From: a virus | IMG/VR virus record: IMGVR_UViG_3300042896_000116 | Span: 1-41,090 of that record | DNA length: 41,090 nt | Reading direction: 5' to 3' (one strand) | Shown: piece by piece, positions 1 to 41,090 of the stretch | Layout: every line of letters begins with the position of its first letter | How positions within the stretch are numbered: position 1 is the stretch's first letter | Position numbers and translations under genes: made by a program | The notes under the pieces: model-generated | The model's input: the letters and a program-made list of their open reading frames with translations, nothing else | What the model was told of the DNA's origin: nothing | Database searches by the model: none

Positions 1-188
1 TGGATTAATGTTTAATCTTTACCGATTTAACATGCTGGAACGTCTTGAGGAAAGTAAAGACGATTCAGATCGTATTAGTAATGCACATTATGTAGCTGGA
101 GTCCGAGACTTTATTGATTTCGTAGAGAAACAAGAATTTCTTGGAAAAGTTGCAAAAAAAGCTAACCCTTAAAGGAAAAATATGTCAG
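1..188. repeat. Terminal overlap, left copy (matches 40903-41090)
   Basis: These 188 bases recur at the right end of the window with three mismatches, at offsets 19, 49 and 61. The repeat starts inside one gene and ends just inside the next, so it looks like the overlap of a circular or circularly permuted genome rather than an evolved terminal repeat. All three mismatches fall in third codon positions and are synonymous, which points to real strain variation rather than random sequencing error. Confidence 0.9.
2..172 (+). CDS. 3' end of the 105-aa gene between portal and scaffold (partial copy)
   Basis: The left edge of the window cuts into this gene. The last 56 codons read in frame to a TAA at 170-172 and encode the same amino acids as the end of the complete copy at 40757-41074. 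The coding sequence differs only at three synonymous sites. It is the same gene seen across the circle junction, not a paralogue. It ends nine bases before the scaffold start, and AAAGGAAAAAT in the gap serves as that gene's ribosome binding site. Confidence 0.85.
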   Translation, partial: GLMFNLYRFNMLERLEESKDDSDRISNAHYVAGVRDFIDFVEKQEFLGKVAKKANP

Positions 189-1285
189 ACGTAATCGAGC
201 AATCGACCGCCACTGAGCAAACTGGTAATCCGGTAGATGCTATCGCTGCAATGATTGCCGCTAACAAGCGTAACAATCCGCAACCTGAAAGCAGTTCTCC
301 GCCACCAGCGGGACAAGAGGCGAAAGCTTCCCCCGAGGCGGCTCCTGAAAATGGTGCTGAACCTGAAGATGGTAGTTCTAATGAACCAGATGATGCAGGA
401 TCTGAAAATGAAGCCGAGTCCACCGATGGTGTAAACGAAGCAGTCAATTTCCTAGATTTTGCGGAACAGAATCCGAATGTAATGCTGAAGATTCCCAATA
501 AAGACGCTGAAAACGGCTTTGTTGAAATGTCAGCAAGTAAAGCGGCTTCTATTTTGGGTCAAGGAAGTGCTATCCATGAAAATGCTCGCAAACTGAAAGC
601 AGAACGAGCTGATTTTGAAGAGTATGAAAGTAAGCGCCGTAATGAACTCGACGGTTTGCAAATTGGAATGGAATTTACCATTGTTCCGCAGTTGGAAACA
701 GCAGCAAACGAATTGGTAACTTTACAACAATATAACCAGCAATGGAAGCAAATCTACGATAACGCGACTACCGAGACTCAACGTAGTGAAGCTGAAGCAG
801 CAATGCGTCAAAACGCTAATTTGATTCAAGAAAAGTCGAAGTTTATTACTGATAGTCGGCCTAAAGTAAGTCAGTTTTATCAAGCTCGTACGGCTTATGT
901 CCAAGAAACTTTGGAAAAAGCTCGTCAGGGTTTTACAGATAAAGACTTGGCTAACAAAGCTAACTTTGCTGAACTCAGGGAGAAACTTGGGAAAGAGTGG
1001 AAGTCTGCAAATGGATCATTTGTACCTGGTGTACCAAACATTGATTTGGTTTCCAGTGATGAATATCTTCTGGGTCTTGTGCGTGATGGCATGAAATTTC
1101 GTGAAGGTCCAATTGTGCGAAATGCTGGTGGTTCTTTGGCTGCATCCAATAAATCAGTAGCAAAAGCAAAGACTGCACCTGAAAACAAGTTTGAGACACT
1201 TCAAAAACAAGCAAGTTCGGGCAATAAGAATGCGGCTCGGGATCTTTTAGCAAACATGCTTGCTGCCAATAAGCGCAAACGTTAA
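182..1285 (+). CDS. Putative capsid scaffolding protein
   Basis: This 367-residue protein lies between portal and major capsid protein, the usual place of the scaffold in podoviruses. It has no enzymatic motif. Residues about 30-85 are an acidic, Pro/Ser/Glu-rich, probably disordered stretch. The middle (about 130-270) is highly charged and predicted helical, with coiled-coil character, and the C-terminus is very basic (ends NKRKR). That layout, an acidic start, helical middle and basic capsid-binding end, is typical of scaffolds. An unusual detail is that a short MxAANKR motif occurs near the N-terminus (residues 24-30) and again at the extreme C-terminus. Start ATG 182 follows AAAGGAAAAAT. 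The function rests on position and architecture, not on a recognised sequence signature. Confidence 0.7.
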   Translation: MSDVIEQSTATEQTGNPVDAIAAMIAANKRNNPQPESSSPPPAGQEAKASPEAAPENGAEPEDGSSNEPDDAGSENEAESTDGVNEAVNFLDFAEQNPNVMLKIPNKDAENGFVEMSASKAASILGQGSAIHENARKLKAERADFEEYESKRRNELDGLQIGMEFTIVPQLETAANELVTLQQYNQQWKQIYDNATTETQRSEAEAAMRQNANLIQEKSKFITDSRPKVSQFYQARTAYVQETLEKARQGFTDKDLANKANFAELREKLGKEWKSANGSFVPGVPNIDLVSSDEYLLGLVRDGMKFREGPIVRNAGGSLAASNKSVAKAKTAPENKFETLQKQASSGNKNAARDLLANMLAANKRKR

Positions 1286-1300
1286 TCAGGAAAATACATC

Positions 1301-2458
1301 ATGGCTACAATCACCTCCGCCAATCTGGGCAATGGTAATGGTTCTTACACCACCGACATCGTCGTCAAAGACCTCGATATGACCGTTTCTAACTATGTTA
1401 AAGATCGTACCCCGATTACTAACATGGCTATGAGCAAAAAACGCAAAGTCAATTCGACTCTGCACATCTGGCCTGTGGATTACTACCGCACTCCTGCTTT
1501 GAATGCAAAGCTTGAAGGTGCTGCTGTTAGTACCGCCCTTGCTGCTGACAATACTCGTGCAAATATCGGTAACTACACACAGATTTTTACAACTGTGATT
1601 GGCGCTACTGGTACTGCCCGTGCTGTTGAACAAGCTGGTGGAGATCCCCAAGCATACCAAGAAGTTAAACAGTTGACTGAGATCATGTTTGACGTTGAAC
1701 TTCAAATGGTTCGTGCTGATGGTGCTTCTATCAAGTACAGTGGTCAAGCTGCAACTCAAGGCGGTGGCGCTCCTAATACTGGTCGTCGTTTTGGTTCCTT
1801 GTACTCATATGCTGGTACACGTTCAGGTAATGACACTGACGGTACTTCCATTTTGAACTTGGCTACTTCTGATGGTAATGACGTTACTGGCGCTGTTAAT
1901 ACCAATCAGCCATTTAATGGTCTTTTGCCTAATGCTGGTCTTGGCTACTTCACGTTCGGTTCAGGCGTTACCCTGCAACAGTTCAGCCCATACCTGTATA
2001 AGCAATTGGTTACTACTGCTGAACAACGTTTCAACGCTAAGATCACCAACATGGTTGCTCCTACGTCGATGCGTACTCATATCAGTGACATGCTGCCAAC
2101 CAGCCGTTCTATCAACCGTTTTAACCCTGCTGATAAGGGCGATACGATTGGTACTTACGAAGGTGACTTTAATTACACCTACCAGATTGATGACTCTTGG
2201 GTCATGGATCAAACTGGCGCAGACAATACCTCGGTACTGTTCCTGAATCCAGATGTGGTGCAGTGGGGTTCTTTGCGTGAACTTGGCCCAAATAATGAAG
2301 TATTCAGTTCTGCTGATGCTTCTTTGGATCAGTACATCATGGAAGGTACTCTGATTGTGCGTAACCCAGCCGGTGTTGCAGTGCTTGCTGCTGTTTCTCC
2401 AACTGGTGCTGCTGTGACGACTCCTCGTCCTTCTGCACAAGTCCAGCGTTATCTGTAA
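1301..2458 (+). CDS. Major capsid protein, SU10-like (DUF5309-type)
   Basis: This 385-residue protein follows the scaffold gene. The N-terminal third, with a TPITNMAMSKKRKVNSTLHIW segment (near residues 38-58) and then a NYTQIF-containing stretch and an AYQEVKQLTEIMFDVE-type helix, resembles the SU10/DUF5309 family of HK97-fold major capsid proteins. It would form the icosahedral shell. Codon usage is more GC-rich and regular than in neighbouring genes, as is common for the most expressed late protein. AGGAAAATACATC precedes the ATG. A palindrome and a strong intrinsic terminator follow at once, consistent with high expression and partial transcription stop here. The family assignment is from remembered sequence features and is not searched. 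Confidence 0.85.
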   Translation: MATITSANLGNGNGSYTTDIVVKDLDMTVSNYVKDRTPITNMAMSKKRKVNSTLHIWPVDYYRTPALNAKLEGAAVSTALAADNTRANIGNYTQIFTTVIGATGTARAVEQAGGDPQAYQEVKQLTEIMFDVELQMVRADGASIKYSGQAATQGGGAPNTGRRFGSLYSYAGTRSGNDTDGTSILNLATSDGNDVTGAVNTNQPFNGLLPNAGLGYFTFGSGVTLQQFSPYLYKQLVTTAEQRFNAKITNMVAPTSMRTHISDMLPTSRSINRFNPADKGDTIGTYEGDFNYTYQIDDSWVMDQTGADNTSVLFLNPDVVQWGSLRELGPNNEVFSSADASLDQYIMEGTLIVRNPAGVAVLAAVSPTGAAVTTPRPSAQVQRYL

Positions 2459-2474
2459 TACCTAAGTTTAGGTA
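2459..2474. promoter_or_regulatory. Perfect inverted repeat after the capsid gene
   Basis: TACCTAA and TTAGGTA are perfect inverted copies separated by GT. The element begins inside the capsid stop codon and lies eight bases before the terminator stem. It could be a protein-binding site or a short hairpin that protects the capsid mRNA 3' end. The role is unproven. Confidence 0.4.
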
Positions 2475-2482
2475 ATTTATTG

Positions 2483-2506
2483 AAGGGGATTGTTCGCAGT
2501 CCCCTT
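2483..2506 (+). terminator. Intrinsic terminator with UUCG tetraloop after the capsid gene
   Basis: A 10-bp stem AAGGGGATTG / CAGTCCCCTT, with one G-U pair, closes a TTCG tetraloop. The 3' arm ends in T and is followed by TTAT. UUCG loops are exceptionally stable and common in bacterial terminators. A terminator directly after the major capsid gene is a frequent arrangement in podoviruses and lowers expression of downstream tail genes relative to capsid. Confidence 0.8.
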
Positions 2507-2527
2507 TTATAAAGCATGGAGAAGTAA

Positions 2528-3025
2528 ATGATTGATGACGATAATATTCAAGTAAACGAAAAATACTATTCTGATGGCATCCTTGAAGGTGGCATTGAAG
2601 GTGTGTTGTCCAAAAATGACAAGCTTTTTAATGAAGTAAAGTCAGGCACTTGGTCGCAAACTTTTATGACTCCCAACATTGATTACAAAGTTGGTTCCAA
2701 AGACGGTCAGCGATATGTTCAATATTCTCAAAAGAATGTAGAACCTATTCGTCAACGTTGTAAAGAAATGCGTGAGTTTTACAAAGAACATGGAACTGAT
2801 AATCCATTCTTTGCTGGAACATTTCATGCAATGGAACTACCTAAATGTTTTGTTCATGAGATTACATCAAAGTATTTTAATAATCGTTCTTGGGAACTAA
2901 TTAAAATGGAAAAGAAAGATAAGATTCTTTTTTATGCCATAGTTAATGAATATTACAGTGATTTTGTATGTCATCCAAGTGGAAAGATTCCGCTACCCTA
3001 TAATCCTGCAATACCTACAAAATAA
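2528..3025 (+). CDS. Conserved-looking late protein of unknown function
   Basis: The product is 165 residues, soluble and mixed alpha/beta, with no signal peptide or membrane segment. It contains many aromatic residues in its C-terminal half. It lies between the capsid terminator and the putative head-tail adaptor, spaced 10 bases from the latter. GGAGAAGTAA precedes the ATG. Position suggests a head-completion or connector role, but no family is recognised. Confidence 0.6.
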   Translation: MIDDDNIQVNEKYYSDGILEGGIEGVLSKNDKLFNEVKSGTWSQTFMTPNIDYKVGSKDGQRYVQYSQKNVEPIRQRCKEMREFYKEHGTDNPFFAGTFHAMELPKCFVHEITSKYFNNRSWELIKMEKKDKILFYAIVNEYYSDFVCHPSGKIPLPYNPAIPTK

Positions 3026-3034
3026 GGTGAACAA

Positions 3035-4018
3035 ATGGCTCTATTCATTCAATCAGCTAATTCTTTAGTTAGCCGAATCGCACAATGGGTAGGTGCTATA
3101 CCTTCTGCTCTCAGTATCACAGCAACATCAATTAATACTACAACTGGAGTTATTACAACTTCAGCTTCTCCTGTAGGAATTGTTTTGATTGGTGACTTTA
3201 TTGGACCAAGCGTACAAGGGCCATTTGCAGCCGTTTTATCTGTTTCTAGTACAACCATAACAGTTAATGATCCTGATGGCGTGTGGAGTGGTTTAACGAC
3301 TCCTACGAGCATTTTGAAGGTGCCTACCCAGTCTTCACTGGAAATTATGTCTTGCATTCAAATGTGTGAGCTAAAAATGCGTACTATTGAGCTTCCTGCT
3401 CTGCGTTCAGATCCTTATACGACTGTAACACCCACGACATTGACGACTGATGCTCAGGGCATGGCTCCAATTCCATCGGACATGAATTCTCCAATTCTGT
3501 TCTTTCAAGATTCTCAACCATCCAATCAACCTGCTGGTGCTACCAATATGGGGCCATGGATTATTTATGATCGAGTTGGTGATCGTGAGATTATTCGCCG
3601 CAGGATGATTGATCAGCTATACATTCGTCCATTTGGTGTTCCTCGTGTTATTCGTGCTTCTTTTTCTGAAGTTGGCCCTAATTATGTGTTTACACCAAAC
3701 CCTGGTGAAAATGTAACAATCAAGGCGTATTACAACAAGACATTCCCCTTTTTGTTTAGTACAACTACGGATGAACTTAATCCATTGGTTCAATCTAATG
3801 CAGTATTAAGTTCCTTTCCAGAAGGTTACTTATATGGTACTTTGTCTGCTTATTATGATAAAAACAAAAATGTAGATGAATCTCAAAAATGGGATGTAAG
3901 ATTTGATGCTGCTTATGGTCTTATTGAAGATCAAAATTACAAAGGTAAGTGGCGTGGTGGAGATCAACATTTGACTTCAGAATATCAACCTCGTGCATAC
4001 CGTTACTCGTTTAAGTAA
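3035..4018 (+). CDS. Putative head-tail adaptor / head completion protein
   Basis: This 327-residue protein has an N-terminal alanine/threonine/isoleucine-rich beta region (residues 15-95). After it come a helical SLEIMSCIQMCELKMRTIELPA segment and a region with DMNSPILFFQ, RVGDREIIRRRMIDQLYIRP and a YYNKTFPFLF strand. This pattern resembles phage tail adaptor proteins placed after the capsid gene in short-tailed phages, where they form the ring below the portal and connect to the tail hub. AAGGTGAACAA precedes the ATG. Identity is inferred from arrangement and weak sequence resemblance. Confidence 0.55.
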   Translation: MALFIQSANSLVSRIAQWVGAIPSALSITATSINTTTGVITTSASPVGIVLIGDFIGPSVQGPFAAVLSVSSTTITVNDPDGVWSGLTTPTSILKVPTQSSLEIMSCIQMCELKMRTIELPALRSDPYTTVTPTTLTTDAQGMAPIPSDMNSPILFFQDSQPSNQPAGATNMGPWIIYDRVGDREIIRRRMIDQLYIRPFGVPRVIRASFSEVGPNYVFTPNPGENVTIKAYYNKTFPFLFSTTTDELNPLVQSNAVLSSFPEGYLYGTLSAYYDKNKNVDESQKWDVRFDAAYGLIEDQNYKGKWRGGDQHLTSEYQPRAYRYSFK

Positions 4019-4027
4019 GGATATAAG

Positions 4028-5617
4028 ATGGCAACAAGTGGTTTATACGGAAATACAGCGGCAAGTTCCGTTGCTCTTCCATCTGGTTCTGAATCATCGG
4101 GTTTGTACGGTAACAATACTAATTTTGGTGGTACATATTTTGAATGGTTGATATTCCAAGAAGCTCTTACTGCTCCTGCTAATCCTACTGGTGGATCATG
4201 GAGTTTTATTACCAATACAGGAACTCCGCCTACAGGCTGGTCTTCTATTCCTCCTGTAAATCCTGTTAATCCAGTTTGGTTTTCTATTTCATTAGTCAAT
4301 TCTAAAAATAGTTCACCTTTAATTTGGTCAGATACTGCTCCTTTAGTAAAACAAGGAGTTCCAGGGACTGCTGCTACAGTTTCTGTTGGCACTACAACTA
4401 CTACAGCTCCTGGTACAACTGCTTCGGTTGTAAATGCAGGTAGTTCTAGCAATGCTATCTTAAATTTTGGGATCCCACGTGGAGATGTAGGAGCTACAGG
4501 GTCTACGGGTACTGCTGCAACTATTGCAGTTGGCACTACTACAACAGGCGCTGCGGGAAGCTCTGCTTTAGTTAACAATTCAGGATCTAGTTCTGCTGCT
4601 GTTTTTGATTTTACTATTCCTCAAGGATTACAAGGAATTCAAGGCATTCAAGGTGTTATTGGAAATACCGGCCCTGCTGGTGTAAGCATTCTTTCGGTTG
4701 TGCTTACATCTGGAACACATGCTCCGGGAACACTGGATACATATACTATTAATTACAGTAATAGTACAACATCGACTTTCCAAGTTTATAACGGTGCTAA
4801 TGGTACAAATAGTGGAGATATTTTTGGGCCATCTTCTGCTACTGATAATGCTATTGCCAGATTTGATACAACAACTGGAAAGTTAATTCAAAATTCAATT
4901 ATTACGATTGATGATTCCGGTAATGAAGCAGGAATTTTGTCTCAACAATTTTCTGATGGGTCTACTGTTGCTTTGGCAGCAGGCAAAATGTGGTATGACG
5001 GTTCTACAGGTTCATGGAATCTGGGAATGGGAAATGGAAATATTACTCAACAAGTTGGTGAAGAAATATTTGTATATGGGAAAGCTTCTGCCAATATTAC
5101 AGAAGGACAATTAATTTGTAAAACTGGAGTTGTTGGCTCTTCTGGACAAATTACTTTTGGTCCTAGTCCAATTGGACTTTCAAGTAATGATGGAATTATT
5201 GGCGTTGCCACGGAAAATATTTCAATAGGAAATTTTGGTCGTGTAACTTTTTTTGGTATTGTCCATGGCTTAAATACAACAGGATCCAGTGTTGGCGAAA
5301 CATGGATAGATGGTGATACTCTTTATTACAATCCATCTTATGTTGGGAGCATGACAAAAACAAAACAAGTTGCTCCAAATATTAAATTTGCCATTGCTAC
5401 AGTTATTCACGCCGGAAATGGTGGATCAGGATCAATTCAAGTCAATCTTGAACCAGGATCTACATTAGGTGCAACAGATTCTAATGTGGAAATTAATGCT
5501 GTTGCAAATAATGATTTACTCCAATATAGTACTTCTGCAAATAGATGGCAAAATATTCGTTCAAACAAAATAATTGTTGGTGCTGGTATAGGCACTCAAT
5601 TTACATATTTCCCTTAA
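4028..5617 (+). CDS. Collagen-like tail fibre protein
   Basis: The protein has 529 residues. Residues about 110-210 contain two tandem copies of a beta repeat of the form GTAATxxVGTTTT...SSxAxxxFxIPxG, each followed by a short collagen-like Gly-X-Y run (GDVGATGSTG; GLQGIQGIQGVIGNTGPAG). This module is widespread in phage fibres. A GPSSATDNAIARFDTTTGKLIQNS motif (near 270-293) is also typical of tail fibres. The C-terminal half is beta-rich and probably a trimeric head domain. It opens the receptor-binding island and is followed 9 bases later by another small fibre-type gene. AAGGATATAAG precedes the ATG. Confidence 0.75.
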   Translation: MATSGLYGNTAASSVALPSGSESSGLYGNNTNFGGTYFEWLIFQEALTAPANPTGGSWSFITNTGTPPTGWSSIPPVNPVNPVWFSISLVNSKNSSPLIWSDTAPLVKQGVPGTAATVSVGTTTTTAPGTTASVVNAGSSSNAILNFGIPRGDVGATGSTGTAATIAVGTTTTGAAGSSALVNNSGSSSAAVFDFTIPQGLQGIQGIQGVIGNTGPAGVSILSVVLTSGTHAPGTLDTYTINYSNSTTSTFQVYNGANGTNSGDIFGPSSATDNAIARFDTTTGKLIQNSIITIDDSGNEAGILSQQFSDGSTVALAAGKMWYDGSTGSWNLGMGNGNITQQVGEEIFVYGKASANITEGQLICKTGVVGSSGQITFGPSPIGLSSNDGIIGVATENISIGNFGRVTFFGIVHGLNTTGSSVGETWIDGDTLYYNPSYVGSMTKTKQVAPNIKFAIATVIHAGNGGSGSIQVNLEPGSTLGATDSNVEINAVANNDLLQYSTSANRWQNIRSNKIIVGAGIGTQFTYFP

Positions 5618-5626
5618 GGAGCTTAC

Positions 5627-6067
5627 ATGGCAACTAATACCACACCAATTTATAGTTCAGCAGCTCAAGTTTCTTGGAACCCAGCAGTACTATTAACAGC
5701 CAATACTGCTAAAGATGGCACAGGAGTTGTTTCAAGTATTTTTACCGCTGGTGCTGATGGTGCTCGAGTAGAAAGAATTCGTGCAAAAGCACTTGGGACT
5801 AACGTAGCTACTGTATTGCGAATATTTATTAATAATGGTGGCGCAACTAGCGTTGCCGCTAATAATGTTCTTTATGCTGAAGTTACATTGCCTGCTACAA
5901 CTTTGTCAGAAAGTGCTTCGCTATTGCAAATTGAATTGCCGAATATTACGGATACAACCGCCTTTCCTATTGTTTTGCCTGCTGGTTATGTATTAACTGC
6001 AACAATCGGAACTACAGTAGCTGCTGGATATGATGTTATTGCAGTTGGCTCTACATATACGGTTTAA
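5627..6067 (+). CDS. Small beta-rich tail/fibre-associated protein
   Basis: The product has 146 residues and is rich in Thr, Ala, Val and Asn, with alternating hydrophobic residues predicted to form a beta sandwich. There are no cysteines or membrane segments. It lies between two fibre genes. AAGGAGCTTAC precedes the ATG. Such proteins are often virion surface or fibre-tip components. I do not recognise a family with certainty. Confidence 0.6.
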   Translation: MATNTTPIYSSAAQVSWNPAVLLTANTAKDGTGVVSSIFTAGADGARVERIRAKALGTNVATVLRIFINNGGATSVAANNVLYAEVTLPATTLSESASLLQIELPNITDTTAFPIVLPAGYVLTATIGTTVAAGYDVIAVGSTYTV

Positions 6068-6070
6068 ATT

Positions 6071-7642
6071 ATGAGCATATATTCTGATATGAAAGGGTTC
6101 CCGATTTCGGGATTCCCTGTGTTAGCAAATGTGGTCGGTGGAGTATCATTAAATAATTTGTATTCAGAACCACTAAAAGCTTCTGGATATGCTTTTGATA
6201 TTAATGGAACATTACGATCTGGAGCAATTACTTGCGGCGCAATTAATTCAGGTGCAATTACTTCAAATGGCGCATTAAGTATTAATGGTGGAATTATTGG
6301 CGCTGTTTCAATGGCCAATTCTGGTACTTATACAAGTACTTGGGCAGCGACAGGTGGTTTATATAATGCGGGATTGACTACTGTTGCACCTTTAGCAACA
6401 GCATTACTTCGAGCTAATAATTCTCCTGTTGTTCGCCTTGGATCTTCAACATGGAACGGTTCTGCTACTGAAGTAAACAGTATGGAACTTGTAGTTAAAC
6501 CAGATGCGTTTGGTTCTGCAATTACATCAGGAAGATTTGTTCTTAAAAATTCTACTTATGATAATGTTATTACAGATACAGATGTACTAACCATATCAGC
6601 TACTGGAAACTTAACATCTTTAGGTACTACTTTTGGCCCTGAAGTATTACAAGATTCAACATTTGATACAGCTCCTACAACAAATTGGACAGTTACTGGA
6701 GATTGGGCATATACAACAAATGATTACACATTTACACGCTCAACAGGTTCTGGAACTATTACTCAAAATTCATCTAGATTTCTGATTCCAGCTATTGCCA
6801 ATCGTTGGTATAAACTAACTTATGTAGTTGGAGTAGCTGGCCCTGCTGGTACAGAAATGTGGATTGGTACTGAATTTGCAAACAACTTAATTCGGATGCA
6901 ATGTTTGTCTGTTGGTACATATGTTGCTTATTTAAAATCCAATAGTGCGCCTGGTAATTTAGTTCTATATGCAACAGCAAGTGTTACTTCTGGCTTGCAA
7001 ATTGATAGTTTATCGTTGGTGGAAGTACAAAGTGGAGATATTACTGCTTCAGGATCATTTACAGGTGGTGGTACTGGTGGTTTAAAGATAAATCAAGATG
7101 GAAGTTCTACTTTTTCCAATACTTTAGCAATTAATGGTGTAGCTACTTTAAGTAATGGAGCAATTTTAGGAACACCAGCATCTGGAAACTTTAGTACTGG
7201 AACTTTTACTTGGCCTACATTTAATCAAAATACTACAGGTACAGCATCTAATGTTACTGGAACTGTAGCAATAGCAAATGGTGGTACTGGAGCAACAACA
7301 GCAGCTACAGCGGTTGTGTCTTTAGGTGTACGCACAAGTTCTACAGGCTCAGAGATTATTCCATCAGGAACTACAGCACAACGTGATGGAACACCATTAG
7401 CAGGTTATTTCCGATTTAATAGTACTAACGTTCAGTTTGAAGGTTATAACGGAACAGCATGGTCTGGAGTAGGCGGTGCTTCTGGCGGTGGTGGTAATCC
7501 CATCATGTATGAGAATGATTCAGTAGTGTCTGTAAATTACACGATGACAACTGGTAAAAATGCATCAAGTACCGGTCCTCTTACGATCAATTCTGGAATT
7601 TCAGTAACCGTGCCTACAGGCAGCACTTGGGTAATCCTATGA
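6071..7642 (+). CDS. Tail fibre protein with GGTGATT-type linker
   Basis: This 523-residue protein is rich in Ser, Thr, Gly and Ala. Repeats of the type SGAITxGAINSGAITSNG (residues 50-72) suggest a beta-helical or triple-beta shaft. Residues about 195-330 look like a carbohydrate-binding jelly roll. NVTGTVAIANGGTGATTAATA (near 394-414), followed by an RDGTPLAGYFRFNSTNVQFEGYNG segment, is a classic phage fibre signature. The stop codon overlaps the next ATG by ATGA, indicating translational coupling. Confidence 0.75.
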   Translation: MSIYSDMKGFPISGFPVLANVVGGVSLNNLYSEPLKASGYAFDINGTLRSGAITCGAINSGAITSNGALSINGGIIGAVSMANSGTYTSTWAATGGLYNAGLTTVAPLATALLRANNSPVVRLGSSTWNGSATEVNSMELVVKPDAFGSAITSGRFVLKNSTYDNVITDTDVLTISATGNLTSLGTTFGPEVLQDSTFDTAPTTNWTVTGDWAYTTNDYTFTRSTGSGTITQNSSRFLIPAIANRWYKLTYVVGVAGPAGTEMWIGTEFANNLIRMQCLSVGTYVAYLKSNSAPGNLVLYATASVTSGLQIDSLSLVEVQSGDITASGSFTGGGTGGLKINQDGSSTFSNTLAINGVATLSNGAILGTPASGNFSTGTFTWPTFNQNTTGTASNVTGTVAIANGGTGATTAATAVVSLGVRTSSTGSEIIPSGTTAQRDGTPLAGYFRFNSTNVQFEGYNGTAWSGVGGASGGGGNPIMYENDSVVSVNYTMTTGKNASSTGPLTINSGISVTVPTGSTWVIL

Positions 7643-8697
7643 CAATTATTTTAAATGGAACTACGGGGATTACTACCCCGGCAACCATCGCTACAACTAT
7701 TACCAGCCCTGCTGCCACGCCTTTAACTATTCAAAGTGCAGGCGTGACTGCTATCACGGTGGATACTTCACAGAATGTAGGATTAGGTGTTACTCCTAGT
7801 GCTTGGAGCTCTGGCAAAGCAATAGAGGTTGGCGCTATTGGCACAGGTATTTATACCTACGGAACCGCCAATACTTTTTATACTTCAAATGCGTATTTTA
7901 ACGGCTCATGGAAATATTCAGCATCAAACTACGCTTCTCAATATAACCAGTACAACGGCACTCATGCGTGGTTCACAGCCCCCTCCGGCACAGCAGGCAA
8001 CCCGATAACGTTCACGCAGGCAATGACGCTTGATGGCACGGGAGCAAATACAGATCTGTACTTGACAGCGACTGGCGGTACAAACGGTAACACACGAATT
8101 CGCGCTGTTTCTAATGGTGATCTTGCATTTATTACGGGCCTGAACGAACGCGCCCGCATTGACTCTGGTGGTAACTTGCTGGTGGGGACTACAGCAAGTA
8201 ATGTTACATCTGGCGGCTTTTGGTCGGGTATTAATGCAAGTGGTACGGGTATTTCTCAACTCAATATTGGGCACATAACTGGCGCGTCTAGTGGAACTGG
8301 TTTTCTGCAATTCTTTTATGCTGGAGGTGGGATTGGCGGAATTACCCAATCCGGCACTACAGGTGTAGCTTACAACACAACTTCAGACTATCGGCTGAAG
8401 GAAAACGTCACACCGATGACGGGTGCTTTGGCTCGCATCAATGCACTCAAACCTTGCACGTACACATGGAAGATGGCTCCAGATGAAATCGGTGAAGGCT
8501 TCCTTGCCCACGAACTTGCTGAAGTCTGCCCACAGGCGACTACGGGCGAAAAGGATGCTGTCGATAAGGATGGCAAGCCCGTCTATCAGAGCATCGACAC
8601 TAGCTTCTTGGTAGCCACTCTCACAGCAGCGATCCAAGAACAACAAGCCCTAATCACTTCCCTAACAACTCGCCTAACCGCTCTGGAGAATAAATAA
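7639..8697 (+). CDS. Tail fibre with C-terminal S74 intramolecular chaperone
   Basis: The protein has 352 residues. The N-terminal 45 residues (MTIILNGTTGITTP start) form a short attachment module frequent in environmental phage fibres. The C-terminal 105 residues match the peptidase S74 domain: SDYRLKENV at 249-257, then a long helical region ending in LTTRLTALENK. In endosialidase-type proteins the Ser and a Lys five residues later form the self-cleavage dyad, and both are present (S249, K254). This predicts trimerisation-assisted folding followed by autoproteolysis. The gene is clearly more GC-rich than the upstream fibre genes, a sign of separate origin. The start was set at ATG 7639, overlapping the previous stop. 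Confidence 0.85.
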   Translation: MTIILNGTTGITTPATIATTITSPAATPLTIQSAGVTAITVDTSQNVGLGVTPSAWSSGKAIEVGAIGTGIYTYGTANTFYTSNAYFNGSWKYSASNYASQYNQYNGTHAWFTAPSGTAGNPITFTQAMTLDGTGANTDLYLTATGGTNGNTRIRAVSNGDLAFITGLNERARIDSGGNLLVGTTASNVTSGGFWSGINASGTGISQLNIGHITGASSGTGFLQFFYAGGGIGGITQSGTTGVAYNTTSDYRLKENVTPMTGALARINALKPCTYTWKMAPDEIGEGFLAHELAEVCPQATTGEKDAVDKDGKPVYQSIDTSFLVATLTAAIQEQQALITSLTTRLTALENK

Positions 8698-9234
8698 ATG
8701 GGAACGATTAATCTTAAAACAGCATCAGGTGGCTCAGTCATCCTGAGTCCTGCTAATACAGCAACAGATGTGACTATTACAGTTCCTGCTAGTAATGCAG
8801 CTATGGCAGTGAATGGTCCTGCGTTTAGTGCTTATTGTTCAGCAACTCAAACACCTACAGCCAATATAGATACTAAAGTTTCATTTAATACTAAGTTATT
8901 TGATACTGCATCTGCTTATGACGCAACAACAAACTATAGATTTAACCCGCAAGTAGCCGGTTATTATCAGATTACAGCCGCTGTTTGTTGGAATGTCTCT
9001 GCTATAGCGGCTTACATCACAACTTCTTTAAGGAAAAATGGAACCGCTTATGCTTCAGTAGCTGTTCCTCAAAATGCAATAACACAAGTTGCGCCTTTAG
9101 TAACGGCTCTTGTATTTATGAATGGAACTACTGATTATGTGGAAGCTTTTTGCTCTAATGGTTCCGGAACATTTACTAATTTGATTTCATCAACAAATAC
9201 ATATTTCCAAGCAGCAATGGTAAGGAGCGCATAA
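8698..9234 (+). CDS. C1q/TNF-like trimeric tail protein
   Basis: This protein has 178 residues. Residues 1-38 are a short attachment module (GTINLKTASGGSVILSPANT-type), and residues about 40-178 resemble a C1q-like jelly roll: FSAYCSAT, then FNTKLFDT, then YRFNPQVAGYYQITAAV, ending with a surface FQAAMVRSA strand. Such domains trimerise and bind surface ligands. Base composition is AT-rich between two GC-richer fibre genes, suggesting gene-by-gene replacement. The ATG directly follows the previous stop, and GGAGAATAA serves as ribosome binding site. Confidence 0.7.
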   Translation: MGTINLKTASGGSVILSPANTATDVTITVPASNAAMAVNGPAFSAYCSATQTPTANIDTKVSFNTKLFDTASAYDATTNYRFNPQVAGYYQITAAVCWNVSAIAAYITTSLRKNGTAYASVAVPQNAITQVAPLVTALVFMNGTTDYVEAFCSNGSGTFTNLISSTNTYFQAAMVRSA

Positions 9235-10329
9235 ATGAGTATCTCAATTAACGGTACAGCGGGGCTCACGTTCAATGATGCTTCTACCCAGAACACAGCG
9301 GCTAAAGTCGGCATGGTCAATCGCATAATCAATGGCGATATGCGGATCGACCAGCGGAATGCCGGGGCTAGTGTGGCTGTCGGGGCAGGCACCTACAACA
9401 TAGACCGCTTTCAAACGGTTCGTTTTGGTAGCGCTGCAACTATGACTCAGCAGCGGGTTACTACGGCCCCTACCGGGTTCACCAACAGTCTGATGTTTAC
9501 GGTGGGCACCGCAGTGTCTCCCGGTGCAACCGATCAATCACAGATATACCAGTTAATTGAGGGTTACAACGTTGCTGATCTTGGGTGGGGCACTGCTAAT
9601 GCCCAAACCATCACACTGTCTTTTTGGGTTCGTTCATCGGTCACAGGTACATATGGCATTGGTGTAAGAAACGGTGGTGCAAACCGAGCATATGTTGCAT
9701 CGTACACAGTCAATAGCGCAAATATATTTGAGTACAAAACTGTAACCATTGCCGGAGATACTTCGGGGACATGGGCAACAGATAATACCGCTGGGCTTAC
9801 GGTGTTCTGGGATTTAGGTGTTGGTTCTACATACAGCCAATCCTCTGGCTCATGGCAGGCAAATTCATCCATTGCAGGATTGACTGGTGGAACTAAATTG
9901 ATTGCAACAGCCGCCGCCACCTTCTACATCACCGGAGTACAGCTAGAAAAAGGCAGCACAGCCACTAGCTTTGACTACCGTGACTATGGTCGTGAGTTGG
10001 CTATGTGTCAGAGGTATGGGTTGCGTGTTGAACAACAGCAAAACACTGGCGGTGTTTCCTCTGCCGCTGCTACGACAAACGTACGATTCACTTTTCCGGT
10101 GGTTATGCGGGCAACCCCAACCGCAGCATTGATAGTAGCAGGTTCTTGGATTGTAGGTAATGACTTTAGCGCTAACTACACGGCAAGCAGTGCGTCTATT
10201 ACGGCTCAGAACCTAACACCCGCAGGTGGTCGGGTGAACATTGGCGGGTTCACTTTTAGCACAAACGCTTTCGTCGCAGGTACAGATGCAGCTGGTACTG
10301 CGGTTATGTTTATGAGTGCGGAGATTTAA
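9235..10329 (+). CDS. Tail fibre / receptor-binding protein with carbohydrate-binding-like fold
   Basis: The product has 364 residues. The N-terminus ([18 protein letters not shown]) is a common phage fibre attachment module. The stretch [21 protein letters not shown] (27-47), followed by a beta-sandwich ending in [31 protein letters not shown] (near 232-262), is a recognisable module of many environmental phage tail proteins. The final 100 residues form another small beta domain. AAGGAGCGCATAA precedes the ATG. It is GC-richer than its upstream neighbour. Receptor recognition is inferred. Confidence 0.7.
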
Positions 10330-10330
10330 T

Positions 10331-10633
10331 ATGTATAAGCAGTGTAAAAACATAGATGGTTCTGTTGGAAATTGCGTCATCCGTTTATCAGATGGTGCCA
10401 GCATCCCCGCTGATCCAGCCAACACAGACTACGCAGATTATCTCAAGTGGCTGGCAAAAGGACATACGCCAGAGCCTGCCGATATTCCGCCAGCACCAAC
10501 GTACCAAGAGCTTCGAGCAGCAGCCTATCCTCCATTGGTAGATCTAATTGATGGACTGGTAAAGGATGATGCTGCACAGATTCAGGCGTACAAAGATGCT
10601 TGTTTAGCAGTAAAACTAATGTATCCAAAATGA
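10331..10633 (+). CDS. Putative tail-fibre assembly/accessory protein
   Basis: The protein has 100 residues. Its short beta N-terminus and acidic, proline-rich middle with [19 protein letters not shown] resemble the small proteins encoded next to tail fibres, sometimes called fibre assembly or XkdW-like. The C-terminus is an alpha-helical [20 protein letters not shown] segment. ATG 10331 has GGAGATTTAAT in front. A GTG at 10316 is in frame but lacks such a site. It overlaps the next gene by four bases. Confidence 0.55.
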
Positions 10634-10962
10634 TTATTTTGTTTGCCTTTCTCTATTGCTATGTGTTTTGGCTTCTTTATATCCTTGTAATGGGGCTATA
10701 CCGTGCTTCACTTGATGGAAGGCTTACTGGTTTAGCTAAGTGGCTTGCTTATCCTGTAGTAGCTTTAGCTATTCTGATTGACATCATATGCAATATAACA
10801 ATTGCTTCTGTATTATTCTTAGAATTGCCAAAAGAACTATTAGTTACTTCAAGATTATCTCGTTATATCAATGTTGATACAGGATGGCGTAAAGTTAATG
10901 CAACTTGGCTTTGTAATAACTTGCTTGATTATTTTGATCCTTCTGGAACTCACTGCAAGTAA
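10630..10962 (+). CDS. Small integral membrane protein in the tail region
   Basis: The product has 110 residues. Two strongly hydrophobic segments (about 2-22 and 36-62) predict two transmembrane helices. A soluble C-terminal tail contains [20 protein letters not shown]. That tail motif is seen in membrane proteins of several environmental phages as I remember them; no function is known. The start ATG overlaps the previous stop (ATGA). Position between fibre and hub genes is unusual for lysis proteins, so it may modify the host envelope. Confidence 0.6.
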
Positions 10963-10992
10963 AATGCTGATAACTTTAATATAAAGATCAAT

Positions 10993-12597
10993 ATGGCAGA
11001 TTACCAACGACTTCGTACTCCTTTTGTTAATATGTCGTTTACTCCAGACGTGCCTTCAAATGCACTTGGAGTAAATGAATATAACATTGGGCGTAATATT
11101 GAGGCTGATGTTCGTGGAGTAAAGAAGATTGGTGGAGAACAAGCAATTCTTTCTGCAATTCCGGGTCATCCTGTATTTATGGATGGTGGATTTAGAACAG
11201 AAGCTTTGTGGGTTTATATTGTTGCTACTCGTGAAGGCAAATGGTATATGGTCACTGCTAGTGGCATTACCAATATTACACCTGGTGTTGGAGCTAATCC
11301 TGCTGTAGCTCTTTCTGGTTATTCTGATGATGTAAATATTACTACTTCATGGGTAGGTACTGTATTTTTTATTAATGATGGATTGCGTAATCCAATGCAG
11401 TTTTTGCCTACTGCTACTGAAATTACGATTACAACAGATTCTGAATGGAATTACACATCTGGTGTACTTGCAACAAGAGCAGGGTTTGTTCGTAACTTTT
11501 GTTCCCCCAATGTTGGTAACATTCTTATTGCAGGAAATTTGACAGAAGATCTATCTGGTGGAACTACTGTCAACTATCCAACAACTGTACGTTGGTCACA
11601 AGCATTTGCCAATACTGGAGTGCCTGGCACTTGGATGCCTACATTGACGAACATTGCCAATGAACAAGAAATTCCAGTTCGTGGACCTATCATTGATGGA
11701 TTCTTCCTTGGTGGAAATTTCTATGTATGCTCATATTGGGACACGGTAATTTTTTCTCCAATAAGCTATACAAATAGCACTGCTCCTATTTTTGGAGTAC
11801 GGTTGTTCAATCAAGGTCGTGGATTAATAAACAATAACTGCTGGACAAATACTGATGCTAATGTTTATGGCGTAGATAGTCGAGATATTTGGGTATTTGA
11901 TGGTTCCAACTTTAATCCATTGGGAAATCAAAAAGTCAGAGATTACTTTTTTAGCAATTTGAGTGCAACTTATTCTGATCGTGTTTTTGTTGTAAATAAC
12001 ACTCAAAAGAACCAAGTTGAGATTTATTACCCTGATCTCACATCTACTGGTTGGTGTAACAAGATGTTGGCATGGAGATATGATTTAAACGTCTGGAATG
12101 CCCCCAAGGACATAGCTAATGCATGTAATGCGTGTGAAGCTCCCAAGTGGATTTCTGGAGCTTTTAAATACGCTTCTAGAACTGTTACTTATGCTCAAGG
12201 TGGGGTTGATAGTTCTCAACTTATTCAAACTAATATTGGAAACTCCTTTATTAATTCTGCACCAATTCCAACATTGTTTGAACGTAATAATGTAAGTTTG
12301 CAGACAGAAAAAGGGCCTGTTCCTTATTCAGCTAAAGTTTACATTCATAGATTACTTCCTGAAATAGCTGGTACTGGAAGTATTGATGTTACTGTTGGTG
12401 GATCAAATTCCACTGCTCAAACACCTGTATATGGTCAAACAGGACATACGGTAATTAATACTGATAATCCTTGGGTAACAACTCAGCAGAATAATGTTAG
12501 AACCATTTCTGTTAAAGTGGAATCCAATGATGCTACAGATACTTGGAATCTGACTGCACTTAATTGGCAAGCAACTGTTGTTGAGGATTCGTTCTAA
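10993..12597 (+). CDS. Tail hub / packaged-DNA stabilisation protein (P22 gp10-like)
   Basis: This 534-residue beta-rich protein starts with a pattern (MADYQRLRTPFVNMSFTPD, later NIEADVRGVKKIGGEQAIL) like P22 gp10-type proteins, which plug the portal after packaging. It has propeller-like repeats, including RPMQFLP-like, GNFYVCSYWDTVIFSPISY and DSRDIWVFDGSN segments, and a C-terminal beta sandwich ending QATVVEDSF. Length is somewhat above P22 gp10 (472 aa). It sits just before the long tail protein and shares the TAATG stop/start with it. A weak ribosome binding site precedes ATG 10993. Confidence 0.65.
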   Translation: MADYQRLRTPFVNMSFTPDVPSNALGVNEYNIGRNIEADVRGVKKIGGEQAILSAIPGHPVFMDGGFRTEALWVYIVATREGKWYMVTASGITNITPGVGANPAVALSGYSDDVNITTSWVGTVFFINDGLRNPMQFLPTATEITITTDSEWNYTSGVLATRAGFVRNFCSPNVGNILIAGNLTEDLSGGTTVNYPTTVRWSQAFANTGVPGTWMPTLTNIANEQEIPVRGPIIDGFFLGGNFYVCSYWDTVIFSPISYTNSTAPIFGVRLFNQGRGLINNNCWTNTDANVYGVDSRDIWVFDGSNFNPLGNQKVRDYFFSNLSATYSDRVFVVNNTQKNQVEIYYPDLTSTGWCNKMLAWRYDLNVWNAPKDIANACNACEAPKWISGAFKYASRTVTYAQGGVDSSQLIQTNIGNSFINSAPIPTLFERNNVSLQTEKGPVPYSAKVYIHRLLPEIAGTGSIDVTVGGSNSTAQTPVYGQTGHTVINTDNPWVTTQQNNVRTISVKVESNDATDTWNLTALNWQATVVEDSF

Positions 12598-14756
12598 TGC
12601 CTTACGCTCTTGACGGAAATCCGACATTATCAGAAATATCTGATGCAATAAATTATTTGCTGGCTAATTTGAATGCAGGAGTTCCGGCGCAGTCTTATCC
12701 TGTTTCCAATGATCCAACTACTGGTTTTGTTTCCAACACTATTGGTAATATTATTCAATACCAATATAGATATTTGGATATTAAATATGCAGACAATAAT
12801 TCTGGATTAAACTTTTCTGACAATCCTTATGGGCGTTTGTATTTCGGTATTCGTAATGATGACTCTGTAGATGAAAGTTCCAATCCTGCTGATTACACAT
12901 GGGTTCAAGTAACAGGTGGTTTTGGAGTTGATAAGGTTTTATGGATTACCACATCAGGTGGTAGACATGCTACTTTTGCTGTTTCTCAAGAAGCACCTGA
13001 TCAAAATCAAAATTGGCGTGTCGTTCCAGTTCGATCAATTGACCTTGATAATCCTTTTGCAGTTTTTAATCAATATTTGATTATTAAATATGCAACTAAT
13101 TCTGTAGGTGCTGGCTTTACTTCTACACCTTCTGGTAATTCTTTTTACGGGATTTACACAAGTACAGATGGTTCGGTTTCTACTGATCCCACTGCTTATG
13201 AATGGTCGCCATTTGCTTTCGGTACAACTTACAAAATGTACTATCGGTGTTTTGGTGGTCGTAATATTGATTTATTGCCAAGCACTTATAAACCTGTAGG
13301 TTTTATTGAATATAAAAATGAAGTTTTAAATCTTGATGTTTCTACATTAGGAACAACTGATTCAATTGGAATTATTTCTGATACTCCGCTAATTGTTCAA
13401 TCGCCATATCAATACTTTTTAGTTAGATATGCTGATGATATTTTTGGAGCAGGAATCAGTTCTAATCCAACAGGTAAATCTTTTTATGGATTGCAATCAT
13501 CTGAAGTTTTGACTTTAGATAGTAATCCTGCTGATTACATGTGGTTTGCTGCTGGCGGAACATTTTTGACTCAAATTAATTTGTGGTCACGAACTGCTAG
13601 TGGGAATACTGTTCAACTAAGTTTGACGTTAGATGCTCCTGATGTTTCTGGTTGGGAAAATATTTCTCAACAAACAGATGTTCTAGATCCATACATAAAT
13701 GTATATGCTCGTTCAGGTGCTGTAGTTACCAATCTTACCAGTCCTGCTGATGGACGATTGGCCTACTCTACTCCCGGAGCTAATGGCATTATTAACATTA
13801 ATCTTGACACTTATGGTCAAGGTAAAAATACTGGTGGATTTACCATTAATCCTTTAACTACGGCTTCTATTGCTGTAGATTCGTTTGGGCGTATATCCCA
13901 AGTAGGTAATACTGATCAAGTTCGCTTTAGTTCTATGTTGACTCATGCAACAGCAGGACAAACAGCATTTACTTTTTCTAATGCTCAAGCAGATCAAATT
14001 TTGGTTTTTAGAAATGGTTGTTTTTTAAAACCAATTACTGATTACACAAGAACATCAACTGCAGTTACTTTTGCAAATGCCTGTGTTTTAAATGATGTAA
14101 TTGCAATATATTACATACGATTGATTGATGGTACTACTTCTGCTGACAAAGTACCATTTGTTACAACAACAGTAACCTTAAGTAATGGTCAAACAGTTAT
14201 TCCATCTACTTATTCTGATGGTTCAGAACTTTTGTTTTTAAATGGGGTTTTGATTGTTGACAGTGATTATTCATATTACGGAACAAATCAAGGATATGTT
14301 TTAAATAATCCAGTATCTGGTGGTAGTTTAGTTGTTGTATCTTTTTCATTTAACAATGCAAATGTGTTAATTTTTGGTGAAAACTATGCTGAATCTTCTG
14401 CTGGTTCTACAAATATAGTATTTGCAACTCCGTTTTATCGTAATTCACATCTAATGTGGTTTAACGGCGCTTTATTAAGGCCAGGTACTGATTACACAAT
14501 GCCTGGAGCTAGTATATTAACTTATAACTATACGATAATAGGGGCATTAAGTTATAGTGGACAACCAACACAATTCTGTTCATTTAATAGTGCTGGTGAG
14601 GCTTCTGTATCTTCTGTAGGTTCTGCTGGTGTACTTGGATATGATGTCCCAATTGAATTTGAATCACAACCTACAATTCAAGATATGTTTAAGAAAATGC
14701 AGAAAGAAATTAATTCCTTGAAACGTCAAGTTAAATTAATGAAAGATTCAAAATGA
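12597..14756 (+). CDS. Long repeat-containing tail protein
   Basis: The protein has 719 residues and two sets of internal repeats. Set one has three copies (about 57-140, 159-232 and 272-353) with the pattern YADxxxGxGxSSNPxGxSFYG ... NPADYxW ... APD. Set two has three copies (about 455-650) with the pattern FxNGxxLxPxTDYT, as in many phage fibre head domains. The C-terminal 30 residues (MFKKMQKEINSLKRQVKLM) form a likely coiled coil for trimerisation. It lies between the tail hub and the Gp10-C-like protein and probably forms the main tail spike or fibre. The ATG overlaps the previous stop codon. Confidence 0.7.
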   Translation: MPYALDGNPTLSEISDAINYLLANLNAGVPAQSYPVSNDPTTGFVSNTIGNIIQYQYRYLDIKYADNNSGLNFSDNPYGRLYFGIRNDDSVDESSNPADYTWVQVTGGFGVDKVLWITTSGGRHATFAVSQEAPDQNQNWRVVPVRSIDLDNPFAVFNQYLIIKYATNSVGAGFTSTPSGNSFYGIYTSTDGSVSTDPTAYEWSPFAFGTTYKMYYRCFGGRNIDLLPSTYKPVGFIEYKNEVLNLDVSTLGTTDSIGIISDTPLIVQSPYQYFLVRYADDIFGAGISSNPTGKSFYGLQSSEVLTLDSNPADYMWFAAGGTFLTQINLWSRTASGNTVQLSLTLDAPDVSGWENISQQTDVLDPYINVYARSGAVVTNLTSPADGRLAYSTPGANGIININLDTYGQGKNTGGFTINPLTTASIAVDSFGRISQVGNTDQVRFSSMLTHATAGQTAFTFSNAQADQILVFRNGCFLKPITDYTRTSTAVTFANACVLNDVIAIYYIRLIDGTTSADKVPFVTTTVTLSNGQTVIPSTYSDGSELLFLNGVLIVDSDYSYYGTNQGYVLNNPVSGGSLVVVSFSFNNANVLIFGENYAESSAGSTNIVFATPFYRNSHLMWFNGALLRPGTDYTMPGASILTYNYTIIGALSYSGQPTQFCSFNSAGEASVSSVGSAGVLGYDVPIEFESQPTIQDMFKKMQKEINSLKRQVKLMKDSK

Positions 14757-15346
14757 CTCAAGCCATCAATTTAGCCAATTTTGCTAATAATCTTGATACT
14801 TCAGGAAATGTAAATCCTTCAGTATTAAATGCTCCTGTTCCTTTGTCAAAAGGTGGAACTGGCGCTACCACTGCAGCAGCAGCGGCAACAGCATTGGCGA
14901 CTGCATTTGGCAATCTTCTTTTTCCTGTTGGTTCAATTTATATTAATGCAGGAGTTTCTACTAATCCAGCAACTCTTTTGGGTTTTGGTACTTGGATAGC
15001 ATTTGGAGCAGGACAAGTTGCTGTTGGCATTAACGGAAGTGATTCTTCTTTTAATACGCTAAATCAAACTGGTGGAAATAAAGATGCAATTGTTGTATCG
15101 CATAATCATACTGCCAGCACTAATACAATTTCAGATCACGTTCATACAAGTTATTCTATTGATTACACTGGATCAGGTTCATATAACGTAGCTGGTGATG
15201 CTTATAGAGGGGTTTTAAATGGAAGAGCAACATCAGCGGCGGGTAGTCATAATCATACGGTTGCAATTGATTCTGCTGGTGGCACTGGGGCTAATGCAAA
15301 CTTGCAGCCTTATATTGTTGTTTGTATGTGGAAACGTACTGCTTAA
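14753..15346 (+). CDS. Gp10-C-terminal-like tail tip protein with histidine metal motifs
   Basis: The product has 197 residues. An N-terminal linker with VPLSKGGTGATTAAAAATA is followed by LFPVGSIYINAGVSTNPATL and LGFGTWIAFGAGQVAVGI. This is a strong signature of the T4 Gp10 C-terminal/collar-type domain found in many fibre tips. HNHT (two copies) and HVHT motifs lie between residues 120 and 165. In related proteins such His pairs bind metal ions along the trimer axis. The last residues (LQPYIVVCMWKRTA) are the usual end of this family. It overlaps the preceding gene by ATGA. Confidence 0.8.
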   Translation: MTQAINLANFANNLDTSGNVNPSVLNAPVPLSKGGTGATTAAAAATALATAFGNLLFPVGSIYINAGVSTNPATLLGFGTWIAFGAGQVAVGINGSDSSFNTLNQTGGNKDAIVVSHNHTASTNTISDHVHTSYSIDYTGSGSYNVAGDAYRGVLNGRATSAAGSHNHTVAIDSAGGTGANANLQPYIVVCMWKRTA

Positions 15347-15355
15347 AGGATAATC

Positions 15356-15676
15356 ATGGGCGCTCCAACGGCAAATGTACAACCATCACAACCGACAGGA
15401 ACAGGTAGTCTTACACCTGTTTCCAATAATGGCGGGAAAGCTGGTGGAAGTGGTAAAAGTGGAATGAGTTCTATTCAGCCAAGTAGTCAAACCTTGACGG
15501 CTGATACTGCTCAACCTGCTATGGGCGCTCCTGCTGCTTATTCCAATACGATTACTCCAGATCAAACAGCACCTGGTTTAAATCAATCAACTCCATCTAC
15601 ACAGATGGGTTCCGGTAAAAATGGGATTGCAGGAGCAAATACCAATCAACCACAAACATTTGGCAAGGGGCAATAA
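15356..15676 (+). CDS. Small low-complexity virion-region protein
   Basis: The product has 106 residues, rich in Gln, Pro, Ser, Gly and Thr and probably disordered. It contains two GKSGM/GKNGI-type motifs. A similar small protein stands at this position in other environmental podoviruses as I remember them. No function is known, and no membrane segment or enzyme motif is seen. AAAGGATAATC precedes the ATG. Confidence 0.5.
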   Translation: MGAPTANVQPSQPTGTGSLTPVSNNGGKAGGSGKSGMSSIQPSSQTLTADTAQPAMGAPAAYSNTITPDQTAPGLNQSTPSTQMGSGKNGIAGANTNQPQTFGKGQ

Positions 15677-15678
15677 TC

Positions 15679-16407
15679 ATGGGTATGAGTGGCGGAAAAT
15701 CATCAGGCAATCAAACAACTCAGGTACAGATGACGCCTGAACAAAAAGAACTTCTTAAAGCACAAACAGGTTTTCTTACTGAAACAGCACTTCCTGCTTA
15801 TCAAAAGACTATTGCTGGTGCTGGTGATGTTTATGGAACTACTGCTCCAGCTACTCAAGCTGCTGCAACCAATGCCATGAATGTTGCACAACAAACTGGA
15901 AATGTTCAACAAGGCGTAGGGACTGCTGGTCTTCTAGGTGGCGCTGCGGGACTTGCTTCATTGTTTGGTCCTCAATATGAACAAAACCAAATTCAAGGCG
16001 CTCTACAAGCTGGTAAAGAATCTGCTCGTGAATCACAAGCTGGTCAAAATGCCATGTATGGTGCTGCTGGTGGACTAGGTAGTTCTAGACAAGCTTTGGC
16101 TGATACAAATATGGCTAGTCTGAATGCACAACGTCAAGCGACTGCTGCTGCTGATGCACAAGCCAAAGTACAAGCCAATAAAGCTGCTGCTGCTGGTGCT
16201 TTGATGGGAGCAGGACAAACTGCTCTTACAGGCGCTCAACAATCTGCTGCTTCACAAATTGGTTATGCTGGTTCACCACAAGATCTTTTTAGCAAGTATG
16301 CTTCAGTTGTTTTTGGTACACCACAAGCCTCTACTACTGCTAACTTTACTGGTACTCAAGGTGGAACAAGTCAAGGTTCTAGCAAGAGTAGTGGTCTTAA
16401 ATTTTAA
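15679..16407 (+). CDS. Putative internal virion / DNA ejection protein
   Basis: The protein has 242 residues and is very rich in Ala, Gln and Gly. N-terminal residues 18-50 (MTPEQKELLKAQTGFLTE) are helical, and the middle holds AAGGLGSSRQALADTNMASL and long Ala/Gln helices. Small Ala-rich proteins downstream of tail genes in podoviruses are usually ejected with the DNA. The start follows AAGGGGCAATAATC. Role inferred from position and composition. Confidence 0.55.
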   Translation: MGMSGGKSSGNQTTQVQMTPEQKELLKAQTGFLTETALPAYQKTIAGAGDVYGTTAPATQAAATNAMNVAQQTGNVQQGVGTAGLLGGAAGLASLFGPQYEQNQIQGALQAGKESARESQAGQNAMYGAAGGLGSSRQALADTNMASLNAQRQATAAADAQAKVQANKAAAAGALMGAGQTALTGAQQSAASQIGYAGSPQDLFSKYASVVFGTPQASTTANFTGTQGGTSQGSSKSSGLKF

Positions 16408-16416
16408 GGAAAAAAA

Positions 16417-16773
16417 ATGGCTGATAATCCTTTTGGAGGTCTAGGTCTAAGCCAGATGGGAAAAGATTTCTCTACTGGTGGCGGTGAAACTTTAGCAAAA
16501 TTAGGAATTGCTCCTCCTTTGCAATTATTAGCGGGGACAATTTTAAATTCAATATCCGGTGGTGATTCCGAATGGGGTAAAAAATTGCTTACACCTTCCG
16601 CTACTGTTGGAGTTGCGCCCGTTACGGCAAATGTTGTGAAACAACCAAATACTTCTACTCTGCCTGCAGTTGATCCATTTAGTAATGCAACAGTTACTAC
16701 TTCACCAGTAACACAATCAACAATTGCTCCACATCCATTAGATGCTTGGTCTCAAATAAATAAGGTGCAATAA
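16417..16773 (+). CDS. Small protein in the ejection-protein cluster
   Basis: The product has 118 residues. A Gly-rich N-terminus (NPFGGLGLSQMGKDF) and a short hydrophobic helix near residues 30-50 are followed by a Thr/Pro/Val-rich, probably disordered C-terminus. AAGGAAAAAA precedes the ATG, and one base separates its stop from the next ATG. It is likely a minor virion component. No family is recognised. Confidence 0.5.
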   Translation: MADNPFGGLGLSQMGKDFSTGGGETLAKLGIAPPLQLLAGTILNSISGGDSEWGKKLLTPSATVGVAPVTANVVKQPNTSTLPAVDPFSNATVTTSPVTQSTIAPHPLDAWSQINKVQ

Positions 16774-16774
16774 A

Positions 16775-18388
16775 ATGGCTGATGTTATTGATGCAGTTCA
16801 ACCTCCAGAAGTTATCGGTGCTGGAATTGCACCTCCTCAAACTTTAATTAATGATTTTAATGATGCAAAAGCAACTGGTAATTCAGATGCTATGTATTCA
16901 TTATTGACTAGAGCAGGATCTACTCCTGTTGCTACTGCTATTCAAAAATCTGCACAAGCAATTTCACAAGTAACAGACCCTATTCAAGCAACTCTTGATC
17001 GTGTTGCTGCTCAAGGTGGTGTAGGTACTCGTGATGGTAATTTGGCTGCTGCTAATGCTATTAAAAGTCATATTGAACAACAACCAGAAACAAGTATTCT
17101 TAAAGGTTTAGCCCAAGGATTGATGGGTGATCCCAATTGGAGAAGATTTGCTACTCAAGGTCAAATTCTTCCTAAAACTGAATTTGGAACCAATGGTGAT
17201 TTTGTTACATCATATTATGCTGATAACAATCCTAATGCTCCTACTCGTGTTGTAAAAAATGGGCAAGATATTACAAGACAAGATTACATTGATGGTGGAT
17301 ATGGACGTTACAACACCATTGGCGATACTCCTGGTGGAGCAGCAAGATTAGCCAATACAAAATCAATGGCGGAAACCAATCTTAAAGAAGTTGCAAATTC
17401 TAATTATTGGGCTGCTGGTTATAAAGCAATTGGTCAATTAGAACAACAGCAATATAACGGATGGGATGAATTGCGGAAAACTCCTGGTGCTAATTTATCC
17501 AAAAAAGACATGGATGAATTTCGTTCTTTTGTAACTCGCACTCAAGGAATAACTTCTACTGCTGGAACTGCTGCTGCATCTTTGCGTTCTGCTAATGATA
17601 CATATAGTCGTAATGACGCTACTGATAAATATAATAAATTTGCAGGTAGTGCAGGAGTTCCAAAAATTGCATCTATAAATTCAGATAATTCTGTGAAATT
17701 TGCAGATGGTACTACCGGAACTTTGAATGATCTAATTCAAAAAACTAATAGTGTTTCTTCTAGTGAAGAGCAATCTAAACAATGGAGTATTAGTAAGCAA
17801 CAATTAGCTGAAAGTTCAACTTTTAAACGTTTGGATTTGCCTCAACAAGAAAAATTAATAAACATTATGAATTTGGCAGCAGCAGGTGACCAAATGAAAC
17901 GTGACATTACAAGTAAAGTTGGTGCTAGTCCTATTTTTGCTCCATCTATTCCATTTGAACTTGGTCAATCGTTTAAAGTTGGAATGGAAAATGCTACACG
18001 TTCTATGGCTAATGGTGAGTATGCTGAAGCGTATCGTGAATTTTTAGATAAAGCACGCAAAGAAAATCCTGTTTTGGTTCCAGGTGAAGCACAAGCTGCT
18101 TTTATGAGATCACAAGAATTTGCTGATATTACTGATAAATATGGAGCAAAATCTGCACTTATTAGATCAATGCCTGAAGCACAAGATTTGCCAGAAAAAA
18201 CAAAAGTGGAAGCGGGAACATCTACTTCTACAGTGACTCCTAAAAAACGTAGTATTTTGCCAAAAGCACAAGGTGAAGAACGCTTAACTGGAAATGCAGC
18301 AAATACTGCTATAGCTAGTTCTGGAGTAAAAGCACCTACTGGAGCAATTACTGATCTTGCATCACAATTTAGAAAGATGAAGCCATGA
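16775..18388 (+). CDS. Putative internal virion / ejection protein
   Basis: This 537-residue soluble, largely helical protein is rich in Ala, Gln, Asn and Lys. No lytic transglycosylase motif is visible. A Tyr-rich NTIGDTPGGAARLANTKSMAE region lies near residues 180-200, and Ala/Lys helices run to the end. It overlaps the next gene by ATGA. In podoviruses two or three such large proteins after the tail genes form the ejectosome that extends the tail through the envelope. This is the most likely role. Confidence 0.55.
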   Translation: MADVIDAVQPPEVIGAGIAPPQTLINDFNDAKATGNSDAMYSLLTRAGSTPVATAIQKSAQAISQVTDPIQATLDRVAAQGGVGTRDGNLAAANAIKSHIEQQPETSILKGLAQGLMGDPNWRRFATQGQILPKTEFGTNGDFVTSYYADNNPNAPTRVVKNGQDITRQDYIDGGYGRYNTIGDTPGGAARLANTKSMAETNLKEVANSNYWAAGYKAIGQLEQQQYNGWDELRKTPGANLSKKDMDEFRSFVTRTQGITSTAGTAAASLRSANDTYSRNDATDKYNKFAGSAGVPKIASINSDNSVKFADGTTGTLNDLIQKTNSVSSSEEQSKQWSISKQQLAESSTFKRLDLPQQEKLINIMNLAAAGDQMKRDITSKVGASPIFAPSIPFELGQSFKVGMENATRSMANGEYAEAYREFLDKARKENPVLVPGEAQAAFMRSQEFADITDKYGAKSALIRSMPEAQDLPEKTKVEAGTSTSTVTPKKRSILPKAQGEERLTGNAANTAIASSGVKAPTGAITDLASQFRKMKP

Positions 18389-19749
18389 GCGATTTTGATG
18401 TAGAAGGATTTCAAAAAGCGGCTAGAGCAGCAGGTCATTCTGAAAAAGAAATTGCTGATGTTGTTGCAAAAGAAACAGGACAACCTGTTACTGGCATTTC
18501 TAATACGGTGGACTTAGCAACACAAAAGAATCCTATATTAGGAATGAGTCCTGTACAAATGGGTGAAGCAGGTTTAGCAGGATATGGGGCTTATAAATTA
18601 GGTGAAAAAGTTTTAGGTGCAAATGGAGATGTTGCAAATAAAGTTAACAATATAGCCAATTCAGGAAATTCTTCGACTCCTGTTCAAAATGCTGCAAGTA
18701 TTGTTAGCCCATTGTCTCAACATGAACAAGACATGCAGGCTGAACTTTTGGCTAAAGCAAAATTGCAAACTCAACTCCTTCAACAAAAACTGTTGAATGA
18801 ACAAAATAAAGTTAAGCCTCGTATTACAGGTGCAGTTGGTGGAGCAGTAACACCTGCTGATGCTGCTAGTAATGTGTTGCCTATGGATACAACTGCGAAA
18901 TCAACAGTTGAACCTACTTCCAATAAATCTGTAGAAAGTTTGTCTACGCCGATAAATGATGCTCCAGCACAAGCTGCACAAGTTAAAGCCACTACTGTTC
19001 CGGTTACTCCTGTAGCATCTGCCACCACTCCTGAATCGCTTTCTCAAACAATAAATAAACAATCTGCTGTAACAGATACTTTGACGCCAAAACCAGTTAT
19101 TACCGGTGAAGCTGGCGCTAGTGTTTCTCCTCCTACTGTAAAAGAAAGAGCAGCTAAAACGCAAATCACTTATCCAGATACACCTCAAACATGGCAAAAG
19201 TTGACCAAAGAAGGTACAACTTTTATGCCGGGTTATGGTCCAGGTGATAATAATTTGTTTAATACTTATGGCGCAGAAGGTCGTAAAGCTATTCTTGAGA
19301 AATTTAATGAAGGCAAACCAATTGGCTCTTATGAAAATTACCAAGCTTTAAATAAAGTTTTAGCTAAAGGTGTGCCATCTGGAGAAGCAACTAGTCTTAT
19401 GTCTAGATTGCCTGCTGCTGAAGAGGCTGGTAATTTTGGTAAATTAGGTAAAGCATTAAAAATTGGTGGTGCTGCTGGATTGGGTTTGGGATTAGCTAAT
19501 ATTGCAAATGCCAGTACATTGTCTGAAGCTGGAGGAAGAACCGCAGAAACAATTTCTGGAGCATTACCTCCAGTATTTCAAGCTGGTATATATTCTGGCG
19601 GCACTAATGTTGGTGAACAAGAGCAAATTGATTACTTAAAACGAATGGAAGCAGCAAAACGAAAAGGTGCAGGTAATCGTGGCGCTGCTTATGATCCAAG
19701 AAAGTTTTATACATCTATGGATATTGGTGTTCCACCTCCAAACAGATAA
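18385..19749 (+). CDS. Putative internal virion / ejection protein with Gly-rich hydrophobic segments
   Basis: The protein has 454 residues. A helical N-terminus (VEGFQKAARAAGHSEKEIAD) is followed by Gly-rich GEAGLAGYGAYKLGEKVLG near 55-75 and a long Thr/Pro/Ala-rich linker (150-250). A hydrophobic Ala/Gly helix follows around residue 355 (KALKIGGAAGLGLGLANIAN), with a basic C-terminus. The glycine-rich hydrophobic helices suggest membrane insertion during DNA delivery. It is translationally coupled to the gene before it. No enzyme motif is seen. Function inferred. Confidence 0.5.
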   Translation: MSDFDVEGFQKAARAAGHSEKEIADVVAKETGQPVTGISNTVDLATQKNPILGMSPVQMGEAGLAGYGAYKLGEKVLGANGDVANKVNNIANSGNSSTPVQNAASIVSPLSQHEQDMQAELLAKAKLQTQLLQQKLLNEQNKVKPRITGAVGGAVTPADAASNVLPMDTTAKSTVEPTSNKSVESLSTPINDAPAQAAQVKATTVPVTPVASATTPESLSQTINKQSAVTDTLTPKPVITGEAGASVSPPTVKERAAKTQITYPDTPQTWQKLTKEGTTFMPGYGPGDNNLFNTYGAEGRKAILEKFNEGKPIGSYENYQALNKVLAKGVPSGEATSLMSRLPAAEEAGNFGKLGKALKIGGAAGLGLGLANIANASTLSEAGGRTAETISGALPPVFQAGIYSGGTNVGEQEQIDYLKRMEAAKRKGAGNRGAAYDPRKFYTSMDIGVPPPNR

Positions 19750-19752
19750 TAT
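19724..19752 (+). promoter_or_regulatory. Possible promoter for the lysis cassette
   Basis: TTGGTG and TAATAT are separated by 17 bases, and an overlapping TATAAT begins at 19750. The element lies at the end of the ejection-protein gene and about 30 bases before the first lysis gene. It fits a sigma70-type host promoter only moderately. Confidence 0.35.
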
Positions 19753-19782
19753 AATATTGATCATAATCAATTAGGGCAGTTT

Positions 19783-20016
19783 ATGGATAACCAATCATTA
19801 TTTAATCTTATTGCTGGAACAGCATTAACAGTTACAGGTTGGTTTGCCCGTGAACTGTGGACAGCAGTAAAAGAACTTAAAGCAGATTTGGCTAAATTGA
19901 GAGAAGATTTACCAAGACAATATGTAATTAGAGAAGATTACAAATCTGATATTCGAGATATAAAAGAAATGCTTAATAAGATTTCTGACAAACTTGATAA
20001 TAAAGTGGATAAATAA
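19783..20016 (+). CDS. Small membrane protein of the lysis cassette (spanin-like or accessory)
   Basis: The product has 77 residues. One weakly hydrophobic segment near the N-terminus (FNLIAGTALTVTGWFARELW, about 5-24) is followed by a long charged helix with coiled-coil periodicity (LKADLAKLREDL; IKEMLNKISDKLDNKV). This layout fits an inner-membrane spanin-like or XhlA-like lysis accessory protein. It overlaps the holin start by TAATG. No lipobox partner is seen, so a two-component spanin is not established. Confidence 0.5.
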   Translation: MDNQSLFNLIAGTALTVTGWFARELWTAVKELKADLAKLREDLPRQYVIREDYKSDIRDIKEMLNKISDKLDNKVDK

Positions 20017-20402
20017 TGGATATTACTGGTCTTGGTGCAGTATCTGATTTAGCAAATACTGTAATTGGTCGTATATGGCCTGATAAATCTGAGGCTGAAA
20101 AACAGCAATTAGCTGCTGCTGTAATGGTCATTCAAGGCCAAATGGACATAAACAAGGTAGAAGCAGCAAGTCCTTCTGTCTTTGTATCAGGTGCAAGACC
20201 TTTTATTATGTGGGTATGTGGAATAGGTTGCGCTTGGAATTGGATTGGATTGCCTGTAGCTTGTTTTATCTTTGCTGCATTGGGTCAACCAATTAACATT
20301 TTTCCTGCTGATTTAAGCGAAATGATGCCCTTGTTATTGGGTATGTTAGGTCTTGGCGGATATCGAACTATTGAAAAAATTAAAGGTGTTGCGTCGACAT
20401 GA
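20016..20402 (+). CDS. Holin, 3-TM type
   Basis: The protein has 128 residues. After an amphipathic start with WPDKSEAEKQQLAAA and a soluble helix, it has hydrophobic segments at about 65-90 (FIMWVCGIGCAWNWIGLPVA, continuing into CFIFAAL) and 105-118 (MPLLLGMLGLGGYR). The arrangement SPSVFVSGARPFIMWVCG is typical of the 3-TM holin family known from gene transfer agents and phages. It would form the membrane lesion that releases the endolysin. It overlaps the endolysin start by ATGA. Confidence 0.8.
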   Translation: MDITGLGAVSDLANTVIGRIWPDKSEAEKQQLAAAVMVIQGQMDINKVEAASPSVFVSGARPFIMWVCGIGCAWNWIGLPVACFIFAALGQPINIFPADLSEMMPLLLGMLGLGGYRTIEKIKGVAST

Positions 20403-20908
20403 ATATTAACTTTGGAAAAGCATTGTCATTAGTATTAAAAAGTGAGGGGGGCTATGTCAATAATTCTGAAGATCCAGGTGGCATGACTAACCTAGGTTGC
20501 ACTAAAGCAGTTTGGGAAGCATGGCTAGGTCATCCCGTCTCTGAGTCAGATATGCGTAAGCTGACAATCAATGATGTTGCACCACTGTACAAACAGAAAT
20601 ATTGGGATCGGATCTCTGGTGATGAACTGCCAGATGGACTAGATTACGCTGTGTTTGATGCTGCCATTAACAGTGGGGCTGGTAGAGCTTCTAAATGGCT
20701 TCAGGAGACGCTTAATGTTACTGTTGATGGAATCATAGGGCCAAAAACAATTAAGGCTGCAAAAGATTGTGATTCATTTCGCCTTATTGCTCAGTACAAC
20801 GATACTCGTTTGCGTTTCTTGGAAGAGTTACCGACTTGGAAGACATTTGGAAGAGGCTGGTCAAACAGGATTTCTTCTGTTCAATCAGACGCTTCCAAAA
20901 TGGCTTAA
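20399..20908 (+). CDS. Endolysin, GH108 family with C-terminal peptidoglycan-binding domain
   Basis: This 169-residue enzyme cleaves the glycan strands of peptidoglycan. The N-terminal signature SEGGYVNNSEDPGGMTNLGC places the catalytic Glu at residue 16, typical of glycosyl hydrolase 108. The second half (DAAINSGAGRASKWLQ, then VTVDGIIGPKTIKAA) is the associated peptidoglycan-binding domain. There is no signal peptide, so release depends on the upstream holin. Length matches the family. Its stop codon overlaps the stop of the convergent gene. Confidence 0.9.
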   Translation: MNINFGKALSLVLKSEGGYVNNSEDPGGMTNLGCTKAVWEAWLGHPVSESDMRKLTINDVAPLYKQKYWDRISGDELPDGLDYAVFDAAINSGAGRASKWLQETLNVTVDGIIGPKTIKAAKDCDSFRLIAQYNDTRLRFLEELPTWKTFGRGWSNRISSVQSDASKMA

Positions 20909-21207
20909 TCTTTTACAAATACACCATTGGGGAGCAAGGTTCCTTTACGGTCCTTGATTTCTTCATAGGCTGATTTAATGCAAGTGGTTAAGTCTATGTG
21001 TTTCAAAGCACAATAATTTATCAAACACACCATGACATCGCCGACACCATCAATGATTCCAGCTTCATCATTCTTTAGTGTCGCATCTGCAAGTTCTCCA
21101 AGCTCACTGACAAGCTTCATTAACTGAGTTTCAGCCGTAGCATTTGGAATAATCTTACGTGCTTCAGCCCAATGAATGACCTGAAGTTCTACTTTTGCAA
21201 AACTCAT
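20905..21207 (-). CDS. MazG-like nucleotide pyrophosphohydrolase
   Basis: The product has 100 residues and is all-helical. It has the metal-binding pattern SELGELAD (residues 34-41) and IIDGVGDVMVCL (51-62, with D53 and D57) of MazG-type NTP pyrophosphatases. Such phage enzymes remove aberrant or signalling nucleotides. It is the last gene of the reverse operon. The start codon overlaps the upstream stop (ATGA). Substrate cannot be predicted from sequence. Confidence 0.75.
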   Translation of the reverse strand: MSFAKVELQVIHWAEARKIIPNATAETQLMKLVSELGELADATLKNDEAGIIDGVGDVMVCLINYCALKHIDLTTCIKSAYEEIKDRKGTLLPNGVFVKD

Positions 21208-21410
21208 TCTTTATCCTCAAATGGATCACCAAAAGATGACTGTACACCTGTTGTCATGTTCATAAAGCTTTCACCTTGTTTTTGAATAAGATCATTATTT
21301 TCAGATAGATAACAATTAAAAACTTTAACAAAAGATTTACCTGTTTCAGACATTAAAACATTGCCTGTTTCGGTGTAATTTTTGTTAGAAAACATATTAA
21401 AAATATTCAT
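21204..21410 (-). CDS. Small protein of unknown function
   Basis: The product has 68 residues and is polar, with several Met and Phe residues and an acidic end (DPFEDKE). No family is recognised. AGGAATGT precedes the ATG. It is coupled to the MazG-like gene downstream, and a GC-rich structured segment lies immediately upstream. Confidence 0.55.
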   Translation of the reverse strand: MNIFNMFSNKNYTETGNVLMSETGKSFVKVFNCYLSENNDLIQKQGESFMNMTTGVQSSFGDPFEDKE

Positions 21411-21423
21411 ACATTCCTAAAAA

Positions 21424-21492
21424 TAGGCGGGGGTACTCGCTGCGTCCGTCCGGGGTACTCAGTCATCCGGTCAGCATCCGCTTTCCCCCCTA
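21424..21492 (-). other. GC-rich intergenic islet with nested direct repeats
   Basis: A roughly 70-bp stretch between two reverse genes is far more GC-rich than its surroundings. On the plus strand GGGGTACTC occurs at 21430-21438 and 21452-21460, and CATCCG at 21464-21469 and 21475-21480. TAGGCGGGGG at the left edge can pair with CCCCCCTA at the right edge, with one bulge, enclosing the whole islet in a long-range stem. It may be an mRNA structural element, a processing or terminator element, or a protein-binding site. No known RNA family is recognised. Confidence 0.45.
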
Positions 21493-21494
21493 AA

Positions 21495-21806
21495 TCATTT
21501 AGCTAAACGCTTCAAATTTTCTGGAATTAAAGCACCAAATTGCAAATAAATATCACAAATAGCAGAAGCAAGAATTTGATCGTTAGTACGTTTAGTTTGA
21601 ACAACATGGTTTTGTTTACCAACCATAATTCCAAGATTTTTACCTGCCATTACTAAATTAGCCGTAGTAATGGTAAATCCCAAATCATCCCATGCCATAC
21701 AAGCCAATTCTTCTTGATGAAGTGTTTTTGCTTCTTCTAAATGGTCTTTTAACCAAAGAGTTAATTTATAAACTTGTGGCGCGTTCAATACATTTTTAGT
21801 AGACAT
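21495..21806 (-). CDS. Unknown protein of the reverse operon
   Basis: The product has 103 residues, predicted helical, with two Trp residues (WLKDHLEEA; CMAWDDLG) and a basic middle. Lys/Gln/Asn-rich helices suggest a small alpha/beta or wHTH-like nucleic-acid-binding protein, but no defined motif is seen. AGGAGAATGTA precedes the ATG. It lies 14 bases downstream of the SSB-like gene. Confidence 0.55.
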   Translation of the reverse strand: MSTKNVLNAPQVYKLTLWLKDHLEEAKTLHQEELACMAWDDLGFTITTANLVMAGKNLGIMVGKQNHVVQTKRTNDQILASAICDIYLQFGALIPENLKRLAK

Positions 21807-21820
21807 TACATTCTCCTAGA

Positions 21821-22075
21821 TCAGAAAGGCACATCTTCATCGTTGTTACGGCGAGTTGGCTGACTACTTTGACGAGCAGGTTTCTCACCAGATTCATACG
21901 GCTCTTTAACCGACAACCAGCCATCAAAACCAACAGGAACAGCATCAATCTTGATTGACTGTCCTTTGTCACTGTTAAACAGTGAACCTACTTTTACGAA
22001 CCGTTTTTTGGTTTCGCCAGAAGAGTTTTTGTATTCGCCAACAATAGCGATTAGATCCATACGAGGTGATGACAT
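21821..22075 (-). CDS. SSB-like single-stranded DNA-binding protein
   Basis: The product has 84 residues, a small beta-rich core (residues 5-58) followed by a flexible linker and the acidic tip DEDVPF. That tip mimics the SSB C-terminal tail (DDDIPF), which recruits host repair proteins. Adjacency to an annealing protein supports a role in recombination and replication. It is shorter than bacterial SSB, like several minimal phage versions. Its start overlaps the previous stop (TAATG). Confidence 0.7.
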   Translation of the reverse strand: MSSPRMDLIAIVGEYKNSSGETKKRFVKVGSLFNSDKGQSIKIDAVPVGFDGWLSVKEPYESGEKPARQSSQPTRRNNDEDVPF

Positions 22076-22659
22076 TATTTACTTTCGTTAAGTTTTTCTT
22101 TGTACGCCTTAATAGCAGAACGTACTTTACTGTCAGGAGCAAGTGTTTTCCACACTGTAATCCGAACTTCGTTATCGGTAATGGCCTCCCATACGCCATA
22201 CATACCGGCTAGATCATCTTTCTCAAAGTGATCTTTAATTTCATATACCAAGCTATCAATCAAAGTTGAATCTTGTTCTGGCAAGTCTTCGCCAGCATAA
22301 ATATAAAGTCCCAAACCATGCAAGCTAAGAGCTTTAGTCATACACCGCATGATGGCAGTGTTAACGGCAAATGCATCAGGTTCCGCAATAGCTTTATTGC
22401 GATGATCCATAACAGGCAATTGACACATCATAGGTTTACCAAACATGGTCACAGTAACCCAAACCATGCAAGTACCATTAATGTCCATGTAACATTTTTC
22501 ATGCCCTTCTGGACCCCACATTTGTACTTGATAGTGAGCATTTGAATCATGCTTCAATGCTTCCGCCCAAGCCCATGCCCAAGACAAATATGTAAGATTT
22601 GCTTTCTTTTCTGTATGCTCATTCACATTCAGAATTAGAAGATCGTTTACTGTTTTCAT
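22075..22659 (-). CDS. Single-strand annealing protein, DUF1071 / Sak3-like
   Basis: The product has 194 residues. NVNEHTEKKANLTYLSWAWA at residues 11-30 is the hallmark opening of the DUF1071 family, assigned to the Sak3 branch of Rad52-like phage annealing proteins. The conserved middle has AFAVNTAIMRCMTKALSLHG and a LGLYIYAGEDLP segment near 110-140. It would anneal complementary strands coated by the neighbouring SSB-like protein during replication and repair. The C-terminal third is helical and variable. ATGA overlap couples it to the gene before it. Confidence 0.85.
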   Translation of the reverse strand: MKTVNDLLILNVNEHTEKKANLTYLSWAWAWAEALKHDSNAHYQVQMWGPEGHEKCYMDINGTCMVWVTVTMFGKPMMCQLPVMDHRNKAIAEPDAFAVNTAIMRCMTKALSLHGLGLYIYAGEDLPEQDSTLIDSLVYEIKDHFEKDDLAGMYGVWEAITDNEVRITVWKTLAPDSKVRSAIKAYKEKLNESK

Positions 22660-22850
22660 GCTTTTATTCCAGAGTAAGTATCGTATTCATCATTGATAAT
22701 TTCCAATTGAGTGTCATCATCGAGATCACTAAATGGAACAAAATGGTTTTCTTGACAGCAAGAGATTTTCCCGTCTTTGGGCTCTATGCAATAGCAGCAA
22801 TATTCGACATTTGCGTGCTCTTCTTTGAACTGTTGAATAAAATTCTTCAT
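22656..22850 (-). CDS. Small Cys-containing protein
   Basis: The product has 64 residues. It includes CCYC and CC (total five Cys) near the middle, in an EYCCYCIEPKDGKISCC pattern that could bind zinc, and an acidic DLDDDTQLEI tail. No known family is recognised. It lies between a 50-aa basic gene and the annealing protein. Confidence 0.55.
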   Translation of the reverse strand: MKNFIQQFKEEHANVEYCCYCIEPKDGKISCCQENHFVPFSDLDDDTQLEIINDEYDTYSGIKA

Positions 22851-22851
22851 A

Positions 22852-23004
22852 CTACTTCCGTTCTATATGCTTTGCTAATAACCAGCTATCACCAAGGGCT
22901 CTAACTGACTTGATCCATTGCCGTTGATTGTGGCGATTGATAGATCGAGGTACGTAGTCTACATTAAAAAGTTCACGTACATGAACCAACATTTTAATTT
23001 TCAT
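22852..23004 (-). CDS. Small basic protein, first gene of the reverse operon
   Basis: The product has 50 residues: MKIKMLVHVRELFNVDYVPR at the start, then a basic Arg/Gln/Trp stretch (SINRHNQRQWIKSVRALG) and a final helix. The ORF has an AGGAAG ribosome binding site before its ATG and ends one base before the next start. As first gene behind the divergent control region it could be an early regulator or host take-over protein, but that is a guess. Confidence 0.6.
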   Translation of the reverse strand: MKIKMLVHVRELFNVDYVPRSINRHNQRQWIKSVRALGDSWLLAKHIERK

Positions 23005-23114
23005 TTCTTTCTTCCTAGTTCGTTTAAGAAGACTCTACTGTACCTACTTTTTCAAATTTTTCTCTAGGGGTTTTCCCTGATTGTTTTTAAATAAATTCAT
23101 GTTAGGCTTGTGGA
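23005..23114. promoter_or_regulatory. Divergent early control region
   Basis: This 110-bp AT-rich gap separates the reverse operon from the forward early operon and must hold promoters for at least one of them. A small hairpin AGGG(GTTTT)CCCT is visible near 23066-23078, followed by T-rich sequence. TTGTTT (23081) and TAGGCT (23103) are a weak promoter pair for the forward side. No clear -35/-10 pair is visible for the reverse side, so a phage-specific activator is possible. Confidence 0.5.
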
Positions 23115-23297
23115 ATGAACATTGAAGAACTTGAAACAACTTACGCATGGAACCTGGTAGTTGAGGCTACTGACTATGTTGAAACGTATGCAATAGAAGA
23201 GGACACTGAAGCTTCTGTTGTTGCCCTTCTAACTCGGGCTTTAGAGTTGGCTACTGGTAAAACAGTTTTTATAGAAAGCATGTTTAAAAATGAGTAA
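23115..23297 (+). CDS. Small acidic protein, first gene of the forward operon
   Basis: The product has 60 residues, strongly acidic, helical, and rich in Glu, Thr and Ala (NIEELETTYAWNLVVEA; EEDTEASVVALLTRALELA). Such acidic early proteins often inhibit host enzymes or DNA-binding proteins. No family is recognised. It overlaps the next gene by 8 bases. Confidence 0.55.
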   Translation: MNIEELETTYAWNLVVEATDYVETYAIEEDTEASVVALLTRALELATGKTVFIESMFKNE

Positions 23298-23406
23298 AGG
23301 TTCAGCACCAAGACCAATTGAAGTCCCTCGTGGCGAATATGAACGCCGATGGGATGAGATTTTTGGCAAGAAAAAGCCTGCTCCAGTAGAGCCTAAAAAG
23401 CTATAA
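23290..23406 (+). CDS. Conserved micro-protein with KGSxPRP...WDxIFGKK motif
   Basis: The ORF encodes 38 residues. The sequence MSKGSAPRPIEVPRGEYERR is followed by WDEIFGKKK. I remember tiny proteins with the pattern KGSxxRP...W..IFGKK from many phage early regions, with unknown function. The start lies inside the previous gene. The match to that family supports it as a real gene. Confidence 0.65.
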   Translation: MSKGSAPRPIEVPRGEYERRWDEIFGKKKPAPVEPKKL

Positions 23407-23447
23407 TTTTGCAAACCCGGCTAGGTTGGATTAATTACCCAATTGAA

Positions 23448-23486
23448 AAGTGAGCTTCCCCACTTGCCGGTGTTTTTCAGTGGAAG
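23448..23486 (+). promoter_or_regulatory. Competing hairpins in the leader of the replication initiator
   Basis: CACTT (23461-23465) can pair with AAGTG (23448-23452). CCACT (23460-23464) can instead pair with AGTGG (23479-23483), extended by CTT/AAG across a two-base bulge. The two hairpins are mutually exclusive and lie in a 95-bp gap just before the ribosome binding site of the initiator gene. This could be an attenuation-like control of replication. No known riboswitch consensus is seen. Confidence 0.35.
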
Positions 23487-23501
23487 ACAGCGGAAACAAT
23501 T

Positions 23502-24134
23502 ATGTCAATCATCAGAACGCCTCGTAAGGCGATTAATTTCACCATTCTGTCCAATTACGTCATTCAAGACAACCGTTTGTCTATGAAGGCTTTGGGTATG
23601 CTGGTTCGTTTGTTATCACGTCCTGACAATTGGTCGACCAATAGTGAAACATTGGCTCGTGAATTCGATTGTGGTCGAGAACAGATTAGAACAGTCTTGG
23701 GAGAATTGGCCGAATATGGATATATGAAGCTTAATAAAACTCAAAATGATAAAGGTCAATGGAGTTCATCATGGTCAGTATTTGATGAGCCGGAGTATAG
23801 CCAACCGGAGCCCGGAAACCCGTACTTCGGTTCACTGGGCCCTATAACAAGTACTGTAATACAAAGAACTAATACAAAGGCAGAAGAGCCAGTCGGTTTC
23901 ACCTCCTTCTGGCGTGTTTATCCAAATAAGAAAGCCAAGCCTGCGGCTTTAAAAGCGTTTAACAAAGCTAAAGTAACAGACATTGATCTAATCTTGAACC
24001 ACATTGACGTAATGACTAGATCTGAACAATGGCAAAACGTACAGTACATCCCTTTTCCAGCTACCTATTTAAACCAGCGTAGATGGGAAGATGACACCAT
24101 TGCACCAACTAACCAATTTGCAGGCTTTAAATGA
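23502..24134 (+). CDS. Replication initiator / helicase loader-like protein
   Basis: The product has 210 residues. Residues 1-95 form a winged-helix domain (SMKALGMLVRLLSRPDNWST; CGREQIRTVLGELAEYGYM). After a flexible linker, the C-terminus reads FWRVYPNKKAKPAALKAFNK (about 129-148) and YIPFPATYLNQRRWEDD (about 181-197), the typical ending of phage replication O-like and DnaD-like proteins. It probably binds the origin and loads the helicase encoded two genes downstream. CGGAAACAATT precedes the ATG. Confidence 0.75.
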   Translation: MSIIRTPRKAINFTILSNYVIQDNRLSMKALGMLVRLLSRPDNWSTNSETLAREFDCGREQIRTVLGELAEYGYMKLNKTQNDKGQWSSSWSVFDEPEYSQPEPGNPYFGSLGPITSTVIQRTNTKAEEPVGFTSFWRVYPNKKAKPAALKAFNKAKVTDIDLILNHIDVMTRSEQWQNVQYIPFPATYLNQRRWEDDTIAPTNQFAGFK

Positions 24135-24472
24135 GCCTACAACACCTTACAGCCATGCGTATTGGTGGCAAAGCACCTAGAACTATTTGGATTCTTGTTG
24201 GAAACATTCCAAAATGGATAGATGATGACCATCAATACATTCAAATATTGCCTTCTGATAAACCTCAACACATAGATTTTCGGTCTTTAGTGTCACTGAA
24301 TGTAGTAATTTTTGAGATTGGTCAACATGAATCTTTGCTTTTACAAACAATAAAAGCTATCGAAAGTGCAAAACCAAAGGAAATATCTATCGCTTGTAAT
24401 GATGGAATTGTGGGAATTAGTGAAAAACACGAAGATGTACTTAGAAAGGCTTTGAGATTGCTATGTCAATGA
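24131..24472 (+). CDS. Conserved-looking protein of unknown function between initiator and helicase
   Basis: The product has 113 residues, mixed alpha/beta, and includes MRIGGKAPRTIWILVGNIPKW near the start and strongly amphipathic helices at the end. Start and stop overlap both neighbours, so it belongs to the replication unit. Small proteins of this shape occur between phage replication genes as I remember them. A helicase-loader role is only a guess. Confidence 0.55.
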   Translation: MSLQHLTAMRIGGKAPRTIWILVGNIPKWIDDDHQYIQILPSDKPQHIDFRSLVSLNVVIFEIGQHESLLLQTIKAIESAKPKEISIACNDGIVGISEKHEDVLRKALRLLCQ

Positions 24473-25440
24473 TATTGGACGACACAATGGATTTTAGTTT
24501 TTACTTGCATGAAACTGACAATGCAACAAAGGTAAAGACTGCGACTGTATGGATGGATGACCTAATCCATGACTTGAGAAACCCTGATAAAACAAAGAAA
24601 ATCTTTATGCCGTGGGAGAAGACCATAAAGGATTTTGCTTTTCGCAAAGGTGAAGTGACACTTTGGGCTGGTCAAAATGGACACGGTAAGTCTTTGGTTA
24701 CATCACAAGTAGCTATGTCTTTGATGGGCCAAGATGAAAAGGTCTGTATTGCTTCTTTTGAAATGAAGCCTACAACGACCTTGAGTCGAATGGCGAGGAT
24801 GTATGCATGTACCAATCCTTTCTCTGAAGAATATCAGTCTAAAGAGGGAATAGAGGCATTGACAAGTCTTTATTCAGAGTTTGGAGAGTGGTCTGACAAT
24901 AAGTTGTGGCTTTATGACCAACAAGGCACTGTTAACCAAGATCAAATCATTTCTGTAGCCAGATATTGCGCAAAGAAGCTTGGGATCACTCATTTTTTCA
25001 TTGATAGTTTGATGAAATGCTCCAAAGGGGAAGATGACTATAACGGCCAAAAGAACTTTGTTGATGAATTGACAGCTCTTGCTCGTGATAACCAGATCCA
25101 CATTCATCTTATCCACCACATGAAAAAGCCTGCTGGTGGTGAATACCAGGTATGCGGGAAATACGATGCCAAAGGTTCTGGAGCCATTTCTGATCTCGTG
25201 GATAACTTCTTTGTTGTTCATAGAAATAAAGAAAAATCTGATGACATTGAGAACAAAGGAATGGCTTCACTGAAAAAGAATGAAGCTGATGCCTTCCTGA
25301 TATGCCGCAAACAACGTAATGGTGAAGGTGAGCCTAAGTTTTTACTGTGGTTTGATCGTGACAGTCAGCAATTTAAAGGCGCAGAACATGACAGACTCCA
25401 CTTTTATCCGAACTATCCTCACAGGGAAAGTGAATTTTGA
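24463..25440 (+). CDS. DnaB-like replicative helicase
   Basis: The protein has 325 residues, about the size of a lone RecA-type helicase core. Walker A is GQNGHGKS (residues 70-77), Walker B is FFIDSL (178-183), and motif H4 is HLIHHMKKP (215-223). KGSGAISDLVDNFF (237-250) is a typical hexameric-helicase segment. The DnaB N-terminal domain and any primase domain are absent, so it probably depends on host primase. The start overlaps the preceding gene. An alternative start lies two codons downstream. Confidence 0.85.
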   Translation: MSMILDDTMDFSFYLHETDNATKVKTATVWMDDLIHDLRNPDKTKKIFMPWEKTIKDFAFRKGEVTLWAGQNGHGKSLVTSQVAMSLMGQDEKVCIASFEMKPTTTLSRMARMYACTNPFSEEYQSKEGIEALTSLYSEFGEWSDNKLWLYDQQGTVNQDQIISVARYCAKKLGITHFFIDSLMKCSKGEDDYNGQKNFVDELTALARDNQIHIHLIHHMKKPAGGEYQVCGKYDAKGSGAISDLVDNFFVVHRNKEKSDDIENKGMASLKKNEADAFLICRKQRNGEGEPKFLLWFDRDSQQFKGAEHDRLHFYPNYPHRESEF

Positions 25441-25618
25441 AGATCATAAAAAAAATATGGTTAAACATTTTCTTTACTTGAGACAACAAGACAGGGACTA
25501 TGCAATCGAAGCTTTGTATGAGTACAAAAAAATGATGCACTGTCCTTTCCCTGATATTAATTCAGATATTAAAGTAGCATTTGAAAAGGTAAAAAATGAA
25601 AATATTAGTAGCATGTGA
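25388..25618 (+). CDS. Small early protein overlapping the helicase end
   Basis: The product has 76 residues, basic to neutral and helical, with a Tyr-rich middle (FLYLRQQDRDYAIEALYEYKK). ATG 25388 has AAAGG in front and lies 53 bases inside the helicase. A later ATG (25457) is possible but lacks a good ribosome binding site. Its end overlaps the methyltransferase-like gene. No family is recognised. Confidence 0.5.
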   Translation: MTDSTFIRTILTGKVNFEDHKKNMVKHFLYLRQQDRDYAIEALYEYKKMMHCPFPDINSDIKVAFEKVKNENISSM

Positions 25619-26153
25619 ATATTCCGGTCGAGTTCGTGATGCTTTTAAAGCACTTGGACATGATGCAATGAGTTGTGATCTGTTGCCAACTGACGCGCCA
25701 GGTAATCATTATCAAGGTGATGTATTTGACATTATTAATGATGGATGGGACTTGATGATTGCTCATCCACCATGCACTCATTTAGCGGTAAGTGGAGCTA
25801 GACATTTTGCTGCAAAGATAGCGGATGGACGCCAGCAAGAAGCACTAGAGTTTGTGCAAAGACTGCTTGATGCACCCATTGAAAAGATTGCTCTTGAAAA
25901 TCCAATCAGCATCATTAGCAGTCGAATTCGTAAACCAGATCAAATTATTCAGCCTTGGCAATTTGGCCATGGAGAAACCAAATCCACTTGTTTATGGTTA
26001 AAAAATTTACCTAAGTTAGTACCGACTGACATTGTTGATGGGAGAGATCCAAAAGTTCATTTCATGCCACCTGGACCCAATCGCTGGAAACTGAGATCCA
26101 CAACTTATCAAGGTATTGCAACCGCAATGGCTGAACAATGGGGAAATGTATGA
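25596..26153 (+). CDS. Cytosine-C5 methyltransferase-like protein
   Basis: The product has 185 residues. MKILVACEYSGRVRDAF is like the SAM-binding motif I of C5 methyltransferases. AHPPCTHLAVSG (56-67) carries the PPC catalytic-cysteine motif, and ENP near 100 is also family-like. It is far shorter than full C5 enzymes and lacks an obvious target recognition domain. Such compact phage versions occur frequently; they may modify phage DNA or use a non-canonical substrate. It overlaps both neighbouring genes. Confidence 0.65.
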   Translation: MKILVACEYSGRVRDAFKALGHDAMSCDLLPTDAPGNHYQGDVFDIINDGWDLMIAHPPCTHLAVSGARHFAAKIADGRQQEALEFVQRLLDAPIEKIALENPISIISSRIRKPDQIIQPWQFGHGETKSTCLWLKNLPKLVPTDIVDGRDPKVHFMPPGPNRWKLRSTTYQGIATAMAEQWGNV

Positions 26154-26350
26154 ATTTTGAAGAATTACAAGCTAAATTATTTGATCTTTTAAATGAATGT
26201 AAAGATATGCCAGCCGATACCGTTATGGGTGCTGTGGCTATGGTTTATGAACGAACTAAATATCATTATGCAATGTCAATTCGATCTCACGATGAAAAAT
26301 TTAAATCATCTGATGTATATGAAGAATCTTTAAAACAAGGAAATGTATGA
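26150..26350 (+). CDS. Small early protein of unknown function
   Basis: The product has 66 residues, helical and acidic at the start (FEELQAKLFDLLNECKDMPA), with a second helix (MGAVAMVYERTKYHYAMS). GGGGAAATGT precedes ATG 26150, which was chosen over an upstream in-frame ATG at 26138. ATGA overlap couples it to RusA. Confidence 0.5.
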   Translation: MNFEELQAKLFDLLNECKDMPADTVMGAVAMVYERTKYHYAMSIRSHDEKFKSSDVYEESLKQGNV

Positions 26351-26775
26351 CATTCGCAATGACGTTTAAGCTTGAAGGTACACCCACTGGGAAAGGTAGA
26401 CCAAAGTTTGCTAGAAAAGGTAATTTTGTCTCAACTTATACACCTTTAAAGACAAAAAATTATGAAGATCGAATACGGGAAGTTGCAAGAGAAGCAATGG
26501 GTTCTTCAGAGCCTCTAGAAACGCCTATAACAGTTTGTTTTTACATAACCATGCCAGTGCCAGCATCTTACTCAAAGAAGGCTAAAACAGCTTGTTTACT
26601 GGGAGAAACTAGACCAACAAAGAAACCTGATGTAGACAACATCATTAAAGCTTTTTTAGACGCAATGAATGGCATTGTGTACCTTGATGACTGTCAAGTA
26701 GTCGATTTACACGCTAAAAAAGTCTATGGAACAGTTGGAATGGTCGAGGTTTACATCAAAGAAAGCTTGAACTAA
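26347..26775 (+). CDS. rusA: RusA-type Holliday junction resolvase
   Basis: The product has 142 residues, close to the E. coli RusA length of 120. The conserved core KKPDVDNIIKAFLDAMNG (92-109) supplies two Asp, and VYLDDCQVVDLHAKK (111-125) supplies further Asp and Lys residues of the active site. It resolves branched DNA produced by recombination or replication and works in the same pathway as the annealing protein in the reverse operon. Its ATG overlaps the previous stop. Confidence 0.85.
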   Translation: MTFAMTFKLEGTPTGKGRPKFARKGNFVSTYTPLKTKNYEDRIREVAREAMGSSEPLETPITVCFYITMPVPASYSKKAKTACLLGETRPTKKPDVDNIIKAFLDAMNGIVYLDDCQVVDLHAKKVYGTVGMVEVYIKESLN

Positions 26776-26797
26776 GGGTTTATACCTACAAAATAAA

Positions 26798-26827
26798 TTA
26801 AAACAATCAAGTTTTTCAAGATACACT
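26798..26827 (+). promoter_or_regulatory. Possible internal early promoter
   Basis: TTAAAA and TACACT are separated by 18 bases, each matching four of six consensus bases. The site is in an 84-bp gap after rusA and 32 bases before the next gene, the longest untranslated gap in this part of the operon. Confidence 0.3.
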
Positions 26828-26859
26828 ACAGTCCTCAACAACGAAACGGGTAGAAAGAA

Positions 26860-27072
26860 ATGTCTCTTAAAGCTAAAGCAACACGGGTAAATGAGAAAAA
26901 CGAAACTCACTTTATCCGTTCTAAAGTTACTGTGTATGAGCCTAAGACTGCTGTTCCAAAAGTTATTAAATCTGGAGTTGCAGCACCTCGTACATATGAC
27001 ATTCGTAAAGATGTCTATCGTTCTGAAGACTACCTTCAATCCAAATCTGGCGTAGCAGTATGGACAAGCTAG
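26860..27072 (+). CDS. Small basic early protein
   Basis: The product has 70 residues, basic, probably beta-rich, and contains Lys/Val/Pro-rich stretches (RSKVTVYEPKTAVPKVIKSG). GGGTAGAAAGAA precedes the ATG. Its last 13 bases overlap the next tiny membrane-protein gene. No family is recognised. Confidence 0.5.
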   Translation: MSLKAKATRVNEKNETHFIRSKVTVYEPKTAVPKVIKSGVAAPRTYDIRKDVYRSEDYLQSKSGVAVWTS

Positions 27073-27155
27073 ACATATTTGTAAGTCACGCTATTTCATT
27101 TTTAGCTGGCATTGGATTTTTAACAGCAATGATTGCAATAGGTTACTTCTTATGA
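27060..27155 (+). CDS. Tiny one-helix membrane protein A
   Basis: The ORF encodes 31 residues. A short polar head (MDKLDIFVSH) precedes one hydrophobic helix, AISFLAGIGFLTAMIAIGYF. It starts inside the preceding gene and its stop overlaps the next ATG. Both neighbours being coupled in this way argues for a real gene. Function unknown; possibilities are host-membrane modulation or superinfection exclusion. Confidence 0.5.
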   Translation: MDKLDIFVSHAISFLAGIGFLTAMIAIGYFL

Positions 27156-27250
27156 TTACTTTATTGGTTGTAATAGCAGTTGGAATAACAGTAGCACTTG
27201 TTGCTTCTTATGTAATGTATAAAATTTTCAAGGATGATAAAAATGTCTAA
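27152..27250 (+). CDS. Tiny one-helix membrane protein B
   Basis: The ORF encodes 32 residues with one hydrophobic helix (LLVVIAVGITVALVASYVMY) and a short basic/acidic tail (KIFKDDKNV). It starts within the previous micro-gene (ATGA) and ends inside the following wHTH gene. Together with protein A it forms a two-gene membrane cassette. Confidence 0.5.
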   Translation: MITLLVVIAVGITVALVASYVMYKIFKDDKNV

Positions 27251-27740
27251 ATACTCATTTGAATCTATTTGGATTAATGATATGCAACCACTTAAAGAAG
27301 TGGACAAAATCACATCAAAATTAGAACTTAAACCACAGCAAAGATTAGAAAAGATTAAAGAATTTATTTTTAATCAAAATGGTGTAACTAATAAAGAAAT
27401 TGCTTTGCATTTTGAATTGCGAGTAGACCTTGTACGCCGTGACATAAGCAAACTGATGATGCAACAAATTATTTCTTGTAAATTAGAAATGATCACAACC
27501 GGTAATTTTGGATTTGCTAAACGATATTCAAAATCTACAACTTTGCACTCTGATATGAGTATTAGAGAAAAGATAGTGAAATTTGTAATCAAGCATGGAC
27601 CATGTACCAATGCAGACATTACTGAAAAATTTGGATACAACAAAGACACTATTAGAAATGCAATGCAAAGAAGTAAACATTTGATTAAGTGTGATCGACA
27701 ACCAGCAGGTCGCAGGTTTAATATTTATTCAGGAATTTAA
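27243..27740 (+). CDS. Double winged-helix DNA-binding protein
   Basis: The product has 165 residues. Two tandem helix-turn-helix/winged units are visible: residues about 32-68 (GVTNKEIALHFELRVDLVRR, then DISKL) and about 118-150 (GPCTNADITEKFGYNKDTIR, then NAMQR). This fits a transcription regulator or DNA-binding early protein. ATG 27243 was chosen because AAGGATG lies at good distance; the ATG at 27234 has none. Target unknown. Confidence 0.65.
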   Translation: MSKYSFESIWINDMQPLKEVDKITSKLELKPQQRLEKIKEFIFNQNGVTNKEIALHFELRVDLVRRDISKLMMQQIISCKLEMITTGNFGFAKRYSKSTTLHSDMSIREKIVKFVIKHGPCTNADITEKFGYNKDTIRNAMQRSKHLIKCDRQPAGRRFNIYSGI

Positions 27741-27741
27741 T

Positions 27742-27960
27742 ATGACTAATAAGCAAATATCAAAAGAGTGCCTCTACAACGACCCAGGCATGACCCTGCG
27801 CAATTACCTCGCAGCCAAGGCGATGCAAGGATGGATTTCGTGCAGCCCAAAAATCATGGGCGAAACATTGGACGGAAGCGTTGAGATGGCTGAAGTTATC
27901 TCCACGGCGGCATACGTCATGGCTGACGCCATGCTGAAAGCCCGTGAGGTGCAAGCATGA
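27742..27960 (+). CDS. Phage accessory protein with MTLRNYLAAKAMQG motif
   Basis: The product has 72 residues. GMTLRNYLAAKAMQGW, then AAYVMADAMLKARE, is a pattern I remember from small proteins scattered across proteobacterial phages and prophages, with unknown function. GC content rises here relative to the upstream gene. It marks the start of a horizontally mobile accessory block and overlaps the next gene by ATGA. Confidence 0.65.
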   Translation: MTNKQISKECLYNDPGMTLRNYLAAKAMQGWISCSPKIMGETLDGSVEMAEVISTAAYVMADAMLKAREVQA

Positions 27961-28268
27961 GCGCCGACCGTGAACTGCTTGAGCTTGCGGCTAAGGCTGC
28001 TGGAATCAAGCATAGCCCGAGCTTGTCTGCTGCGTGTCGGGGTGAGCGCATTTATTGGAACCCACTCACAGACGATGGTGATGCGATGCGGCTAGCAGTG
28101 AAGCTTGGACTGCATTTTATAGATATTGATATTCAACTGACGGGGTGGACTTGTATTTCTATGCATGAAGGCGTTGATGATGTTCTGGAGTCTCATGGTA
28201 ACGACCCCTACGCCGCAACCCGCCGCGCCATTGTCCGCGCCGCCGCCGAGATTGGTAAACAAGCATGA
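27957..28268 (+). CDS. Phage accessory protein of unknown function
   Basis: The product has 103 residues. An N-terminal helix (DRELLELAAKAAGIKHSPS) and a C-terminal RRAIVRAAAEIGKQA helix flank a segment with WNPLTDDGDAMRLAVKLGL. I remember this arrangement from prophage accessory genes, including those of Burkholderiales. It is GC-rich, especially its last 60 bases. Function unknown; coupled to the next gene by ATGA. Confidence 0.6.
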   Translation: MSADRELLELAAKAAGIKHSPSLSAACRGERIYWNPLTDDGDAMRLAVKLGLHFIDIDIQLTGWTCISMHEGVDDVLESHGNDPYAATRRAIVRAAAEIGKQA

Positions 28269-28543
28269 GCGCGCATACACCTGGGCCTTGGCGCTATGAC
28301 TATGAGGACGGCCACTGCGGAGAAATTATTTCAAGCGACGGAAATTATGTTTTCACTTTCGTAGACGAGCCAAACGAGACAAACGAGCCAAACGCCCGCC
28401 TGATCGCCGCAGCGCCTAATTTGCTAGATGCCGCGCTGCGGGTGCTGTCTCACAAACGCGGGGAGGACGACTGGCTGATCTTGGCAGTTGACTGCCGAGC
28501 GCTTGAGAAAGCCATCGCCAAAGCCACGGGAGGTGCTTTATGA
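28265..28543 (+). CDS. HTPGPW-type phage accessory protein
   Basis: The product has 92 residues. The opening HTPGPWRYDYEDG and NARLIAAAPNLLDAALRVLS are hallmarks of a very common phage family of unknown role. GC-rich. The DEPNETNEPN tract comes from a short nucleotide duplication (acgagccaaacgagac type). ATGA overlaps on both sides. Confidence 0.7.
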   Translation: MSAHTPGPWRYDYEDGHCGEIISSDGNYVFTFVDEPNETNEPNARLIAAAPNLLDAALRVLSHKRGEDDWLILAVDCRALEKAIAKATGGAL

Positions 28544-28749
28544 ACATTTACATATTAATTGCTTTGGGCTACGTGTTACCTGCGATTGTTTCGATTGGTG
28601 TAATGATGTACCTTACCGAGGAATTAACAAGTGGGGATGTTTGTTTAGCTGCAGTTCCTTGTATAAACGTCACTTTCGCAATTACTGGTATCTTACTAAT
28701 GATTGCTGATGGCATCGTTTACAACAAAGTTATTTGGAGAAAGAAATGA
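28540..28749 (+). CDS. Small two-helix membrane protein
   Basis: The product has 69 residues. Two hydrophobic segments (about 3-24 and 36-60) predict transmembrane helices, with a basic C-terminus (VIWRKK). The gene is AT-richer than its neighbours and belongs to the accessory block. Function unknown. Confidence 0.55.
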   Translation: MNIYILIALGYVLPAIVSIGVMMYLTEELTSGDVCLAAVPCINVTFAITGILLMIADGIVYNKVIWRKK

Positions 28750-28991
28750 TTAAAGACTTCAAAGAAACCATCACACGGCAGGGGTCACGATCATTTGTTG
28801 TTGCTGGCGAAGGGTATTACCAACCCGGAAAGCTGCTTTGCTGCGTAGAAGATACGGGCAATGGTTACATCGCAAGATTTCCCGGAGAAAACGTTACGCG
28901 GCAAGACTACTACGTGTGTCTAAACTATTCGCAGGTAGTGGAATTAATCCAAGGGCTTTCAATGTTTAAAAAAGAATTGGGGTTTGTATGA
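28746..28991 (+). CDS. Accessory protein of unknown function
   Basis: The product has 81 residues, probably a small beta protein (GEGYYQPGKLLCCVEDTGNG). ATG 28746 has GGAGAAAGAA in front; an in-frame TTG at 28734 lies upstream. It overlaps the previous gene by four bases. No family is recognised. Confidence 0.5.
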   Translation: MIKDFKETITRQGSRSFVVAGEGYYQPGKLLCCVEDTGNGYIARFPGENVTRQDYYVCLNYSQVVELIQGLSMFKKELGFV

Positions 28992-29095
28992 CATGGCCCT
29001 TCCCGACTCAGTTACCGGCAGCAGCAGCCAATGCCCCAGCGAATGCGTTGCTGCCAAAGTTCAACCCTAATAACTACGAAGATGCACCGCTATGA
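28988..29095 (+). CDS. Accessory micro-protein
   Basis: The ORF encodes 35 residues, rich in Pro, Ala and Asn (MTWPFPTQLPAAAANAPANA, then LLPKFNPNNYEDAPL). Start and stop overlap both neighbours by four bases, which supports translation. Function unknown; probably disordered. Confidence 0.45.
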   Translation: MTWPFPTQLPAAAANAPANALLPKFNPNNYEDAPL

Positions 29096-29358
29096 ACGCC
29101 AACAACCTAAACGAAATGTGGGCAGCACTGCTTGCCTATTTACCACAAGCAATGGCTAACGGACACGGAGATAGTTGGGCAAAGATGTGCAGTGAAAAGA
29201 CTGCCGATGCTGCTTATGCTGCTTCTGCTGCTGCTTCTGCTGCTATTTATGCTGCTACTTATGCTACTTATGCTGCTGCTGCCGATGCTTCCGATGCTGC
29301 TGGTGTTTGGGCACAGAAAGCTATTGACTGCATTGCAAAAATAACGGAGGTGATATGA
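29092..29358 (+). CDS. Ala/Tyr-repeat accessory protein
   Basis: The product has 88 residues. Residues about 37-68 consist of Ala with regularly spaced Tyr, Ser, Thr or Asp (AAYAAxAAAxAAIYAATYAT). The underlying DNA (29202-29300) is a GCT-rich imperfect repeat. Ala/Tyr runs of this type are known from phage and prophage proteins without a settled function. Repeat number could vary by slippage. The ends (NLNEMWAALLAYLPQAM; AIDCIAKITEVI) look like normal helices. Confidence 0.6.
   Translation: MNANNLNEMWAALLAYLPQAMANGHGDSWAKMCSEKTADAAYAASAAASAAIYAATYATYAAAADASDAAGVWAQKAIDCIAKITEVI
29202..29300 (+). repeat. GCT-rich coding repeat
   Basis: Imperfect units of the form GCTGCTxxTGCT recur for about 100 bases inside the Ala/Tyr gene. 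Reading frame is kept because units are multiples of three. Slippage would lengthen or shorten the protein without frameshift. Confidence 0.7.
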
Positions 29359-29831
29359 CTAAAGAACGTGAAGCACTGAAGCTGGCGCTTGAGGCGCTGT
29401 TAGACAACCAGCATTATGTTGTAAGTTACGAAAGCAGAACCTATTCCAAGATGTATAGTAAAGCTATTAGGAGATGCGAAGAAGCCCTAGCGCAACTAGT
29501 GCAGAAGCCGGTGGCGCGTGCTGGTGAAGTAATGACGGGCGACTTGTCGCATGGGTATGCGCTAGCTGATTTGCTGGATATGTATTCCGGATGGATGACA
29601 GGTGTTGGTTATACATCTCAGCAAGAGGCTATGTATGCGTGCTCAAGAATTATCCGCGCTTTGATGCCCTTTTACACATCGCCACCAAAGCGCCAGCCGC
29701 TGACGGATGAGCAGCGACGCAAGATGTGGCGAGAATCTGATTTCCGAGGTAATGGCGGTCAAATTGACTGGTTTATTGAGGGCACCCGCGCAGCCGAGAC
29801 CGCCCACGGCATCACAGGAGTTAAATCATGA
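29355..29831 (+). CDS. MTKERE-type mosaic accessory protein
   Basis: The product has 158 residues. Its N-terminal helix MTKEREALKLALEALLDNQ recurs in a remnant at 29828 and in the gene at 30546. The middle EEALAQLVQKPVARAGEV and the segment FYTSPPKRQPLTDEQ also have counterparts in the gene at 29924. The pattern is one of a mosaic family I remember from phages of Burkholderiales, function unknown. It is GC-richer than the phage backbone. Confidence 0.6.
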   Translation: MTKEREALKLALEALLDNQHYVVSYESRTYSKMYSKAIRRCEEALAQLVQKPVARAGEVMTGDLSHGYALADLLDMYSGWMTGVGYTSQQEAMYACSRIIRALMPFYTSPPKRQPLTDEQRRKMWRESDFRGNGGQIDWFIEGTRAAETAHGITGVKS

Positions 29832-29869
29832 CTAAAGAACGTGAAGCATTGGAGCTGGCGACAAAATAA
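29828..29869 (+). pseudogene. Truncated MTKERE remnant
   Basis: Only 13 codons (MTKEREALELATK) remain before a stop. The first 11 codons match the intact copies at 29355 and 30546, including the ribosome binding site context AGGAGTTAAATC. It is most likely the 5' stump of a third paralogue broken by recombination. It overlaps the previous stop by ATGA. Confidence 0.6.
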
Positions 29870-29923
29870 AGCAGGTTATCCACGCTACCTATTTTAAAGC
29901 GTGGAGTAATGGAGATAAAACTC

Positions 29924-30499
29924 ATGAAAACTGAAATCACAAACTCGATCAAATTGCTTGCAACAAAGGCAGATGCGGCTACCAAAAGTGAAGAAGCCCT
30001 AGCGAAATTAGAGCAGGAGCAGGAACCCAATGTTGACAACAGTGTCGCCAAGCCACTTCAGCTAGTTATGAAATGGGCCGACATTTACGCAGCACAAACC
30101 GGTAATTATTACGCCGAAGCGGCACTTGATCCTTCAAAGTCCGCGCAAATGGACGACACAAGAGAAAAACTGGCTTTTGTGGTGGCTAAGATTTTGGGCG
30201 GCCGTGCGCCAATAGGTACACCCACCCCACCCGCAGCGCAACCAGAGCAAGAGATTTTTGGCTGGGTACGACCGGACAATCGAGTGGCCGAAGAATCTAA
30301 TACGAAAAATCAATTTAGCAGGGGTGCAAATAAGCCGCCAATCGGTACATGGATGCCTGTATTCATATCGCCGCCAAAATGCAAACCAGTGACAGATGGG
30401 CAGATAGATGAGGCTTCGATTGCTATGCGCAGATATTTACATATTTCGGAGGCTTCGATTGCTATGCGCAGATATTTACATATTTCGGGAGTACTGTGA
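29924..30499 (+). CDS. Mosaic accessory protein with duplicated C-terminal peptide
   Basis: The product has 191 residues. Helical N-terminus, then SEEALAKLEQEQEP (shared with the neighbouring EALAQ module), a middle domain with LQLVMKWADIYAAQTGNYYA, and ISPPKCKPVTDGQID near 155. The end consists of a 13-residue peptide, EASIAMRRYLHIS, present twice through a perfect 39-bp tandem duplication. ATG 29924 has GGAGATAAAACTC in front; an ATG at 29909 lies too close to its GGAG. Function unknown. Confidence 0.55.
   Translation: MKTEITNSIKLLATKADAATKSEEALAKLEQEQEPNVDNSVAKPLQLVMKWADIYAAQTGNYYAEAALDPSKSAQMDDTREKLAFVVAKILGGRAPIGTPTPPAAQPEQEIFGWVRPDNRVAEESNTKNQFSRGANKPPIGTWMPVFISPPKCKPVTDGQIDEASIAMRRYLHISEASIAMRRYLHISGVL
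30410..30487 (+). repeat. Perfect 39-bp in-frame tandem duplication
   Basis: Two identical copies lie at 30410-30448 and 30449-30487 with no differences. Each encodes EASIAMRRYLHIS and the reading frame continues to a stop four codons later. Identity without divergence indicates a recent event. Confidence 0.95.
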
Positions 30500-30545
30500 T
30501 TACACGCAGCTTTCAATGCCGACCACAATATAAATGAGTAACCAA

Positions 30546-30815
30546 ATGACTAAAGAACGTGAATCACTGAAGCTGGCGCTTGAGGCGCTGAAAAATCAGT
30601 TTGATTCTGATAACTGGAAAATAGCTCTCGCCACGCAAATTATAGAAGGAGCCCTAGCGAACCACCAGCAGGCTACCAAGCGTAAGTGGGTAACGCTGAC
30701 GCCTGCTAACTTTCAGAGGTTAGAGCAACTTTATAGTCATCACGTAGCCAGTGATTTTGCACTTGCAGACATTGTTTGCATGGCAGAAACTATTCTGAAG
30801 GAGAAGAACGCATGA
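30546..30815 (+). CDS. MTKERE-type accessory protein, third copy
   Basis: The product has 89 residues. The first 15 codons are nearly identical in DNA to those at 29355, and GAAGGAGCCCTAGCGA parallels the EALA module. The remainder (KRKWVTLTPANFQRLEQLYS) differs. An in-frame ATG four codons upstream (30534) also exists; the homologous start is used here. It overlaps the next gene by ATGA. Function unknown. Confidence 0.55.
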   Translation: MTKERESLKLALEALKNQFDSDNWKIALATQIIEGALANHQQATKRKWVTLTPANFQRLEQLYSHHVASDFALADIVCMAETILKEKNA

Positions 30816-30997
30816 TCGAGTACACATGTATTAAAAGTCCAGAATGCTCCGAATGGGTGTGCTATCTGTTCGGCAACGCGCCCGGTGGTGTAGGGATAAC
30901 ATATCGACCAAACAAAGGAGAAGAGCCTAACTGGCTTGTGCGCAAGATGATGAAAATTTGCTTTGCTTGTACGTGGGTAAAGGAGAAGAACACATGA
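30812..30997 (+). CDS. Small Cys/Trp-containing accessory protein
   Basis: The product has 61 residues and has four Cys, spread as CIKSPEC, CY and FACTW. ATG 30812 follows AAGGAGAAGAACGC. Overlaps both neighbours by four bases. The Cys pairs could bind a metal but no known zinc-ribbon spacing is seen. Confidence 0.5.
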   Translation: MIEYTCIKSPECSEWVCYLFGNAPGGVGITYRPNKGEEPNWLVRKMMKICFACTWVKEKNT

Positions 30998-31191
30998 ACG
31001 ATTCAGAAATGCTAAACGAGGCGGAGCGCATACTTTGCGAAGCTCGAAGCGCCATAGGGAAAATCTTGGTTGAGCGTCAAAGAGGAATGGGTTATTTCCA
31101 TGCTGAGGTTGATTGGTTAGTCAATGAACAAGACAACATTAACAAGCTGATAAAAGCAATTCGAGCAAGGAATAAAAATGCCAAGACCTAA
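30994..31191 (+). CDS. Small helical accessory protein
   Basis: The product has 65 residues, charged and helical (MLNEAERILCEARSAIGKIL), with a basic end (IRARNKNAKT). Its leader AAGGAGAAGAACAC is a near-copy of the one in front of the previous gene. The 3' end overlaps the next ORF. No family is recognised. Confidence 0.5.
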   Translation: MNDSEMLNEAERILCEARSAIGKILVERQRGMGYFHAEVDWLVNEQDNINKLIKAIRARNKNAKT

Positions 31192-31339
31192 ACCAATAAC
31201 GCCTTGGCATACAAACCCATTAACTATTCGTATGACATGGGAACAAAGAATGAAACTTAAACAATTAGGTGGTGCAGCATGGATAAGACAACAGATCGAA
31301 CAGGCTTTCCTGCACCAACCAGTTTTAGAGATTCAGTGA
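31178..31339 (+). CDS. Ribbon-helix-helix-like small regulator
   Basis: The ORF encodes 53 residues. PLTIRMTWEQRMKLKQLGGA (14-33), followed by AWIRQQIEQA, has the strand-helix-turn-helix pattern of Arc/CopG proteins, and the start MPRPKP is typical of phage members. It would bind DNA as a dimer and could regulate early or middle genes. Start lies inside the preceding gene. Confidence 0.6.
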   Translation: MPRPKPITPWHTNPLTIRMTWEQRMKLKQLGGAAWIRQQIEQAFLHQPVLEIQ

Positions 31340-31365
31340 GACAACAATTTAAATTAGGAAAATAA
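31279..31365 (+). CDS. Possible nested micro-ORF
   Basis: The ORF encodes 28 residues (MDKTTDRTGFPAPTSFRDSV, then RQQFKLGK). It begins inside the ribbon-helix-helix gene in another frame, ends 26 bases beyond it, and is followed four bases later by the DUF3310 gene. It has no clear ribosome binding site, so it may be translated only by coupling or not at all. Confidence 0.3.
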   Translation: MDKTTDRTGFPAPTSFRDSVRQQFKLGK

Positions 31366-31368
31366 AAA

Positions 31369-31689
31369 ATGAATTTTGACCAATCTGGTATGTTGGAAAA
31401 ACAAAAAGCTGCAATGTCACAACAAGAATCACAATTCCATCAAAATTTAAAAAAAGCAAATGATTATCAGATTTCAGGAGATCATTATAAAAAAGCAATC
31501 CAGCCATGGGATGCTATGGAATGTTGGATGTCTCCAGAGCAATTTGAAGGTTTTTTGCGTGGAAATGTAATCAAATACATAGCACGATATAAAGACAAAG
31601 ATGGCATGAAAGATGTGCAGAAAGCAAAGCACTATCTTGAGAAGCTATTGGAATGCCTAGAAGCTCGTTGTGGGACAAGGAAAGAGTAA
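31369..31689 (+). CDS. DUF3310 family protein
   Basis: The product has 106 residues. DYQISGDHYKKAIQPWDAME (32-51), GNVIKYIARYKDKDGMKDVQ and KAKHYLEKLLE are the defining segments of the DUF3310 family. It is often annotated in phages as a nucleotide kinase-like protein; biochemical proof is lacking as far as I know. AGGAAAATAAAAA precedes the ATG. Stop and next start overlap (TAATG). Confidence 0.8.
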   Translation: MNFDQSGMLEKQKAAMSQQESQFHQNLKKANDYQISGDHYKKAIQPWDAMECWMSPEQFEGFLRGNVIKYIARYKDKDGMKDVQKAKHYLEKLLECLEARCGTRKE

Positions 31690-31916
31690 TGTACACACCC
31701 AAGCCTCAATGGTTAAAAGACCGTGAAAAAGCCAACTTCAATGGCCCTAAAAAGCCTTGGGGTGGATATAGACCTGGTTCAGGACGTAAGCGGATTAAAC
31801 CTATTGAAAACCTAATAAATATTAAGTTGAATAACATTCAAAAGCTATTACTTAAAGAAATGGGTAATGGTGATATTGATGTTGGTGTTCAAGTTCTGAT
31901 TGATAAGCATTTGTAA
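31689..31916 (+). CDS. Small DNA-binding-like protein with RPGSGRKR motif
   Basis: The product has 75 residues. PWGGYRPGSGRKRIKPIENL (near 25-44) is a basic Gly/Arg motif seen at the start of many phage DNA-binding and small-terminase-like proteins, followed by two helices (NIKLNNIQKLLLKEM; VGVQVLIDKHL). It may be a regulator. Coupled to the previous gene by TAATG. Confidence 0.5.
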   Translation: MYTPKPQWLKDREKANFNGPKKPWGGYRPGSGRKRIKPIENLINIKLNNIQKLLLKEMGNGDIDVGVQVLIDKHL

Positions 31917-31924
31917 GGATTTAT

Positions 31925-32389
31925 ATGAGTCGTAAAGTATGTAAACGTAAGCACTATGCAACAAAAGGATTTGATGCTGTAGCCCATGCAATTGCTGGAG
32001 CAGCTATCGTTGATAAGAAATCACTTGATAAGCTCTTATTGCGCGATTTAAGCAGTCTAGAAGCTATCATGAATGGCAAAGGAACTATCCAAGAATGGCA
32101 TGATCTAAGTGCCAGCTTAAATCTATGTGAGACCATGGCTAGACAAGGTATTGGTCCTGAAGCACTGCCTGACTGTGCAATGGCTCAAGATGAATTAATT
32201 AATGCTGCTAGACGATACAAGCGTTCAAATATTATGGGATTTACAGGACCAGGTATTCAAGCAATCAGAAATGTGTTGGAGTACCATGATCTACAACGAC
32301 AAAGTATCTCTAGATCTGAATATGAAAGATTTATTCAGATGACTGTAAATCGTATCCGTAGTCATGCGCCAGAAGTGGAATGTGTGTAA
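31925..32389 (+). CDS. Phage early protein of unknown function
   Basis: The product has 154 residues, helical, beginning with the basic CKRKHYATKGFDAVAHAIAG motif followed by LLLRDLSSLEAIMNGKGTIQ and a helical C-terminal half. I remember similar proteins next to nuclease and DUF3310-like genes in phages. TAATG links it to the next gene. Function unknown. Confidence 0.55.
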   Translation: MSRKVCKRKHYATKGFDAVAHAIAGAAIVDKKSLDKLLLRDLSSLEAIMNGKGTIQEWHDLSASLNLCETMARQGIGPEALPDCAMAQDELINAARRYKRSNIMGFTGPGIQAIRNVLEYHDLQRQSISRSEYERFIQMTVNRIRSHAPEVECV

Positions 32390-32712
32390 TGGAAATAGAT
32401 CCACTGAAAGCAATTGAATATATACAACGTAATGCGGGAACATATGCACAAGCTAAAGCCAATAGAATTTACATTGAAAACTATCTCAAAACAGTCAAAG
32501 CTAGACTTATGGGAGATTCAGAGGAAAAAGCAATTGGAGCAAAGGAAATGGATGCTTATGCAAACCCAGTCTATGTTGAGCAATTGGATGGCCTCAAAGC
32601 TGCAATAGAGGTTGAAGAAAATCTACGTTATATGCTGGAAGCAGCAAAGCTTAAAGTGGAAATTTTCAAAGTACAAGAGTACACCAAGCGAACTGAAATG
32701 AAAATGCAATGA
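32389..32712 (+). CDS. Phage recombination-region protein of unknown function
   Basis: The product has 107 residues, almost entirely helical. The pattern YAQAKANRIYIENYLKTVKA and EMDAYANPVYVEQLDGLKAA is a recognisable small family found beside phage recombination genes. ATG 32389 overlaps the previous stop; an upstream in-frame start at 32380 is less likely. Coupled to the Ref-like gene. Function unknown. Confidence 0.6.
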   Translation: MEIDPLKAIEYIQRNAGTYAQAKANRIYIENYLKTVKARLMGDSEEKAIGAKEMDAYANPVYVEQLDGLKAAIEVEENLRYMLEAAKLKVEIFKVQEYTKRTEMKMQ

Positions 32713-32987
32713 ATGAAAAACAATATAAACAAAAGCTTACACAACTAGGTTGCATGGTTTGTAGGCGTTTATATGACATAACAGATAGTCCGGTACAGTT
32801 ACATCACTTTAGATCTGGAGGCTGGGGTAAAGGTGATTACACAACGCTTATTCCTCTTTGTCCTGAACACCATGTTGGTAAAACAGGCATTCATGGAATG
32901 GGAACTAAAGCATTTGATAAGTTCTACGGCGATAATCATGGCTTCACACAGCAGACACTTTTAGACGATACAAAAGGATTAATATGA
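32709..32987 (+). CDS. Ref-like HNH-type nuclease
   Basis: The product has 92 residues. LGCMVCRR (13-20), VQLHHFRSGGWGKGDYTTLI (29-48), PLCPEHHVGKTGIHGMGTKA (49-68) and FDKFYG form the Cys/His pattern of the Ref (P1 recombination enhancement) family, whose member from P1 is a RecA-dependent nuclease. It may process recombination intermediates with RusA and the annealing protein. It is shorter than P1 Ref, lacking the long N-terminal extension. ATGA overlaps on both sides. Confidence 0.75.
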   Translation: MNEKQYKQKLTQLGCMVCRRLYDITDSPVQLHHFRSGGWGKGDYTTLIPLCPEHHVGKTGIHGMGTKAFDKFYGDNHGFTQQTLLDDTKGLI

Positions 32988-33343
32988 ACAACAGTGGCGC
33001 ATTCATTCTTACTTTACTTCATGCCTCAACTAATGCACATATTTTGCATTTGCAAAGCAGAAGCTATTCTGAACACATGGCATTGGGAACATTCTATGAA
33101 GAGTTACCTGGTCTAGTTGATTCAGTTGCCGAGGCTATTCAAGGATTGACTCAAGAGATTATTCAATATGAGTTGGACTATTACTCTCCAGCAGATACGG
33201 CATTGGAAGAGTTGATGTCATTGAAAGAGTATGTATCTGAGGAACGAAAAGATCTACCTCAAAATACGGAAATCCAAAACCTAGTTGATGAAGTTGCAGC
33301 ATTGATTGACTCTACTTTATTCAAGCTTAAATTCCTAAAATAA
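32984..33343 (+). CDS. Ferritin-like DUF5856-type protein
   Basis: The product has 119 residues and is predicted all-helical. LTLLHASTNAHILHLQSRSY, followed by SEHMALGTFYEELPGLVDSV and AEAIQGL, shows the His/Glu helix pattern of ferritin-like/Dps-related phage proteins, with H13, H18, H21, H31 and several Glu. A four-helix bundle fits the length. Whether it binds metal or protects DNA is unknown. It is the last gene of the forward early operon. Confidence 0.6.
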   Translation: MNNSGAFILTLLHASTNAHILHLQSRSYSEHMALGTFYEELPGLVDSVAEAIQGLTQEIIQYELDYYSPADTALEELMSLKEYVSEERKDLPQNTEIQNLVDEVAALIDSTLFKLKFLK

Positions 33344-33366
33344 TAAGAATCATATTATTTATACTT

Positions 33367-33389
33367 AATGGGGCCTTGATTGCCCCATT
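33367..33389 (+). terminator. Intrinsic terminator at the end of the early operon
   Basis: Perfect 8-bp stem AATGGGGC / GCCCCATT with a 7-base loop, followed by TTGTTTATTT. It lies 24 bases after the last early gene and also faces the two small reverse genes, so it may work in both directions. Confidence 0.75.
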
Positions 33390-33392
33390 TGT

Positions 33393-33488
33393 TTATTTAA
33401 TAAAACAATCAAAATAAGATAATATAAGCATTAATAATGGAGCTACTATTAATACAGTACCGATAATATTAAGTGCAATAATTTTCAT
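33393..33488 (-). CDS. Tiny one-helix membrane protein
   Basis: The ORF encodes 31 residues and is almost wholly hydrophobic (LNIIGTVLIVAPLLMLILSY). Its ATG overlaps the stop of the upstream reverse gene (ATGA), which supports coupled translation, and it ends directly before the terminator. Function unknown. Confidence 0.5.
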   Translation of the reverse strand: MKIIALNIIGTVLIVAPLLMLILSYFDCFIK

Positions 33489-33712
33489 TTGGCATATCCA
33501 TATAGTTCGATATTAATGCGACGGTCGATTGTCTCTTGACGTTGACGGCTGAGAATTAAACCTGCGCCTATATAGTCACCATCAGCAAGGCACTCAAGAA
33601 TATTGGCTTGCTGATCGTTGCATGCATCAATCAAATCCTGTTCGTCATATGCCTCAGTTTGGCGCTTGCTGCATTCAAAGAACTGGCTGGCTTCTACTGT
33701 AGTGTGTTTCAT
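33485..33712 (-). CDS. Small acidic protein of unknown function
   Basis: The product has 75 residues, helical, Asp/Glu/Gln-rich (YDEQDLIDACNDQQANILEC). AAGGCAGTAA precedes the ATG. It reads away from the non-coding region and may be expressed from a promoter overlapping the DnaA-box-like sites. No family is recognised. Confidence 0.55.
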   Translation of the reverse strand: MKHTTVEASQFFECSKRQTEAYDEQDLIDACNDQQANILECLADGDYIGAGLILSRQRQETIDRRINIELYGYAK

Positions 33713-33773
33713 TTACTGCCTTCGGTAAGAGCACCTGGAATCAAGTGCATGGCTAAATTCTAATCCATGTTTC

Positions 33774-33793
33774 TGTGGATAACTTGTGGATAG
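33774..33793 (-). other. Two DnaA-box-like sites in tandem
   Basis: TGTGGATAA (33774-33782) is the exact reverse complement of the E. coli DnaA box TTATCCACA. TGTGGATAG (33785-33793) differs from it by one base. AT-rich sequence follows. This fits DnaA-dependent initiation or DnaA-controlled transcription of the adjacent reverse gene. Confidence 0.55.
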
Positions 33794-34277
33794 TCAATTA
33801 TTTACTAGGTGTTTACCCTAATAATTGTCATCAAATTACGTGTTTGGCGACAATGCAAGACTAGGCTGCTTGAAAAAAGAAAAAATCAAGTCTCTTTATA
33901 TGATGCTTCATCGCACGCATAAACGAATGGCACAAGCGAAGCGCAAAGCATAGCGAATAAACGCGTTAAACCCAGCCATCCTGAGCATGTTTATTCTCTT
34001 ACGCACCAATAGTTAAGTACATCACATCGTCGCTCTAATAGCGTCCTGCTGCATATGCTTTTCACTGGAGAATCCGCGAGAAACCCTTTAGCCCTAGAGC
34101 ATGACTGTACTCTTCCGCACTAAGTAACTAATACATAGTTGAATAGCATTTCCACTACTGCCTGACTCCTGAACCCAGCTACTCAATAACTCAAAAGCTA
34201 TCGGTCTCCCTCCATCCCATAATTAATGACCCGTTGGTCAGTAACCATCCAGACCCCCCCAACTTAGCGTTTAGAAC

Positions 34278-34298
34278 CCCCTAGGTTAAGGGGTAACC
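34278..34298. other. Overlapping inverted repeats in the non-coding region
   Basis: CCCCT (34278-34282) pairs with AGGGG (34289-34293), and GGTTA (34284-34288) pairs with TAACC (34294-34298). The two stems interleave and exclude each other. A protein-binding site, for example for terminase, is more likely than a stable RNA fold. Confidence 0.45.
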
Positions 34299-34443
34299 CT
34301 GCGAATGGATGAGAAGAAGGGGGCCCACTCACCCATTCCCAATTTTTTCACAAAAACTTTTCCCCCCTCAACCAAACCACCAAGACCATTTCAGCCTATA
34401 AGTAATGCAAAACCTATTTTTATTTTTTTTACTCAAAAAGTTT

Positions 34444-34449
34444 TATACT
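34444..34449 (+). promoter_or_regulatory. -10 element of a likely tRNA/late promoter
   Basis: TATACT (five of six consensus bases) lies eight bases before the tRNA 5' end, the expected distance for a start just before the mature tRNA. The -35 region is T-rich without a clear TTGACA. It may drive the tRNA and the packaging genes. Confidence 0.45.
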
Positions 34450-34457
34450 TAGCACAT

Positions 34458-34533
34458 TCCTCAATAGCTCAGTTGGTAGAGCAAGTGACTGTTAATCACT
34501 AGGTCACACGTTCGAGCCGTGTTTGAGGAGCCA
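34458..34533 (+). tRNA. tRNA-Asn (anticodon GTT)
   Basis: A 76-base cloverleaf with encoded CCA. Acceptor stem TCCTCAA/TTGAGGA, D-stem GCTC/GAGC, anticodon stem AGTGA/TCACT with loop CTGTTAA, T-stem ACACG/CGTGT and loop TTCGAGC. All stems are perfect, so the gene looks functional. It stands between the non-coding region and the first late gene. Many proteins in this genome, especially fibres, are rich in Asn, which may explain its retention. Confidence 0.95.
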
Positions 34534-34549
34534 TTTATAAAGGATTGTT

Positions 34550-35059
34550 ATGGAATGGACATTGTCTCACCCGTTATACGATATTGATGATATTGTTGAA
34601 CTGGGTAAATTACTATTAATAGCAGAAGGTAATACTGTACTTAATACTGATCCACAAGTATTTAGACATCAATTAACTGTTTGTGCTACTAATCAAATAT
34701 TTGATAAACGCAGAGAGTTTTTAGCAGTATGTCGAGATATTAATAATAAGTTAATGGGATATTGTTGGTTTGATCGTGGTGGATATACTACATATTCAAC
34801 TGAAGAAATTAGTAATGCCAAGTTTCACCATGTTGATTTAACTCTTCCTGCTAAAACTCGGGTTAAGTTAATTAATGCAATGATTGATCAACATATACTA
34901 TGGGCTCACAGTAATGGGATACCTATTATTTGTTCGACAAGTATCCGTACAGAGCATGATGGGTTTATGAGAATGCACGCTAAACGTGGTTTTGTTGTTA
35001 ATGGGTCTTATGCTTGGATTCGTACTGAAGAAGGTTTAAAAGGAATTAAACATGTTTGA
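34550..35059 (+). CDS. GNAT-like acetyltransferase-type protein
   Basis: The product has 169 residues. The pattern FLAVCRDINNKLMGYCWFDR, followed by VDLTLPAKTRVKLINAMIDQ, and near the end FMRMHAKRGFVVNGSYAWIR, fits a GNAT fold, where the last segment is the usual FYxKxGF-like end. The pyrophosphate-binding Q/RxxGxG/A loop is not obvious, so it may be a non-catalytic relative. Similar proteins occur near terminase genes of podoviruses. AAAGGATTGTT precedes the ATG. Confidence 0.55.
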   Translation: MEWTLSHPLYDIDDIVELGKLLLIAEGNTVLNTDPQVFRHQLTVCATNQIFDKRREFLAVCRDINNKLMGYCWFDRGGYTTYSTEEISNAKFHHVDLTLPAKTRVKLINAMIDQHILWAHSNGIPIICSTSIRTEHDGFMRMHAKRGFVVNGSYAWIRTEEGLKGIKHV

Positions 35060-35531
35060 TAAACCTATTCGTCCAGAAGGTTCCATAGTATCTAGTCCTG
35101 CAAGACTGCAAGCTTCTAAAGACCAAAAGGCTCTTATCAGGGCTGAAAAGAAAGCCCTAGAACTAGCTACAGGACAAAGACATCCTAAACAAGGTGCTAA
35201 TCTGGCAACAGATAGAAATACGGCTGGTCGACCTAAATCCATTGTTAATCGGGTTACTGAATACGGTGCTTTGTTTAACAAGCTTAATGATGAACATGTC
35301 GCTAAAGGCTTTGCTCCACTCAAAACTGCTATGGAAGTTCTTATTGAAGCCATGCAGTCTGATGAACTTGATATTAAAGAAAAGTCCAAGATAGCTGAAA
35401 AACTTGCTACATTTGAGTCTTCTAGGGCGCCTATCATTTCCATTGAGCATGTGCAGAACATTACTAAAGAAGAGGATGTGTCTGCTGAAGACGCTTTAGA
35501 TGATTTCATGCAATCCTTACGAAAGATATAA
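35052..35531 (+). CDS. Putative terminase small subunit
   Basis: The product has 159 residues. The basic N-terminal half (KDQKALIRAEKKALELATG; NTAGRPKSIVNRVTEYGALF) could bind DNA, and the helical acidic C-terminal half (LDIKEKSKIAEKLATFES) could oligomerise and contact the large subunit. It sits 1.5 kb before the large subunit, with only small genes between. A GRPKSxVNR motif occurs in several small terminase-like proteins. Overlaps the previous gene. Identification is by context. Confidence 0.5.
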   Translation: MFDKPIRPEGSIVSSPARLQASKDQKALIRAEKKALELATGQRHPKQGANLATDRNTAGRPKSIVNRVTEYGALFNKLNDEHVAKGFAPLKTAMEVLIEAMQSDELDIKEKSKIAEKLATFESSRAPIISIEHVQNITKEEDVSAEDALDDFMQSLRKI

Positions 35532-35532
35532 A

Positions 35533-35679
35533 ATGCCCTTAAAATCTGGTAAATCCAAGAAAGTATTCGAAAAGAATATTAAGACTGAGATTAAAGCTGG
35601 TAAAAAGCCTGACCAGGCTGTTGCTATTGCTTATTCGATGAAGCGTGATTCTGATGACAAACGAAAGGTCAAGAAATGA
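35533..35679 (+). CDS. Conserved small basic phage protein
   Basis: The ORF encodes 48 residues. MPLKSGKSKKVFEKNIKTEI and KAGKKPDQAVAIAYSMKRD match a small family (GKSxKVxxxNIxxEIxAGKxxxQAVAIA) common in phages near packaging genes. Function unknown. One base follows the preceding stop codon and the gene ends with an ATGA overlap. Confidence 0.75.
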   Translation: MPLKSGKSKKVFEKNIKTEIKAGKKPDQAVAIAYSMKRDSDDKRKVKK

Positions 35680-35939
35680 GTACAAATTTTCTCTATGCCC
35701 AAGCGCCTAATCGCAAAGGCAATATTTCCAAGAATCCTGCCAAACATGAAGCTGTAAAAGGTGGAACGTCTGGAGTTGTTACTCATGGTACTCAGGGTGC
35801 TGCTAAAGTATCTGATGCTTATGGTAGTAGCAATGTTGCTGCTCGTAAACAACCTGTTCTTCTTTCGACTCCTAAAGCTTATTGTGGCAAGATCGAAAAT
35901 GATGGTTACCTTAAAGGTAGCTTTAATCCTTCTAAGTGA
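35676..35939 (+). CDS. Small Gly/Lys-rich late protein
   Basis: The product has 87 residues, basic and probably unstructured (NRKGNISKNPAKHEAVKGGT; LKGSFNPSK). Its position among packaging genes suggests a minor virion or decoration protein. No family is recognised. Confidence 0.5.
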   Translation: MSTNFLYAQAPNRKGNISKNPAKHEAVKGGTSGVVTHGTQGAAKVSDAYGSSNVAARKQPVLLSTPKAYCGKIENDGYLKGSFNPSK

Positions 35940-35946
35940 GGTTCCC

Positions 35947-36171
35947 ATGTCTGCATACGGTAAAGTAATCAGTGGTGGTAAGGCTATGAGCAAAGGTCTT
36001 ACTAAAGGCATTAATGAAAAACTAGAAGAGTTTGCTGAAAGTCATACTCGTTCTAAAACTATTGCCACTTCTGTTTTGAATGCGTTTAAAGCTAATCCCT
36101 TTAATGAACCGCATACTCAAAATATCAATGGTGGCAAGTTCACTGCTGGTAAACGTCCCTCTAAAATTTAA
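35947..36171 (+). CDS. Small basic late protein
   Basis: The product has 74 residues: SAYGKVISGGKAMSKGLTKG, then NEKLEEFAESH. Its GAGGTTCCC leader before ATG 35947 makes this the likely start rather than a much longer upstream reading frame that overlaps the preceding gene. The basic tail GGKFTAGKRPSKI could bind DNA. Function unknown. Confidence 0.55.
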   Translation: MSAYGKVISGGKAMSKGLTKGINEKLEEFAESHTRSKTIATSVLNAFKANPFNEPHTQNINGGKFTAGKRPSKI

Positions 36172-36182
36172 AAGGTATTAAT

Positions 36183-36824
36183 ATGGCATCGTATGATATT
36201 GAAGCTCTCAAGGCAGATTTGCCGACCGCTAAAGATTTGTCTCAATTTGTTTACGATAAGACCGGCATTTCGCTTGATCTTATTGGTAAACCAAAAGAAG
36301 ACCAATATTTGGTAGCAAAGAATGCTCTTGAGGGTAAAAAGATTCCTGCTGATTTTCAAACTGATCTGAATCCTTACATTGATAAACGGGAAATGATTCC
36401 TGTTGATGATATGAAAAAGATTCCAGAGCGAAGTAAAGATTTGCCTGATGTCTCAAACCGCGTGCATTTCTTTGGTGCAACAAACATGCCTCACCCGCAT
36501 GATCCACAATCTGATCGCAAAGTTCAAATCAACTTTCACAAGTATGACAATGGCGCCATGACATATCAGATCATGGGGCCCATTGAACAAATTGCCGTTG
36601 GTGAACGTATCAATAAGTTTGGCGTTAAAACTCCTGAGAAATACGGTTGGATTGACCCTCGCACAGAAGAGATTTTGCTTAAACGTCCTGATGGTACTTT
36701 CACTGAAAAAGGCCGTGGTGTTTATGCGTACTGTATTGGTGAAAAAGGTGGCGGGATTTGGCCGATGATTGATCGCAACATTCTTGCTACAGTCGAGAAA
36801 AACATTACTAATCCGTGGGCGTAA
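36183..36824 (+). CDS. Unknown late protein before the large terminase
   Basis: The product has 213 residues and is soluble. The N-terminal third is helical with SYDIEALKADLPTAKDLSQF; the middle has VHFFGATNMPHPHDPQSDRK, VQINFHKYDNGAMTYQIMGP; the end is beta-rich with YAYCIGEKGGGIWPMIDRNI. No family is recognised. AAAAGGTATTAAT precedes the ATG and the stop overlaps the next start. It may be a packaging accessory or minor virion protein. Confidence 0.55.
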   Translation: MASYDIEALKADLPTAKDLSQFVYDKTGISLDLIGKPKEDQYLVAKNALEGKKIPADFQTDLNPYIDKREMIPVDDMKKIPERSKDLPDVSNRVHFFGATNMPHPHDPQSDRKVQINFHKYDNGAMTYQIMGPIEQIAVGERINKFGVKTPEKYGWIDPRTEEILLKRPDGTFTEKGRGVYAYCIGEKGGGIWPMIDRNILATVEKNITNPWA

Positions 36825-37012
36825 TGGAAGACTATACTTTGGTTTTCCGATCAAAGTTGTCTGGACAGGCAGAAGTATGTGCGCGTAAAACTTTGGAAAT
36901 CCTTCAAAAAGATTTGCAAAACACACATGATCTTTCGCCTTCCGACATTTTTTATCTGGCCTCTGCTGCTCAATTGTTATTGACCATGCGCGATTACTAT
37001 GGCGAAAAGTGA
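36824..37012 (+). CDS. Small helical late protein
   Basis: The product has 62 residues, mostly helical (YTLVFRSKLSGQAEVCARKT; SDIFYLASAAQLLLTMRDYY). ATG 36824 overlaps the previous stop (TAATG); a GTG at 36815 is less likely. It also overlaps the terminase gene by 14 bases. Function unknown. Confidence 0.5.
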   Translation: MEDYTLVFRSKLSGQAEVCARKTLEILQKDLQNTHDLSPSDIFYLASAAQLLLTMRDYYGEK

Positions 37013-38591
37013 AGCTAGTGATTACATCCAACCTATTTACAAGGACCGTGCCCTAAAGCACCTTGTTCAACTTGCTGGTGGTAAGAAGTACATCAAAGAG
37101 ATGACTGCTGATCAGCTTAAAGCCATGAAAACGGCTAGGGATGTAATTGCCAAAGATATGCAGTTTAATACTTTGAAGTGGTTTAGGCCCTTCAAGTATC
37201 AGACTAACTTTTTTAAAACAGGTTCTACGCATACTCGTAGAGGGATGATTGCCGCCAATCGTACTGGTAAAACAATTGCCTCTACTTATGAGACTGCTTA
37301 TCATTTGACAGGACGTTATCCCAAAGATTGGACTGGTAAAGTCTGGACAACACCTATTATTGCTATGGCAAGTGGTGAATCATGGGAACAGGTTGCTAAA
37401 ACTCTTCAAAGTAAATTGTTAGGCTGCGATGATATTAAACAATCCTATAAACTTGGAACTGGTTCCATCCCACGCGAAGACATTGATCCAAAATCAATTA
37501 GAACGGACGGAGCGAACGTGTTGGCTATTGAGGTCTGGCACATTTCAGGAGGGAAGTCTAAGCTCTACTTCTCAAACTATACCCAACAAGTACGACATTT
37601 GCAGGGATTTGAACTTGACCTCGTAATTCTTGATGAACAACCGCCTGATGAAATCTTTTCCGAGCTTGTAGTTCGTACTGCTCAACGAAATGGTCAAGTT
37701 ATGTGTTCTTTCACGCCTCTTAAAGGTATGTCAGGTCTAGTACGCAAGTTTTGGGACAAGATCGAAGGTTATACACATATTCGTGTTGGCTGGAGCGATG
37801 TTCCATACAAAAATGAATGGGATGAAGAGTTTTTCTCTCAAAAAGAACGTGACCAATTGTCTCGAGATTTTATGCCTTGGGAAAGAGAATGTCGAATGAA
37901 TGGAACTCCACTTGTTGGTAAAGGTGTTGTCTTTCCAATGTTGGAATGGCCTACTTACAAAACAATTGACTTGGATTTAATGCGTAATGAAAAACTAGAA
38001 CGCCTTATTTCCTTTGACTTGGGTATTCGTAATGATCCAACAGTCATTAGCTTTTTCTTTCGTGATCCAGTAGCTGAGATTATTTATTTACATAGGCAAG
38101 TAACTATTCCTCGTGGAGAAGTTCCTGACGAATATGTTCATTATCTGATGGACAGAGAATCTAAAGGTGTACCTATTGCTTTGCCCCATGATGCGGGACA
38201 AGCTGGTCGATATACTTTGACAGAACAATCTATTCGAGAAACATTTGAAGATAATTATGGTTTAAACTGTATCCCAGGCGCTATTTTGAATCCTGCTAAT
38301 GATCAAGGTAAGGTAACTAACTTTAAATCTTATGGAATCAATATAATGCGTGTAGGAATGGAACGTAAATCATTTATGATTAATGAATCATGCGTTTCAT
38401 TTTTGGATGAAGCTAGAAACTATGCCATTGATGAAGCAGGTAAGTTTTCTGATCCTGATGATCATATTGACTCTGCTCGAATTGGTATATTAGCTTTAAT
38501 TCAAGGTCATGGTGAATCATTGGTAAGTAGAGCTAATACTTTTGTCTATCGTAGGCCAGAAGCTATTGATGGTAAAGTACAACGAATTTAA
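36999..38591 (+). CDS. terL: Terminase large subunit
   Basis: The protein has 530 residues. ATPase: Walker A AANRTGKT (85-92), Walker B LDLVILDE (206-213), with a motif III-like CSFTPLKG (236-243). Nuclease: SFDLG starts at 338 (D340), followed by FFFRDP and later DAGQAG and DDHIDSARIGI acidic segments. It packages DNA into the prohead through the portal encoded 8 bases downstream and cuts it. Length is normal. The start overlaps the previous gene in another frame. Confidence 0.92.
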   Translation: MAKSEASDYIQPIYKDRALKHLVQLAGGKKYIKEMTADQLKAMKTARDVIAKDMQFNTLKWFRPFKYQTNFFKTGSTHTRRGMIAANRTGKTIASTYETAYHLTGRYPKDWTGKVWTTPIIAMASGESWEQVAKTLQSKLLGCDDIKQSYKLGTGSIPREDIDPKSIRTDGANVLAIEVWHISGGKSKLYFSNYTQQVRHLQGFELDLVILDEQPPDEIFSELVVRTAQRNGQVMCSFTPLKGMSGLVRKFWDKIEGYTHIRVGWSDVPYKNEWDEEFFSQKERDQLSRDFMPWERECRMNGTPLVGKGVVFPMLEWPTYKTIDLDLMRNEKLERLISFDLGIRNDPTVISFFFRDPVAEIIYLHRQVTIPRGEVPDEYVHYLMDRESKGVPIALPHDAGQAGRYTLTEQSIRETFEDNYGLNCIPGAILNPANDQGKVTNFKSYGINIMRVGMERKSFMINESCVSFLDEARNYAIDEAGKFSDPDDHIDSARIGILALIQGHGESLVSRANTFVYRRPEAIDGKVQRI

Positions 38592-38599
38592 GGCAAGAC

Positions 38600-40747
38600 A
38601 TGTTAGATAAACAAAATGTAATCATTGAGTATATTGAAGCTCCCCAAGGAAATAAGGGTGTTGTTTTCCAAGTAGCTCATGAAGTTTATCTAAAAATGGT
38701 GGATTACTTGCGATTGACGCAAGCTAAAAACACTTTTAATAGGCTTTCTGATTACCATTATCTAAATATCGCTGTCAGTAATTCTACTGAGCCAATTCGC
38801 GGTATTGATTACATTCATCCTGTTGTAACACCTGGTGTAGATTACGCTACAGCCATTATTACCAAATGTTTGATGCCAAATGGCAAGGTTAACTTTGAAT
38901 TTGAGCGTTTTAGTGAATCTGATACTGAGCAATCTAATCAGGCAACTGAAATGGTCAAGTACATGCTTAACAGTAAGAATGATTCTTACCAAATTATTCG
39001 TGATTGGGCACAAGATTCACTTTTGCACAAAAATGGCATTGTTATGGTGTCACCAGTGCGTGAACCCATTACTCAATACAAAGAAGTAGAAGGTACCAAA
39101 GACCAACTGCGTGTATTTGAAACTTTGGCTGGTGAAAAAGGCTTGACTGCTAAACGTCAAGAAATGACTAAGGTAGATGTCGATTTGCAAGGCGTTATGC
39201 AATCATCTCCTGACATGAATGATGCGCAAAAGATTCAAGAATCATTGTCAGCAAATACTGTTTACCGTGCCAAATATAAATTGACCGGTTATTCAACTAC
39301 TGTGCGTGTTAAACATGTTGCTCAACATTACTTTGTTTGCAACCCTACTATTTCTAACATTCAAGACCAAGATTTCGTGGGTTTTTATGATCCCATGACA
39401 ATACATGAATGCAAAGCTCAGTTCCCGTATGTAGATCTTGAGAAACTAGCTGAACATGCTGCTTATGGCCCTGCTGGAGCTTATCAAGCTGGCGCCTTGG
39501 AGAATGACCTTGCTTTGCACGCTCGGGACTCTACGCCTGTTCCTGGACAAGGTGTAGTTGCTTCTGCTGGTGCTGATCGTTATAGCCGAGTCATCATGTT
39601 GACAACAGCATGGATTCGTAAAGACGTTGATGGTGATGGTGAAGAGGAAATTGTTGAAGTTTGCTATTCTGGATCGTACGTTTTGTACATGAAAGAAGTA
39701 GATTTCATTCCTTTGGCGTCCATGTGTCCAAAACCAATTACAGGTAACTTTTTTGGTTATTCATTGGCTGAACGTTTGGTTCCAATGCAGGAATATGCAA
39801 CATCTATTGCTCGTGCAGAGATGTCATTTGCCATGCAATCGTCTACTCCACGGATTGGTGTCAATCCTGAGTTTATTGATGCTGAAGAAATTCAACGTGG
39901 CGTAAGTGCTATGTTTATTCTTGATCGCAAGTTTGATGCCAATAAGCACGTATTCCAATTCCAGCCAATGCAAGGAAATTTGGCTTATGTTGAGTCATCT
40001 ATGCAGCGTTTTGAAGCTGACAAGATGGCAATGATTGGTATGACAAGCCCTAATGACGTTATGAATCCTGAAGTCATGAAAGATGGCAACAGCGGATTTA
40101 AACTTCAATTGGCAATGGGGCCAAATCAGCTTATCCAAGATGAAATGGTCAAGAATTGCGCTATTGGATTGCGTGATGTCATCTACATTGTGTGGAAAAC
40201 ATTGGTTCAATACTCTGATGACTACAACATTCAGCAATTGGCTAATGTTTGTGCTCAAGGCAAACCATTTATGGATGCTAAATCAGTCGAAAACTTTGAA
40301 TTTATTGACCGTAGACTGATTAACATTGATTTGGCTCTTGGATTCTTGTCTGATGAGAATCGTTTGACTCGTCAACAGCTTATTTCGCAAGCTCAAGGTG
40401 CATTTTCTGCTGGAATGTTGCAATTAGATCCATCAGTACCTGGTTTATTTACTAAATTACGCCGTCCATTTGAAGATACTTTGCGAGTATTAGGAGTTAA
40501 GGATGTAGATTCTTATTTGCCTACTATGGATGAAGCAATGCAAATTGCACAAGCTAAAGCTAAACAACCACCTGGACCTGCTGAACAAGAGTTGTCTAGC
40601 AAGGTTGCACTGAATACTGCCAAGGTTGCAGATACTCAAGCAAATACTGCATTTACTGTCCGTAAAACTCAAGATATGGATACGGATGATATGTTTGAAG
40701 CAATTGCTGCAAAAAGAGATAAACTACGGGCAGTTGAAGTAGATTAA
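38600..40747 (+). CDS. Portal protein, P22-like size
   Basis: The product has 715 residues, near the 725 of P22 gp1. The stretch ITGNFFGYSLAERLVPMQEY, continuing ATSIARAEMSFAMQSSTPR (about 375-412), is the usual central segment of podovirus portals. A calcium-loop-like DGDGEEE lies near 337-343. The C-terminal end is an Ala/Gln/Lys-rich helix (AMQIAQAKAKQPPGPAEQEL) that could form a barrel. As the dodecameric ring at the vertex it docks the terminase and the adaptor. Followed 9 bases later by the small gene before the scaffold. Confidence 0.85.
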   Translation: MLDKQNVIIEYIEAPQGNKGVVFQVAHEVYLKMVDYLRLTQAKNTFNRLSDYHYLNIAVSNSTEPIRGIDYIHPVVTPGVDYATAIITKCLMPNGKVNFEFERFSESDTEQSNQATEMVKYMLNSKNDSYQIIRDWAQDSLLHKNGIVMVSPVREPITQYKEVEGTKDQLRVFETLAGEKGLTAKRQEMTKVDVDLQGVMQSSPDMNDAQKIQESLSANTVYRAKYKLTGYSTTVRVKHVAQHYFVCNPTISNIQDQDFVGFYDPMTIHECKAQFPYVDLEKLAEHAAYGPAGAYQAGALENDLALHARDSTPVPGQGVVASAGADRYSRVIMLTTAWIRKDVDGDGEEEIVEVCYSGSYVLYMKEVDFIPLASMCPKPITGNFFGYSLAERLVPMQEYATSIARAEMSFAMQSSTPRIGVNPEFIDAEEIQRGVSAMFILDRKFDANKHVFQFQPMQGNLAYVESSMQRFEADKMAMIGMTSPNDVMNPEVMKDGNSGFKLQLAMGPNQLIQDEMVKNCAIGLRDVIYIVWKTLVQYSDDYNIQQLANVCAQGKPFMDAKSVENFEFIDRRLINIDLALGFLSDENRLTRQQLISQAQGAFSAGMLQLDPSVPGLFTKLRRPFEDTLRVLGVKDVDSYLPTMDEAMQIAQAKAKQPPGPAEQELSSKVALNTAKVADTQANTAFTVRKTQDMDTDDMFEAIAAKRDKLRAVEVD

Positions 40748-40756
40748 GGATTAATA

Positions 40757-41074
40757 ATGAAAAGCTTGGTAATTAATATTAGGGAATATTTTAATAAACG
40801 AACAAAAATTAAAGATACATGGAAGGAAGCTGATGTAACACGAAGAACTCTAGTTATTGAGAATGGCGAAAAAGCCAGTCGCCTCATGTCGAATGAGGAC
40901 TTTGGATTAATGTTTAATCTGTACCGATTTAACATGCTGGAACGTCTTGAAGAAAGTAAAGATGATTCAGATCGTATTAGTAATGCACATTATGTAGCTG
41001 GAGTCCGAGACTTTATTGATTTCGTAGAGAAACAAGAATTTCTTGGAAAAGTTGCAAAAAAAGCTAACCCTTAA
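40757..41074 (+). CDS. Small protein between portal and scaffold
   Basis: The product has 105 residues, charged and helical (YFNKRTKIKDTWKEADVTRR; RFNMLERLEESKDDSDRISN). Genes of this size between portal and scaffold occur in several podoviruses; their role is unclear. Its last 56 codons recur at the left edge of the window, with three synonymous differences. AAGGATTAATA precedes the ATG. Confidence 0.65.
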   Translation: MKSLVINIREYFNKRTKIKDTWKEADVTRRTLVIENGEKASRLMSNEDFGLMFNLYRFNMLERLEESKDDSDRISNAHYVAGVRDFIDFVEKQEFLGKVAKKANP

Positions 41075-41090
41075 AGGAAAAATATGTCAG
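40903..41090. repeat. Terminal overlap, right copy (matches 1-188)
   Basis: Right-hand copy of the end repeat described at 1-188. It starts inside the 105-aa gene and runs through the scaffold start codon. Three third-position mismatches distinguish it from the left copy. Confidence 0.9.

Follow-up and report, generated by a model that had tools for sequence, protein, structure and literature searches.

We describe here a conserved, single-copy 75-nt element (34290–34363, plus strand) that lies just ahead of the late genes of an uncultured phage and that, judged from sequence comparison, is most likely the terminase recognition and cleavage (packaging-start) site of a family of freshwater podophage-like viruses, a reading that we hold to be probable. 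A sequence-only reading of this DNA had suggested that packaging starts here, close to the terminase genes, and the present analysis supports this: the word GGGGGCCC turns out to be the centre of a cis-element conserved throughout the family, which is why a packaging start is the best reading of the site. According to this model, the terminase would bind block A and/or block B of the element, the A-tract block C would bend or position the DNA, and the cut that initiates packaging would fall at or near the G6C3 centre.

Genomic setting of the non-coding gap

The window, that is, the whole stretch of DNA analysed, is a viral contig of 41,090 bases with an end overlap of 188 bases (98% identity), which gives a circular map; positions 1–188 and 40903–41090 are identical at 185 of 188 bases, with three mismatches, as in a circular map with strain variation. 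The phage has a circularly mapping genome of 41 kb and podophage-like gene content. Its early and late gene blocks are separated by 745 bases (33713–34457) without a credible gene, and the absence of coding noted in the earlier reading is thus confirmed, the flanks being a small conserved ORF on the minus strand (33485–33712) and a tRNA-Asn with anticodon GTT on the plus strand (34458–34533). A mechanical ORF of 65 amino acids (34305–34502) runs into this tRNA and was rejected as a credible gene. The early block is closed by a terminator-like hairpin (33367–33389, plus strand).

The late block, on the plus strand, opens with a conserved ORF (34550–35059) that resembles a GNAT acetyltransferase by eye and has no Pfam or PHROG match. 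It is followed by a small-terminase candidate, assigned by position (35052–35531), for which the AlphaFold model (pLDDT 70, pTM 0.31) gave no structural match and which shows no profile match to the LUZ24 TerS. The gene of the large terminase subunit, TerL (36999–38591), begins about 2.7 kb downstream of the gap and precedes that of an SU10-type portal protein (38600–40747), after which come the head and tail genes. Elsewhere, the genome carries an endolysin gene at about 20.4 kb, a minus-strand gene for a Sak annealing protein, and a perfect tandem duplication of 39 bases (30410–30488) inside the ORF 29909–30499. Among GenBank phages, the sole named relative found was MW202484.1 (Podoviridae sp. 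ctfne034, from a Manatee Spring metagenome), whose TerL is 81% identical and whose source presumably is the Manatee Springs survey PMC8388828, as matched by title.

A conserved single-copy element in front of the late genes

Relatives were gathered through the downstream protein (34550–35059) and TerL, and the stretch before the homologue of the former was inspected. Nearly every relative contains the word GGGGG(G)CCC, preceded by a G-run some 30 nt away, and the copies were aligned on this word to derive a consensus, which reads AGGGGGTAGGRCTGGAA, 13 variable bases, AAAAGGGGGGCCCACTCMCCCATTCCC, AAAWTTT, 4–5 bases and AAAACTTTT. The layout, GGGG(G)TA..CTGG-N13-AAGGGGGGCCCACTCMCCCATTCCC-AAAWTTT-N4-AAAACTTTT, comprises three blocks at near-constant spacing, all on the plus strand in the window: block A (34290–34305), GGGGTAACCCTGCGAA against the family consensus AGGGGGTAGGRCTGGAA; block B (34312–34340), a G-run followed by CCCACTCACCCATTCCC, with the consensus AAAAGGGGGGCCCACTCMCCCATTCCC; and block C (34341–34361), AATTTTTTCACAAAAACTTTT, an A-tract block with no -10 box after it. 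The poly-C tracts and the central word reported in the earlier reading are present, C7 at 34254–34260, C6 at 34362–34367 and GGGGGCCC at 34319–34326, and for the 22-mer around the latter zero matches are expected in shuffled sequence.

In a set of 80 non-redundant copies, each base inside the element carries about 1–1.5 bits of information (0.3 in the N13 spacer), compared with 0–0.2 bits outside it, from -300 to +150, and the element amounts to about 85 bits in total. As most of its right half lies outside the pattern used for collection, the conservation seen there does not merely reflect how the copies were chosen. A profile from whose construction the window and its three nearest kin had been left out gave exactly one significant match in the window (34290–34363, E = 4.3e-18) and matched the element in 63 of 63 regions gathered solely by homology of the neighboring protein, a set that includes the window itself and those three kin. 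Among 50 contigs that are near-complete or long, each in which the pattern finds the full element has it once, except for one contig whose two ends overlap. MW202484.1, of the same family, has it at 41349–41424 within the same gene order as the window, and its record annotates no packaging site or terminus. In a search for prophages and satellites, the core pattern had no exact match in 84,980 bacterial and archaeal genomes, and no TerL relative was found in bacterial genomes.

Some relatives carry further sequences around the element. In L068 and L076 its right half is repeated in tandem nearby, and L021 has an inverted GGGGCCCACTCACT about 80 nt upstream. A conserved but clade-specific stretch, GGTAAGCTACCTGCCTTCCCAAGGGCTGGATGATGGCCCCGTAATC...GGGTTTACCC...CCTGTGGATAATTC with a DnaA-box word, lies downstream of the element and ahead of the first late gene in L058, L061, L064, L069, L074, L079, L081, L131 and L162. 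A G-quadruplex was considered as a general feature and rejected, the window copy having only two G-runs of at least three bases.

In sufficiently long contigs, the order is constant and runs in one direction: element, GNAT-like ORF, small-terminase candidate, two ORFs, TerL and portal. The element therefore adjoins the terminase genes in a fixed orientation, occurs singly and is strongly conserved as DNA, all of which is as expected for a packaging site. The distance to TerL is 2.3–4.3 kb across relatives, and that to the first gene is variable, at about 58–1530 nt. Genes on the opposite strand have been inserted between the element and the late genes in four relatives, namely a metallophosphoesterase (L036 and L049) and HNH endonucleases (L052 and L004), and these insertions leave the element intact, which fits a packaging site rather than a promoter.

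The element as DNA rather than RNA

As the gap is conserved and non-coding, and as relatives have a covarying hairpin in a neighboring position, it might encode a structured non-coding RNA, as the earlier reading had allowed for part of it. This reading, however, is extremely improbable. The RNA fold of the whole gap is no better than that of shuffled sequence (z = 0.28), the consensus fold of the element over 51 copies has three pairs, none of them covarying, and a scan of the window and 16 relatives against Rfam returned only tRNAs at the gathering thresholds. Nor did the interleaved inverted repeats claimed earlier hold up, the gap containing none that reaches 12 nt, and single-strand DNA folding of the element core gave z = 0.26. 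In the absence of RNA structure and covariation, we read the element as DNA, and on its sequence it appears to act as a double strand and not as RNA.

The hairpin of the relatives, AACACGCATGRRGATTG-[variable loop]-CAGTCYYCAGCCGTGTTGG, is absent from the window and was found in 24 distinct copies between the element and the first late gene, for instance in L010 (5827–5910), L175 (MW202484; 41573–41720), L065 and L076 (two copies each), L204 and L222. Its cells are paired in 96% of cases, and 18 are changed on both sides, compared with 6.8 in shuffles. It occupies the position of the tRNA-Asn of the window and, in L010, directly follows the likely late promoter, at the 5' end of the late transcript. 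No Rfam match was obtained in the carriers scanned, and from its pattern of substitutions the hairpin is possibly a new leader RNA.

Replication

The gap had also been suggested to be a replication origin using host DnaA, and it is indeed non-coding and C-rich, with two DnaA-box words, one of them perfect and the other nearly so, 11 nt apart beside AT-rich sequence. Both words are present on the minus strand, within 33774–33793 (TTATCCACA at 33774–33782 and CTATCCACA at 33785–33793), but they do not rise above chance: exact copies of TTATNCACA number two in the window, where 2.8 would be expected, and copies with one mismatch number 52, where the expectation is 62. Neither are they conserved, since L002 and L003, the two nearest relatives covering the site, each with 88% identity in the next gene, have ATGTATAAC and TGTGCATAA in their place; the aligned stretch of the other close relative, L004, excluded the box positions. 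In addition, the cumulative GC skew, a check proposed in the earlier reading, has no inflection at the gap, and the genes of a lambda O-like initiator (23502–24134) and a DnaB-like helicase (24463–25440) lie about 10 kb away, at 23.5–25.4 kb. An origin in the gap is accordingly very improbable, and the idea that replication and packaging start from one place, which depends on it, finds no support. A second long stretch of low coding content (22850–23502) lies between divergent early blocks, just before the O-like initiator, and is a more likely place than the gap for the origin and the early promoters.

Late transcription

A more serious alternative, which we nevertheless consider rather unlikely, is that the element acts as a regulatory region of late transcription, with a phage or host activator on blocks A and B and block C serving as an UP-like A-tract. 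The element stands at the start of the late operon, which needs such a region, and block C recurs downstream: in the window, a second block-C-like motif, TTTTTTTACTCAAAAAGTTTT (34424–34444, plus strand), leads straight into TATACT (34444–34449), 8 nt before the tRNA-Asn. Most of the 40 well-scoring second copies in relatives are then followed by a -10-like box, with offsets peaking at 7–11 nt (23 counts, including 10 at 9 nt), the offset in the window being 0 nt. The AT motif and -10 box at 34424–34449 are therefore a likely late promoter, as far as can be told from sequence, and part of the element may serve transcription. For the element itself, however, no -10 box was found at a constant spacing behind it, the distance to the first gene is as variable as given above, the minus-strand phosphoesterase and HNH genes intervene in the four relatives mentioned, and there is a single full copy per genome.

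Both functions might be joined if one protein, or the RNA polymerase, were to bind the shared A/T block at the element and at the late promoter, thus coupling transcription to packaging and linking late transcription to the first terminase cut. The presence of block C at both places speaks for this possibility, as does the role of T7 RNA polymerase in recruiting the prohead and the terminase (cited in PMC4281155). The spacing between the two block-C copies is inconstant, however (43–731 nt), motifs as simple as A-tracts may arise on two separate occasions, and the candidate protein is only hypothetical, so that we regard such coupling as improbable. If true, the link would be informative beyond the family of the window, given that for phiEco32-type phages, which do not have their own RNA polymerase, the mechanism by which genome ends are made has been described as unknown (PMC4281155).

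Packaging and contig ends

Returning to the element as a candidate packaging site, the ends of the relatives' contigs cluster around it: 10 of 104 ends (52 contigs) fall within 400 nt of the element, where about two would be expected by a hand estimate, and some lie within 35 nt on either side. The five near-complete contigs tested are circles closed by the assembler (end overlaps of 99, 123 or 127 bases), and many of the ends near the element are therefore cut points and not termini. The clustering could stem from G-runs or from strain variation, and it lends the packaging-site reading weak support, given the assembler-closed circles and the difficulty of assembling G-runs. The exact contig ends were likewise rejected as proof of cohesive ends, the five tested contigs being assembler-closed.

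G049 (L170, L189 and L190) is a linear contig of 41,235 bases with an exact terminal overlap of 20 bases, CCGCGCCCCAGCGGGGAATA, located 188 nt upstream of the element; this overlap has no counterpart in relatives and differs from the assembler overlaps of 99, 123 and 127 bases. The end overlap of G016 resembles that of the window but is longer, at about 760 bases, and more diverged, at 79–85% identity; it stops 42 nt beyond the element.

Since assemblies hide the genome ends, the packaging start has seldom been located in uncultured phages; here, comparing at least 63 relatives from metagenomes yields a candidate, resolved to the base, as a motif of 85 bits. If our reading is correct, this motif marks the genome start in every member of the freshwater family and could help to spot satellites or transduced DNA making use of the same signal.

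Comparison with known phage termini

Lambda-type cos sites have a GC-rich centre between a recognition block and a bend-prone block and lie near the terminase genes. The element would resemble them in its way of working as judged by layout, with a GC-rich centre, flanking blocks and the terminase genes nearby. The two-fold symmetry of lambda-type nicking has no counterpart in the dyad of block B, whose half-sites match no better than permuted pairs (p ~0.32).

Another comparison is offered by phages with short direct terminal repeats. In phiEco32, the direct repeats of 193 bases, found here as identical ends, place the genome end 2.2 kb upstream of terL, in the same direction as in the window, and the portal of phiEco32 and SU10 (Kuravirus) belongs to the SU10-type family that they have in common with the window phage. 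Unlike the latter, these phages have genomes of 77 kb and no G/C-run core exactly at the ends.

In LUZ24, the direct terminal repeats are 184 bases long (182–186 bases among LUZ24 and other Bruynoghevirus termini, and 182 bases in the LUZ24 relative Delta; PMC8540360), and the genome end lies 1.9 kb upstream of terL. The LUZ24-type TerL is about 30–31% identical to that of the window over nearly its whole length. Phages of this type have a tRNA-Asn and a small terminase between the terminus and TerL, followed by the portal, an order similar to that of the window, and the LUZ24 relative vB_PaeP_C1-14_Or has tRNA-Asn, tRNA-Asp and tRNA-Pro between its end and the packaging genes. Moreover, the cut boundaries of LUZ24 are G-run/C-run junctions, GGGAT/ATTCCCC and GGGGG/GATATTCCCC (the slash marking the cut), which recall the element. 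The element profile has no match in LUZ24 or Lyrsu01, and homology with the LUZ24 terminus was thus not found; furthermore, LUZ24 has a DNA polymerase, whereas the window phage has the O-like initiator and the helicase instead.

TerL similarity being a poor predictor of end type (PMC8540360), the candidate ends may belong to any of three types: cohesive ends, headful (pac) ends, or short direct repeats like those of LUZ24 and phiEco32. All together, the equivalent ends of LUZ24 and phiEco32 indicate that the element occupies the place of the physical genome ends in these better-known phages, and, if it is indeed the packaging start, it would provide a defined target for DNA recognition in the LUZ24/phiEco32 group of terminases, for which packaging is poorly understood.
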